Shown piece after piece: positions 1 through 64,000 of a DNA stretch of 64,000 bases. Numbering within the stretch: the first letter of the stretch is position 1; every line of letters starts with the position of its first letter. The position numbers and the translations under genes are program-made. The notes beneath the pieces are model-generated. The model had not been told where the DNA came from, did no database searches, and was given only the letters and a program-made list of their open reading frames with translations. Source of the DNA: Microvelia longipes (taxonomy: Eukaryota > Arthropoda > Insecta > Hemiptera > Veliidae); contig JACMZG010001863.1 in the NCBI GenBank assembly GCA_018340805.1, forward strand, positions 56,607,080 through 56,671,079, in the 5' to 3' direction.

Positions 1-306
1 TTCCCATCGTGTTGACAAGTTTATATTATAATAATTTATTTGTTATAAAACATTTAAGTTTCTACAAATTTATTAATGTAAAAATGGTGATTATAAAGAG
101 ATGCCATGGTTATTAGTCATACTTTGGGCAAAGCAATTAAAATGAAAATAAAATTAAACTTCTGAAATTTTTCTTTTTTTAAGGAAAAAATAAAAAGAAA
201 ATTAACTAATGTATATCTTGTTAAGGATCAAACTATGAATGGCCAAACATAGAGGTTTCCAAGCTTTAAACAGATAAAATGGACATCATGAAATTCAATA
301 CAGGTA

Positions 307-1000
307 TCATGTTGGTACAAGCTTGAGAGCCCCACTTATAAAATAAAATAAACTGTTGACCCCCTCTATATTGTGAAGGGCTAGGAAATCATAGAATTTA
401 TGTTCACTGATATTTGTTATATCGAGATATTTGGATCTGAGCTCACTTAAGGCTGGACAGGTGATAAGAAAATGGTATTTTGAATTGGTTGCTATGTTAC
501 AGAAGTTGCACTTCTTGTCAAAGTCTATGAATTTTTTTTGTTTGTTAAAGTAAAAGTTAAGAACAGGAAGATTATTAATTCTGAGCTGAGAGCATACTCT
601 TAGTTTTGTAAGAATGCATCTAAATTTGAGATACTGTTTCCCTTGGAATAAAAAGAGGATAGATACCTATAATCTGGAAAGAAATTACTATTATAAATTT
701 TCTATATGTCTGTACTAAAAATATGGTTTGTAAATTTAGTTATAACTGAGTTACATGAGTTCTTGAAAGTTTCATAGTCGTGAGTGAACATGTCTTCCGC
801 ACCGATATTAGTCAAAAGGGCTTTGAATTGTGACGCCCAATTAAGAGGAAGACCATTGCTGATTTTACTGTCTAATTGAATCAGTCTTTGGAGGCAGATA
901 TAGGGCAGTCTATGCATAGGGCAGTTTCATGGATAGAATTTTCATCCACAACAAAATAGTACGCGAGAAAAGACAAGTTTATATTAAATAATTCGTTTTC
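307..1000 (-). pseudogene. Decayed LINE (non-LTR retrotransposon) ORF2 C-terminus
   Basis: Read on the minus strand, this region gives the C-terminal end of a non-LTR retrotransposon polyprotein. One frame (917 to 702) contains the stretch LPYICLQRLIQLDSKI and NWASQFKALL. After a TAG at about 702 and a frameshift near 645, the sequence continues with KLRVCSQLRINNLPVLNFYF and a CCHC-type motif (C-X2-C-X8-H-X4-C, CNFCNIATNSKYHFLITC), ending at a TGA at 307-309. This knuckle after the RT/RNase H region is usual in Jockey/I/CR1-like LINEs. A further frameshift near 921 joins an upstream piece (DENSIHETA). With at least three lesions it cannot be functional. The clade is inferred, and the upstream limit near 1000 is approximate because the 44-bp satellite follows. 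Confidence 0.75.
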
Positions 1001-1052
1001 GGCTTCTCGCAAATTGTTTGAGTTTTCTTTGAATAACAAACGTTTTGTAAAA

Positions 1053-2417
1053 ATATTGTGCTGCTTATATTCAGTAATAATCCAGTGGTATCCTGTATAT
1101 TGTGCTGTTATATGCAGTATAATAAGTGTATCTGTCCAGCAATAATCCAGTGGTATATATTGTGCTGTTTATATTCAGCAATAATCCAGTGGTATCTTGT
1201 ATATTGTGGGTTTATATTCAGCAATAATCCAGTGGTATCATGTATATTGTGCTGTTTATATTCAGCAATAATCCAGTGGTATCCTGTATATTGTGCTGTT
1301 TATATTCAGCAATAATCCAGTGGTATCCTGTATATTGTGCTGTTTATATTCAGTAATCCAGTGGTATCTGTGTGCTGTTATATTGTGGTAATATAATAAT
1401 CATGGTATCCTGTATATTGTGCTGTTTATCAGCAATATATCCTGTGCTTTATATTCAGCAATAATCCAGTGGTATCCTGTATATTGTGCTGTTATTCAGC
1501 AATAATCCAGTGGTATCCTCTATATTGTGTTTATATTCAGCAATAATCCAGTGGTATCCTGTATATTGTGCTGTTTATATTCAGCAATAATCCAGTGGTA
1601 TCATGTATATTGTGCTGTTTATATTCAGCAATAATCCAGGTATCATGTATATTGTGCTGTTTATCCAGTGGTATCAGTATATGTGCTGTTTATATTCAGC
1701 AATAATCCAGTGGTATATGTGCTGTTATATTCAGTAATAATCCAGTGTATCATGTATATGTGCTGTTTATATTCAGCAATAATCCAGTGGTATCATGTAT
1801 ATTGTGCTGTTTATATTCAGCAATAATCCAGTGTATCATGTATATTGTGCTGTTTATAATAATCCAGTGTATCATGTATATGTGCTGTTTATATTCAGCA
1901 ATATCCAGTGTCATCTGTTTGTGGTATATTATTGTGCTGTTTATATTCAGCAATAATCCAGTGTATCATGTATATTGCTGTTATATTCAGCAATCCAGTG
2001 GTATCATGTATATGTGCTGTTTATCAGCAAATAATCCAGTGGTATCATGTATTGTGGTGTTTATATTCAGCAATAATCCAGGGTATCATGTATATTGTGC
2101 TGTTTATATTCAGCAATAATCCAGTGGTATCATGTATATTGTGCTGTTTATATTCAGCAATAATCCAGTGGTATCATGTATATTGTGCTGTTATATTCAG
2201 CAATAATCCTGTGGTATTCAGGTGTGCTGTTTATATCAGCAATAGTGGTATCAGTATATTCTCCGTGGTATATGTATATTGCAGCAATAATCCTGTTATA
2301 TTGATTGTGCTGTTTATATTCAGCAATATTCCAGTGGTATCTTGTATATTGTGCTGTTTATATTCAGCAATAATCCAGTGGTTGTAATTGTGCTGTTTAT
2401 TCAGCAATAATTCAGTA
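1053..2417. repeat. 44-bp tandem satellite
   Basis: About 30 units with a 44-bp period. Each contains TTCAGCAATAATCCAGTGG followed by TATC(A/C)TGTATATTGTGCTG. Many units carry internal deletions of 1-20 bp, most densely at 1370-1450, 1660-1720 and 2210-2300. Short open frames across it on both strands are repeat translation, not genes. Confidence 0.95.
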
Positions 2418-2470
2418 TTTATTTTGATGTTTTAAAATTCAACCGATAGCTCCTCTCTAGTCATAATATC
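2404..2470 (+). mobile_element. Right-end remnant of the CATAGAGATAT MITE family
   Basis: Matches the last 65 bp or so of the full copies ending at 36628 and 55328: TTGATGTTTTAAAATTCAAC, then an imperfect CTCCTCTCTAGTCATAATATCTC terminus. The left part is missing, replaced by the 44-bp satellite. Confidence 0.6.
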
Positions 2471-2474
2471 TCAA

Positions 2475-3530
2475 CGCATTAGGGAATTTTTCTTAAGAAA
2501 TTCGTTAACCACTTTAAATTCATAGTACAAAAAATTAACTTGAAGTACATTAGCACTTCTAACTTGAAGTACATTTCTAAATTTAGAAAGGAAAGCGTTC
2601 ATCAATACCACTTCATGAAGTTGCTTTCCTAAATCGTCATACTTACGGAGAAAACTAAGAAAAATGTTCGCAGTTAACTCTGTAACCTCATAAAGTTAAA
2701 TCTAAAGACACTTTAACTTTCGGGGGGGGGGGATGGAGGCTCTCAGGGGGTCAGATCTCTAAAACAGCTTTTTCCTTTACTCAAATTTATCACAAATGCA
2801 TCAAGTGATATATATGTCATTAAATATTATAAAAAAAAATAATAATAAAAACCTATAAACTAGTATTTATTTTTTATTAACTAACCAAAAGTTGATTTCT
2901 TTTTTTTTTGTTTTACAACATTTCGATTTAAAAGATGGTAATTCGATTCATTAGGTAAAAGTGCGGACATAACGTGTTGTTGCCGTAATGTGATTGTTTG
3001 AAGGGTCTAGGGTGTGGTCTCCTTGTCGGTTTTTGCTTGCTTGTCTAATTTCGCCCACTTCTTTTTTTTCTTCTTGTGTTTTTATTTCTTGTTCAGGTAC
3101 AATGTATGTTAGCCGTTAGAAATAGTAAGGCCGTTTGAAATACAAATGTTACAATTTATTTGCATGTACATCGTAAATTTGTTGTTACTAAGAATTTTTT
3201 TTAAAAAAACTACAAAACATTATTAACTACAGAAAGACGTATATTTGTTTGATATAGTAGCACTAAAAAAGCAGGGATCGTGGTGTCTAATCTGCAAACC
3301 CTTAGGCCACTTGATTTTCATCTTTTCGTTTTGTCGGTTTCCTCTAGTTTTTCCTTTAACTTTTCTAACTAAGTATGTATTTAGAAAACCCTACTTTTCA
3401 AGCTATCGATCCAGGAAATTGAGTGAAAGTAAGCAAATGTTTTTTACAAAGAACAAAAAAATATTTCTTTAGAGGTCGGCAGTGAAGTAGTAACTGTAGA
3501 GCCTAAAAACAAAGTTTAAACCTATTTTTT
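2475..3530. other. AT-rich spacer, no gene recognised
   Basis: Holds short direct repeats (AACTTGAAGTACATT twice near 2537-2575), a run of ten G at 2721-2730 and poly-T runs. The 75-codon frame at 3245-3472 has no recognisable motif and a low-complexity composition, so it is not called. Confidence 0.5.
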
Positions 3531-3596
3531 CATTACGAGGACATAAAAAGTATTTTCATTATTCCTAAACCGTAAAAGTATATCACATTAAATATA

Positions 3597-3607
3597 TTAA
3601 TATATAC

Positions 3608-3689
<82 letters not shown>

Positions 3690-3715
3690 CATAATATATA
3701 TATACATATTATTTA
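3597..3715. repeat. (TA)n microsatellite
   Basis: Almost pure alternating TA with a few phase slips, next to the 3' tail of a SINE. Confidence 0.95.
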
Positions 3716-3721
3716 TTATAA

Positions 3722-3957
3722 TAAATAAATAAATGCCTGTTTAAGGGCCTTGCGGCCCATCAGGGTATTCACCCAGCGGGAACCACCTCAGGTGGGTTGC
3801 ATCTACTACATTCTAAGAATTAATTAAAGTTGATGAAATCTTTTAATACAAATACTATTCATAAATACTATACATATTAGAGCATAGCCTGGGCTGCGAA
3901 CCCCGGGCCTCCGTGCCGAAATCATTTGCCTATACGATCACGGCCACGAAGGCAGAT
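3722..3957 (-). mobile_element. tRNA-derived SINE, minus orientation
   Basis: On the minus strand it starts with GTGGCCGTGATCGTATAGG (box A-like) and GGGGTTCGCAGCCC (box B-like, close to GGTTCRANNCC). A central body contains GAATAGTATTTGTATTAAAA. The 3' end holds two small hairpins (GGGTGAATACCC and GGGCCGCAAGGCCC) and an (ATTT)n tail at about 3720-3735. It is the same family as the copies at 20.2, 29.3 and 62.4 kb. SINEs of this kind are pol III transcribed and mobilised by LINE machinery. Both ends abut (TA)n, so no target-site duplication can be read. Confidence 0.85.
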
Positions 3958-4001
3958 ATATATATATATATATATATATGTATTATATATATAATATATA
4001 T

Positions 4002-4041
<40 letters not shown>

Positions 4042-4099
4042 ATATGATATATTTTACAGTTTATGTAAAAAGAAAATACTTTTATTTCCTCGTAATGAA

Positions 4100-4180
<81 letters not shown>
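3955..4180. repeat. Interrupted (TA)n microsatellite
   Basis: TA alternation at 3955-4040 and 4100-4180, split by the right arm of the inverted-repeat element. Confidence 0.9.
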
Positions 4181-4183
<3 letters not shown>

Positions 4184-4274
4184 GTGTATGTGTAATGAGC
4201 CCCCTTTTATACCAACCTTCTCCTGCCATGACCCTAACATGATTAGTTCATCTCTACTTCGGGAATTCGATTAA

Positions 4275-4425
4275 TTCATGTACCATGTACCCATACATGG
4301 GTACATGTATGTATCTTGACGTTACCTATTGTCAAGATAGGTAACGTCAAGATACATACATGTACCCATACATGGGTACATGTATGTATCTTGACGTTAC
4401 CTATCGTCAATAAAGGTAACGATAC
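4275..4425. repeat. Triple palindrome (GGGTACATGTATG family)
   Basis: The segment GGGTACATGTATGTATCTTG followed by ACGTTACCTAT occurs in forward orientation, then as its exact inverted copy, then forward again. Two successive long hairpins can form, pivoting on TGTCAAG and on ATACAT. It would extrude as a cruciform or fold as RNA. No coding content. Confidence 0.85.
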
Positions 4426-4429
4426 CTAG

Positions 4430-5190
4430 TTCTACTTGATCCACTATAAATCCCGTTTCTTTTCACAGAATATTCGGGCATTGAACAAGTAATAAGATAG
4501 AATATTAATATCTAATTAGAGAAAGGAATTCGATAGAAAATTGATTTTGGCAGCTATTCCGCAGTTTGTTTAAAATATAAAACCAGCTGTGGTGATAACG
4601 AAAACATCTTAAAAGTAATTTCAAAAAGTAAAAACTGTGGCCAGGGTTGAATATTTCTATACTCATACTTACACAATACAAAAGGCCTTCGCCTCTTCTT
4701 TTGGTTGCTTTTTTTAATATCAGTTTTTCATATTACAAGTTTATGTAAGTATCATAATGCCACGATATAAGTAATAAGTAATATAAGTTATGTTTTTACT
4801 TAAGTTATAAATGTTAATTAATAAAATCGAAACTAATACTACTAATTTATATAAATATAAACCCTACATAGTAAGATACGCGTATTTATTTATTGCTTGA
4901 TAACACAATTGTGACTTAATGACGTCATATACATTTCATAAATAATAGCGTTCTGAACATTAATAAAGTTAATTTTAGTACTCAGTTTCAATCAAATTCG
5001 AGGAAGTGTTCGTAAGTTATCGTGTGGCATCATAATAACGTTTAAGAACTATGATCTTCACATATCCACAATGTCAGATCTTCAAACTTTGCAGCTAAAG
5101 ACTCTGACGAGGTGAGCGTTTGTGTACACGCTAAAGGATCCTTTTAAACCTCTGTTAAGTCAAGGCCTGGTCGCAAGTCCGTGGGTCAGA
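4430..5190. other. AT-rich spacer, nothing recognised
   Basis: No ORF, RNA gene or repeat seen beyond AT-rich runs. Confidence 0.5.
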
Positions 5191-5191
5191 G

Positions 5192-5470
5192 CCAAAGAGA
5201 CTAAAACTATTAGAGGGAGTACAGGACCCGTTTAACACAGTGATAAGGGGTCTGGAAGTGAGACAGTTTCCATAGGTGCCCTAACAGTACTTACCCCCAC
5301 TATAGTCTCCCTAGAGAGAGACGAACTACTCCCCACTCCCCTACAACTTCTATCGGAGCACATATTTATACACCCAAAGAGACTAAAACTATGACGTCAC
5401 CAATTTACCGTTAGGGCACCTAGTTACCCAAGGAATGATAAGAGCTAATAGTTTTAGTCTCTTTGGTTAG
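5192..5470. mobile_element. MITE with CCAAAGAGACTAAAACTAT terminal inverted repeats
   Basis: Begins CCAAAGAGACTAAAACTATT and ends with the exact inverse (AATAGTTTTAGTCTCTTTGG at about 5449-5468). It is about 275 bp with no coding capacity. An internal copy of the terminal motif sits at 5376 and is followed by ATGACGTCACC. The family is shared with the element at 5925-6372. Confidence 0.8.
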
Positions 5471-5674
5471 AGCACAACTCTTCCGTCGTCTGCAGCTTCA
5501 TATCTACTTTCAACTAGTCTCCATAGCCATCGTCTTACCGGTTTTAAGAAAAACTCTTCGGTAGCTGATCTTCGTGTATCGTCCATTCTTTCTGTTTCAA
5601 AGTGTTTTATAATAAGTAAATTGTGTGTAAGTAATAAGTGTATATAATTTTGTCTTTATGTATAGAGTATTTAT

Positions 5675-5677
5675 ATT

Positions 5678-5735
<58 letters not shown>

Positions 5736-5762
5736 ATATTATATATATATATATATATTATA
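5675..5762. repeat. (TA)n microsatellite
   Basis: Interrupted TA alternation. Confidence 0.95.
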
Positions 5763-5924
5763 GTTAAGTTCTTTCAGCTTGGTGTTAACACAATGTGGGC
5801 AAGGTAAAATGATTTAAGGCCAATTTTACCATGGCAAAGCGGTGCAAGGCTACTTAGAAGAGGCTGTAAGCCTCAACTTAGCCAGGGCTAAAACTTAGTA
5901 AACTAATATGTCAGTTGTTAGACT

Positions 5925-6372
5925 TTTAAAGAGACTTGTACCACTAGAAGGAGGACTAGGTTTGAATAACACAGACATAAGGGGTGTGGCAAGATCCATT
6001 AAGTACTCTAACTATACTTACTTCCAGTCTATGATGACTAGAGACTTTTTACCCGTCTACAACCCCTATTAGCGCACAAATTTATGGTGCACTCTGCAAA
6101 CGGCGGGCATTTTTTAGTGACGTCACATAAAATCTCTTAACATAACACAGATAATTAAAGAATATATGCTATAGATAATAATTGAAACTAAGTTTAAACT
6201 CATTTTATTTAATTTATGACAAAATAGTCAACAAATTATGTACTTTGTGTAGAATCACAATTAATATATGAAAAATAAAAAATGACGTCACCAATGAATT
6301 GTTATGGTGCTAAGCTACCCAGGCAATGATAAGAGCCCTTTTTGTTCCCTCTAGTAGTATAAGTCTCTTTGG
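5925..6372. mobile_element. Second, diverged member of the AAAGAGACT MITE family
   Basis: Left end AAAGAGACTTGTACCACTAG pairs with right end CTAGTAGTATAAGTCTCTTT. It shares with the 5.2-kb member the internal phrases AAGGGGTGTGG/AAGGGGTCTGG, TGACGTCACCAAT, and CCA(A/G)GGAATGATAAGAGC-like sequence before the right end. It is non-coding and longer (about 448 bp). Confidence 0.7.
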
Positions 6373-6536
6373 TCTAACCAATCGGTGAAAAACAGAAACA
6401 AAGGAAGGGGTACCTAACAAAAGCATTAGCGCCATTGGATTTCATTGAGTAAGGGAATAAAGAACAAACGATAGTGTGGTTTTATTATTCCATAAACTTT
6501 GACCACATCCCCAGTGGCGGAGAGAAGAAATATATT

Positions 6537-6748
6537 GAAGATTTAGGTCTTCCGGTGGTGACCGCGTCAATGTAGATGAAGAATCCGACGTTTCGCATCC
6601 ACTGTGGGAGGCACCTTCAGGGATGTAGGACATCATGGATAGAAACACAATCCTCTACAAAACTGTGGGATGCCTCCCACAGTGGATGCGAAACGTCGGA
6701 TTCTTCATCTACATTGACGCGGTCACCACCGGAAGACCTAAATCTTCA
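6537..6748. repeat. Near-perfect inverted repeat (76-bp arms)
   Basis: Arms 6537-6612 and 6671-6748 are complementary through GAAGATTTAGGTCTTCCGG, GTGACCGCGTCAATGTAGAT, GAATCCGACGTTTCGCATCC and ACTGTGGGAGGCA, with a loop of about 58 bp. Both strands therefore show the same short open frame (peptide CETSDSSSTLTRSPPEDLNL), an artefact of the symmetry. The arm contains GCGAAACGTCGG, a motif also present near 43.44 kb. Confidence 0.9.
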
Positions 6749-6865
6749 TGACAATAACCGCGGAAGCCTACGCAGTTTATTAAGAAATATATTGCTTGTC
6801 TTTGCAACAACTGGGGATGACATGCCTGGGGTTAAAAGCCGTTTATGCGATAATTACACAAACCA

Positions 6866-7072
6866 TCTTTGAGACACTGTGGATAGACACATCTTTGACA
6901 CACTGTGGATAGACAAATCTTTGACACATTGTGGATAGACACATCTTTGACACACTGTGGATAGACACATCTTTGACACACTTTGGATAGACACATCTTT
7001 GACACACTGTGGATAGACACATCTTTGACACACTTTGGATAGACACATCTTTGACACACTGTGGATAGACTT
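6866..7072. repeat. 26-bp minisatellite
   Basis: Eight units of TTTGACACACTGTGGATAGA plus CACATC, nearly identical. The three overlapping minus-strand frames here are repeat translation. Confidence 0.95.
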
Positions 7073-7317
7073 TGCTTTATCTAGTTTAAGGAAGTACAAA
7101 ATAATATTTGAGTTCATGTTAAACATTTCAAAAGTTATCATGCTGGGAGCATGCACTTTCCGTGTAAAGAGTCCTCGCATCTTTGTCAGAGTAGAAAGTA
7201 AAAGAAGAGCCTTCTCTTCCTCTCATCTCCTCCGCGGCAATAATATGCTTCCAATATGGTCACGAGCAGCACGTAAAACGAGAATTGTTTACGGAGAGTA
7301 AAAAATAATAATGGGAA

Positions 7318-7665
7318 AATTCTTTGTGGACAAAAACAAAGAATGACAAACTTATTTGTTGGCAGCAACAAATAATAACAAAATTGATTATGGAAAAAAA
7401 CAAATAATGACCAATTTATTTGTGAAATAAATATTGAAACAATTATTTGTGGACAAAACAAAAATAACAAATTGTTTGTGGACAAAACAAATAATGACAA
7501 AATTGTTTGTGGACAAAAACAAATAATAACAAAATTGTTTGTGGACAATAATGACAAAATTGTTGGTGGACAAAAACAAATAATGACAAAATTGTTTGTG
7601 GACAAAAACAAATAATGACAAAACTATTTGTGGACAAAATCAAATTGTGACAAAATTATTTATAA
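7318..7665. repeat. About 32-bp minisatellite, block 1
   Basis: Units with core TTGTTTGTGGACAAAAACAA followed by ATAATGACAAAA, roughly eleven copies. Some are shortened by loss of AAAACAA. Confidence 0.9.
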
Positions 7666-7904
7666 TAAACATCAAATTACAAGAATATATAAATAAAAGC
7701 TGTATAGATAATTTTCCCTGTGAAATTCGCTAATGAGGTGACTTCTTATGGTGGGAGGTGGATATTTAAGAATACATTTTTACTAACTTTAATATTTGAG
7801 ACTAAACTAAGAATTAGTGAACACTACCGACAATAGTAACACTAATTCCAGACAACACTTAACATTGACATCTATAAACAACACCAAATTACGTCTTAAT
7901 AGAG

Positions 7905-8175
7905 ATAACAAATGTTTGTGGGCAACACCAAGTTAAGACAAACTTATTTATAGACAACACCAAATAATGAAGCGATTATTTATGGACAACACCAAATAAT
8001 GAAGCGATTTATTCATGGACAACACCAAATTACGTCTTAATGGAGATAACAAATGTTTGTGGGCAACACCAAGTTAAGACAAACTTATTTATAGACAACA
8101 CCAAATAATGAAGCGATTATTTATGGACAATACCAAATAATGAAGCGATTATTAATGGACAACACCAAATTATGA
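7905..8175. repeat. About 32-bp minisatellite, block 2
   Basis: Units with core GACAACACCAAATAATGAAG and CGATTATTTATG. The block includes a larger duplicated segment (7867-7940 and 8020-8105, CACCAAATTACGTCTTAAT to AACTTATTTATAGAC). It is related to block 1 through TTTGTGGGCAACACCAA. Confidence 0.85.
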
Positions 8176-8179
8176 CAAC

Positions 8180-9060
8180 ATGTTGCGACACCAAAATACT
8201 AACACATATTGAAAGATGAATTATTAGTAACAGGTCATAGCCGATGAACTGAGTTGATTAATATGCTGAAGATGTAACTGCGATGACGGGATTGATAAGA
8301 TATTAGTAAACATTAACAGATATGATTCCTCCAATGATCTGATCAAATGAGAATGATGATTCCCAGCATGAAAGGCTAAACTGTTCATTGACGTAAATTA
8401 TGGGTAATGTTGACGAGTGAAAAGCAATTCAGATGAAAAAAGCATGAGAAGAGAAAAATATGATCCTCTGAAAGATTTGGTAAAGTAAAACTCACGGGTT
8501 CCAAGACAGAGGTCTCATGGACGGTAACCATCGTCCAGATTGATTCCTCCTAGAGCGAACCTGGTGGTGATCGAGCGACTGATACGTTGACGGTGTGTAA
8601 GAACTAGCACGTCTGCAAATTAACATTAATATAATTAGTCAAATTATAGCAATAAACTTTTTAAGCTCTATAACTTTAGCTTTAACAACCTGATGTCAGC
8701 TTAAATTATGACCAACCGCCAATGCCAATAGTTCGAGCATCGAGGAACGGTGGAGAAAAAATAGTTCTGGTGAAACAAATAGTTAAAGAGAAGTATCAAA
8801 GTAAAGAAAGATAGAAAGAGATTGCGTCACGGGTAAGGAGGGAACGTCAATAGGAAAAACACCCAAATTTACTTTCAACTCATGCCAAACTCAGGCAAAA
8901 CATAAAACTAAAAACAACCCCAATTTCACACTTGTGATGTATAAGAAAATTAAAACTAATCGTATATTAGAAGTTTCTATTTTTTAAAGACAGAGAAAAA
9001 ATTTCAGTATTGAAATTGGGTTAGATCGGAAAATAATTTACTTCTTCATTTTCTTCGAAA
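8180..9060. other. Spacer, nothing recognised
   Basis: Moderately AT-rich unique-looking sequence. I see no frame with protein-like composition, no RNA gene and no clear terminal repeats. Confidence 0.4.
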
Positions 9061-9062
9061 GA

Positions 9063-9247
9063 GTACAAATAAGTTTCCTTAAAATGTTTTCAGGTATTCA
9101 CACAATCTCAAAAACTACCCAAGCCACTGTTTCAGGTAATACCTCACTCATAATCTCAGGTTATTACCTGAAACAGTGGCTTGGGTAGTATTCGAGATTG
9201 TGTGAATATCTGAAAACATTTTAAGGAAACTTATTTGTACTCTTCCC
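9063..9247. repeat. Long hairpin (about 85-bp arms, about 20-bp loop)
   Basis: Left arm GAGTACAAATAAGTTTCCTT through CACTGTTTCAGGTAATACC pairs with right arm GGTTATTACCTGAAACAGTG through AAGGAAACTTATTTGTACTC, with only a few mismatches. The loop is TCACTCATAATCTCA. The high arm identity suggests a recent fold-back event or a young MITE. Confidence 0.9.
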
Positions 9248-9249
9248 CA

Positions 9250-10435
9250 CCCACTATCTCAGGTAAACCCAACCCACTATCCCGGTCAATAATTAACCCA
9301 CATTTTAAGTACATTCAAATTTTCGAAGAATGAATAATTTTTAGAATTAAAATATTATATTTTGAGATTTATAGAGTTAATGATATAGAGCGTGCGGGTA
9401 ATACATAAACTTGGGAGTAAACATTGGTTAATATTTTGCGAAAGTGGCCTAAACTCTGTAGTTGGTAATTTTCTTACGTAAGTTGCATAAACTTTGCAAT
9501 TGACCAATCACAGTGTTTATGCTGTTGTTTACTCGCCGTATTAATTTACACAAGTTTCATAATTATATGGATGAAGTGTTAAGGTATAACATTTAGTTAT
9601 TAGTTTCCATAGTGAACTAAAAATATTAAATATAGCTAATCCAACTTTATTTAGAAACAAACTAAATTATGTAGACATACGATTTCATAACTTAACATTT
9701 CTTCACAGAGGTATTAGTCGTTGTAAGTAAAAAATTATTAAGAGAAATTATTTAATACAAAAATGGAAAACTATAAGTAAACTAATTGGAACACATTTCT
9801 CCATTTATCAAAAAATATATATTTTTCCAAAAGACCTTAAAAATATTACATCTCATATGACATAATTTGCAAAAAAAAATGAAAGACGTTTGCGTCAAAG
9901 CAGTGCGGTACGGAGAAAACACGGGATAATTCTAGAGAACTAGCGAGGTGGAAAATCAGGCCTAAACCACTAAATTGTCACCTCCATTTTCCTCAAACTG
10001 CCTTTTCAAACTTTGATTTTTGAGAGTTGTCCAATTTTCTATTTTTTGTTTCTCATTAAAAACACGTTGACTAATGTTTTTAATTTTAAAGGCGCGTAAA
10101 TTGTTGTGTCTGGTTATATGTGTATGCGTGCGTGGCAGTGTTTTAAAATCGGACAAGTTTAAAATGATTCTCACTAAGCGATGTTTACTGTCATATTATA
10201 AACCAAATGGATGTCAAACAGAAAAAATTGCGGAAATTTTTAACATATTTTAGCTTATAAAAAAACTAGAGACATAGCCAGAACTCAAACCAAATTTGTT
10301 TTTTAAGAGCCCTCAAAAACTTTGTAATAAAGTAAATCTACTTAAAAATCCCTACGATCATTGGTGTATTTTTTAAAATTTTCTAAAATTGTCTTCAACG
10401 CTTAAGACAGTTAATTTTCAGTGCTGCTATTGTTT
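9250..10435. other. AT-rich spacer, nothing recognised
   Basis: The 70-codon minus frame at 9962-10174 has no known motif and is not called. Confidence 0.4.
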
Positions 10436-10439
10436 AAAA

Positions 10440-10548
10440 TAAAAGCTGCGCCTAGGAGTGTAAACACAGGTTTAGGTACATTGCTAACTATTTGGTGCAT
10501 CTCTGGGTTTAACTAAAGATAGCACTGAGGTGTAAACAGAGTTATAGA
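10440..10548. repeat. Left flanking repeat of the ribozyme array
   Basis: Contains GGTTTAACTAAAGATAGCAC followed by TGAGGTGTAAACAGAGTTATAG and ACATTGCTAAC. The same string recurs on the other side of the array at about 14388-14462. A second degenerate copy (GGAGTGTAAACACAGGTTTAG) precedes it. Confidence 0.7.
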
Positions 10549-10798
10549 TACATATATCATTTTGATACTACCGAGTCTTGCAAAACATGAATAGTTGACA
10601 CAATATAATTGTGCGAGAGACACCAAGGAAATGTAACAAGCAAAATGCAATGCTACATCTAGGAACTGTTCCATCATTCGACATTCGTCATACTTGATGG
10701 CTCGACATAATGTCATGTCCCACTCTATTTCGTTACGTCTAACTCATCAGGGCGCCGACAGAGCCTGAACTCACTCTGACCTTCAATTAATTCCGAAT
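10549..10798 (-). repeat. Inverted unit of the 317-bp ribozyme repeat
   Basis: This is most of one repeat unit in reverse orientation, from the CATATATCATTTTGATACTA end to CTGACCTTCAATTAATTCCG, directly abutting the first forward unit. Together they form a head-to-head palindrome. It includes a ribozyme core at 10723-10763. Confidence 0.9.
10723..10763 (-). ncRNA. Hammerhead ribozyme core in the inverted unit
   Basis: On the minus strand the order is CTCTGTC, GGCGCC, CTGATGA, stem-loop GTTA-GACG-TAAC, GAAA, TAGAG. One change against the array (CAGAG to TAGAG) turns a stem III G-C pair into G-U. The catalytic core is intact. Confidence 0.75.
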
Positions 10799-10800
10799 TC

Positions 10801-10838
10801 TGTCGGCGCCTGATGAGTTAGACGTAACGAACAGAGTG
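10801..10838 (+). pseudogene. Degenerate hammerhead core of the first forward unit
   Basis: Compared with the array consensus it lacks one C before CTGATGA (GGCGC instead of GGCGCC) and one A of the invariant GAAA (now GAA). Its upstream stem III strand is cut by the inversion junction. It should not self-cleave. Confidence 0.7.
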
Positions 10839-11111
10839 GGACATGACATTATGTCGAGCCATCAAGTATGACGAATGTCGAATGATGGAACAATTCCCAG
10901 ATGTAGCATTGCATTTTGCTTGTTACATTTCCTTGGTGTCTCTCGCACAATTATATTGTGTCAACTATTCATGTTTGCAAAACTCGGTAGTATCAAAATG
11001 ATATATGTTTTGCTTGCCATGCATGATGGCGGTAAGAGAGCACCGCTCGTCTCTGGTAAGTACTTCACATTATATTCTTCGGAATTGATTGAAGGTCAGA
11101 GTGAGTTCAGG

Positions 11112-13995
11112 CTCTGTCGGCGCCCTGATGAGTTAGACGTAACGAAACAGAGTGGGACATGACATTATGTCGAGCCATCAAGTATGACGAATGTCGAATG
11201 ATGGAACAGTTCCCAGATGTAGCATTGCATTTTGCTTGTTACATTTCCTTGGTGTCTCTCGCACAATTATATTGTGTCAACTATTCATGTTTTGCAAAAC
11301 TCGGTAGTATCAAAATGATATATGTTTTGCTTGCCATGCATGATGGCGGTAAGAGAGCACCGCTCGTCTCTGGTAAGTACTTCACATTATATTCTTCGGA
11401 ATTAATTGAAGGTCAGAGTGAGTTCAGGCTCTGTCGGCGCCCTGATGAGTTAGACGTAACGAAACAGAGTGGGACATGGCATTATGTCGAGCCATCAAGT
11501 ATGACGAATGTCGAATGATGGAACAGTTCCCAGATGTAGCATTGCATTTTGCTTGTTACATTTCCTTGGTGTCTCTCGCACAATTATATTGTGTCAACTA
11601 TTCATGTTTTGCAAAACTCGGTAGTATCAAAATGATATATGTTTGCTTGCCATGCATGATGGCGGTAAGAGAGCACCGCTCGTCTCTGGTAAGTACTTCA
11701 CATTATATTCTTCGGAATTAATTGAAGGTCAGAGTGAGTTCAGGCTCTGTCGGCGCCCTGATGAGTTAGACGTAACGAAACAGAGTGGGACATGACATTA
11801 TGTCGAGCCATCAATGATGACGAATGTCGAATGATGGAACAGTTCCCAGATGTAGCATTGCATTTTGCTTGGTACATTTCCTTGGTGTCTCTCGCACAAT
11901 TATATTGTGTCAACTATTCATGTGTTGCAAAACTCGGTAGTATCAAATGATATATGTTTTGCTTGCCATGCATGATGGCGGTAAGAGAGCACCGCTCGTC
12001 TCTGGTAAGTACTTCACATTATATTCTTCGGAATTAATTGAAGGTCAGAGTGAGTTCAGGCTCTGTCGGCGCCCTGATGAGTTAGACGTAACGAAACAGA
12101 GTGGGACATGACATTATGTCGAGCCATCAAGTATGACGAATGTCGAATGATGGAACAGTTCCCAGATGTAGCATTGCATTTTGCTTGTTACATTTCCTTG
12201 GTGTCTCTCGCACAATTATATTGTGTCAACTATTCATGTTTTGCAAAACTCGGTAGTATCAAAATGATATATGTTTTGCTTGCCATGCATGATGGCGGTA
12301 AGAGAGCACCGCTCGTCTCTGGTAAGTACTTCACATTATATTCTTCGGAATTAATTGAAGGTCAGAGTGAGTTCAGGCTCTGTCGGCGCCCTGATGAGTT
12401 AGACGTAACGAAACAGAGTGGGACATGACATTATGTCGAGCCATCAAGTATGACGAATGTCGAATGATGGAACAGTTCCCAGATGTAGCATTGCATTTTG
12501 CTTGTTACATTTCCTTGGTGTCTCTCGCACAATTATATTGTGTCAACTATTCATGTTTTGCAAAACTCGGTAGTATCAAAATGATATATGTTTTGCTTGC
12601 CATGCATGATGGCGGTAAGAGAGCACCGCTCGTCTCTGGTAAGTACTTCACATTATATTCTTCGGAATTAATTGAAGGTCAGAGTGAGTTCAGGCTCTGT
12701 CGGCGCCCTGATGAGTTAGACGTAACGAAACAGAGTGGGACATGACATTATGTCGAGCCATCAATGATGACGAATGTCGAATGATGGAACAGTTCCCAGA
12801 TGTAGCATTGCATTTTGCTTGTTACATTTCCTTGGTGTCTCTCGCACAATTATATTGTGTCAACTATTCATGTGTTGCAAAACTCGGTAGTATCAAATGA
12901 TATATGTTTTGCTTGCCATGCATGATGGCGGTAAGAGAGCACCGCTCGTCTCTGGTAAGTACTTCACATTATATTCTTTCGGAATTAATTGAAGGTCAGA
13001 GTGAGTTTTGGCTCTGTCGGCGCCCTGATGAGTTAGACGTAACGAAACAGAGTGGGACATGACATTATGTCGAGCCATCAAGTATGACGAATGTCGAATG
13101 ATGGAACAGTTCCCAGATGTAGCATTGCATTTTGCTTGTTACATTTCCTTGGTGTCTCTCGCACAATTATATTGTGTCAACTATTCATGTTTTGCAAAAC
13201 TCGGTAGTATCAAAATGATATATGTTTTGCTTGCCATGCATGATGGCGGTAAGAGAGCACCGCTCGTCTCTGGTAAGTACTTCACATTATATTCTTCGGA
13301 ATTAATTGAAGGTCAGAGTGAGTTCAGGCTCTGTCGGCGCCCTGATGAGTTAGACGTAACGAAACAGAGTGGGACATGACATTATGTCGAGCCAACAAGT
13401 ATGACGAATGTCGAATGATGGAACAGTTCCCAGATGTAGCATTGCATTTTGCTTGTTACATTTCCTTGGTGTCTCTCGCACAATTATATTGTGTCAACTA
13501 TTCATGTTTTGCAAAACTCGGTAGTATCAAAATGATATATGTTTTGCTTGCCATGCATGATGGCGGTAAGAGAGCACCGCTCGTCTCTGGTAAGTACTTC
13601 ACATTATATTCTTCGGAATTAATTGAAGGTCAGAGTGAGTTCAGGCTCTGTCGGCGCCCTGATGAGTTAGACGTAACGAAACAGAGTGGGACATGACATT
13701 ATGTCGAGCCATCAAGTATGACGAATGTCGAATGATGGAACAGTTCCCAGATGTAGCATTGCATTTTGCTTGTTACATTTCCTTGGTGTCTCTCGCACAA
13801 TTATATTGTGTCAACTATTCATGTTTTGCAAAACTCGGTAGTATCAAATGATATATGTTTTGCTTGCCATGCATGATGCGGTAAGAGAGCACCGCTCGTC
13901 TCTGGTAACTTCACATTATATTTCGGAATAATTGAAGGTCAGAGTGAGTTCAGGCTCTGTCGGCGCCCTGATGAGTTAGACGTAACGAAACAGAG
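11112..13995 (+). ncRNA. Ten hammerhead self-cleaving ribozymes, one per repeat unit
   Basis: Cores at 11112-11152, 11429-11469, 11745-11785, 12061-12101, 12378-12418, 12695-12735, 13012-13052, 13329-13369, 13646-13686 and 13955-13995. Each reads, in order: CTCTG (stem III), U then C as the cleavage site, GGCGCC (stem I), CUGAUGA (core), GUUA-GACG-UAAC (stem II, 4 bp, GNNG-type loop), GAAA (core), CAGAG (stem III). All invariant hammerhead positions are present: C3 to A9, a G-C closing stem II, G12-A13-A14, the A15.1-U16.1 pair and C17. Topology is type III, with stem III open. Stem I is unusual: six self-complementary bases with no loop. Transcription would release 317-nt monomers starting at GGCGCC. 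Activity is inferred, not shown. Confidence 0.85.
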
Positions 13996-14387
13996 TGGGA
14001 CATGACATTATGTCGAGCCATCAAGTATGACGAATGTCGAATGATGGAACAGTTCCCAGATGTAGCATTGCATTTTTTGTTACTTTCCTTGGTGTCTCTC
14101 GCACAATTATATTAAAATTATATTAATATTAATATATAATATTTCTTACTTAAAATTTTACAACTCCATATTTAGGTTCCCCAGGAATTAATTGATTAGG
14201 CTACACCCTCAATGTAGCCATGTATTGCAGATGGTAATTAATAAAACAAAACTGATTTTATAAGGCTTTTTTTACTAACTATATCATCATATCTAACAAA
14301 TACAGTCCGACCTATCCATTTTATGCCAACCAGATCAAAGGTTTTGAGATGAATCCTGGTTCGGCCAATTCACCTCAACCATTGCTA

Positions 14388-14462
14388 ACAATTTGATTGC
14401 ATCTCTTGGTTTAACTAAAGTTAGCACTGAGGACTAAACATAGCTATAGATACATTGCCAAC
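14388..14462. repeat. Right flanking repeat of the ribozyme array
   Basis: GGTTTAACTAAAGTTAGCAC then TGAGGACTAAACATAGCTATAG and ATACATTGCCAAC, a diverged copy of the left flank at 10440-10548. The array therefore lies inside, or between copies of, an older repeat. Confidence 0.65.
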
Positions 14463-14660
14463 AATGAAACAGTGTAGTAAAATATGTCAATGTCCGTCTG
14501 ACAATAGTAACCCATTGACATTGAAACTCAGACGTAATCCATTCAACCTACATCTCACTGTACATTCCGTCCAGAATATACTCGTCTCCAATACACATTA
14601 AGCCAAGAGTACGCGCTTTATTCAGCCTTTTTTAACTAATATCTATAACATGATGACAAA

Positions 14661-14769
14661 TCGCTACCACTACCCACAGCCACACATCACCATAAACGAA
14701 CACTATTCCCATGACATATCCTTTGGGCAAACTACTGGATTGTCCAAATACGATTGTGGTGGGCACAAT
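14661..14769. repeat. Direct repeat flanking the recombinase element (left copy)
   Basis: From TCGCTACCACTACCCACAGC to TTGTGGTGGGCACAA. It recurs with about two differences at 16060-16175. The pair appears to be a tandem duplication that existed before the element inserted between the copies. Confidence 0.85.
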
Positions 14770-14773
14770 AGTT

Positions 14774-15009
14774 ATTTATGCACCAAGGGAGTAAAGAATG
14801 TCATTATTCCCCTGAGCATTATGTTGGTTCCTAAGGCGAAAGCCGAGGGAACCAAAGGATTTAAATCCTGAGGCGAAGCCGAGGGATTTAGTTGTTTAAC
14901 TCCTGAGGCGAAGCCGAGGGAGTTATAGCTATTTACTCCCGAGGCGAAGCCGAGGGAGGAAATTATTGCGAGGGAATAATGGCATTTTACTCCCAAGGTG
15001 CATACAAGA
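14774..15009. other. Covarying hairpin cluster at the transposon left end
   Basis: An outer stem (TATGCACCAAGGGAGTAAA with TTTACTCCCAAGGTGCATA) encloses four small hairpins at about 14826-14853, 14863-14889, 14896-14926 and 14933-14960. Each has the body TCC(T/C)GAGGCGAAGCCGAGGGA. The closing pairs differ but stay complementary: GGTTCC/GGAACC, AAATCC/GGATTT, AACTCC/GGAGTT and TACTCCC/GGGAGGA. The copy at 53.72 kb repeats this plan with other bases. Probably a recombinase or transposition structure, function unknown. Confidence 0.8.
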
Positions 15010-15086
15010 TTTTATCTCCAGACGTTGACATTGAAAATAAAGTAAGAATGTCTTCTTTCATTTCTTTTTTCAAGATTTTTTAACTG

Positions 15087-15527
15087 AAAATTATCTTACC
15101 TTTATTATAAGAAACTCATCGTTTGGTGAATTATGCAAAAAGTCTTCAACTTGGTTCTTAGTAAAAACATTCGCTTTCTTAGCAACATAACCTTCGATTT
15201 TTTCTTTTTTAATAATGCTATTAGTGATGCACAGTTTTTGATATTAAAATTTTCTCTCACATGCAATGCTGATTTGATCATTGAATGCAGTGACCGCAGA
15301 CTTGACGCTTGTTTTGTTTTTCATTCATTATTAAAATAAACAAGCAATGCATTTTCACTTACTTGTTGTAAATTATGATCATGACACCAACTTTTAAAAT
15401 TGTTACATGCTTTGTCATATAACTGCGTTGGTAACAAGTTTTCTTTTACCAAGTTCGCTTCAATAGCAATGTCAGGAGGTGTATTGTTAAAAATTTCGTC
15501 AATATCGCACACAATATTATCTGACAT
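15087..15527 (-). pseudogene. Tyrosine recombinase/integrase-like gene, N-terminal exon, broken
   Basis: The minus-strand frame starts at an ATG at 15527 (MSDNIVCDIDEIFNNTPPDI) and runs through LLPTQLYDKACNNFKSW and ENALLVYFNNE to a TGA at about 15321. Past the stop the same frame continues with SLRSLHSMIKSALHVRENFN and LIALLKK. After a one-base slip in an A run it goes on with GYVAKKANVFTKNQVEDFLH and DEFLIIK, ending at a consensus donor AAG|GTAAGA near 15087. This order (core-binding SAM-like region, then the start of the catalytic domain) matches a large family of animal proteins with a phage-integrase-like fold spread by Crypton-like transposons. The catalytic R-H-R-Y part is absent here. 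The stop and frameshift make it a pseudogene. Family assignment is from memory of the N-terminal pattern. Confidence 0.65.
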
Positions 15528-16059
15528 AATTGAAATATTAGAGCAGTTATAAGTAATATTTTAATATAATTATTAAAGTTTAAGACAGGTTAAACAGTTA
15601 AAGCTAAGGTTTTAAACTAAAAAAACTTTGATTTAATGATATTTTGTCAAAAAAAAACAATGAGTATGCAAATCTTAAAATTATTTTAAAAAATCAGGGA
15701 TAGCCAACTTATTTTTTTTACTTTTAAAAAGAACTAGTTTTATTTTTTAAATTATTTATTTTTATATTATTATTAGCATTAACTAGTTCTACTTAAAATG
15801 ATTGTTAATGTTATATTCTTTTTTTATACATCTTATTCTTTTATATCTTCTTATTTATATGTATCTTAGTTTTCAAATAAAAATAATTATATACTATTCA
15901 GTTTGTCGATTATTAAGTTAAGTTGGCAACTGTTACTTTTTACTCCCAAGGGAGTAAAAAGTACTTTTTACTCCCTTGGGAGTGAAAAGTGATTCTTTAC
16001 TCTCTTAAATCTAGTCATTAAATTTCGTATTATATACCGTCTGGAGATAAAAGTAATTT

Positions 16060-16175
16060 ATCGCTACCACTACCCATAGCCACACATCACCATAAACGAA
16101 CACTATTCCCATGACATATCCTTTGGGCAAACTACCGGATTGTCCAAATACGATTGTGGTGGGCACAAAAGTCAT
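16060..16175. repeat. Direct repeat flanking the recombinase element (right copy)
   Basis: Second copy of the 14661-14769 sequence, followed by AAGTCATTTACTG. That is what an unoccupied insertion site would look like next to GGGCACAA. Confidence 0.85.
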
Positions 16176-16189
16176 TTACTGTCCCATAT

Positions 16190-17200
16190 AAAACATAAAA
16201 CATCTCCCATATGCCAAGGTAAAACACATTTTAATTTATGCCACATAAATTCAACATTCATCCATCTCCCGGGCAAGATCAGCTAGAGGTATAAAGTTAT
16301 AATCACCACACAAGTAAAAGAACCTAAATGGATATTTAATTTTTAAACCTGTTTCAACTCCAATGATTTTATGTTATTTATAACACGATATTTCAGTATG
16401 AATTTACACACAGGTTTAAAAGAAACTGACTAGAAGGACATAGAAACAATACGATATTCTAAATAGAAAAGCAAAGAGGGTTGAGATATTGACACCGGTT
16501 TTCACTCAGATAACGCACACTAGTGTCCTCTACTGTAACTTTGTGTCCACAGTCCTACGTAAACTATTCAACTCTAGAGTTACATTGTGGACAGTGAAAC
16601 ACGCACACTAGGTAACGCTAAGCTGCCACTCTGTGTACAACTTGAGGAAAGGTTCTCTTTTCTATTTTAAATATACAACAAATTATGCCGACATACCTGA
16701 ATCTTAGTAAGTTTAATTTTTACCTAATTTTTTAAACGGGTTATAATAAGTTTTAAGTCGTAAATTAAGAACTACACAATGTTACCTAAACACGTCTGTA
16801 AAAAAATTCACAGGGGTTGGTAGTTGGTAAGGGGAACATGGCGACAGTGCTTTACATGGGAATAATACACATTTTAAAAAAGATTCTAGGTGTACGCAGA
16901 CACAAGCACAATAGGTAACTCCGATCATTCAACAAATAAACTTTATTATATTACTCTGTTTGTACAGTGATTGTGATTACTGTGACGCAATGTTCTAGAG
17001 GCCTAGGGCTCTGCAACCATTTATCTAGATTGCAATACCCTATCTTTAGGATTAAGAATAGCCGAGTAAGCAAAAAGGCTCTACTTAATATCTGATAGAC
17101 TGCAATCTCTATTCCAACCGGGGTTGAAATCCTGGTCAGGACGGTATTTGATTTACTTCCTTCAGCACCAAATGGTGAACTAATAGTGTTTAACAACCGA
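16190..17200. other. AT-rich spacer with weak repeats
   Basis: Contains loosely repeated TGTGTCCACAGTC phrases at 16500-16640. The 81-codon minus frame at 16951-17196 shows no recognisable domain. Confidence 0.4.
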
Positions 17201-17204
17201 AAGG

Positions 17205-17340
17205 GAACTTTTTTTTAAATATAAATTCCTTTATTAGAAAATAAATAACAAATTAATTATAATACATAACATTAAAGGATCTAATGCCACACTAAAGAGT
17301 TAAAAAACCCTGCGCTGTGTGGCATAAACTAGTAACTAAT
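17205..17340 (-). mobile_element. 3' end of a retroposed sequence (A-tail, AATAAA), minus
   Basis: On the minus strand the piece ends CTAATAAAGGAATTTATATTT plus A8. It is preceded by AT-rich sequence and a hairpin around CACACAGCGCAGGG. The segment at 24793-24930 has the same plan (TAATAAAGGCATTT plus A15, with a GCGCAAAGCGC hairpin), so both look like 3' ends of one LINE-type family. Confidence 0.5.
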
Positions 17341-17399
17341 GAATTAGTAACTAATATCCCAAATAATTGGGATATTTACATCGATCTCATATAAGTTAT

Positions 17400-17650
17400 A
17401 CCTTAAGAACACTCTGATACCATAAGTTATTTCAAAACACAGTCACTTCACTACGTTACTTCGTGTCAAGAGTCTACTGTCACTTAATGTCTACAATCTT
17501 ATACACACCAATTAACTTATTGGTATTAGTTCCTGTCTATAGTCTTGTGCACACTAACCGATTCGATTGTTAGTTTGTGTCCACAGTCTTATGGACACTA
17601 GCCACTTCTACCACGCAACATTGTGGTCACACTGTTCCATACTCTATCTC
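17400..17650. repeat. Degenerate tandem repeats (about 50-55 bp)
   Basis: Repeated phrases such as TTTGTGTCCACAGTCTTATG, GTGTCAAGAGTCTACTG and CTGTCTATAGTCTTGTGCAC with ACACTAACC/ACACTAGCC between them. Diverged, so the unit boundary is uncertain. Confidence 0.5.
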
Positions 17651-18335
17651 ATTCTACTCTTACACTGTCAAAACCTAGTTAAACTCTGTAAAATGTTAGT
17701 GTTCCCAGTATAGGTCTATTTAAGTCTAACAACTACAATAGAAGGACATGTTACAGATATTGGTATCCTGGGGATATTCTGTCCCTTAAAAAAGAAACAC
17801 TGGCCCTAAGACGTAACATAACACACTAATACATAAAGCACACCCAAGATAAAATATACCAGTGTCAATACAATAGGAATACAATACTCTCAAACTAAAC
17901 ACATTGGAAAACACCGAATATTCTTAATTGTTTTATGGAATTTTATCAGAATGAAATAGTACCTTATAAATACAAATCAAAAGCAAAATTATCAGAAAAC
18001 CTAGGGTACTATTTACTTCAAAGATAACAATAAGGTACATACGAACTCATTTGTCAGCAAGTTAAACGTGCTATTGTACAGCCAATAAATAACATACATA
18101 TTTATTTAGACAATACATATTTATGTATTTACCAATACATGTTTATTTGGTATAAATTTTAATTAACACGTTTCTTGATGTCATCCTTTTTTGTCATATT
18201 GGGACTGTCTGGATGTTCGAAAAAACAACAATTTTCTTTGGAAATTTGGTAAAAATAAAACCTATCGGTTATAAAACATTTTCATAATGAAAATTCGCTA
18301 AAAACCCTTTTATTAGACGTAGAAATGCACTTTAT
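17651..18335. other. AT-rich spacer, nothing recognised
   Basis: No gene, RNA or clear repeat apart from short CATACATATTTAT repetitions near 18090-18150. Confidence 0.4.
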
Positions 18336-18339
18336 TTAT

Positions 18340-18905
18340 AGACCAAGAGCCCAGGGGTGTTTTGTTAATAAAAAGTGTAATGGCTGGAACCGGTCTCAAT
18401 TTTTCGTAAATATCTTCCTGAACAAGGATCTGCAATTCTGCCGACTCGTATCGGATGGGTGTCCCAGGCAGAACGCACTTTACATGTTAAATTTACCACC
18501 GAAGTTAATAAAAAGTGTAATGGCTGGAAACGGGTTCAATTTTTCGTAAATACCTTCCTGAACAAGGATCTGCAATTCTGCCGACTCGTATCGGATGGGC
18601 GTCCCAGGCAGAACGCACTTTACAGGTCAAATTTACCACCCAAGTTAACAAACAGTGTAATGGCTGGAACCGGTCAATTTTCGTAAATACCTTCCTGAAC
18701 AAGGATCTGCAATTCTGCCGACTCGTATCGGATGGGTGTCCCAGGCAGAGCGCACTTTAGGCGTCAAAGGTTCTGCCTGGGACACCCATCCGATACGAGT
18801 CGGCAGAATTGCAGATCCTTGTTCAGGAAGGTATTTACGAAAAATTGAGAGACGGTTCCAGCCATTACACTTTTTATAACAAAACACCCCTGGGCTCTTA
18901 GACTA
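18340..18905. mobile_element. Fold-back element with internal 140-bp direct repeats
   Basis: The terminal arm at 18342-18480 (AGAGCCCAGGGGTGTTTTGT, then GTGTAATGGCTGG, GATCTGCAATTCTGCCGACT and CCCAGGCAGAACG) is inverted at 18765-18903. Inside, the arm is repeated twice more in direct orientation: GTGTAATGGCTGG starts at 18375, 18515 and 18655, a period of 140 bp. Long inverted arms built of tandem subunits are the hallmark of fold-back (FB/Galileo-type) elements. Short frames across it on both strands are symmetry artefacts. Confidence 0.75.
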
Positions 18906-20212
18906 TTAAGTTTATCATAAAATTAATGACTAAGGAAGTATAATAAATATCTATACTATACTAAGTAAGATCAAACAACACAGAAGTATAGTTATTAGAG
19001 GTACTAAGCATTATAAATAACAAACAATAAGGATCTTGGGACTATTTGAGTCTATTGTGAAACATTTTAGGGATCCCCATAACAATTCGTAATTTGAAAC
19101 TGGATGTCCATATCTTTGGTCGATTCTTGAGGCCCTTAGCATGTACGTTGGTCATATCGTTGATCGATGACAAGCCCTTTAGCATGAAATCACTACGAGC
19201 TGGGTGGTGACACTGTCACACACACTCAGAGCTTGATAAAAACCATTCAGGACGTCTAAACAGTCAGGCGTGTCTTTTAATTCAACTGAGAATCCATCAG
19301 TTGGTTGGACTTAAGTGGGTCTGTGGCCGGTAAAAGGGAACAAAAGAAGACAATAATAAAAAATAGAGTTGTGGAGTCCAGATATAAGGAAAAATAAAAA
19401 ACAAGTCACTCCACTGATGTTTAAGTATAATGACAAAGCCAGCTTTCAGACTTGACAGTCCATCATCAGTGCCGGCGAGATGCGAAAAAAGTGTTAAGAA
19501 ACGGAAGTGATTGAGTCGCCCAACTCGTTGAAATCGACTCAACGAGTTGGACATAAGTCCCGCTAAAAGGCGGGGCTTGTAGCGTGGTGAGTGAGAAGGT
19601 TGCCACCACAAATCCACCTCAAAGGATAAGTGAGTGGAATTAGAGAAGTCCTCATTTCCCAACAATATTTTAGGGGAAGAGATTGGGACAAGCCTTGGTG
19701 AAATAAGTTTAAGAGGTAAAGCCTCTAAAATCCATCCTGGAATAAAAAAGATATCTCCTCCGGTGAGCTAGAGTTAAATTAAGAAATTACTTGAACACAT
19801 GAATCTGGTGATATTTCAGTTTCGGATTTTTTATCGTGAATTTAATACTTTGCAATACACCTACATGAATAAGCGAAGAGAAGTAAAAATAGGTTACAAA
19901 ACTTGACGTATACGAACAAAGAACATAGTAGGACTTGGGTACAAAAGAAGACACGTGGTTTTAACCCCGACAAGTAAAAGTAAGTGGCGGTTATGCAAGT
20001 GTAAAATACTTGACGAAACAAAGACACAATGTAAAAGGTATTAAATGACATCACGTGATATTTGTGTAACAGATAACAAGGGTCAGTGACTTTCTTCATA
20101 CAATAACACCCAGGATGGAAAATAAAAATAACATCGTAAAGTATAAAAAGAATTTCGAAGAGCTACCCAAAACCCAACTAGACGTCAAGTCTATAAAATT
20201 AATCACCAGGTA
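18906..20212. other. Spacer with a small palindrome and a GAAAGCTGG hairpin
   Basis: At 19516-19556, CCAACTCGTTGA and TCAACGAGTTGG form a hairpin. On the minus strand near 19446-19490, GCCGGC-A-CTGATGA, a GGACT/AGTCT stem, GAAA and GCTGGC form a nested hairpin resembling a hammerhead core without stem I. The 122-codon minus frame at 19297-19665 spans it, but I recognise no protein domain and do not call a gene. Confidence 0.45.
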
Positions 20213-20213
20213 T

Positions 20214-20450
20214 TCGGCATCTGCCTCCGTAGCCGTGGTCGTATAGTACTGGACTTCGGCACCGGAGGTCCAGGATTCACAGCCCGGGCTATGCTCTCAG
20301 TTTTTATGAATAGAATTTGATGTAAAAAGATTTCGCCAACTTTAGCTTTACTTTGAGCATAGTAGATGTGACCCACCCGAGGTGGTTCCCGCAGGGCGAC
20401 CGCCCTGAAGGGCCGAAAGGCCCTAAAACGGGCATTATTATTATATTATT
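20214..20450 (+). mobile_element. tRNA-derived SINE, plus orientation
   Basis: Starts CCTCCGTAGCCGTGGTCGTA (box A region), then GGAGGTCCAGGATTCACAGC (degenerate box B; GATTC replaces GGTTC), the conserved body, AGGTGGTTCCCGCAGGGCGA, the hairpin GGGCCGAAAGGCCC and an (ATT)n tail at about 20436-20460. Confidence 0.85.
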
Positions 20451-20927
20451 ATTATATTCAGCATCTTGTTTTTTTTGTTTTCTCCGAAAAAGCGTTCGTT
20501 GTCCAATTGAAACATCTAGAAGCAAAATTTCGTACTTCCATACATATAATATACATACATATAACATACATATAATATACATACACAAAGATGAGGTCGA
20601 CTCCGATTAGCCTCCTCATTCCAAATGTATGTATCTTAAAAAAGTTTATACCCCCCCCCCCTATCTCATATATGACCTCATATTAGCATATTTTGACATT
20701 CAAACTGACAGTACATAGTACCAAACGTTATCATCAAGATATTACTGCTTTAGCCATTTAGTAAAAGGTAGCGTAAAAAACATTTATGGTTATCAGTCTA
20801 GCTCAGTATAGATGATCCATTAATACGGCATTGTATCTTTTTGGACAACTTAATACTATTCTCGCGTATTAAACTGTCAGTCTTTGGAAATAATAGTCTA
20901 AATCTCTCGGCGAGGTTAAACGAGCAA

Positions 20928-21330
20928 ATAATATGCTCAAGTAGGGAATATTAAGAGCTCATGTAGGAAATAATATACTTGCTTTTACTCATGAAAGACA
21001 TATATGGCCTCATTCAGAGCATATTAAAAGCTGACGAAGGAAATCATCGTGCTTTTGCAGGGTATATTAGGAGCTAACAAAAGACATAGTGTATGCTCAT
21101 TTAGGGGATACTAAGCGGCTCACGAAGGACATAATACGTGCTATTGGAAGGCATATTAGGAACTCACTGAAGACATATTATAGGCTTATTCAAGGGATAT
21201 TAGGAACTTACAAAGAGTATAATAAGTCATTATTTAGAGTAGAGGACCTCAGAGAAGACATAATGGGATCTCAGATAAGAACACAGTATGTACTCATTCA
21301 GGGCATAATTTAGGTTTACGAAATAAGCAA
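20928..21330. repeat. Degenerate about 46-bp tandem repeat
   Basis: Roughly nine diverged units built on GCTCATTCAGGGCATATTAG plus GAGCTCACGAAGGACATAAT. The 74-codon frame at 21089-21313 is repeat translation. Confidence 0.75.
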
Positions 21331-21429
21331 TATAATGAACTCATACTGGACACATAAGTCCCGAGCATAATGAGCATAACAAGAAATAAAAAGAGCATAC
21401 AAGGGAGCATAACACGTCCCAAACTATAT

Positions 21430-22060
21430 GGATTTAATTCAATAAATTTAATATCAGAAAACACGAAACTAAAATTGGACCGACAGAATTTCTCAAGAGA
21501 AAACGTGTCTTTGGTAACTTCTCTCCTAAAACACTCGTAGTCAGGTGAGTGAGTAGACATGCGCAGTACAGCAAGTAGTAACCTTCTCCCCATGCAGTTA
21601 TAAACCCAGCATTGGGATCCATAAAACCTCCCCCCCCCCTCAAAACTATTCCAAACCTAAATTTAAAACAAACCGAAATCTTGCGATATATACTTAAAAG
21701 TATATATTTTTAAAATACAAGGTACAGGGTTCCTCGAATCTTCTTCTTACAACTTCGGACTAACTTCGCTCGCCCTCAGATTGTCATCATTATCCAAGTC
21801 CTAAAATGATATTTATTCATTCTCGATGAGCTCGACCTCAGAACATCATGATTGCCCGAAGCTTAGCAGGCGCGGATCCAGCACAAATTCTTGGGAGGGG
21901 CGATTATTGAGGGCTTAGTATAACAATTAATTTCACGTGAGGGTGCAAGTGCTTTATTGAAGGTTTAGTATAACTTGAGATATTTATAATTAAATAGTAG
22001 CATTTAAAAAAGTATCAAAGATGCAGGTGAAGCCAGCTAAAAACGGGTTTTAGCGAATTC
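21430..22060. other. Spacer, nothing recognised
   Basis: Two overlapping minus frames (21294-21643) lack recognisable motifs. A C-run lies at 21630-21639. Confidence 0.4.
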
Positions 22061-22061
22061 C

Positions 22062-22167
22062 ATCAATGGAATAATGGAAATGACGCTTATGAAGTTAATT
22101 GGATAACGGAAGTTGAGGGGATATGTATGTCCAAAATATGCCTATATATATATATATTATATTATAT

Positions 22168-22198
<31 letters not shown>

Positions 22199-22290
22199 CA
22201 CAAATATTATAATTTGGAAATACATACCCCCTCAACTTCCGTTATCCAATTAACCTCATAAGCGTCATTTCCATTATTCCATTAATTGTA
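22062..22290. mobile_element. Palindromic MITE with (TA)n core
   Basis: Left arm 22062-22137 (ATCAATGGAATAATGGAAAT, GACGCTTATGAAGTTAATTG, GATAACGGAAGTTGAGGGG) is inverted almost perfectly at 22213-22290. The 75-bp core is mainly TA alternation. Confidence 0.85.
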
Positions 22291-22299
22291 AAATAATGG

Positions 22300-22915
22300 A
22301 ATTATGGAATTTTAATAAAGTAAAGTTGAGGTTTGGATTTCTTTTCACTTAGGTACAACATATTATATAGAAGGAACTAAAAATGTTAGATTTTGACCAT
22401 TTTTCATTAATTTTCACATCAACATTTATCCATATACCAAATAGTTAAGTGTCAACGATTGCTTGAAGTGCCATAGAATTTTGATGAGTGAGTGAGTGAG
22501 TGTCAAAACTGCCTATCTTAGAGCCATTTTATCTCAATATCATGAAATGGTTAAAGATATGAAATTCGATAGAATGAGTCAGCTCAATAAGATCGTTTAG
22601 TTAATATTAAAATTATATTATGTCCTTAATAAAAAGATAAGAGGGGGCGAGATACTAGTCTCGAGATGCTTCCTGAAAAGGATGGTACACCAGTGACCGC
22701 TAGATTTGGCGAGGGTACTGCCGTTCCCCCAGCTTAATGTATCACAGGATTTGTTCGTTTAATTTTATTTTAATATTAATGTTAGACACAATTAAGTTTG
22801 AATTAAAAGATTGGGATACAGATCATATCTAAATAAACTTCGAGCAGTAAAATTCTATTTTTAAATTAAGTTACATTTTTTAAATATGTAAAATCAACAA
22901 TAACAATTATAATTA
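22300..22915. other. AT-rich spacer with one coding-like island
   Basis: Mostly AT-rich. A GC-richer island at 22640-22737 translates on the plus strand as LEMLPEKDGTPVTARFGEG before a stop. Splice context is weak and both strands look equally open, so no exon is called. Confidence 0.35.
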
Positions 22916-22916
22916 A

Positions 22917-23393
22917 TTAACACAATATAATTGTGCGAGAGACACCTAGGAAATGTAACAAGCAAAATGCAATGCTACAACTGGGAACTGTTCCATCATT
23001 CGACATTCGTCATCATTGATGGCTCGACATAAAGTCATGTCCCACTCGGTTTCGTTACGTCTAGCTCATCAGGGCGCCGACAGAGCCTGAACTCACTCTG
23101 ACCTCAATTAATTCCGAAGAATATATGTGAAGTACTTACCAGAGACGAGCGGTTGCTCTCTTACCGCCATCATGCATGGCAAGCAAAAACATATATCATT
23201 TGATACTACCGAATTTGCAAAACATGATAGTTGACGAGTTATGTCGAGCCATCAATGATGACGAATGTCGAATGATGGAGCAGTTCCCAGATGTAGCATT
23301 GCATTTTACATTTCCTAGGTGTCTCTCGCACAATTATATTGTGTCAACTATTCATGTTTTGAAAATTTCGGTAGTATCAAATGATATATAATT
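22917..23393. repeat. Second ribozyme-repeat locus: inverted unit followed by a forward partial unit
   Basis: 22917-23235 is one complete 317-bp-type unit in minus orientation, with scattered differences from the array. At 23235 it switches to a forward partial unit running to about 23393 (TTATGTCGAGCCATCAATGA to GGTAGTATCAAATGATATAT) without a ribozyme. This is the same head-to-head arrangement as at 10.8 kb. Confidence 0.9.
23045..23085 (-). ncRNA. Hammerhead ribozyme core, diverged copy
   Basis: Minus strand: CTCTGTC, GGCGCC, CTGATGA, GCTA-GACG-TAAC, GAAA, CCGAG. One stem II pair (U-A to C-A) and one stem III pair (U-A to U-C) are broken, while all catalytic core bases are kept. Probably weak or inactive. 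Confidence 0.65.
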
Positions 23394-23394
23394 A

Positions 23395-24015
23395 ATTAAT
23401 TAAAATATGCAACTTAACATGAAAATTTGGTGGCTCTATTTGGTTATCCGGAAAAAATGTAATTTTTACCTCGTTGGTAAGTCTGTATTGAAGCTGTAGA
23501 AGGAACTGACATTCAAACCAAAGAAATGTTTACAGCTGTCAAAGCAAATGTTTATTTACCACGACTCTGTGATTTACAGCTCATTCCTTTCCTTCTGTAT
23601 CGCGCTTGTTGTTTTGTTTGTTTTCACAGAGAAAATTATAAACAAAATGAAAATTCACATGAAATATACTTTTATTTATCCTCTTTAAATCATTTTAATC
23701 TCCATTTTTTTTTATAAAGTTTTAAAAAATTTATTAAATTTTTTGTCTTTGCGCTATTGTTTAAGCTTTAACAACACATTTTAAGCACTCAAATTTAAAA
23801 TTCTATATTTTTCCATATTTTATATACAACAACATAGAAGAAGGGTACATAGAGTAATTGAGTGGTACTCTTTTCTAGAACAAACAAAATCGGCTCCGTC
23901 ATACAAGGACTTAAGTAAGGCTTATTTAGGTATAGTTGAACTTAATCTGAGAATAGTTATCTTAATCCCTGATTAAAACAGAGGTGGGGACTGTCAAAAT
24001 AAATACACTAAATAC
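23395..24015. other. AT-rich spacer, nothing recognised
   Basis: Contains the 63-codon frame at 23526-23717, which has no recognisable domain. Confidence 0.4.
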
Positions 24016-24016
24016 A

Positions 24017-24123
<107 letters not shown>

Positions 24124-24464
24124 TTGTCGGCCATTTATTTTTGGCCGATCAGAAAGTCAAACGGAATTACTTCCACTAATTCCTTTAACTTCCGTCACTC
24201 GAACAACCTTATAAGAGTAAATTTTATAATAAAAATTCGCTTACAAATTTTAGATAAAATTCTAACCAAAGAGGCTAAAGGGAGACTTACACAAGGTTAA
24301 AATATTAAAAAGAATATAAACAAAAATAATTATATGACAGAATAAACAATATTTCTTGAGTTGCGTCCAAACTTGTCCTGATCTCTACATAAAGAAAATT
24401 TTAGTGTTTTCTTTAGAATATAATAATTTTTACGAAACATTCAAACGGAATGTTAATGATAACA

Positions 24465-24785
24465 AATTAAAGGAGATAATAGAGGAGTAACCAACTACAG
24501 AACGTATAGGAAGGTAGCAAATTGAAGGAGATAACAGAGGAGCAACCATCTAAAGAAGTTACAGACATGGAGCAAATCAGAATGGTCATAGAGAAGTAAC
24601 CATCTAAAGAAGTTACAGAGTTAAAATCATTTGGAGGAGGTGATAGAGGAGTGACCATCTAAAGGAGTTACAGAGATAATGTAATTTGGAGGAGGCCATA
24701 GAGGAGTAAGCCATCTAAAGAAGTTACAAAAATGGAGCATGTTGGAAGGGCCATAGAGAAGTAACTAACTAAAGAATTTTCAAGG
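24465..24785. repeat. About 62-bp tandem repeat
   Basis: Five to six units with the phrases GAGGAGTAACCATCTAAAG, AAGTTACAGA and TTGGAGGAGG. Moderately diverged, non-coding. Confidence 0.8.
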
Positions 24786-24792
24786 GTGTAAC

Positions 24793-24930
24793 AATTTTTT
24801 TTTTTTTTTAAATGCCTTTATTAAAATAATTAATTTACAATATTTACATGACGTACATAATATATAAAAAAAAAAACAAGGCTACCTCTCTGCTATGAAG
24901 CTTGCGCTTTGCGCTGCAGAGAGGGAGTTC
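24793..24930 (-). mobile_element. 3' end of a retroposed sequence (A15 tail, AATAAA), minus
   Basis: Minus strand: hairpin CTCTCTGCAGCGCAAAGCGC, AT-rich stretch, then TTTTAATAAAGGCATTT and A15. Same layout as the piece at 17205-17340. The AATAAA just before the tail suggests a pol II LINE transcript. Confidence 0.55.
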
Positions 24931-25107
24931 CTTAACTCTATATATAGATACTTTTTTTAGCACTAGTAACTTCTTAATCTAGACATAATCTTAATCTATG
25001 TTAATAATTTCTAGAACTTAACCTATGTTAGTAAAAGTTTAATATAATTGAATGGTTTTTATAATAAATTTATTTATTTGTATTTTTGTATTATTTATTT
25101 GTATATA

Positions 25108-25292
25108 AACATATACATACACACACACACATACAGACATACATATACACGCACACATATATATACACACACATACATACATATACATACATACACATAC
25201 ACACACATATACATATACATACATATTCATATAAATACATATACACACGTACATATATATACATATACATACACACACACATCTATTTATAT
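25108..25292. repeat. (CA)n/(TACA)n microsatellite
   Basis: Purine-pyrimidine alternation rich in ACACAC and TACATA. The four open frames here encode only Tyr/Thr/His/Ile or Val/Cys/Met runs and are not genes. Confidence 0.95.
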
Positions 25293-25294
25293 AT

Positions 25295-26555
25295 TTATTT
25301 ATTTGTTTGTTTTGTTTTATTATTTATTATCAAATTAAATTATAATTATCTTACATGGGTAATGTCTAACTCCCTTTTTAATTGAAGCCTAAGTTGGAAT
25401 CGAAAGGCCGCTACAAATACCTGTAATTTAATATTTCTATACCAAATTTATCAATTGTTTCACATTCCAACATATTTAGGATAAACTCTTCGATCAGATT
25501 ATCGTTGACCAATAACAGACGTATTAAACTTATTTCTAATAAAGTAAACGAGCAGTCTAAATAATAAAACAAATAATAACTTAGGACCTGAAAAAACCAT
25601 GGGGGCGGTAGCGTGAAAAATCTTGGAAGCTAATTTTATTCTAATTTTCCATATAAAAACTTTCTAGTTAAGAAATAAATATGTGGGACGATTTTATCAT
25701 TTTCCGCTATGATTTTATTTTATTTAGTGACTACTTGGTAAATTGTCCCCAAATTCAATACAGAGTAAACAATTGGATAAAAGCATTCAAAATAATAACA
25801 AAGAACAAACAAGAATTTAAAAAACAAACTGTAAAAAATACATGTGATTAAATCTTTTAGTATACTAGTAGACATATATATCTATATACATACATGTATA
25901 AGATAAAAATTTAAATCATTGCTAATTTTACAAGAGAGAATTTGTTTAAATGCCAAATGAATAATGTACTTTCGCAAATTTATTTCAAGTTTAATTTTAT
26001 TTTTACGTTTTCCTTTTTTCTTTCTTTTAGTTATATTGTTTTTCTTTTGGGTTTCCGTTTGTTCTCTATGATTCTATTCTATTATACCGAAGGTATACAG
26101 GAGAAGTATTGTATTTGCACTAAATTCAAAACTGGGAATTTAAATAAGTTGTTCGTTTGAGACCTTCTAAGAGGTATTTAACAAGATGCCAAAATTTATG
26201 CGTGCAAGTCCGATTGTATCGTGGCTCTAAGAGTGTTCGTGCTAGAGACTTAAAACTGGGCATAAATTTAGCCGTTTCAAAATAACCCGTCATAAATGAC
26301 TGGGCAAAAAAGATGGGATCAATTTGAAATTGGGCCCCCCCCCCCGAAGTCCTAACATAAAACCAACAAAAGTGCTAAGTTTCATCCCATTATCAAAAAT
26401 AGTATCAAATAACACGTATTTGTCTTAAAACAAATTAAAAAATAATTCATATAAGTTGAAATTTAGCAAGAGTGTAATAAATAATTAGAGTAAGTTTAAC
26501 AACAATGCGGCTGGTATATCTAGGGGTTTTGTAGAATCACTCACGCTAATCAGCA
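25295..26555. other. AT-rich spacer, nothing recognised
   Basis: Contains a C-run at 26335-26345 and a 72-codon frame (25942-26160) rich in Phe, with no recognisable domain. Confidence 0.4.
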
Positions 26556-26579
26556 CTAAGCAAGGAGTGAGAGCACGAG

Positions 26580-27212
26580 TCCGAAGCGAGAAGTATGAGC
26601 CTAAAGAATACGATAAAGTGAGGATAAGCGTAACGAATACGATAAAGAGAGGATAAGCGTAGCAAATACGATAAAGAGAGGATAAGAGAAGCGAATATGA
26701 TAAAGAGAGGATAAGCGTAGCAAATACGATAAAGAGAGGATAAGAGAAGCGAATATGATAAAGAGGATAAGCGTAGCAAATACGATAAAGAGAGGATAAG
26801 AGAAGCGAATTGATAAAGAGAAGGATAAGTAGCGATATTAAGCGTAGCGAATATGATAAGAGAGGATAAGCGTAGCAAATACGATAAAGAGAGGATAAGA
26901 GAAGCGAATATGATAAAGAGAGGATAACGTAGCGAATACGATAAAGAGAGAGGATAAGCGTAGCGAATACGATAAAGAGAGGATAAGAGAAGCGAATATG
27001 ATAAAGAGAGGATAAGCGTAGCGAATACGATAAAGAGAGAGAGGATAAGCGTAGCGAATACGATAAAGAGAGGATAAGAGAAGCGAATATGATAAAGAGA
27101 GAATAACGTAGCGAATACGATAAAGAGAGAGGATAAGCGTAGCGAATACGATAAAGAGAGGATAAGAGAAGCGAATATGATAAAGAGAGGATAACGTAGC
27201 GAATACGATAAA
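26580..27212. repeat. 29-bp minisatellite with two alternating unit types
   Basis: Units read GATAAAGAGAGGATAAG followed by either CGTAGC(A/G)AATAC or AGAAGCGAATAT. The two versions mostly alternate, giving a 58-bp higher-order period. The 110-codon minus frame is repeat translation. Confidence 0.95.
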
Positions 27213-27214
27213 TT

Positions 27215-27888
27215 GTGAGTTACGCGTTACCCTATTCTATAATTCACTAAAAATTACATTAAATAGAATACAGTTAAATAAATATCATTGAAAACGTTAT
27301 ACAAAGTCAGCAAGCCCACTCGCAATTCTGTATATCTGTTATCTCAACGCAACCAATTAATATTATGTACTGATAACAAGTGACAGCCTACTAATAATAC
27401 ATATTTCATCATTTTCTCCTCTGATTTATTGTACAAAAATATTTCACTAAACTTTTCTCATATTTTACTAAAACAGTTCTCTTCTTTAAACTGCAACGTC
27501 TAGAAATCTATCCCTAAGGATAGATTCTGTAGTAAAAATATCACCAATAGCAAATGTAGTGCGATTCTCATTAAAAAAAATACTATGGTTAGAGGAGAAA
27601 AATAGACATTTTTACGGTAAAAAATACAATGAATGACGTCGCAATATCACAAAACACAACCAAGAAAAACAGAATAACAAGAGGAGCTTTATGATCTTGG
27701 ATAGTGATGATAATGAACTTGTGTGTTAAAAAATTGCATTCGAATTAAAGTGAGTACATCTCTTAATAGAACCATATCAAACCATATCTGAATAGATATG
27801 ATCACACATAAATACGATTTTCTATTTAATAGAGATTTTAAGTAAGAATAGATGTCATAAAATATGGTTTAGATTTTATATCACTCCA
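27215..27888. other. AT-rich spacer, nothing recognised
   Basis: No coding or structural signal seen. Confidence 0.4.
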
Positions 27889-27889
27889 T

Positions 27890-28347
27890 AGAAAAAATTT
27901 GATACAATTGATAATAGATAAAGGTTTAGATTATTATGTAGAAAAGATTTGATAATATTGATAAGAGATATAGGTTTAGATTATTATTTAGAAAAGCCTG
28001 ATAATATTGATATAAAGGTTTAGATTATTATTTAGAAAAGACTTGATAATATTGATAAGAGATAAAGGTTAGATTTTTATTGATAATATTGATAAGAGAT
28101 AAAGGTTTAGATTAATTTAGAAAAGACTTGAAATATTGATAAGATAAAGGTTTAGATTATTTAGAAAAGACTTGATAATATTGATAAGAGATAAAGGTTT
28201 AGATTATTATTTAGAAAAGACTTGATAATAAGAGATTAGGTTTAGATTTATTTAGAAAAGACTGAGATATTGATAAGAGATAAAGGTTTAGATTATTATT
28301 TAGTAAAGATTTGATAATTAAGATAAGAGATAAGGTTTAGATTATTA
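27890..28347. repeat. About 50-bp AT-rich tandem repeat
   Basis: About ten units of TTGATAATATTGATAAGAG plus ATAAAGGTTTAGATTATTAT and TTAGAAAAGAC, several with internal deletions. Confidence 0.9.
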
Positions 28348-28349
28348 TT

Positions 28350-29320
28350 TTAAGATTACTGATGAGTTTTTTGTATATGCTAATAAGCAGAAGTGTTCTT
28401 TATAGTTCAGTTAGCTGTAAGGGACACATTATCACTATAATCTAATAATCTATCATTTAAAACGCTTAAGTAACAAGTAAAAGATTTATTTAAAGAAAAC
28501 TAGCCAATGAATAAATTAAAAAATAATTATTAACAATACCTAATTTTTTTATGTTTTAGAAACTATTGTGATCATTTTTTGGGAACAAGTAAGAGATTCG
28601 TTTACCAAATCTACACACCCAAAATCTGAACCTTAGAAGGTAATTTTTTAGAAATTTGAAGCCACCCACACAAATATGCAGATAACATGTGGGAGGGGGG
28701 TTAAAGCGGTCAAAACATAATAAAGATTTAGATGATTAAAAGATTTGAATCATGAAAATTAATTTAAATGGGATGAAAGTGATTTTGTCGATTTTACCTT
28801 TCCGAATAGCAGGATCGTCGCTCTGTTTGACTGTGCGGAGCGAGGTGCGAGCCTGAACTTAGTGGAGCAAGATGCGAGCCCGAACCAGGCGAACTCATTT
28901 CTACATAAAACATCACACTTCATAATCCACTAAAATCACCACTTAACCTACATTTAGCCACTGAATCACTTTAATAATGACCACTAAAGAAATTAATAAA
29001 AAATTAACTTCTTTTAAGAAGTTTTTTTTTGAGAATTTGGGAGCACGGTGTGGAAGAGTGGTTGGAACGGAGTCGACTAGAGGGATATTTGGAGGGTGAC
29101 TGGTATGCGACAAGCCTTCCCTCTAGCGGATACCTCCATAAACACCATACAATACACAATAGTGTAAACATAAATACACAGTAAAAACATGCTTCAAGTA
29201 TCAACTGAAAATACATACTAAACAATACCATGAATATGATTATATGTAACATATAGTATGACTCAAACCATATCAAGTGCATAAAATAGGCATGAGTATA
29301 CATGCTGGTATGGTATACAT
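28350..29320. other. AT-rich spacer, one doubtful mini-exon
   Basis: On the minus strand 28795-28826 is bounded by CACAG and GTAAAA splice-like sites in a phase that could follow the exon at 32780. At 32 nt it may be chance. The 123-codon minus frame at 29004-29375 overlaps a SINE and is not credible. Confidence 0.3.
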
Positions 29321-29323
29321 ACG

Positions 29324-29556
29324 TAAATAAATAAATAAAAAATTTTAGGGTCACGCGACCCAATAGGGTATTCAACCAGCGGGAAGAACCTTAGGTGGAT
29401 TGCTTCTGCTATGCTCTAATTTATTATTAAAGTTAGCAAAGTCTCTTTATTACCAATACTTTTCATATAAACTGAGATCATAGTACGGGCAGCGAACCCC
29501 GGACTTCTGGTGCCGAAATCAAGTGATTTTACGATCACTGATACTGAGGCAAACAT
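29324..29556 (-). mobile_element. tRNA-derived SINE, minus orientation, diverged
   Basis: Tail (ATTT)n on the plus-strand left side (TAAATAAATAAATAAA), then the 3' hairpins (GGGTCGCGTGACCC and AGGGTATTC), the conserved body, and on the minus strand GGGGTTCGCTGCCC (box B) and GTGATCGTAAAATCAC (box A region, altered). Confidence 0.8.
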
Positions 29557-29599
29557 GATATACAGTAGTCATGGTAACGAAATTCTCGCGTTTAAAAAT

Positions 29600-29645
29600 A
29601 TAAATATAATAGTGCGAGAGATACGTAGGAATGTAACACTTTGTT
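29600..29645 (-). repeat. Degenerate fragment of the ribozyme repeat
   Basis: ATAATAGTGCGAGAGATACG then AGGAATGTAACA matches the unit segment around GCGAGAGACACC and GGAAATGTAACA. No ribozyme part remains. Confidence 0.5.
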
Positions 29646-29649
29646 TGTT

Positions 29650-30315
29650 ACTAATACGGCGCTGCGTATACGATTGAGAGTATGGGGACAGTTTAGCCCC
29701 AGAGACTATCATAATACTTAATAGGTACTGAGACCTGGAGCAAATTCATAGAGGCAGAAGACCTCAGTTGCGACCTGCAAGTCTGAGTAAGACAAACGCA
29801 GAAATTCCCTTACAGGACAGCATGACAGCCAAGCATAGATGTAAAGTGAAGGGTGAGCATATTATAACATCAAGCTAGTTTTATATGCACCGTTGAGACT
29901 CCATGTAAGTAGACAGCAGATGTCAACAGGTTGAAGTTAATCAGGATAACTCAGGAACATCTCCTGATTCGAGCCCTAAGTGAGTATATTCACTTAGGGT
30001 CACCGCAAAGTAGAAGAACCTGATAACTGCCTTACAGTTTGAAGGCTTTTAAGTATTACCAACCTAGCAACTTCACTTTGAAACGCCAATGACCGTCTCC
30101 ACCCAATTCTTGACATGACTTGGCGGGACAGAAAAGTTTATTTCCCTACTTTTTTTTACTAAAGACTTGGCAGGGAGTTTTTTTACCACGTAAGTGGTTT
30201 TTTGTAAGATTTCATGGCTTTTTGTACGGCTTCTATTTTATGTAAAAACAGATGTAAACAAGATACGTGTTGTAGATAAAGCTGTAAAGGGTGTCAAGGT
30301 ATTCATGGCACTCTT
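29650..30315. other. Spacer, nothing recognised
   Basis: Mixed composition. A short inverted pair AAGTGAGTATATTCACTT lies near 29978-29995. No gene called. Confidence 0.4.
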
Positions 30316-30319
30316 AAGC

Positions 30320-30810
30320 TCTTTTTTTTGTGGCGCGTACAGCATAGGAATTATGAATTTGGAACGTATTGATACAAGAATTTTAAAAGGCATCAGACAA
30401 ATCCAAAAGTCCTTAAACACCAAAATCCATTTATTAGTAAATAGTGCAAGTGGGTCAATTTATATAAAAGTAGCGTTGGCTAGCTTAGTTTCTAGCTCTG
30501 TGTTTAGCATAGGAATGTCGAATTTGATTTTTTATTAAGTAGGAATGCACACGAGCATAAGACAAATCTAAAAAGTCCTTACATACCAAAGTGTGTTCAG
30601 TAGTTTAGGCTGTAGGTGCGTAAACATATAAAGCTATCGTTTGCTAGCTTAGTTTTTCCCACCGCGTTTAGAGTAGGAATGTCGAATTTGATATTTTATT
30701 AAGTAGGGATGGACACGAGCATAAGACGGATCCAAAAAGTCCTCATATGTCAAAATCCGTTCTGTAGTTTAGGCTGTAGGTGCGTCAACAAAAAGTGCAG
30801 AAAGAACGAC
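30320..30810. repeat. About 165-bp tandem repeat, three units
   Basis: TAGGAAT-TGAATTTG landmarks occur near 30345, 30510 and 30673, with shared segments AAGTCCTTA, TTAGGCTGTAGGTGCGT and GCTAGCTTAGTTT. The 114-codon frame at 30194-30538 crosses unit boundaries and is not supported as a gene. Confidence 0.8.
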
Positions 30811-31154
30811 TTCTTATAAGAATAAGAAGTCGTCAAAAATGCCATTTTCAAACCTCTTTTTCTCCACTTTTGCTAAGCCGATTAGGATGATTTTTTTTAA
30901 ATTTGTTTACTGACTTTGCGGGGTATTTTAACTTTTTTTAATTTTAACTTTAAATTAGTTACGAGTAATGCTTGATAATTGAGTAACTGCTCAAGTGTTA
31001 AAGCATAAACCGGAACCTTAAGCAAAAAACGGATTTTTTAACGGAAACACGCATTCCAAAGGAAATTCGCCCGACATACGGACCACCGCACCAGAATTAT
31101 CTTAAAATGTAAAGTGGTATAAAAATAAAGTAATTAATATTATGGAGAGTTTAT

Positions 31155-31333
31155 ACTATAACACAAAACACACACAATGTCCGCTAGGCCAAAAACGATT
31201 TATCTATTATAGCCTTAACTCCATATTGGAGTAGGTTACAATGACTTTCCCTTGAGAGCCCCAAAATATTTATAACCTCTCAATGTATTGAGATAAGCTA
31301 AGCCCCCTCTAGTAATAAAATATCTATACCTTT
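31155..31333 (-). mobile_element. Partial CATAGAGATAT-family MITE
   Basis: Minus-orientation copy of the left part of the family: AATGTCCGCTAGGCCAAAAA, CCTTGAGAGCCCCAAA, CTCTCAATGTATTGAGATA, and the terminus CCCCCTCTAGTAATAAAATA. Confidence 0.7.
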
Positions 31334-31824
31334 ATATTTGAAATCTAAGAAAATAACTGTAATTAAAAAATTTACCGATGTTTCATATTTGAAATCTACG
31401 ATGGACTTTATTGGCTAAGGTCGGTCTACACCAACGCACAACATTAAAAGACACAACGTATCGGTAAAGCAAGGCGCCATTTTGAATACTAACGTTGTTT
31501 AATCATAATTTTTATGATAACAGTTATTGAAAATCTTATCAAAAGTCGATTATTGAAATGTGATACCACTGATAAGTGGGTTGTAATAGTGATTTAGTGA
31601 GTGTGGATCGTAAAATTAACAACCGACGTAATATATCAAGTGCACTTTAATCAATGTATAAGTCGAAACAAAGTGTGTAAAGAGAACATTACGTAACTAG
31701 TCACGAATACTTAGTTCGAAAATCAAAATCGTCTAGAGCGCAGCACTTGTTGATAATATTGATAAAACGAGTGTGATCCTTTTTTAACGCTCATCTTATT
31801 ATTGAATGCATTTCAATAGAAAGG

Positions 31825-31860
31825 TATATATAAATATATATATATATATATCTATATATA

Positions 31861-31935
<75 letters not shown>

Positions 31936-31989
31936 TAATACATATATATATATATATATAATTTATATATATATATATAATATATATAT

Positions 31990-32042
<53 letters not shown>

Positions 32043-32402
32043 TATATATATATATATATATATATAAATAAAATGCCCGTTTTAAGGCCTTTCGGCCATC
32101 AGGGTATTCATCGCGGGAACACTCAGGTGGGTGCATCTACTTAATATATATGTATAATAAAATGCCCGTTTTAGGGCCTTTCGCCTCAGGGTATTCATTC
32201 TGCGGAACAAACTCAGGTGATGTTGCATCTATATTATATATATATATATATATACTATATATAATATATATATATATACTATATTATATATATATATTAT
32301 ATATATATATTTATTATTATATATAATAAATGCCCGTTTTAGGGCCTTTCGCCATCAGGGGTATTCATTCTGCGGGGGTACAAACTCAGGTGGGTTGCAC
32401 TT

Positions 32403-32470
<68 letters not shown>

Positions 32471-32643
32471 AATAAAATGCCCGTTTAGGGCCTTTCGGCC
32501 ATCAGGGTATTCATTTCTGCGGGAACAACTCAGGTGGGTTGCATCTACTATATATAATATACATATATATATATATTATATATATATATATAATATATAT
32601 ATATATATATTATATATATATATTATATATATAATATATATGT
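31825..32643. repeat. (TA)n field with four amplified SINE 3' ends
   Basis: About 820 bp of interrupted TA alternation. Embedded at about 32075-32150, 32156-32230, 32320-32405 and 32468-32550 are four 75-85 bp copies of only the SINE 3' end. All lie in minus orientation: AATGCCCGTTTTAGGGCC, CATCAGGGTATTCAT, ACTCAGGTGGGTTGCATCTA. None has the tRNA-like head. The copies carry different indels. Confidence 0.9.
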
Positions 32644-32779
32644 AAATTACCACTGTTAATTTTGAAAAATAAAAAAACATTAATCATTATCAATTGATGA
32701 AATCAATTTGCTAGAAAAATAAAAAAATAAATTAAAGGAGAAACTAAACAACTGGTCTAAATACAATTTAAACACTTAC

Positions 32780-32841
32780 TTGTTATTATTTGTTTTTGAG
32801 AGGTTGGGATCACTGGTTTTCCGCCGCTCTCTCAGCTGCCG
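32780..32841 (-). CDS. Internal coding exon C of a host gene (minus strand)
   Basis: A 62-nt exon with acceptor TCTGTTATTACAG before CGGCAG and donor AA|GTAAGTG. In the phase set by the exon at 34370-34466 it encodes RQLRERRKTSDPNLSKTNNN plus two bases. Joined to exon B it gives KERIHQKRQLRERRKTSDPN, a basic stretch with a basophilic-kinase-type site (RRKTS). The intron to exon B is about 1.5 kb. I do not recognise the protein, and the following exon was not found with confidence. Confidence 0.7.
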
Positions 32842-33414
32842 CTGTAATAACAGAACAGCAAAAATTAGACAAGCATATATAATCCATATACAAAATACTA
32901 AGTATAAATATGACATCAAGTAATTGAATCTGTAATCAATTCAAATGATTTAAAGAAAATTTGCCAGCTTAATGCTTTGTGTGCTGCTACTATATGTCTA
33001 TGCAAGGATATCTAGTAATTACGGACGTCGAATACCGTTACAGTCGAAAAATAGTAGCATAGCTAATACTTTTGTAATAGCTATGCTATAGCTATACTTT
33101 AAATTAGCTATGCTATAGCTATACTTTAAATTAGGTAATAAATAATTTTGTATTTATTATGTACATTTAAGAAATATAATAATATTTATTTATTTATTAA
33201 TTATTTACACAAAATTTTCTACTTTCAAATTTGGCAACACGGAATCAGTCAGGTTATATTACAATTATTCGAGATTCGTTTGCTTGTTTGGTTCTTAATC
33301 TTATTCTCCGCGTCAGATATATTTTGATTTACTAAAATACAGTAAATAAGATGATAAAATATTACCACTGGCACCACGATTCGAATCTGGTAACCTTACT
33401 TATAGTAATATTAT

Positions 33415-33632
33415 CTACTTCGGACCGATTTTATTGGATTCGGCGCTCCAAAAAACATCGAAAACACCCTACTCGAAAATTATTTTTTACCGACAGTTAT
33501 TTTGGTTTCCTGTTATTTTTTATAATTTTTTCGACTTTTTGATCACTAAGAGTGACTTCGGACCGGGTTTATTCCATTAAGCACCCCAAAAACATATATA
33601 AAGACCTTTTTCGCGGCGAAAAATAATAACCT
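33415..33632. repeat. Two degenerate copies of a CTTCGGACCG repeat
   Basis: TACTTCGGACCGATTTTATT ... GGCGCTCCAAAAAACAT and GACTTCGGACCGGGTTTATT ... AGCACCCCAAAAACAT lie about 135 bp apart in direct orientation, inside an intron of the minus-strand gene. Confidence 0.65.
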
Positions 33633-33797
33633 TGAATTTTAACGATGTGTTGAAATCTTTGCTGACTCAGCAAACCGGGTTAATGAAGGTACAACAACCT
33701 GGTTTTCAAAAGGGATCATGTCCCCACCAAGTTTGATTTAAAAATATTAAACCGTTCGAGGGATGGCGTGTTTACATAATCCAGAAATACATGACGT

Positions 33798-33931
<134 letters not shown>

Positions 33932-34369
33932 TATATAAAATATGCCTGAGAATAATAATGATAACTTACAGATGGTGAAAAAAAGGAAGTGCGAGGATTT
34001 GGCGCGACAAGAGAGATAAGCGAAAGCGAAAGAGAATAAGGGAAAGCGATGAGCAATGATTAATCCCGAATTGGATATAGAAAAGTGTGTAAGGAAGCGG
34101 AGATTTAGTTAATACACTTCTTGCACAGAATGCAGCACCTGTCTATATCTACCTACCCTGACACCTAGCGTCACTCCACCACAACTAATATTTCAAACTA
34201 ACTATCAAAAATTATTATCAATGTTACCGATAAATATACACAATTTTTACATTATAAAAGTTTATACAAATTAAAAAACTAGTAAAGGGAGGATCGTACG
34301 GTGTACATCATCCTAGGGGGGGGGGGGTCCCCCAACAAGAAACCTAGTAATATAACTGAGTGAAATTAC

Positions 34370-34466
34370 CTTTTGATGTATCCTCTCCTTGTAGCTCTCA
34401 GACCTGTTGATAGCAGCTGGATTGGATTTATTCTTGGTAATACCATGGCTATGATACCCGTGACCA
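34370..34466 (-). CDS. Internal coding exon B of a host gene (minus strand)
   Basis: A 97-nt exon with acceptor CTGTTATGTTGCAG and donor CAAAAG|GTAATT. Its first base T completes a His codon with the CA left by exon A. The remaining 32 codons read GHGYHSHGITKNKSNPAAIN then RSESYKERIHQK, and it ends in phase 0, exactly as exon C needs. A Ser/Arg/Lys-rich, probably disordered and phosphorylatable region. The eleven-G run at 34316-34327 lies just downstream in the intron. Confidence 0.75.
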
Positions 34467-34469
34467 CTG

Positions 34470-35555
34470 CAACATAACAGATAACATGATAAGAAAACAT
34501 TCATATCTTTCCCAGAGTGGAATAGCAATATACAACCAGAAGAGACATGCGAAACATGACTAATTCTGATGACTGATTTTTTTTGTATCTAAAAGAAAGA
34601 AGTACTTCGGAACTGAAAGAAACTTGGCACATATGTTAGTCTATACATGGCTACATGCGTGCCAAATTTCAAATTGGATCGACATAATTTTTGGGAGCTT
34701 ATTCCACAATTTTTTTGTGGAATAAGCCAGCTCAATTCGCGATTCAAAGTCCGTAGCAGTGCCACCGTCGCTGATAAGAAATTGATAACGAAAGGGTGAT
34801 CGTTGTTAAAGTCCATATGGGATTCTCGGTTTTTCTCTATTTGTGACGATTATTTCTTTTAAATTTTTTATCAAAGTGCTTTAATTTAACTAATTTTAGG
34901 GCGTATGAACTCAGTAGAATCACAATTTCATTGAAAAATAGCGTTTTAATGGGTTGTCACGAGTATTTAAATTAAGTGATAAGAAGATGAAGATCATAAT
35001 ATAGTGTTTTATTTATTAATTGTTAATTGATGTTACTTTTAAAAATTTTAGTTTGCACAAATTACCATTTAATTGCATTAAATTGTTTAAATTAGTTGTA
35101 ACAGGTATTTAAATTAACTGATAAGAAGCCGATTTTCACTGTAATGGTGTTTTAATTTATTAATAAATTTTATTTACGCACTAAAATAATTAATAACTCA
35201 ATAAATTCACTTTTTGTAAAATGTTGGTTTAAATTATCCGTTTAGGTTTTATTATTTCTGGGTTAAATTGGACAAATCAAAGTCTTTAGTGATAAGAACC
35301 TGATTCTATATTTAAAATCCTGGAATAATCGAAATATTTATTTATGAAATATTTGCAATTTTTTTAGCACCGACGGTCGTTCTAATAATTTTCATCACAT
35401 TTATCACAAATTAACAAACAATAAATAAATAAAAGAAGAATTTTTATCGGCTCCCATGCTAATCCTATGATAAAAAAATTTTTGATCACCCTTTCGTTTT
35501 CCCGCCATTGGTATTGCCAACCTTACAACTATCTCTTTGAATCGCGAATATTATT
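34470..35555. other. Intron of the minus-strand gene, nothing recognised
   Basis: AT-rich. The stretch GAAACTTGGCACATATGTTA near 34619 resembles common intronic repeats (compare 60290-60310). No exon found. Confidence 0.4.
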
Positions 35556-35559
35556 TATA

Positions 35560-35965
35560 TGTGGACTTCGTCAAATCCATCTATAAATGGACTTGGTCTA
35601 GGCCTCTATAGACGAACATAGTCAAGTCCCTATATAGATTAAGTCAGCAAAGCCATCTATAGTGGACTAAGTCAAGGCCACCAAACATGGACTTAGCCAT
35701 GATCATCTATAGATAGACTTAGTCAAGGCCTCTAAGATGGACTTAGCCAAGATCCTTTTTAAATGGACTTCGTCAAAGCCATCTATAGTGGACTTAGTCA
35801 AGGCCTCTAAAGATGGACTTGGTCAAGATCCTCTATAGATAGACTTAGTCAAGGCCTCTATAGGTGGACTTAGCATGAAACATTCTACAGTTGTACTTCG
35901 TCAAAGATTTAGATAGATGAAATAGGTCAAAGCCTTAATTGGAATTGGTACAAGTCCTCTATAAT
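35560..35965. repeat. About 30-bp degenerate minisatellite
   Basis: About twelve units of CTCTATAGATGGACTTAGTC plus AAGGC(C/A), diverged. Confidence 0.85.
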
Positions 35966-36307
35966 GGATCTTAGTCAACTCCACCAGATCTCTATTAAAG
36001 GATTTATTTTTATTACACTTAACTTTTAAAGCTAAACAATGTATAAGGAATAAATTGATAAGCATATTTCTTATTAATTGTTAGATATTATTATTAGGGA
36101 TTAAGATTCATTAGAGTTTAAGGATATTATCAGGGATTAATCCCTAAAAAGAGTCGGTGTGATTCGAGGTATTATAGGACACAAATGGTACTTTTATAGA
36201 TGAATTAATCTGATCTGGTTAAATTGTTGTTATATAATAATATAACCCTATATTATTGTTGTTTTTATTTATTAAACCCAATAATAGGGTTTAATAAATA
36301 AAAAAAA

Positions 36308-36628
36308 ACATAGAGATATATACTAGAGGGGGCATAGCCTATCTTAATACATTGAAAGGCCTCAAACATCTTTTTGGGACACTCAAGGGCTCTGTGTAAC
36401 CTCATTGAAACCTCCTTCAAGAGTAAGTTAAGGTCATAATAAATCTATTGTTTTCGGCTCCCCGCACATATTTTTGTGTTTTGATTTGTATTTTTAACAT
36501 TCCTCTATATAAGTTACAGTAATTTGTACTGATTATTTGATTACATTTTAAGCGGAGGTGGTCAGGTTACTTTTTCGATGTTTTAAAATTCAACCAATAG
36601 GGCCCCTCTATTAATAATATCTCTATGA
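36308..36628 (+). mobile_element. MITE, CATAGAGATAT family, full length
   Basis: Starts CATAGAGATATATACTAGAG and ends with the inverse CCTCTATTAATAATATCTCTATG, 320 bp, non-coding. Internal landmarks are AGGCCTCAAACATCTTTTTG, GGGCTCTGTGTAACCTCATT and TCAGGTTACTTTTTCGATG. Related copies are at 2.4, 31.2, 55.0, 55.3 and 59.1 kb. Confidence 0.85.
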
Positions 36629-36984
36629 AAAAAAATCGTAAAATTAATTGCCCCCCTATAAAGATGGCAATAGAGATGATAGGAGATAAGTTCCTTAGAA
36701 TAGTTGTTATAATTAAGACACTCTCACCGTATCGCAATATACATAATCTCTTCAACTTCGTAACTCAAAATACTTGGTTGAAATGCTATAAATCATATCG
36801 AACATAGATCACAATAGAATTCAAGGAAGTAAAAGTACCAACAGAATATTTATATTTTACAGCTATGGTCCCAGTGCATACACATGGGAAAAATAAACTG
36901 ATTTACACGACGTTCACTATTAAAAACAATATGATGAGATAAATAATAAAGAAAATGACTAATAATATAGAGGAATTTTAATTT

Positions 36985-36998
36985 ACATACATACATAC

Positions 36999-37070
<72 letters not shown>

Positions 37071-37105
37071 ACACCACACACACACACACACACACCACAC
37101 ACATT
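36985..37105. repeat. (TACA)n(TA)n(CA)n compound microsatellite
   Basis: TACATACATACA, then TA alternation, then CA alternation. Confidence 0.95.
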
Positions 37106-37279
37106 ATGACTTTAATAAGTAATGAAGTTAATAAGTATTCCTATAGGTGTGCTAGCGTGCTTTATAATTTGTAAGCCTTGATGAAAAGCGGAAAAGTAAT
37201 ATTAATTATAAAAGTTAAATCTTTTTTAGGGACAACGGTGAAAAAAAGGAACTCTGAAAGTTTTGTTTAAATATTAAGT

Positions 37280-37425
37280 CTAATTTAATAAATTAAACTT
37301 ATTTAATATGTAAGAGATTAAACATATTTAATAATTAATATTAAACATATTTAATAATTAATATTAAACATATTTAATATGCAATAGATTAAACATATTT
37401 AATAAGTAATAGATTAATCAATTAT
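37280..37425. repeat. Short AT-rich tandem repeats
   Basis: Five or six copies of ATTAAACATATTTAATAATT with variants. Confidence 0.8.
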
Positions 37426-37804
37426 GTGTATTAACATTAATGGATGTAAAAATTTAATACTGTTTATCTACAGCACAGTCCATAACTAATTTCTTTCATT
37501 AAGAAGAAAATAGAATGAAGAGGAAAAATCGATTTTTATAAAAAAGGTATGTGATAAGATTTCACTGTGTGTTTCACCCGCTAGTTAGCATTCCCGCCAC
37601 AAAGTTGGAATACAAGTTAGTTTAGTTTGGAGTCAGGGTCCAAATTTGAGTCGAGGAAATAGTTACAGTGTTGCCAACACATTTATTTATTAGACAAAAT
37701 ATTTTCTACTCTGAACTCGGCAACACTGAATGGTTTAATTTTATTAAGCCTTTCTGAGATGTATTGGCACTTAGGTGCGATAAGACACCAAGGACCCATA
37801 ATAA

Positions 37805-38372
37805 AGGGATAACGCCTTAGAATAATACTATATATAGAAAGAGCACAGGACCGTAAACACAATGTAATTCCACTGATAACACGAAAGCCGGTTGACTGGT
37901 GCACCTAAGTAATGCTGCCAACCTGACAACAAAACATTATTTTAAATATTTGTCATAAATATCTATTAATGAAGAAAGATCGTAAAGAACAAATATAATA
38001 ACTTAAAACACCTGCTGAGTATTTAATAAAACTGGTCTTAGATGGCAAAAGGGTGGCGGAATACAAGAATCTACATTTAGTTGACGAGGACTACTTTTTA
38101 TATATAATTTTAATAAATACGTTAAACTACAATTTAAAATGCTTTAAATATTGTAATGCATCGATATTTATATTAGTATTTTATGAATAATCAATCATTA
38201 ATTAATAATTAAACATAATAATTCAGAAACCGGAAGTATTGCCAACTTTTTTTAGAAAATTGTATATTGTTAGGGTGGCAGCATTACTTAGGTGCACCAG
38301 TGAACCGGCTTTCGTGTTATCAGTAGTGCTCCTTCTATATATAGTATTATTCTAAGGATAACGCGCTAAGTC
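37805..38372. mobile_element. Inverted-repeat element with about 100-bp arms
   Basis: Left arm 37805-37920 (GGATAACGCCTTAGAATAAT, CTATATATAG, GATAACACGAAAGCCGGTTG, GGTGCACCTAAGTAATGCTG) is inverted at 38272-38372. The right arm lacks a 26-bp stretch. The internal 350 bp is AT-rich and non-coding. It lies in the first recognised intron of the minus-strand gene. Confidence 0.8.
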
Positions 38373-38374
38373 AA

Positions 38375-39010
38375 TTTGCCATATCACTAAATGTGACTTC
38401 GATGATGTTAAAGGAATAGAGAAGAACCAATCAAAAAGCATACGTCAAAAACAAACTACACATGCTAGGTACTAACTGCACATCCTTGCAATAATTAAAT
38501 TATCTATGAAGGTCTTAAATTTAGAGTAAAACTTGCCTTCCTAAGAAAAGTTTCTCAGAGTGGGTTATAAACAAATAGTGCAAAGTCATGCACTTTATTT
38601 TAGGTTTTATCATCTCGTGTCTAAATATTTTTATAAAAAATAATAAAGGTTGGTAATTTAAATGTTCTATTTGAACCAATATATGTTAAACCCGTCTTAT
38701 CCATGTTTCGTAACCTGGGTTTTGGACATTTGCTATAACATTGCAAGGCAAGGTAAGTTTGCTCTTTTTTCTCTATCTCATAAAACGTTCATGGTGTGAG
38801 AAAAGTTCCCTTATCGCGTCATCCTTATTATTTAATTTCTATTAGGAAAAATTAATAAGTTTATAACAAATGTTAGTTTGAAAAAACGTCTATAACTTAC
38901 ACATAAACGATAATCTAATTTGGTCTGACTTCCGCCCCGCTATGCCTCCCATCCCACTAGCCATTTTTTTGCAAAAGAAAATTAGTTAAAAGAAAACTTA
39001 AAGAATGACT
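38375..39010. other. Intron of the minus-strand gene, nothing recognised
   Basis: No further exon or repeat identified. Confidence 0.4.
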
Positions 39011-39013
39011 CAC

Positions 39014-39194
39014 TGAGTTGTGGTAGCAGAAGGTAGATCGTGGGTAGGAGGAACTCGGTCAGGTGAATTACTATCTAAATTAAATAAATTATCCCTAATT
39101 TTGGCTGATGACTCTTCTCTCAACGTGTCTGGTCTCTTCTCGTTCCTACCACCTCCACCACTACCACCTCCTCCAACGGCACTGCTCCTTTCAC
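39014..39194 (-). CDS. Internal coding exon A of a host gene (minus strand)
   Basis: A 181-nt exon with acceptor TTTTTTTTCACAG and donor ACTCA|GTGAGT. It carries two bases completing a codon, 59 codons and two bases (CA) that join exon B in phase. It reads ERSSAVGGGGSGGGG, RNEKRPDTLREESSAKIRDN, then LFNLDSNSPDRVPPTHDLPS and ATTT. The glycine-rich start followed by a charged, Ser/Pro-rich stretch points to a disordered region of a larger cytoplasmic protein, perhaps a scaffold or signalling regulator. Open frames on the opposite strand here (PPPPLPPPP) are the complement of the glycine codons. Three exons with matching phases make the gene real, but I cannot name it. Confidence 0.75.
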
Positions 39195-39199
39195 CTGTG

Positions 39200-41505
39200 A
39201 AAAAAAATCAGAAATGAATAATTAGCATCACCAATAGAATTAAAAGCAATAATAAACAAAGCAGAGTAGCGAAGTCGAGCTTCTTTAGCCGACTCCGAAG
39301 TAAGACATTTTTTGCCCAGATCCGATTATTTTATTTTGTTAGTAAATTCTTTGTCTGTAAGCGAAAATTTATAAACTATAACAAAGATTTTTTTTCTTAT
39401 TAATAATATGAAATATTATATATAACATAATAATACACACACATAAGTTCATAAGTTTCAAGAAGCATCATTAGCTCTGATCGGAATGAAACTTGTCAGA
39501 ACGCTTTATCTTATGGAGCTATTTTTTAGGAGTTGAGTTATGAATGGAATGACAAGTTTATCTAAGACACATTAGATACATCTTACTATGACTAGCATTT
39601 CCTACGACAAGACTAGTAAATCGTTTTAGTCAATTGGCATATATTGAAGTTAAAGGAAGGAAGTAGGAAAGGCTAAGGATATTATGTAAAAGCACCTTAT
39701 CAAGTGTTTATGTATAAGTTAAATATACTAAGCACCAGGTATAAGACAGGTGCAAGTACCCTCTATAATTGACACGTGTCTTACCACCTGTTAATTCTAC
39801 TTGTTGCATTTTTGCTTTGTTACTCCTCTGTCGTCATCGTCCATTATGTATTCATCTATTTTCGTTTTATAATTTTTAAACAAATTAAAAGCTGTGGTGC
39901 TTCGAGGCCTCTAGGCCGCTAAGCAGAGAAATTTTTTGCCGTCATTATTGTCAGTAAATGACATCACAAAAATTTCATAGACAAAAGGGAATTTGTACCA
40001 ATTTTCATTTCGATTGGAGAAAGCGTCTAAAAGTTATTGTGTGTCATAGAAATGCCTAGGAACAAAAATCTCGTACCAGGAGGGACTTGGCCCCTCCTGG
40101 AAAAATATCGTCCCTAGTGACGAAGTAGTTTTCTGTGTTAGTCCTTTAAAGGTGTGTGAAATGCTGCCCTTCTGGAATAGGTTTTGCTCCCCCTTCAAGT
40201 TCTGGATGTCCGAGGGGCTGTAGTGAGTCCCCCTTTTTAAAAATTGTACCTCTCTCCCTCCATGATCTCAACCTCATAAGCTTTCCTTTGGAAATTCGCT
40301 TAAAATAGGAATTCGACTTTATCCATTAAAATGATATTCCCTTTTCTATTGCAGAATATAGGACAATATGTTTTCAGTTTAGTAGCTATATGAACAACTA
40401 AGATCCTGGACGGTTAGTTAAAATTATAGGAACTGAATCTTGATTGAATCTGAATTGTCTGAATCTTGATTATTTAAATTCCACTATAATTCTATCCTTC
40501 TTTATAAATTTATTTAGAACATCTCAAAAATGTTAAAGAATAGTTCGCAACACTTAAAAGGATCTGTTCGTGTGTTATCATAATTAACGTATGTTTGATA
40601 GATCAGATCGTAAGATACTATCAACACATTATTCTTAGGACATGTTAAATATAAGGATGATGTACCGCAGATGTGAAATTAGTCCGAATTAGTTGCTACA
40701 GTGTGAATACGATATGATGACATTATACGAGTTCAAATTAAAACTGTAATGTAAATTACATCTCTCTAGTTGTAATAATTAGCTCAGTTAATGAACGCAC
40801 GTCATCTTTCGGATACCCGAATATAGTATAATTTGACTCGGACAATTAGATTCTATATTTAGTCATTAACTGGATCTCTGGCGGATTTTCGGACTCATGG
40901 AGTACCTGTTGATCGACCGAAAAAAGAGCTACATGGCGTACCAACTGAACGACCGACATTAGGAGCTACATGACGTACTTACTAATTGACAGCTATATGG
41001 CGGACCTATTCATCAACCTGTAACATATACTATATCGCTATGGTCACGACTCTAACCCTGACTTGGATTGGTTGATAAAAGTAATTGCACAAGAGAAATC
41101 TAAGAATTTAACAAATAACTATATACTTATAAGAACTGTTACATAATTCGACATTTGTCATAAGCGATGGCGGACGTAATTTTATGAACCTCCATTCCAG
41201 AAGAGCCTCAGGTAGGGACCCGGAAGAGCAAAATGGGCCATGCTGGTAATTTTTAAAAAGCATAAAGGGTAACAGCAGGAGCTAATGTAAGTCTGCACTA
41301 TATTAACAGTCCTAAATCTTTTTGTGATGAATAAATTTTATAATTTCAGAACTAGATCTAAGAGTAGTTTATAGGTAATATAGTTATAACTAGACTATAT
41401 TTTAGTTCCTAGTTTCGGCACTCATTGTTAAGCATTCTAAAACCCTAAGGGACCTGGTGAAAGGGTCTTAATGATTGTTCATAGACTAATGAGGGTTATT
41501 CCCCC
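39200..41505. other. Intron or intergenic, no exon confirmed
   Basis: A minus-strand stretch near 39790-39860 translates as YKTKIDEYIMDDDDRGVTK, but its splice signals are weak. A degenerate ribozyme-repeat fragment is listed separately. Confidence 0.4.
41135..41200 (-). repeat. Degenerate fragment of the ribozyme repeat
   Basis: GAACTGTTACATAATTCGAC then ATTTGTCATAAGCGATGGC aligns with the minus-strand unit segment GAACTGTTCCATCATTCGAC, ATTCGTCATACTTGATGGC. The ribozyme region is not preserved. Confidence 0.5.
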
Positions 41506-41507
41506 AG

Positions 41508-42090
41508 CTTGGATTCATATTTTTGTGTGAGTGAAGGGTCTTGTAGATTCAATCCCAGCTTGGATTCATATTTTTGTGTGAGTGAAGGATCTTGTAGATT
41601 CAATCCCAGCTTGGATTCATATTTTTGTGTGAGTGAAGGATCTTGTAGATTCAATCCCAGCTTGGATTCATATTTTTGTGTGAGGGAAGGGTCTTGTAGA
41701 TTCAATCCCAGCTTGGATTCATATTTTTGTGTAAGTGAAGGGTCTAGTGGATTCAATCCCAGCTTGGATTCATATTTTTGTGTGAGTGAAGGGTCTTGTA
41801 GATTCAATCCCAGCTTGGATTCATATTTTTGTGTAAGTGAAGGGTCTTGTAGATTCAATCCAGCTTGGATTCATATTTTTGTGTGAGGTGAAGGGTCTAG
41901 TGGATTCAATCCCAGCTTGGATTCATATTTTTGTGTGAGTGAAGGGTCTTGTAGATTCAATCCCAGCTTGGATTCATATTTTTGTGTAAGTGAAGGTTGG
42001 TAGATTCAATCCCAGCTTGGATTCATATTTTTGTGTAAGTGAAGGGTCTTTTAGACGTAGATTCAATCCCAGCTTGGATTCATATGTTTG
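41508..42090. repeat. 51-bp minisatellite
   Basis: About eleven units of CTTGGATTCATATTTTTGTG plus TGAGTGAAGGGTCTTGTAGA and TTCAATCCCAG, more than 90% alike by eye. Because 51 is a multiple of 3, both strands stay open for about 120 codons, which is not evidence of coding. Confidence 0.95.
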
Positions 42091-42099
42091 TAATATTAA

Positions 42100-43248
42100 G
42101 ATATTTCTGGTAAATAATGGTTCAGGATAATAATGAGAGTTGATTCAATGTGCTCTCTTGGTTACGGTAATAGTCAAAGACAAGTGGTTCCTTGCTCCTA
42201 CTACTACTGCTATTCAATTTGGGGTTCACTTTATTATAAAGTTGAATGGTTCTACCCCCACCACTTGTTAAAAATAAATAATGCACTTGTTAAAAATAAG
42301 TATAATTGCTTGTTTAAAGCGTAAATACTGACTTGGGAGAGAATGATAAACACACCACACATGTTGCCATGTCATACTACAAACATATCGTGAGTCACAT
42401 CCTTTATGTTTTTCATTTATTAATGCATTCATTCCTTTCCCTATTATTGAATTAAATTTCGCTTTTAAAATTGTGCATATCGAAATCTAAGATTTCGTAA
42501 ATCTTAGATTAAGTAAATCTAAAATTAATACAACAATACCTAAAATAAATATAAGTTTATCTTAATAAGTCATATTTATAAAGTATTAAATTGAAAGAAG
42601 GAACCTGATATAAGAATAAAATTGTTGACAAAGTTTTATATTTAATGACTCTAAATAATGATTATACAGACTTAAACTTTTTATTGAAAAAATAGTAATG
42701 TAGTTGCATTAACACTCTAAAATATTCGTTTTTTAAGACCCCCTGAGTAGTTCTTACTAAGTGGTCTATCAGTGTACGTGTGTGTATTATTTATCAGATA
42801 GCAGTTTTTACTTTTAAAGGGATACACTGTTTCTTTAAACTTGACACAGAAATTAGTGGGTTGACAACATTAGTTTAGTATCGTAGATTGCCTAAAAAGT
42901 TGTAGGAAGTACAAGTACCGTACTTGTATAAGTGTACTACCGGTACAAAATAGTATTAACTCTTGTTTAATTCAAAGTTAAAAGCTAGAAGGTGGTGAGT
43001 TTCTTTTATTGACGTAATTTAGTGGTTTTGGGACGGAAGTGACATTTTATACAGACAAAGCTACCTAAAGCTAGTATTAGTTCCCTGCTTGTGTTCAACA
43101 ATTTTTCTAGCGTAGTGTTTTCTTCTCTTGAGATAATTTTTAGTGAACATTTTTTACAAAATTGCACCTTATGACATCGATGGTATTTGGCATTGAGGAC
43201 TCTATTCGGAATTGAGGGTTTAATTTAGCATTGGGAGGACCCTATTAG

Positions 43249-43250
<2 letters not shown>
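42100..43250. other. AT-rich spacer, nothing recognised
   Basis: Includes a short hairpin GAAATCTAAGATTTC and related TAAATCTAA repeats at about 42480-42525. Confidence 0.4.
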
Positions 43251-43253
<3 letters not shown>

Positions 43254-43307
<54 letters not shown>

Positions 43308-43308
43308 A

Positions 43309-43375
<67 letters not shown>
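43254..43375. repeat. (CA)n(TA)n compound microsatellite
   Basis: CA alternation 43254-43305, then interrupted TA alternation. Confidence 0.95.
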
Positions 43376-43376
<1 letters not shown>

Positions 43377-43379
43377 CAT

Positions 43380-43490
43380 TTTTTCCCACAACTCAACTCA
43401 GGTAATCGGTCAGTAAATGAAGACAAATTTCACTTAAGCCGACGTTTCGGTAACTTTATTACGCTACCATCATTCAGGGCGAACTAAAAT

Positions 43491-43544
<54 letters not shown>

Positions 43545-43555
43545 TTATATATATC
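43380..43555. repeat. CGACGTTTCGG element and (TA)n
   Basis: GCCGACGTTTCGGTAACTTT ... GCTACCATCATTCAGG, on the minus strand CTGAATGATGGTAGC then GTTACCGAAACGTCGG, forms a hairpin. It sits between two TA tracts (the second at 43495-43555). Confidence 0.6.
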
Positions 43556-43559
43556 ACAT

Positions 43560-45055
43560 ACAATCAACAATATATGCATGATCAGGGAATTCCTTCATTC
43601 CCAAAAATCCATCCCCCCCGTCTGTGACCCGAACCTTATAAGCTAATTTTTTATTCGAAAATTTGCCAAAATAGGTAGAAAGGGAGAGACAGAAAATTGA
43701 ACCTTGGAGCCTGGCTGCTTGGAATAGGGTTCGCACAGAAGTCCCGTCCCTTGTGTGTTAATTTTTGTTTCGTATTATTAATTGTTGTAAAACCATATTT
43801 TATTACCTTAACATAAGACAACTTGTTGACAAGTCATTCCAAGCAACAAAAACAATCTTGCGTCATTTTCTGAAGGAAATTCGCTAAAAACGGAAAAAAT
43901 TGTCTCGTTGTGCCAAAGCCACATTAAATAGCTTTTCTTGTTGGAATCACAGGATATAACACTGAAATATAAACTATGTTCTGTCTATTTGCCAATAAAA
44001 GCCAACTCATGCTGCTCTACCTAAGTCTTTATTTTCAACTCATTCCCTCGTTTTTCAGCTTTTATTAAAAACAAATGCTTTTATTTATTCAGATAAAATC
44101 AAGCTGGAGTTTTGTACTAGTAATATCGTGCTGTGCTATATTAGTTTAATACTACTACTCTCCTGAATTCCAAATTTATAATTTTGCATAATTGTAATAG
44201 TGCTGAGCAAATTATAATAATGCAATTATAATTTACATTGTTTTCAATGATTTCAAATTATTGATCGACATAAACAGTTATAAGTCATTACAACGAATGA
44301 AATTAAAATAACATAAAACAACTGAAACAACAATTAGAAAAGAAAATATTGCAATGATAAAAAGAAAATTAAATTTAAATTTAGAGGATAGTAAAAACAT
44401 GTTGTGAACGTGTTTTTATTTCATTCAACTGTTTTGTGTTAGTATTGGAATGTAAACAACGGGCAAAGATTTGTTTATAAACTCCTTACCTACAGTTTTC
44501 TTTTATTGCAGTGTATAACCGTGGGGATGGGGTGGCCAGAAAATGTGGAAATTTCACATACGAAGCTTTTGTATTCGATACCGGTTCAAGCGTATCGGTT
44601 TGCTAAATACCAATTACGCTTTTAGCGAATTTTCACCGAAAAATTTAACTTATGAGTTAAATTCAGATGACGGAGTGGAGGAGGGAGGGAAAATCAATTT
44701 TAATTAGAATATATGTCTTCATGCATATCTTACAAAAAAAACATTATATCATTTATAAAAAAGAAATTATTGGAAATAAAAACATTTCGTCAAAAAGTAT
44801 AAACAAATCAATTATGGGAGGAGACATTTAAAGTAAATTTTATATTAAAATTTAATCAAATTGTCAAGTTGGAAATTATTGAGAAATTAAATTGTTTATT
44901 GAATCTTAAAATTGGAGCCAATTACATTTAGCCGTCCGTACAAACTAAGAAATTTAGAAACTGGGTTAACTTTAAATTTATGTTTACGACGTTTAAAGAT
45001 AGAACATCTCTTGGGAGTTTTACTTTAAAAAGCTTCAAAATATTTCTTGTTAACA
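43560..45055. other. AT-rich spacer with copies of an ATTCGCTAAAA motif
   Basis: GAAAATTTGCCAAAATAGG (43660), GGAAATTCGCTAAAAACGG (43874) and TTTTAGCGAATTTTCACC (44613) belong to a short dispersed repeat found across the window. No gene is called. Confidence 0.4.
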
Positions 45056-45064
45056 TAGAATGTA

Positions 45065-45425
45065 AAGAATACGAGACCAAGATAGTATCCTTAAACAAAG
45101 AGCAAGGACCACGATAGTAGACCTAAACAAAGAGCAAGGAACACGATAGTAGACCTAAACAAAGAGCAATGAATATGATAGTAGACCTAAACAAAGAGCA
45201 AGGAACATGATAGTAGACCTAAACAAAAAGCAAGGAACATGATAGTAGACCTTAACAAAGAGCAAGGAACACGATAGTAGACCTAAACAAAGAGCAAGGA
45301 ACATGATAGTAGACCTAAACAAAGAGCAAGGACCACATAGTAGACTTAAGCAAGTATACTACGACTAGAGCTAGTATACTACGGCTAGGGATAGTATACT
45401 ACGTCTAGGGATAGTATACTACAGC
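45065..45425. repeat. 32-bp minisatellite followed by 21-bp repeats
   Basis: Eight to nine units of GATAGTAGACCTAAACAAAG plus AGCAAGGAACA(C/T), then four units of TAGTATACTACGNCTAGGGA. Confidence 0.9.
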
Positions 45426-45491
45426 TTTCGTTGGATCACTTATATGTTAAGCAGCATCGAGCGAAGTCAGTGCTTAGATGGATGATCTCTA
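45424..45491 (+). pseudogene. 5S rRNA-derived fragment
   Basis: CGTTGGATCACTTATATGTT, AAGCAGCATCGAGCG, AGTCAGTGCTTAGATGGATG, ATCTCTAGGAA matches, in order, the middle of eukaryotic 5S rRNA: the CGATCACCGAAGTTAAGCAGC region, the GTCAGTACTTGGATGG region and the CTGGGAA that follows. The span corresponds roughly to 5S positions 30-105 and includes the box A/IE/box C promoter region in degenerate form. The 5' and 3' ends of the gene are absent. It is either a 5S pseudogene or part of a 5S-derived SINE. Confidence 0.7.
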
Positions 45492-45494
45492 GGA

Positions 45495-46620
45495 ATAAAA
45501 CGTATGTATTTACTGGCTGAGTACAAGTATAGTGAGTCCGAAAATGTTTAACAATATAAATTAAGCGATATTTTTATTCTGACGAGCGTAGCGAATTTAA
45601 AAAGGTAAGTTCCGAGGTACCCTGTACCAGGTTAGAGTCGATAAACCCTTTTAGAGTGAAATAAACAGCAGAATCTACAAGAATACATTTTAAAATTATC
45701 TAAAGTAATAAGATTTGATTCAAATGCTTGCAAGCAATCGATGCAATCTCTAAATGGGGTGAAATCACTTGATGACGTAGCAGCTTCGGAGGTGCCTAAT
45801 TTGACAAAACAAGTTTACTACAAACCATTAGTATTGTAAGTAGAGCCATGAAATTTTATTAGTTTGTATAGAGTAACCTTTTACTGGATAACAGTATTGG
45901 GTTGAGTGAACCTTCTCCACTTCTTCTAAAGCCTTTAATACCGAAGATATAATAGCTAAGGTTGTCTTCTAAACTGAATTCGTATTGCTGAATAGTTGAC
46001 GTAGTAGAATATGGTTCTAATCGGATAAAACCTTATTGGTCGCTATCGACAGGTTTTAAGAATCATACCTTAGGTCTTGGTTAATAGGAACCGGGTTGTT
46101 GCAGAGAGGGCTGAAGTAAGAATCGCAGTTGTGGCCAGGAGGGCTGAAATTTGAAAACGGTTGTGCCAGGAGGGCTAAAATACGAAAAAAATGTGTTCAG
46201 GAGGACTGAAGTGTAAATCACAGATGTGACAAATTTTTCAAAACTGAACAATAAGTCTCTATTCTATTTTTTGACTATCTAAATAGCATTATAGGGAATC
46301 TAAATCGAAGCGACAACTATGGGCTGCTACAAATAGTTGGCAAGATTTCTGCCACAGACAAGCTCTGAGAACTTGTTTAGAATTGATAGTGTTACGTATT
46401 CAAAACATGTAATTATTTGTTTATGAGCTTCTATTTTATAATTCTGTACCTTCTTAATACATGTAAGAAAGCTTGGTAAATTGACTTCTATTCACTGTCC
46501 GTTCCCACTTAAATACTATTGCTTTAAATCCTGTCATCTCTAATCTTTCAATCCTTTTCCCACATTTTACGTGAAATTGATTCTATCTAGATGGGGCCTA
46601 TCCCATAGATAAACAATATT
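45495..46620. other. Spacer, nothing recognised
   Basis: Contains loosely repeated GTGNCAGGAGGGCTGAAAT phrases at 46130-46215. No gene. Confidence 0.4.
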
Positions 46621-46625
46621 AACAT

Positions 46626-46777
46626 TGTTGTTATGTCACTCAGTGTCAATTGTAGCCAGTCTACTTGAAGACATCAGTCAAGATATTTATTAATAGTTTT
46701 ATGTTAAATGTATTAAGTTAATATATACAAAGTTATGTTCTGTTATATGAAATCCGGTGTAGTCTCTCCTAACTATA
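46626..46777 (+). repeat. 5' LTR of the copia element
   Basis: Starts TGTTGTTATGTCACTC and ends CTCTCCTAACTATA. Identical base for base to the 3' LTR. The end is TA rather than the usual CA. Confidence 0.95.
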
Positions 46778-46792
46778 GGTTACGGGCCCAGG
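46778..46792 (+). promoter_or_regulatory. Primer-binding site (half-tRNA iMet type)
   Basis: GGTTACGGGCCCAGG directly follows the LTR. It is complementary, with one mismatch, to the anticodon stem-loop of initiator tRNA-Met, the internal priming mode used by copia. Confidence 0.75.
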
Positions 46793-46969
46793 AACAATGC
46801 TAAAAAAGTAAGTTTCTGACCATAAGAAATTGATTTTATTATTTAAAAAATATATTAAAATTTGACACCTAATAAAGTGTTGACATTAAATAAAAAAAAC
46901 ATTATTTTTTTTAAAGAAAATTTTTGAATAAAATCTTAAAGAAATTTTTAAGAAGGAAAATATTTTAAA

Positions 46970-49900
46970 ATGTCTAATACAGTAAATTGTAAAATAGAGC
47001 CTTTAAAGAAAGACAACTATGATACGTGGCAAATACAAGCACAAGCCATACTCATCAAGAATGGATTATGGGAGTATGCATCAGGTGAAATTAAAAAACC
47101 TAATCCTGATAATGAGAAAGAACTAGCTCAATGGAATAAAAATGATTTGCATGCAAGAGCAGATCTAATGCTGATCATAGCACCCTCAGAACTCAAGCAA
47201 ATTAAAAATTGCAAGACATCAAAGGATGTTTGGGATACTTTAAAAAATATTTATCAAAGTAAAGGTCCTGCTAGAAAAGCATCACTCTTAAAGAAACTTA
47301 TCTTACATAAAATGAAAGAAGGGTCTAATGTAAGACAACATTTAAATGAATTCATGGATGCTGTAGATAAATTGGAAGAAATGGACATCAATATAAATTC
47401 AGACCTGTTAAGTATTATGATGTTGTACAGTTTAAGTCCATCATTTGAAAATTTCAGAGTCGCAATTGAATCGAGAGACAATTTACCGAAACCGGACGAT
47501 TTAAAAATAAAAATTTTAGAAGAAGCTGAAGCTCGTAATAAAGACGAATCGGAGAATAAAATAACTGAAGATGCATACATGGGTAAGAGATACAGAAATC
47601 ATTACCAAGGACATCAATCTACAACACACCAAGGTAAACAATTTAAATATAAATGTAAAATATGCTCAAAAACTAATCACAAAACCGAAAATTGTTGGCA
47701 TAATAAAAATAAAAAGGAAGAAAAAAAGAAAGGAGATTCAACATTTAATATTTTTGAAGAATGCAAGTCATCGGATATGAGCAATAATGAAAATAATGAC
47801 TTATGGTGCCTTGACAGTGGATGCACTTCACACATGTGTTTAAATAAAACACAATTTATTGGAAAAATTGATAATGGAGGTGGTATATTGAAGTTAGCAT
47901 CAGAAAACCAAACTACCAAGATCACAGGGGTAGGTTCAGTCAAAATAAAATTACCAGAGAACAATACAATTAAACTAACCAATACCTTGTTAGTACCTAA
48001 TCTCACGACAAACCTAATTTCAGTAGGAAAGGCTACCAATCATGGTCACACAGTAATATTTAAGAAAAATTTTGCAGTAGTCAAAAATAAATTTGGAAAA
48101 ACTGTAATGAAAGCAAATAGGAAAAATGGATTGTACTACATAGAAAATCAAAATAAAAATTATTCCAATGAAAATCATGAATCAAACCTAAGCAAAGAGT
48201 CTAAAATTACAAGTTGGCATCAGAAAATGGGACATCTAAATGAAACAGAATTAAAATTGGCTATGAAAAATAAACTACTACAAGGATTAGAATTCAATTT
48301 TAAAGAAAAATTAGATGATTGTGATACATGTATTAAAGGAAAATTCTCAAGATTACCGTTCAAAATTAGAGATAAACCAAAAAATTTGGAAATATTAGAA
48401 ATTGTACACACAGATGTTTGTGGACCAATTCGAATACCATCACCAGGTGGAGCAAAATACTTCATAACATTTATTGATGAAGCTACTCGTTATTGTTACG
48501 TGAAATTCTTAAATAATAAAAGTGAAGCATTACAAGCGTTCAAAGAATATAAAACAGAGGTAGAAAACTACACTGGAAAAAAGATAAAATTTATTCAATC
48601 TGATCAGGGAACAGAGTATGTAAACAAAGACTTTGATAGATTTCTAAAAGAATCAGGCATTCAAAGAAGATTATCTGTTAGTTATACACCACAACAGAAT
48701 GGATTGGCAGAAAGAAAGAACAGAACACTTGAAAATATGGCCAGATGTTTACTAATACAAGCTAATGCACCACTAAAACTGTGGGCTGAAGCTATAAATA
48801 CTGCTAATTACTTAAGAAATCGTTGCCCGAGCAGATCAATAGAAAATCAAACACCATATTACAAATGGACAGGAAAAATACCGTCAGCAAGACATTTACA
48901 CATTTTTGGATCAAAATCGTTTGCTATGGTCAAAGAACCAAAACGCGGAAAATTTGAGTCTAGAACACAGGAAGGAATATTTGTTGGATATTCGTTAGTT
49001 TCAAAAGCTTTTAGAATTTTTATACCATCTGAAAATAAAGTTAAAGTAACAAGAGATGTAAAGATTTTGAACAAACCATACTACGAAGAACAAAAAAATA
49101 CGCAAAATTATGAACTTTATTCAAAAGATGAAATAACTGAAAAAACAAAAGAAATAAAAAACGGAAATAAAACAAACAATACAGATAACAAAAATAAGAA
49201 ACAAAACAAAGAAGATGACAGTATCTACATTAGAATAACTAGATCAAAATCGGCAAAAGAAAAAAAGTTGAACCGGGAACAAGTGTCTGAAAGTGAACAT
49301 GAATCGGAATTAGAACATGAGACAGATTCCGAACAAGACAAAAGTCAAAATTCAGAGGATGAAACAAATCAAAATTCAGAAGAATTAACAAATCATAATT
49401 CAGAACAAGAAGAACATCAAAATTCTGAAGAAGAGCAAAATCAAAATTCAGAAGAAGAACAAGAAGAAAATCAAGATGCTGAAGAAGAGCAAAATCAAAA
49501 TTCTGAAGAAGAACAAAATCAAGATTTAGGACAAAATATAAATGAAAAACAAAGACCTCAAAGAACAAGAAACCCACCTCTATGGACTCAAGATTACGAC
49601 ATGAGTTACCTGTGTGAAGTTAAAGAAGCTCTACAGGGACCAGATTCAAAAGAATGGAGTGAAGCAATAAAGAATGAAATCTATTCTCAAATAAAAAATA
49701 AAACTTGGAGTATAGTTCCAAAAGAAGCCGGAAAAAATTTAGTAGGCTGCAGAATGATTCTGAAAAATAAATACAAATCAAACGGAGAATTGGAGAGAAG
49801 AAAAGCTCGTCTGGTAGCCCGAGGATACTCACAGTGTCCGGGTATTGACTTCACTGAAACATTCGCACCTGTTGCTAGACTAAGTTCTGTTAGACTGTTA

Positions 49901-51235
49901 CTTGGAGTAGCTGCTGAACTAGGTTTAACTATAGGTCAACTAGATGTCACAACAGCATTTCTAAATGGAGATTTAGAAGAAGACATACACATGTTAGTAC
50001 CTGATTATCTTGAACAAATTTTATATGAAATAGTATTGGATGAAAGTGCAAAAGAAAAATCAGATGTACTTGAAGAAGCCATGGACATGCTTGAAAAACT
50101 TAGAGAAGGTCCAAAGGACAAAGTCTGTAAACTTCACAAAGCTTTATACGGTTTAAAGCAAGCAGGGAGACAATGGTTCACCAAATTAGACATAAAATTA
50201 AAACAGTTAGGATTTAAATCTTCAACAGCGGATCCTTGCATATACACAGCTAAGAAGGGGGGAGACCTCATACTCCTAGCAGTGTATGTGGACGATATTA
50301 TTGTTGCTTCAAAGAATAAAGAAAGCTTAGTTAAATTAAAACAATTACTTGAAGAAAATTTTGAAATGAGGGATTTAGGTAGTCTTCAATATTGTCTCGG
50401 AATAGAATTTGAACTAAAAGATGGAAAAATTTCACTATCACAACAAAAATATATAGAAGAAACACTTAAGAAATTCAATATGTCCGACTGTAATCAAATA
50501 GCCACACCTCTTGAAGCAGGAAAAAATTTTGTTAAAGCGGAAAAATCGACTGAAGAATATCCGTATCAAAATCTTATAGGAACACTCATGTACATATCGG
50601 TAGCTACGCGACCAGATATCGCCCACGCAGTAAGTTACTTAAGTCAGTTTAATACCTGCTACAACAAAGAACACTGGTCAGCTGCAAAAAGGGTTTTGCG
50701 TTACCTAAAAGGCACAATAAATTACAAATTAGTTTACCAACAATCTGGAAAACCAATCATTGGATATGCGGACGCAGATTGGGGCCAATGTAGTGTAGAT
50801 AAAAAATCTTACTCTGGCGTATGTTTTAAATATGCAGGAGCACTTGTTAGTTGGGAGTCAAAGAAACAAAAAACCGTTGCTCTTTCGACAGCTGAAGCTG
50901 AATATGTAGCTCTTACAGAAGCAGCGAAAGAAGGCATACATTTAAATCAGCTTATAAATGACATGGGAATACCACATGAAACCATAGAAATCTTTAATGA
51001 CAACCAAGCTGCGCAAAGTCTATCAAAACTTCCAATTGTAAGCTCAAAGACTAAACATATAGCTATAAAAGAACACTTTATAAGAGACGCTGTCCAGAGA
51101 GGACAAGTTAAAGTCTCATACTTGAAAACTCAAGAAATGGAAGCTGACATTCTCACTAAGGGACTCAGCTCACCTACTCACAAATACCTACTAGGCAAGA
51201 TAGGACTGAAAGCACCCAACAGCGACACTTCGTGA
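46970..51235 (+). CDS. Copia gag-pol polyprotein
   Basis: 1421 residues in one frame starting at ATG 46970, 190 bp after the primer-binding site. Order of domains: Gag (UBN2-like, residues 10-200) with a zinc knuckle C-X2-C-X4-H-X4-C near residue 228 (CKICSKTNHKTENC); aspartic protease with DSG near 282 (CLDSGCTSHM); integrase with HHCC zinc finger (HQKMGHL ... CDTCIKGK) and DDE residues in HTDVCGP (about 480), QSDQGTE (about 543) and NGLAERKNRTLE (about 580); an acidic Glu/Gln/Asn-rich linker near 760-865 made of NQNSEEEQ-type repeats; reverse transcriptase from about 890 with QLDVTTAFLNGDL, LYGLKQAGRQW and YVDDI near 1105; RNase H with DADW near 1267, ALSTAEAEYVA, and DNQAA near 1343. The pol order integrase before RT is diagnostic of Ty1/copia. 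Protease, integrase, RT and RNase H catalytic residues are all present, so activity is plausible. All minus-strand frames across it are shadows. Confidence 0.97.
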   Translation: MSNTVNCKIEPLKKDNYDTWQIQAQAILIKNGLWEYASGEIKKPNPDNEKELAQWNKNDLHARADLMLIIAPSELKQIKNCKTSKDVWDTLKNIYQSKGPARKASLLKKLILHKMKEGSNVRQHLNEFMDAVDKLEEMDININSDLLSIMMLYSLSPSFENFRVAIESRDNLPKPDDLKIKILEEAEARNKDESENKITEDAYMGKRYRNHYQGHQSTTHQGKQFKYKCKICSKTNHKTENCWHNKNKKEEKKKGDSTFNIFEECKSSDMSNNENNDLWCLDSGCTSHMCLNKTQFIGKIDNGGGILKLASENQTTKITGVGSVKIKLPENNTIKLTNTLLVPNLTTNLISVGKATNHGHTVIFKKNFAVVKNKFGKTVMKANRKNGLYYIENQNKNYSNENHESNLSKESKITSWHQKMGHLNETELKLAMKNKLLQGLEFNFKEKLDDCDTCIKGKFSRLPFKIRDKPKNLEILEIVHTDVCGPIRIPSPGGAKYFITFIDEATRYCYVKFLNNKSEALQAFKEYKTEVENYTGKKIKFIQSDQGTEYVNKDFDRFLKESGIQRRLSVSYTPQQNGLAERKNRTLENMARCLLIQANAPLKLWAEAINTANYLRNRCPSRSIENQTPYYKWTGKIPSARHLHIFGSKSFAMVKEPKRGKFESRTQEGIFVGYSLVSKAFRIFIPSENKVKVTRDVKILNKPYYEEQKNTQNYELYSKDEITEKTKEIKNGNKTNNTDNKNKKQNKEDDSIYIRITRSKSAKEKKLNREQVSESEHESELEHETDSEQDKSQNSEDETNQNSEELTNHNSEQEEHQNSEEEQNQNSEEEQEENQDAEEEQNQNSEEEQNQDLGQNINEKQRPQRTRNPPLWTQDYDMSYLCEVKEALQGPDSKEWSEAIKNEIYSQIKNKTWSIVPKEAGKNLVGCRMILKNKYKSNGELERRKARLVARGYSQCPGIDFTETFAPVARLSSVRLLLGVAAELGLTIGQLDVTTAFLNGDLEEDIHMLVPDYLEQILYEIVLDESAKEKSDVLEEAMDMLEKLREGPKDKVCKLHKALYGLKQAGRQWFTKLDIKLKQLGFKSSTADPCIYTAKKGGDLILLAVYVDDIIVASKNKESLVKLKQLLEENFEMRDLGSLQYCLGIEFELKDGKISLSQQKYIEETLKKFNMSDCNQIATPLEAGKNFVKAEKSTEEYPYQNLIGTLMYISVATRPDIAHAVSYLSQFNTCYNKEHWSAAKRVLRYLKGTINYKLVYQQSGKPIIGYADADWGQCSVDKKSYSGVCFKYAGALVSWESKKQKTVALSTAEAEYVALTEAAKEGIHLNQLINDMGIPHETIEIFNDNQAAQSLSKLPIVSSKTKHIAIKEHFIRDAVQRGQVKVSYLKTQEMEADILTKGLSSPTHKYLLGKIGLKAPNSDTS

Positions 51236-51242
51236 GGGGGAG
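51234..51242 (+). promoter_or_regulatory. Polypurine tract of the copia element
   Basis: GAGGGGGAG lies immediately before the 3' LTR and overlaps the polyprotein stop codon. It primes plus-strand DNA synthesis. Confidence 0.85.
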
Positions 51243-51394
51243 TGTTGTTATGTCACTCAGTGTCAATTGTAGCCAGTCTACTTGAAGACATCAGTCAAGA
51301 TATTTATTAATAGTTTTATGTTAAATGTATTAAGTTAATATATACAAAGTTATGTTCTGTTATATGAAATCCGGTGTAGTCTCTCCTAACTATA
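51243..51394 (+). repeat. 3' LTR of the copia element
   Basis: 152 bp, identical to 46626-46777, followed by the AACAT target duplication. Confidence 0.95.
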
Positions 51395-52960
51395 AACATA
51401 GATGGTTCACTCCCAAGTGTAGCAGGAACACTCAATTGACAAGATTTTGTTTATGATTTAAGTTGGGGGCCTCATCACTAGAGTCTTGAAGAGCGCTAGT
51501 AGTAAAAATCTATTTGTTCTATTCTCTACTAGATTGTGCTGTAGTATTTTTTAAATACGAACAGTTGTCAATCGTTTAGTAAAATAAAATAAAAATAAAC
51601 AAAGATCTATGGTATGCTGTAGTATTCGCGATGTATTTTTGTTTTTCAAAACTTGGGGGCCTCATTACGCGAAGCAGCACCATCGTTTTCTTAAAAAAAT
51701 TACAATAATTCATTTTCAGTGTTTTAGACTTAAGATTTAAATTTGCTATCTGAATATAACATCTCGGGTTGGCGCAAACGGATAAGTAAAGGAAACAAAC
51801 AAAAAATGAAACTCTGTCATTAGAGGTTCAAATCCAAGGGGGGACGACAATATGGGTGAAGTAAGAGTGTGAAATTAAATTTTTCACTTTTAACCAATTT
51901 ATACGAAATTCTTTTAGAGCTTTCTTGGGATCACTCATCCATCGACTCCTCATCATTCTAGCGCTGAAAAGCGGATGGGAAGACTCGATTACCCTCAACA
52001 GCTCGTTGTTTGGTTGAATAAAATAAAAAAAAAATAAAAATGTCAGAAATAAAAATTTCTGACAGTTTCACGCTTCCGCCACTGGACTGTACTACTTGAG
52101 CCTCCTGCATCCCATCAACTATTTTCTTTAAAAAATCTTTGAGTGAGCCATTTATGTTAATATTGTTTATCTATGGCCTATCCCGTTATAAACTTCATCA
52201 TCAGATGAAACCTCCCAAAAAATGACAAGACAACAATTGACAGTTCCAAATTTGTTAATTTATCATTTAATTGGAGATAAGGGAGTTAATCAGAGCGGTG
52301 GCCTATGGAGATTTATTTCGCTAAACTATTTAAAAGGCAACGTTTAATAGTAGACACCCTGGTGAATAAATCTCATCCAAGGTTTTACGTTATGTGTTTG
52401 ATAGTAGAAGCAAGTTATATATTCATGACACGTCTCTCAGCTGTTCCACCAGATCCGTCACTGGATTAAAAACAATATGGCCGTCAACAAGTTACAATTT
52501 AGTCTGACAATTTATTTGCATTGCATGTATTTAACTTAAAAACACATAATATGTCTTTGATAAGTAGGGATGTTTAGTAACTCTGTGGTTTGAAAATATT
52601 TACAAAATACTGTTTTAGATAGAGGCTATATAAAGTGTCTACTTTACAGCCTAAAAAAGTCAGTAAAGAATAACTTTATTGCTAAGGCGATAAAAAAAAT
52701 TACTAACATCCACCAGCTGTAAAGTTTTACTTTATAGCCGCTAAGCAAATCAGTAAGTGAAGTAAATAAGGTAAAATATTTAAAATAAATAAGTGAGGAG
52801 GGCTCGTAAAGACAAGTTTATAATCAGAAGGTAACAATGTTTCACTTCATAAATAGTAGCATATTCATGTTATCTATGACAGTAAAATATACATTTTTTT
52901 AAAATTTTATATCATTGACAGCGGCCTTAAAAACATTTTTTTTACGCAAAAAAGCATAAA
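51395..52960. other. Spacer; contains an inverted copy of the copia target
   Basis: 52149-52183 (CATTTATGTTAATATTGTTT then ATCTATGGCCTATCCC) is the inverted counterpart of 46594-46625 plus 51395-51405. The copia element therefore landed in one arm of an older inverted repeat. A small hairpin CAGAAATAAAAATTTCTG lies near 52043-52060. No gene. Confidence 0.5.
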
Positions 52961-52961
52961 A

Positions 52962-53014
52962 AATATATATATATTTTATATGCTAAATATATTATATATA
53001 TTATATATATAATT

Positions 53015-53061
<47 letters not shown>
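52962..53061. repeat. (TA)n microsatellite
   Basis: Interrupted TA alternation. Confidence 0.95.
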
Positions 53062-53064
<3 letters not shown>

Positions 53065-53065
<1 letters not shown>

Positions 53066-53715
53066 GTAAAGCGATTTTATTTCTTTAGGAATTAATTATC
53101 GATTCGCTTCACTTGTCAATGAACCCATTTCCGCAGCAATAAAATATCATTTTACAGCCTAGTTACATGTACTATTAAAAGTACAACTATACAATGCATG
53201 GGAAAGAAATTTAAGATTAAACTATTGTAGACTGAATTTTAAAATCTTTTACTGTAAACTCGATATAATGTATCGATTATAAACACTCATAATCGATTGT
53301 AATCTCTATGTGCAGCCTCTCTAAACTGTTATCTAAGTCATTTTAGTTTTGTAATTTTCTTTTGTCGAATGGTTTTCTTTTACGATTACCACGTCTACGA
53401 AGACTGGGTTGAACACCAGGTTGAATCCTCGACATCGATTTTACTCCGTGTAGACGGGGGTTTAACCCGGTGTTAAACACCGATATCAAGAACCGATAAT
53501 TTGTAGGTTAAATCCCGATAATGTGTCGTGTACACATATCAGAGTGGAACCCGGTGATCAAAGTCAGGTTGTTTTAATAATTATTATTGCTTTCAATTTC
53601 TTCGATTAATTAATAAACATATGAATTTTTATTATGAATTTATTTACCTTTTCCTTATGACATAAAATCAAGATATTGATTTAGCATCAATCTGCTGTCG
53701 AAACTATATTGGTAA
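53065..53715. other. Spacer, nothing recognised
   Basis: Loosely repeated GGTTGAA/CCGGTGTTAAAC/CCCGATAATGTG phrases at 53405-53575. No gene. Confidence 0.4.
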
Positions 53716-53717
53716 AA

Positions 53718-54625
53718 TAATAGTTATTTATGCACCTAGTGAATAATGACACCCATTATAACCCTGGTCACTGTAATGATTCCTAAGGCTGAAAGCCGAA
53801 GGAATCATGATTTATAAATCCCGAGGCGCAAGCCGAGGGAATTATTTATTTTAATCCCGAGGTTTTAGCCGAGGGATAATTACAATTATCTCCCGAGGCT
53901 TGCCGAGGGAGATAATTTGACGAGGGTTATAATAGGGCATTATTCACGTGGTGCATACAAAATTTTATCTCCAGAAGGAAAAACAATATATATGAAACAA
54001 AAAAAAACTGTATTTGTTTATATATAGAATCAGTGAAACATAATTATACTATTTTATGCAAAATTAACAAAAATACATTGTATAATATATTTACATACAA
54101 CATAACCACATACATACATAACAAACAATATAATAAACAAAAATATATAATACCTAAATGCTCTATTTTAACCGTATTTGCTTCGTCATCTACAAGACGG
54201 TTGAAGATTATCGGGGATATCGGGAAACAATTCATCTATGTCGTTTACTATCATTTCATTATCACTTTCCATCGTAAACAACCGCACTAAATCCTTTTAT
54301 GATAAATATAACAGGAATATTACTCGAAAGATAAGAAAAAACTTAGTAAAAAAGTAGGTATTTATCGTCAAAACAGATTTGATAAAGAAATTATTTGTTT
54401 ACAGACAGCTGGGATTTAATGAATCAGTGCTGCCAACATAACTTTGTTAACTCAAAATTCTTTACGTAGATTTTTGAATCTGTAATTTTAACTACTCAAT
54501 AATTAAGTTGGCTAAGCTGGATTATAACCGGCGGAAATAATAAATTATTATTCCCGCTGGGTTATAATGACGGTCATTATTATATAAAAACAAGCCCCGA
54601 AATTTTTGATTAGTACCCTTTTGGA
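53718..54625 (-). mobile_element. Recombinase-type transposon remnant, copy 2
   Basis: Left end AATAGTTATTTATGCACC and an outer stem closing at GGTGCATACAA (53952), as in copy 1. Four inner hairpins carry the bodies CCTAAGGCTGAAAGCCGAAGG, CCCGAGGCGCAAGCCGAGGG, CCCGAGGTTTTAGCCGAGGG and CCCGAGGCTTGCCGAGGG, closed by GATT/AATC, AAAT/AATT, TAAT/ATAA and ATCT/AGAT. Then comes TTTTATCTCCAGAAGG, matched on the right by CCCTTTTGGAGATAAATT near 54605-54622. A short minus-strand frame lies inside. Confidence 0.7.
54186..54272 (-). pseudogene. N-terminal remnant of the recombinase-like gene, copy 2
   Basis: Minus ATG at 54272 gives MESDNEMIVNDIDELFPDIP and stops at 54186. The pattern (short acidic start, D-I-D-E-hydrophobic-F) matches MSDNIVCDIDEIFNNTPPDI in copy 1. 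Nothing convincing follows, so it is a truncated relic. Confidence 0.5.
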
Positions 54626-54629
54626 GATA

Positions 54630-55000
54630 AATTAATTTTTTAGCTCAAGTTTAAGTCGCGGTTCACTGTAATAAGCGCTGCTTATGATATTGGTTCTTCG
54701 CCTTCACATAAGAGCAGTGTATTTTCTTTTTCTGTTGTTCCTTACCGCATATGCCTCGTTTAATAAAAACACTAATTAGTAGGCTAGAGCAGTTATAATT
54801 ATAACGCATACAAAATAAGGAAAGACCAATTCATGTTTTAAAAATATTCAAAATACTACGTAGAATACAAAACAGAAATAATTGCAAATCATGTTGATTT
54901 TGAAGAATGGCCAACCTAGACAAACAAATATCCTTTAAGACAATATTGATCTTCATTTAGATTTAACTTATTATTTTATGGATAAACGTCTTTATTAGCT
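54630..55000. other. AT-rich spacer, nothing recognised
   Basis: No signal. Confidence 0.4.
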
Positions 55001-55002
55001 AC

Positions 55003-55328
55003 ATAGAGATATATATTAGAAGAGCATAGCCTATATTAAAACATCGAGAGGCCTGAAACATCTTTTTGAGGCTCTCAGGGGCTCTGTGTAACCTCATTGA
55101 AACTTCCTCTAAGAGTGAGTTAAGGTTAAAACTAATAAATCGTTGACAGCGTTTCTGGCATTGTTAGGGTTTTGTTTTCTATTATAAACGTTGTATTATA
55201 TAAGTTACTGTATTTTTTAATGTTTACTTCATCATATTAATATTAATGGGTGTTCACTTGATCAAGTTACTTCTTTGATGTTTCAAAATTCAACCCATAG
55301 GGCCCCTCTAGTAATAATATCTCTATGA
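55003..55328 (+). mobile_element. MITE, CATAGAGATAT family, with target duplication
   Basis: Starts ACATAGAGATATATATTAGA and ends CTAGTAATAATATCTCTATG. ATTAGCT flanks it on both sides, a probable 6-8 bp target duplication. Body as in the copy at 36.3 kb. Confidence 0.85.
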
Positions 55329-55341
55329 TTAGCTCTATTTT

Positions 55342-55622
55342 TCATAGAGATATTATTACTAGAGGGGCTATTGGTTGAATGTTAAAGCATCGAAAAAATA
55401 ACCTGACTACCTTCGAATTTCAATGTAGTTAAATACACAGAACAAAATTACTGTAACAAATATTAAAGAACGTTTAAAATACATACTAAACACAGATAAT
55501 GTCCGGGAAGCTAAAAACAATTGATTTATTATAACCTTAACTTACTTTTAAAGGAGGTTTCAATGAAGTTACACAGAGTCTTTGAGAGCCCCAAAAAGAT
55601 GTTTCAGGCCTCTCAATGTTTT
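55342..55622 (-). mobile_element. MITE, same family, inverted and truncated
   Basis: Begins TCATAGAGATATTATTACTA only 13 bp after the previous copy and runs in the opposite direction to TTTCAGGCCTCTCAATGTTT, where it is cut off. The two copies form a palindrome of about 600 bp. Confidence 0.85.
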
Positions 55623-55624
55623 AA

Positions 55625-56080
55625 TTTTTTAATGAAGAGTATGAAGTGACTTTCTAAGCATAATATCAAAAATCAGAAGAGGTTAGATTCATCACCATAA
55701 TTAGCTGAGCATACAAAATTGTAAGCCTGTACGACAAATAGTGACAAAGTACTTTAGGGAGTCGAAAAAGGTACGGGTGGTACGGCCTTGACATCTAATA
55801 GTACGCAGTGTATTTAAATAGAATTAGTCTTTTGTAACATTGGTACTTCAGTGGGGGGGGGGGGGGTGGATAGATTTAAAACATCTGGCAAACATCGCGT
55901 CGTAGGTAAGGCGTCTGAGGAACTAAACACTTCAAGACAAGACCTTTTAACAAACATGGGGGTAGCATCATATCCGCTGCCACCCAGCTTTCTTCATTAC
56001 TCTTTATTTTTTATAAAGAAAACAGCGACGACTTTCTTAATAAGCGACTAAAAACTTAACATTCTACCTAAATAGTAAAC
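55625..56080. other. Spacer, nothing recognised
   Basis: Contains a run of twelve or more G at 55853-55866. The 66-codon frame starting there has no recognisable domain. Confidence 0.4.
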
Positions 56081-56084
56081 ATTA

Positions 56085-56250
56085 TTAACCCAAAAATAAA
56101 AAAAAGTAAACAAAACTAACGCAAAAATATAAAAATTAAACGAAACTAACAAGAAAATAAAAAAAAAAAATTAAACAAAACTTACGCAAAGATAAGAAAA
56201 TTAAACAAAACTAACGCAAAAATAAGAAAAGTGGACCAAACTTAACTAGG
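56085..56250. repeat. About 31-bp A-rich tandem repeat
   Basis: Five units of AACAAAACTAACGCAAAAAT plus AAGAAAATTAA. Confidence 0.8.
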
Positions 56251-56384
56251 TAATATTTCACCTAAATTCGCTGCTGATATTAAATCGCAGCAATGCAAAG
56301 GGCAAAATTTTCAAATAAAAAAAAGCAAATAAATAAAAATGGGTTCTGAATTTTTTGGATATAAAAAGACATAGAACTAACTCT

Positions 56385-56620
56385 CTTAGGCTATAGTCTT
56401 TGTATAGTCAAGCTGAAGTCTTTATATTCAGGTTCCTGCTGAACTTATAGTCAGTCAGTCTCCAGTCTTTATATAATCAGGTAGTAGTCTTTATGATCAG
56501 GTTCCTACTGTACTTTATGGTCAGGTCGCAGTACTTATAGTCCGTCAGTCTCCAGTCTTTACATAGTCAAGTTAGAGCTCATATGGTTGGGCTACCTTAA
56601 TTAAAGTCAGTCTACAGTCT
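56385..56620. repeat. Degenerate repeats with GTCAGTCTCCAGTCTTTATA
   Basis: Repeated units built of CTTATAGTCAGTCAGTCTCC, AGTCTTTATATAATCAGGT and TAGTCTTTATGATCAGGTTC, about 60 bp, diverged. Confidence 0.7.
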
Positions 56621-56624
56621 TAAT

Positions 56625-57255
56625 TCAGAGTAACTCTCCAGTACTGTTGCTAAAATCAAGACAGTGAGCAGTGTTTGTTTAATACAATTTGACTCATAAT
56701 AGACAAATTTATAATTTATTATACATTGGTTTTAAATTTATTATAAATTATACAAATTTATTATAATTGACTCAAAATTTGACAAGTAATCCCCAAAATT
56801 CATATCAGTGACAATTTCAAGTCAAGCATCCCAAGTTACAAGAAATCCAATTGCATGTTTTTTTCAAAGAAAAGTCCAAACACATTAATCCGCATTCTTC
56901 GCACATACACACAAAATCTTTCATAATATTTTTTGGTTCTGTAAGTGCTGAAACGTAGACATATGGTGACAAAACGAGCAACATTTATCACTGTCACAAT
57001 GCTTTCTCCTGCTACAGTAAAAGGTAGGAAAGCAAGCATGGCATCTTAGTTAACTTTGCCATAATTCCTTCCTTACCAGCCTCAACTACTTTTAATTTAT
57101 TCTCTGTCATGACGACAAATAAGTCCTATTCTTCCGCTAGCTTACATTTGAATACGATCTAACTAACATCAAATATACTTAAATACATTTTTCTAACATT
57201 TCTATTATACTTACATTATATTTTATACGGTCTTATGTAAGTCTCTTATATTCCC
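56625..57255. other. AT-rich spacer, nothing recognised
   Basis: Short TATAATTTATTATA repeats at 56700-56775. The minus frame at 56836-57039 has no recognisable domain. Confidence 0.4.
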
Positions 57256-57259
57256 TTGT

Positions 57260-57620
57260 AGCGATATTAAAAATAAATTTAAGTATTTTCTTTACAATTA
57301 TATATTCTTTTTTACTACCGTTGTATATTTTTTTAATAATTATATATTCGTTTTATTAATAATTTTACATTTGTTCTCATTAAATTATATATACGTTTTC
57401 ATGACAATTATATATTCGTTTTTATTACAATTGTTTATTTTCTTAATAATTATGTATCCGTTTTCTTCATAATTTTACATTTGATCTCATTAAAATGATA
57501 CACACGTTTTCATTACAATTATATATTGGTATACTTTAAACTTGTAAATATATTATTACCATTATATATTTGCTTACTTTGAACTTGTGAAATCGTTTTC
57601 ATTACAATTATATATTTGTC
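57260..57620. repeat. About 30-bp AT-rich tandem repeat
   Basis: About ten degenerate units around CAATTATATATTCGTTTT and TAATAATTTTACATTTG, with a suggestion of a 120-bp higher-order period. Confidence 0.7.
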
Positions 57621-57907
57621 TATAAAATTCATTACGGAACCCCTGTTTTAAAATGAAAATTAATTTGTTTCCTCGTGAAATTTTGAATTGTTCCAGAACA
57701 TTTAATAATTTCCAATAATATAATTTCAATATATAAAATCACAGTTGACACCGTAGAAACCTTTCTCTATGAAAGAAACCCTCTATATTCAAGGTTAGCA
57801 ACAAACCTCCCTTGTTGTAAATGCTAAACTAAACAGGCCATAATGGTCAAATGATTGAAAATTGAAAAAGTCAACTAAGCAATTTCAAAATAAATAAACA
57901 GTACAAT

Positions 57908-58550
57908 AGTTATTTACGCCATAAGACTGAGAAGTGTGTCTTTATGTCACGGCAATTAGATTTACCGACGAGCGAAGCGAGTCGGGAAAAATTGACAAGA
58001 CATAAAGACACACTTCTCAGCCGGATGGCATACACTATTTTTTTTGAGGTAGCACTCATTAAATAAAGCACTCATTAAAAAAAAATCAAAAAATAGCACT
58101 CATTAAACTGCGCTATATACTTAATTGAAAAAAAACAAACATCCAATTATTATTAACTCCATATTATCGCCGTCATTAAATTCATCCATAGCTTCACACT
58201 TTTACTCAAAAATGTAAAAGCTTTACAAATAAACACACAAAAATTGTCAATTAGAACACCTTTTAAAAACGAAAAAAAAAATTAGTCTACGAACAAAAAC
58301 AGAAACAAAATGAACGTTTTTAAAGAAAACTCATGAAGGTTTAACACAGATTGTTTTTTGAACACGCTACATTACAGTAATGGCGGCAATATATGAATTA
58401 CTTTTACGTCCTAGGAGGTTTTTTTTACATTCATTATTGTCCTCGGAGGTGAAAAGTACTAAATAACCTCCTATAACAATAATGATTGGCTTCTCATCCT
58501 AAAAACGGTCCAATAAAGTGCTCAATTACGTACTACCTAAAAAAAATTAA
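57908..58550 (-). mobile_element. Related recombinase-type element, copy 3
   Basis: Left end AATAGTTATTTACGCC. The outer stem ACTGAGAAGTGTGTCTTTAT pairs with ATAAAGACACACTTCTCAG and encloses one hairpin (CGACGAGCGAAGCGAGTCGG), closing at GGCATACACTA. Inner inverted repeats are TTTTTTTTGAGGTAG (58037) and CTACCTAAAAAAAA (near 58530). A minus-strand ATG near 58189 gives MDEFNDGDNMELIII, an acidic start like the other copies but too short to prove homology. Confidence 0.55.
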
Positions 58551-58639
58551 TTTCTATAATAGAAACTTCATAACACACAACAATGAGCGAAGAGCAGAAG
58601 ATTGATTTCTACACGATGATGTAAGCAAAAGGATTTGTA

Positions 58640-58905
58640 AGTCTCCAAATGTATTGAGAAAGGGTATGTCTTCTCTAATCTATTTCAAGCCTCCTAATAT
58701 ATTGAAATAGGGTGCCCAATCTAGCAAAATAGATTTATATTTTAAGCCTCAGATTTTACTGATATAGGGGGTACCTCAGCAGGCAAAATAGATCTATATT
58801 TCAAGCCTCTCAATTTATTGAGATAGGGTATGCCCCATCTAGCAAAATACATCTATATTTCAAGGTTCCCAAGGTATTGAGATAGACCTCTTAAGTTATA
58901 TATCT
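58640..58905. repeat. About 72-bp tandem repeat derived from the CATAGAGATAT MITE
   Basis: Four units of TATTGAGATAGGGTATGCCC plus ATCTAGCAAAATAGATCTAT and ATTTCAAGCCTC, resembling the left part of that MITE (GGCATAGCCTATATTAATAC, ATTGAGAGGC). Confidence 0.7.
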
Positions 58906-59117
58906 CAATATTCTACCGAATAAAGAGATTTTATAAGGATAATTGACACGTACAAAAATATTAAATATTTACTAAAGTGTTCGCTCTTAAATCTCAAGGT
59001 AAATAAATGTTATTTAAACAATTAACAAACAGACGATAACAGTCTGTGAAAATATTCAAAATCTCAAACGAGAGTGTACATCCTAAACATTACAATTTTA
59101 ATTATAACATCTTCGAA

Positions 59118-59407
59118 CTCATAGAGATATATTACTAGAGAAGTCTTAACCTATATTAATACGTTGGGAGGCTTGGGACCATAGAAATGTATTACTTAGA
59201 ACTCATAGAGATATATTACTAGAGAAGGCATATCCTATATTTATACATTGGGAGGCTTTGTATTGTCGAGCAAAACATAAGCAATACATTGCTTGCGTTA
59301 TGTATACTAAACCTTTTGTTAAAAAAGTTTATGTTTTTTTGTACTGTAAATTTGATTATATTAATAATGGAAGATGATAGGGCATCTCTAGTAATAATAT
59401 TTCTATG
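59118..59407. mobile_element. Rearranged CATAGAGATAT-family MITE
   Basis: Left terminus CATAGAGATATATTACTAGA appears twice (about 59119 and 59200, a direct duplication of about 85 bp). The right terminus GGGCATCTCTAGTAATAATA TTTCTATGA ends near 59407. Confidence 0.65.
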
Positions 59408-59409
59408 AT

Positions 59410-61236
59410 CCAACTCATGAACGTTACTTCTTTCACTTTCTACCTTATAGAAGTCACTCCTAGATTGTATATGTATACATGATCTTTTAATTCACTTTCT
59501 TCAACACACCGTCAAGTTTACGAACTAACTTGTGTGCTTGCCAGCAGGGAATCAACACACGGCCAAATAAGGCCCGCGTCACAACAAGAATGTGGCCCAA
59601 AGGTGCCAATTTTTAGTCTCGTGGCTTAAAGAATCTCCACGTTTTTTGCTACCAAAGTGCTTCATTCCCGCTTCTATCATAAGGAATAGGCAAGCAACAT
59701 ACAAGAGACGCAAGCTTCGCTCGCTACATTGCTTACATTACAAAAGAGGTAAAAGCATAAGCATGCGACTCTGATGATCTTTATAAATATCTAAGAAAAT
59801 ATTTATACTTAGATAAAGATGATACTTAAATAAAGATATTTCTTATAAAAATAAATAAGGTCGTGAAATTAATTAATTTAATAGAAATATATTTATCACT
59901 GCTAATTTTAAATTATTAATATATCCAATTAATTACAAATTAATAAATTGAGTAATAATTCTAAAAAATTACTAGAAATCCTGTCAACCTGCCAAGATAT
60001 CTATTTGGCAAATTTGTCATTCTCGTTTTCTAGAATACAAGTCAATATTGGGTCATATAATGCTAAATATTTGTTAAATCTTACATGGGAAATACAACTT
60101 CCCACTGATAATTAAACTAAACATGTCAAATACTAAGAAACGATTAATAAGATATAAATAATGGTCAAATATTGGCAGATTTCTGTATCCATAGATCTCA
60201 AATTTTTCTTTCTCTTGTATAAAACCTCCGATATATCTCTTTTATACATCAAACGAATTTGTCCGAAGACCAAAATCGACAAAGGCAGAATTGAATGAAA
60301 TTTTGCACAGAAATAGAACTCCTTGATAACTTGAAAGCAATTGTTATGAAAAGTTTTTGACGTCATTAACCTACTTTATGACGTCATCAATCTTATAAAC
60401 ACCGGTGAAGTGGGGATCCGATGTTTATCGAGTTTCATTTGTTTTAGGGGATGACGAATGTATTAAGAGAGGTTTCAGCTTAATCGGAATAACCGTTCGG
60501 TCGAAAAATGAAAAATGATCTTCTTAAACTTGTCATGCATGATTTAATCGAGTTACATATTTCGTTGTTGAGGGGGCTAAAAGGTCACGTTATCAAAAAA
60601 ATTCCAACCACGGCGAGCTGCAATAAGTCCCATTTAAAGTAAAGGAATGCTTCAGAATAATGCTTGATGAAGGATCTAAAAAACCAATAGCAAGAGTGTT
60701 TTAATACTTCATTCTAGAACATTGCTTTAAGTTTGAGCGAGACTCGTATGATACGACAAAGGACTAAGTCTCAAGTGAACTTAACTTATGTCCTTGATTC
60801 TGGAGTACAGCTTGTAAAAAGTAAGCATACACTTGTTTCAATGTATATCAAACTGATACAAGGAACGCCGTTCGAAACCGGACAAGAAAATATCTTTGGA
60901 GTCAGATAAGAGGGACAGGTAGAAACGTTGTCAAACTTATACAGAAGAAAGTGCGACAACCTCGGGGTGTAACAGTCAGTAAACCATATAATAACAACAA
61001 TAAGACATTATACAGTTCTATTCATAGAACTAGTGCCGATGACAAGTTTTTTCAGCCGTATTCTTCAAAAACTATGTTAGGTGCAAAACAAAAAATAAAG
61101 CAAGAATGAATATGGAGTTTCACCTTTAAACGGGAGAAATAAAAGAATTGCAGCCTCGTTTTCATGATGTAAATAATATGAGTATAAACTCCCTGTTGTT
61201 ACAGTCTGACCAAATTAATTTCAATATTGAATCTTC
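59410..61236. other. Spacer, nothing recognised
   Basis: Minus frame 60133-60366 and plus frame 59592-59774 lack recognisable domains. Phrases such as GAATGAAATTTTGCACAG resemble common intronic repeats. No gene called. Confidence 0.4.
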
Positions 61237-61800
61237 ATTAGGTCGGATGAAAACCTGTCCTTCCCCTCGCAGCAACACATGCTAAAACACTCTTGGATAG
61301 CTGGCTAATGAACACACTAAAACTTAACTGGCATGCCTTTGCTGGTTGCAGACAAGCAAAAATGTTCATTACTGGGCCAATTGTAAAAAATACAAATTTC
61401 CTAATTAACCTCAGCAAGCCTTGCCTTAGGAACCTAGTTAGTGTTCTGACCGGTCACTGCAGATTAAATAAACATCTTAATACTTTAGGAATAATCTCAG
61501 AGGCTAACTGCCCCATGTGTGAGCATTCTGAGGAGACAGCCTTTCACCTGCTTGCAGAGTGTGAGGCCTATACTTCTCTTCGTACCCGCATATTTGGCGT
61601 AGGCCTCTTGTATGAAGAGGAGCTTTCTTCTCTTAGTTGGAGAGATATCCTACAATATATCAACCTTTCCAAGAGATTCTTGGTAGAGGTGGTGTAGACT
61701 AAGGAATCGGGGCTGGCAAGAAGGGCCCAACAACGTGGCCTATTTGCCTGGCTTTGCCTCCCCACCCTATTACTACTACTACTACTATATTAGGTCGGAT
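61237..61800 (+). mobile_element. 5'-truncated LINE insertion with 12-bp target duplication
   Basis: ATTAGGTCGGAT occurs at 61237-61248 and again at 61789-61800. Between them lies about 540 bp ending in a (TAC)n tail (61770-61787). The insertion begins inside the ORF, the usual product of incomplete target-primed reverse transcription. Confidence 0.9.
61251..61697 (+). pseudogene. LINE ORF2 C-terminal fragment (RNase H tail and CCHC knuckle)
   Basis: Open from the truncation point to a TAG at 61695-61697. Contains THAKTLLDSWLMN, GCRQAKMFITGP, LVSVLTGHCRLNKHLNTLGI and the knuckle CPMCEHSEETAFHLLAEC (C-X2-C-X8-H-X4-C). This is the end of an RNase H domain and the terminal zinc-binding region of Jockey/R1/I-type LINEs. 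No internal stop, so the insertion is fairly young. It is promoterless and incomplete, hence dead. Confidence 0.85.
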
Positions 61801-62140
61801 TTTATTAAGATTTAAGTTTATTAGAGCATATTTGTATAGGCACTGATCATGGCTTCATTTTAAGTTGACAGTGAGTAGTCATTAAATTATTTTCTGGACG
61901 TCAGTTATTGCGATTTCTTTAGGAAATTTATTGATCACGGTTAATGACATAACGGAGAAAAAATGATTTTCCAGGTAGCATAACTAAACCCAGATTGGTT
62001 ATTTTACCAAGTTTAAACTCTCTAGAAAAAACACACTGGTAGGCTTTGATTGATAGATACCAGTAGTTATGCCAACCAGGCGTTTTACTTTGTCTAAATG
62101 AAGTTGCTTGTTTTTAAACTTAAAATTTATAAAGCGCTTT
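61801..62140. other. AT-rich spacer, nothing recognised
   Basis: Probably includes the 3' untranslated part of the minus-strand LINE at 62.1-62.9 kb. Confidence 0.4.
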
Positions 62141-62144
62141 TATA

Positions 62145-62866
62145 CAGAATAATGTGCTAAGAAAATTAAAATTTTTTTCAAAGTGGTTTTAAGAGATTCA
62201 AGGTCCATAGTTATAAAATTCAACGGAAGAGCATTATAGAGTTTGATGTCGACTATGAAGGGTTTTTTTTAAGTTTTCTCCATTCTTCTAAAAAGAGTAG
62301 CAAAATTCTTTGCATTTCTAGTAGTGTAATAATAAATGTCAGAGTTTCAATAAAATGTAATATAAAATGAAATGTTCAGTAACAGTTAAAAATTTTCGTT
62401 CTTTACAAATAGGTTTGATTTAAGCTTAAGATTATTTAAGATCTTAAGCTAAAGATCTACATCCGTGGCCGTGATCGTAAAGGCACTCGATTTCGACCCC
62501 GGAGGTCCGGGGTTCGCAGCCCGGGCTGTGCTCTAAGATTTTATGAATAGTATTTGTATTAAAATGATTTCGCTAACTTTAATTAATTCTTAGAGTGTAG
62601 TAGATGTAACCCACCTGAGGTGGTTCCCGCAGGGTGAATACCCTGATGGGCCGAAAGGCCCTAGGCGGGCATTTATTTATTTATTATTTAAGCGAATAAT
62701 TCTTAGTAATTATTCGGAGAGCACGATTTTGTAAAATAAGAACTTGACCCAGATGGGCTGAGGTGCCCCAAGCTTCGATGCAGTAAGTTAGTTTTGAGTA
62801 TATACAGCCATGATAAAGCTGAATTCTAGCTACAACGATGCAGACACACACAAAAATACAGACACT
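62145..62866 (-). pseudogene. LINE reverse transcriptase C-terminal remnant, interrupted by a SINE
   Basis: On the minus strand 62866-62693 reads IQLYHGCIYSKLTYCIEAWG, then LGQVLILQNRALRIITK, the thumb/C-terminal signature of CR1/Jockey-type RTs (Y-hydrophobic-I-E-x-W-G, LQ-x-x-A-x-R-I-I). After the SINE the protein resumes with SDIYYYTTRNAKNFATLFRR and KKPFIVDIKLYNALPLNF, ending near 62145. A stop (EKT*KK) lies at an A/T run. The family differs from the LINE at 61.2 kb. Confidence 0.8.
62431..62692 (+). mobile_element. tRNA-derived SINE inserted in the LINE, with 10-bp target duplication
   Basis: ATTATTTAAG at 62431-62440 and 62683-62692 bounds a 242-bp element. Box A region GTGGCCGTGATCGTAAAGG, box B GGGGTTCGCAGCCC, body, AGGTGGTTCCCGCAGGGTGA, GGGCCGAAAGGCCC hairpin, (ATTT)n tail. 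Best preserved copy in the window. Confidence 0.92.
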
Positions 62867-62879
62867 AGACACTGTCATC

Positions 62880-63878
62880 TCTATGTACTTCTACATTTAT
62901 AACTTGAAGCAACGCATCCTACTTTATACAAACGAAACTTGCTGACAAAGCGATTTCTATCAGTAAATATTCTCAAGACCAGGTAGCTGGCAAGAGAAAC
63001 CAGATATTCATAGATCCAATATGAATCCAGTTATATCCCAGCATCTAACTGAGTCCCGCATACCTCCGTCTACTTTAGATTCAGTCAGTTTCACTGACAG
63101 TAACCTATTCCCATCCAGGCAGAACTTTAAAGACAACTGTATATCTTGAAACAAGGACATCTCAAAAGTTGTTTGGAGCTGAGCAGAACATAAACGGGCT
63201 CTATCGTAAAGGATTGAAGTCACTCCACCATTAAGTTTGTTTATAAACGAAATAAGCGTTGTACTAACAAGAGATCATCATTACAGCCTGCCACACAAAC
63301 AAATAACAAAACAAAACTGAACGATAGAAAATAAATAAAATAATTATGAGACTTACATAGATTGCATTGCAATACCATAGAATACGTTTCATACATAAAT
63401 TACATTACAATACATAACGTCACATTTAAAGACACTTAAAGCGCTGATAGGGAAACAAAGAGACAAAATCAGTTGGTTCAAAAAATCAATACAAAACAAA
63501 TCTATAACAAGAATATAAAATGTAATAATAAGAGCGAAGTAAGAAGGTCAAGGGTGGTCCCCTCAAAATAAAAACCCATGGACCTAAATATTCCATGAAC
63601 AGTCTGCAAAAAGTAAAATAGATAAAAGAAAGTATAAGAAGGAAATTTAAAGAGAAAAATCCTCTCCGTGTTGATAATATGTCACTATATGTTACGCTTA
63701 GAGCATGTTGTGTAGCCAACTCCAACATAACACTTTCTAACATAATTATGTCCTTATAAGAAGAAAACATGGCTCCCCACAGATTTATAACTAAAAGACA
63801 ATCTCATTAGATAGTTTTAGCGAATTCTTATTAGAAAATATAGCTTATGAATTTGTTTAGACGACAGAAGTAGTGGAT
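62880..63878. other. Spacer, nothing recognised
   Basis: Minus frames 63008-63223 and 63486-63770 are open but show no domain I know. TTTTAGCGAATTCTTATTAG near 63817 is another copy of the dispersed ATTCGCTAAAA motif. Confidence 0.4.
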
Positions 63879-63879
63879 A

Positions 63880-63888
63880 ATTATATAT

Positions 63889-63955
<67 letters not shown>
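63880..63955. repeat. (TA)n microsatellite
   Basis: Interrupted TA alternation near the window end. Confidence 0.95.
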
Positions 63956-63956
<1 letters not shown>

Positions 63957-64000
63957 AGAAGTGGATGTATGTAAACAAATATATGTAGCTCGGAAACTTC

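Follow-up and report, generated by a model that had tools for sequence, protein, structure and literature searches.

Penelope elements, as passages of PMC3846280 describe them, carry inverted pLTR copies that lie mostly head-to-head, an optional 31-bp tail and flank duplications of 8-10 bp. In the lizard element PAc, two internal start sites delimit the tail, cutting and extension take place on both strands of an AT-rich target, the start sites are alike on both strands in vitro, and ribozyme mutants were still inserted (PMC11167929). The non-LTR retrozymes of metazoans contain type I hammerheads, many with loop-loop contacts, and their circular RNAs were detected by northern blot; the relevant passages of the same source name Penelope-like elements (PLEs) only as a strong candidate for the enzyme spreading animal hammerhead repeats (PMC7229834). 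The hammerheads of a newt satellite, the avocado sunblotch viroid and an Aedes repeat are described in excerpts of PMC3088659 and PMC6155905 as dimers with a common stem III, while plant LTR retrozymes, in the parts of PMC7761336 and PMC11722881 devoted to them, have LTRs, a primer-binding site, units of 600-1000 nt and 4-bp duplications.

Hammerhead units and elements in the window

The window, a stretch of 64,000 nucleotides from Microvelia longipes, belongs to a 664.6-Mb assembly. A COX1 copy on a 42.9-Mb contig of this assembly (read with table 5) was 98% identical to that of Aquarius najas, the best listed matches being from Gerridae, which identifies the host as a water strider. The initial annotation had reported a 317-bp tandem repeat at positions 10799-14113 with a hammerhead ribozyme in every unit, and had suggested Rfam covariance models as a check. 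Tandem Repeats Finder recovered the repeat with a period of 317, 10.5 copies and 98% matches. The pattern CTGATGA-N12-GAAA was found in 10 consecutive plus units, and the core (CUGAUGA, GAAA, the A15.1-U16.1 pair and an NUH cleavage site) is intact in 10 of the 11 plus-strand units; the first plus unit (from 10803 on) is missing a C ahead of CTGATGA as well as an A in GAAA. The intact units read CUGAUGA GUUA-GACG-UAAC GAAA, with the 4-bp stem II, GACG loop and 6-bp stem III just as annotated. The covariance check was borne out in part: at gathering scores Rfam gave no match anywhere in the 64-kb window, whereas a search by E-value over 10400-14300 matched Hammerhead_3 to the same 10 units with 37.0 bits each (E 1.5e-5; gathering score 48.5) and to an inverted copy at 10764-10722 with 31.1 bits. 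The miRNA matches of the Rfam scan were discarded, given that they lie across the head-to-head junction palindrome and under their own gathering scores. No Pfam family was matched at E 0.1 in the single open frame scanned of the unit, and a frame with reverse transcriptase (RT) and GIY-YIG domains is absent from it. The exact core pattern had 0 occurrences in IMG/VR contigs and 0 in GTDB contigs.

The 317-bp array is one arm of a two-armed insertion that begins at 10550 on the other strand, with its head-to-head junction at 10798-10799 (element 1 in Table 1). The longest string common to its two flanks is only 6 bp, ATATAT, and a second, shorter head-to-head element in the window has a 13-bp AT string in common between its flanks. 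The initial annotation had included neither the inverted arm (10799-10550) nor this second element (22914-23389), nor the loopless helix I described below. Positions on the unit are numbered with the prefix u, from the reference unit given in Table 1.

Table 1. Coordinates of hammerhead motifs, predicted hairpins, elements and relics in the window
Feature	Position	Strand	Basis
Hammerhead motif, first intact unit; predicted scissile bond 11118/11119	11111..11153	+	Hammerhead_3, 37.0 bits
Hammerhead motif	11428..11470	+	Hammerhead_3
Hammerhead motif	11744..11786	+	Hammerhead_3
Hammerhead motif	12060..12102	+	Hammerhead_3
Hammerhead motif of reference unit; u1 = 12385, directly 3' of predicted scissile bond	12377..12419	+	Hammerhead_3
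Hammerhead motif	12694..12736	+	Hammerhead_3
Hammerhead motif	13011..13053	+	Hammerhead_3
Hammerhead motif	13328..13370	+	Hammerhead_3
Hammerhead motif	13645..13687	+	Hammerhead_3
Hammerhead motif	13954..13996	+	Hammerhead_3
Hammerhead motif of inverted arm, stem III with one change	10722..10764	-	31.1 bits
Predicted hairpin A, reference unit u143-159; A outer ends cluster at its 3' base	12527..12543	+	Folding prediction
Predicted hairpin B, reference unit u189-203; B outer ends cluster at its 3' base	12573..12587	+	Folding prediction
Element 1, short inverted arm; outer end B (~u204-207)	10550..10799	-	blastn: u1-207 98.6%, u277-317 100%
Element 1, long arm of 10.5 x 317-bp tandem units; outer end A at u155	10799..14113	+	Tandem Repeats Finder, blastn
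Element 2, head-to-head; outer end A on the minus arm (22914-23235), outer end B on the plus arm (23239-23389)	22914..23389	.	
Old relic of the unit, u40-168, 70% identity	41066..41186	-	blastn
Possible relic of the unit, u119-155, 86% over 37 bp	29603..29638	-	blastn

Arms, ends and junctions in the genome-wide family

A 30-nt motif of the unit, searched with up to 3 mismatches, gave 8,727 matches in the genome (4253 + 4474), compared with 0 for the reversed control. The repeat thus represents a single insertion of a mobile element whose motif occurs thousands of times, and the mobile spread proposed in the initial annotation is upheld by a dispersed, insert-making family with flank duplications in most two-armed copies. 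For comparison of copies, 32 element loci were taken from the best matches, many of them long arrays, and 20 loci were taken in position order on one contig (C505), the only position-ordered part of the sample; the latter loci needed an exact motif, with 19 rows on smaller contigs and later C505 rows left out. Two further fetched loci adjoin the window and contain no match. Blast segments up to 90 bp apart were joined into groups and groups below 100 bp were dropped, giving 57 groups including the two window copies; 18 of the 57 touch a locus edge or N and 39 are complete. End counts exclude L001-L008 (overlaps), L041-L045 and L066-L071.

The complete groups comprise 33 with a minus arm followed by a plus arm (head-to-head), one minus-plus-minus group (L052), three of minus arms only and two of plus arms only, with no tail-to-tail two-armed group among the 39. 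The plus-to-minus junction of L052 is read as two adjacent copies. Arms range from a fraction of a unit up to 15 units or more. Their outer ends fall into two classes, A at about u160 and B at about u204, which were assigned within windows (u150-172 for A, u192-216 for B) defined after the first ends had been seen. Both ends could be classified in 29 of the 33 head-to-head groups, and every one of these 29 has one A and one B end (17 in B-A and 12 in A-B order); if ends were chosen freely, the chance of this outcome would be at most 2e-9, a value to be read with the classes having been set after the first ends were seen. Deviating groups number 10 of the 39 complete ones, namely the five single-armed groups, L052 and four head-to-head groups with an end outside both classes (L039, L051, L059 and L063). 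In the position-ordered sample, minus-plus groups account for 18 of 23, and 15 of the 18 combine an A end with a B end. The ends are concentrated within each class (19 of 31 A ends at u159-162, 26 of 37 B ends at u202-205), and both clusters adjoin the 3' bases of the predicted hairpins at u143-159 and u189-203. The hairpin region is not unusually stable (z -1.14; 26 of 200 shuffled sequences scored as well). Relative to the hammerhead strand, each outer end is a 3' end, and the variable ends meet inside; if hammerhead-sense RNA served as the template, this arrangement indicates that synthesis began at both ends of the target.

In 21 of 29 copies the two flanks have a string of 9 bp or more in common, compared with 11 of 812 mismatched flank pairs, and in 23 of 29 the string reaches at least 8 bp. 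The strings are 8-14 bp in length, end microhomology included, and their AT content is 79% compared with 67% in the window. In L056 the common string lies 5-7 bp off the element ends. The inner junctions differ in all 44 cases and are spread over the unit (Rayleigh p 0.47); among the 25 junctions followed in detail, 10 overlap by 1-4 bp and 15 contain 1-35 nt of filler. In 39 of the 44 junctions the two inner ends are separated by 34 nt or more of the unit. Most junctions are therefore non-palindromic, which is evidence against self-priming as the way in which head-to-head copies of this family usually arise. The motif, the outer ends, the orientation of the arms, the flank duplications and the junctions are thus read directly from the DNA.

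Helix I and a possible double hammerhead

The helix order of the hammerhead is that of type III. In the Hammerhead_3 alignment, helix I consists of GGC/GCC with zero loop nucleotides, and the three helices cannot all form in one strand because a loopless helix I cannot fold within one unit. Given that GGCGCC is self-complementary, two units are able to pair there as a double hammerhead with a common helix I. In a tandem RNA the core of unit n would then be paired with the cleavage site in unit n+1, and the core of unit n+1 with that in unit n. The calculated energy of the double hammerhead was -27.7 kcal/mol, compared with -6.1 for stems II and III of a single strand, while the computed minima were other folds for both the dimer (-32.8) and the monomer (-11.6); the energies permit, but do not prove, the double hammerhead sharing helix I. 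The RNA probably cleaves itself as a dimer, with the cut following the C of GUC, and the repeat would then function as a ribozyme.

Variation in helix I was also followed in the genome. The outer pair of helix I was G..C in 4390 copies, A..C in 154, G..T in 89 and A..T in 11 (odds ratio 3.5, p 7e-4), and copies with AGCGCT occur in six of the fetched loci. A crude control, in which 100 listed rows per query were scored by eye and the G..C rows came mostly from one contig with array units included, gave odds ratios of 2.8 and 2.4 (13 vs 5 and 9 vs 4) for two helix I positions that are not its pairing partners. The AGCGCT copies look like a compensatory change in helix I, but the excess is nearly as large at these two non-pairing positions.

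Mode of insertion, alternatives and known systems

We consider it fairly probable that the 317-bp family is a non-coding, non-autonomous hammerhead retroelement spread by Penelope-type two-ended insertion, a course of events in which cleavage, the enzyme, the two priming events and the joining step are inferred as follows. RNA transcribed from tandem copies would carry a hammerhead whose helix I forms only between two copies. A staggered cut in AT-rich DNA would be made by a reverse transcriptase of Penelope type that also carries a GIY-YIG endonuclease, and each exposed DNA end would prime cDNA synthesis on hammerhead-sense RNA, the two cDNAs starting close to the bases of hairpins A (~u160) and B (~u204), respectively. 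Synthesis would stop at scattered positions, leaving arms of variable length, and the free cDNA ends would be joined by microhomology or short filler into a head-to-head array between target-site duplications.

Penelope-type genes are present in the genome, with at least 63 GIY-YIG matches over the cut-off when 150 of 843 candidates were scored, some of which may be host genes. Two GIY-YIG loci were read. One of them (L072) has an open frame of 605 amino acids with RT and GIY-YIG domains between inverted 0.55-kb repeats that are 97.7% alike; each repeat contains, by eye, a minimal hammerhead-like motif with the loopless palindrome AGCU in helix III, a motif that gave no Rfam match at E up to 1, and a clear tail was not seen in this element. 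Neither L072 nor the other locus (L073) resembles the unit significantly (E values of 1.0 and 0.11 at best), and the partner Penelope element of the family was not found among these two. An open reading frame in L047 that looked GIY-YIG-like by eye had no Pfam match to the GIY-YIG family.

If the family were an ordinary metazoan retrozyme, self-cut 317-nt monomers would be circularised and copied by rolling reverse transcription into tandem arrays. The initial annotation had drawn this likeness, which holds for the animal host and for unit size, tandem layout and one hammerhead per unit; together with the GC content of 42% and duplications longer than 4 bp, these features match the passages of PMC7229834 on such elements. 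It does not extend to the type III rather than type I helix order, the missing loop I or the two-armed arrays, and the main text of PMC7229834 contains neither 'inverted' nor 'head-to-head'. We reasoned that if a single 317-nt circle were copied round, the units of an arm should be alike. Comparison of 195 units from 46 arms gave mean (median) differences between unit pairs of 6.35 (5) within an arm, nearly as large as the 7.97 (6) between different elements, with 8.85 (6) between arms of one element, although identical pairs, at 3.2% within an arm and 4.8% between the arms of an element, were more frequent there than between elements (0.9%). Among the arms of at least 3 units, 16 of 35 are uniform at the three common substitution sites and are compatible with a circle template, while 19 of 35 mix variants at u44, u64 or u132, neighbouring units changing at 8-16% of steps compared with the 31-38% expected from random drawing. 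Given this mixing and the similarity of within-arm to between-element differences, those 19 arms were probably not copied from a single 317-nt circle, although later mutation or exchange between copies could account for some of the mixing. Linkage is also unbroken at the cleavage site, being about the same across it as within the unit at similar distance (r2 0.038 vs 0.039 for u44-u195, 0.179 vs 0.151 for u64-u195), and the loss of linkage predicted by template jumping between self-cut monomers is therefore absent; multimeric circles of fixed period were likewise dismissed, as no lag stands out. The unit variants suggest that many long arms were copied from multimeric transcripts, or from more than one RNA, and not from a single monomer circle or from cleaved monomers joined end to end, and we regard an ordinary retrozyme as quite unlikely. 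The same comparison qualifies the view that the array is young or homogenised: its uniformity is about 98%, but the likeness is comparable between units of different fetched elements.

The hammerhead could also be a fossil in an inert satellite that spreads by the same reverse transcription while its RNA no longer cuts, as would fit the inability of a single unit to form helix I and the normal insertion of catalytic mutants of a Penelope ribozyme in vitro (PMC11167929). The hammerhead is under no clear extra constraint in the array loci (0.0064 mismatches per site, compared with 0.0076 elsewhere in the unit). By contrast, the 42-nt motif is exact in 185 of 252 scored units of the window and the fetched loci, a count that includes 20 loci selected for having the motif exact and that is confined to units with up to 12 ungapped mismatches, and the GGCGCC palindrome lies exactly at the required helix I site, though 6 of the 317 hexamer positions of the unit are palindromic; loss of cutting is unlikely on this evidence. 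A DNA transposon or a foldback element that has two different ends and an interior that expands and rearranges after insertion would explain the fixed, distinct ends, the subterminal hairpins and the flank duplications, but cut-and-paste copies would have interiors in common whereas 44 of 44 junctions differ, and inspection by eye showed no terminal inverted repeat apart from the two hairpins, making this origin very improbable. That the structure is an assembly artefact or a simple tandem satellite is extremely improbable: long near-identical arrays are hard to assemble, and L014 and L021 abut runs of N, but copies shorter than 700 bp in different flanks (L046, L047, L057, L061 and L064) have the same ends and duplications.

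Compared with these alternatives, the array is better described as part of a non-autonomous hammerhead repeat whose insertion footprint resembles the two-ended footprint of Penelope-type elements. The sampled insertions give this footprint base by base, and Penelope-type reverse transcriptases may spread such ribozyme repeats. The rule of one A and one B end suggests a paired enzyme that handles the two target ends differently, which is a testable statement on an ill-understood class of reverse transcriptase. A more specific proposal, which we hold to be possible while stopping somewhat short of calling it probable, is that each insertion is made by two coupled RT starts, one per cut DNA end and always at two different hairpins of the RNA, and that the RNA is processed by a hammerhead existing only as a dimer with a common helix I. 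If true, it would represent a two-ended mode of target-primed reverse transcription (TPRT) together with a distinct ribozyme architecture; in the open-licence papers searched, no description of two-armed hammerhead arrays, double hammerheads sharing helix I or a two-ended TPRT mode was found.

The unit has the type III hammerhead order in common with plant LTR retrozymes, whereas LTRs, a primer-binding site, 600-1000 nt units and 4-bp duplications are theirs. As in the known dimeric hammerheads, a weak or palindromic stem lengthens only when two copies pair, although the common stem here is helix I, beside a good 6-bp stem III. Metazoan non-LTR retrozymes likewise form tandem units of 170-400 nt with one hammerhead each, low GC and no protein, and have duplications of more than 4 bp and thousands of copies; by contrast, the present family has the type III order, no loop 1 and two-armed arrays.

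The likeness to Penelope-like elements lies in the head-to-head inverted terminal copy (33 of 39 complete groups), in two alternative ends tens of nucleotides apart (44 nt here, slightly longer than 30-40), in short flank duplications (at least 8 bp in 23 of 29 copies) within AT-rich targets, and in tandem units whose repeat hammerhead probably needs a dimer. Unlike these elements, the unit is without an RT or endonuclease frame; it is also without sequence similarity to L072 and L073, and whereas the loopless palindrome of the L072 Penelope lies, by eye, in helix III, that of the unit lies in helix I of a hammerhead with type III order. Compared with PAc, whose start sites are indifferent to the strand (PMC11167929), the rule of one end of each class in the 317-bp family goes further.

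Penelope-type loci

The L072 locus holds a Penelope-type element, in which a 605-aa open frame is flanked by inverted repeats resembling pLTRs (the terminal repeats of Penelope-like elements), each carrying a minimal hammerhead-like motif; the Rfam search did not report these motifs. A second Penelope-type locus, L073, is diverged with split frames. It gave a match to the GIY-YIG endonuclease domain, RT-like frames were recognised there by eye, and a hammerhead-like motif (CTGAAGA...GAAA) is also present.

Other repeats and coding sequences

The 51-bp tandem repeat reads open in frames of both strands. The short repeats sharing AAGCCGAGGGA have similar consensus sequences and possibly represent another short interspersed family. 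Mitochondrial COX1 is represented by several clustered nuclear copies, one of which keeps 447 codons open under genetic code table 5.

Coordinates of features in the window and at other loci of the assembly
Feature	Location	Strand	Content
Copia-type open frame	window 46952-51235	+	1427 aa; gag, integrase and RT domains
51-bp tandem repeat	window 41503-42091		11.5 copies
Short repeats	window 14829-14958 and 53793-53876		both with AAGCCGAGGGA
Inverted pLTR-like repeats	L072 442-994 and 2676-3227		
Nuclear COX1 cluster (L043-L045)	G000:C564:11661969-11708593		

Flanks of a single-arm copy

At L048, a single-arm copy of the 317-bp family, both flanks share a 23-bp string, which is longer than the 8-14 bp found in two-armed copies.
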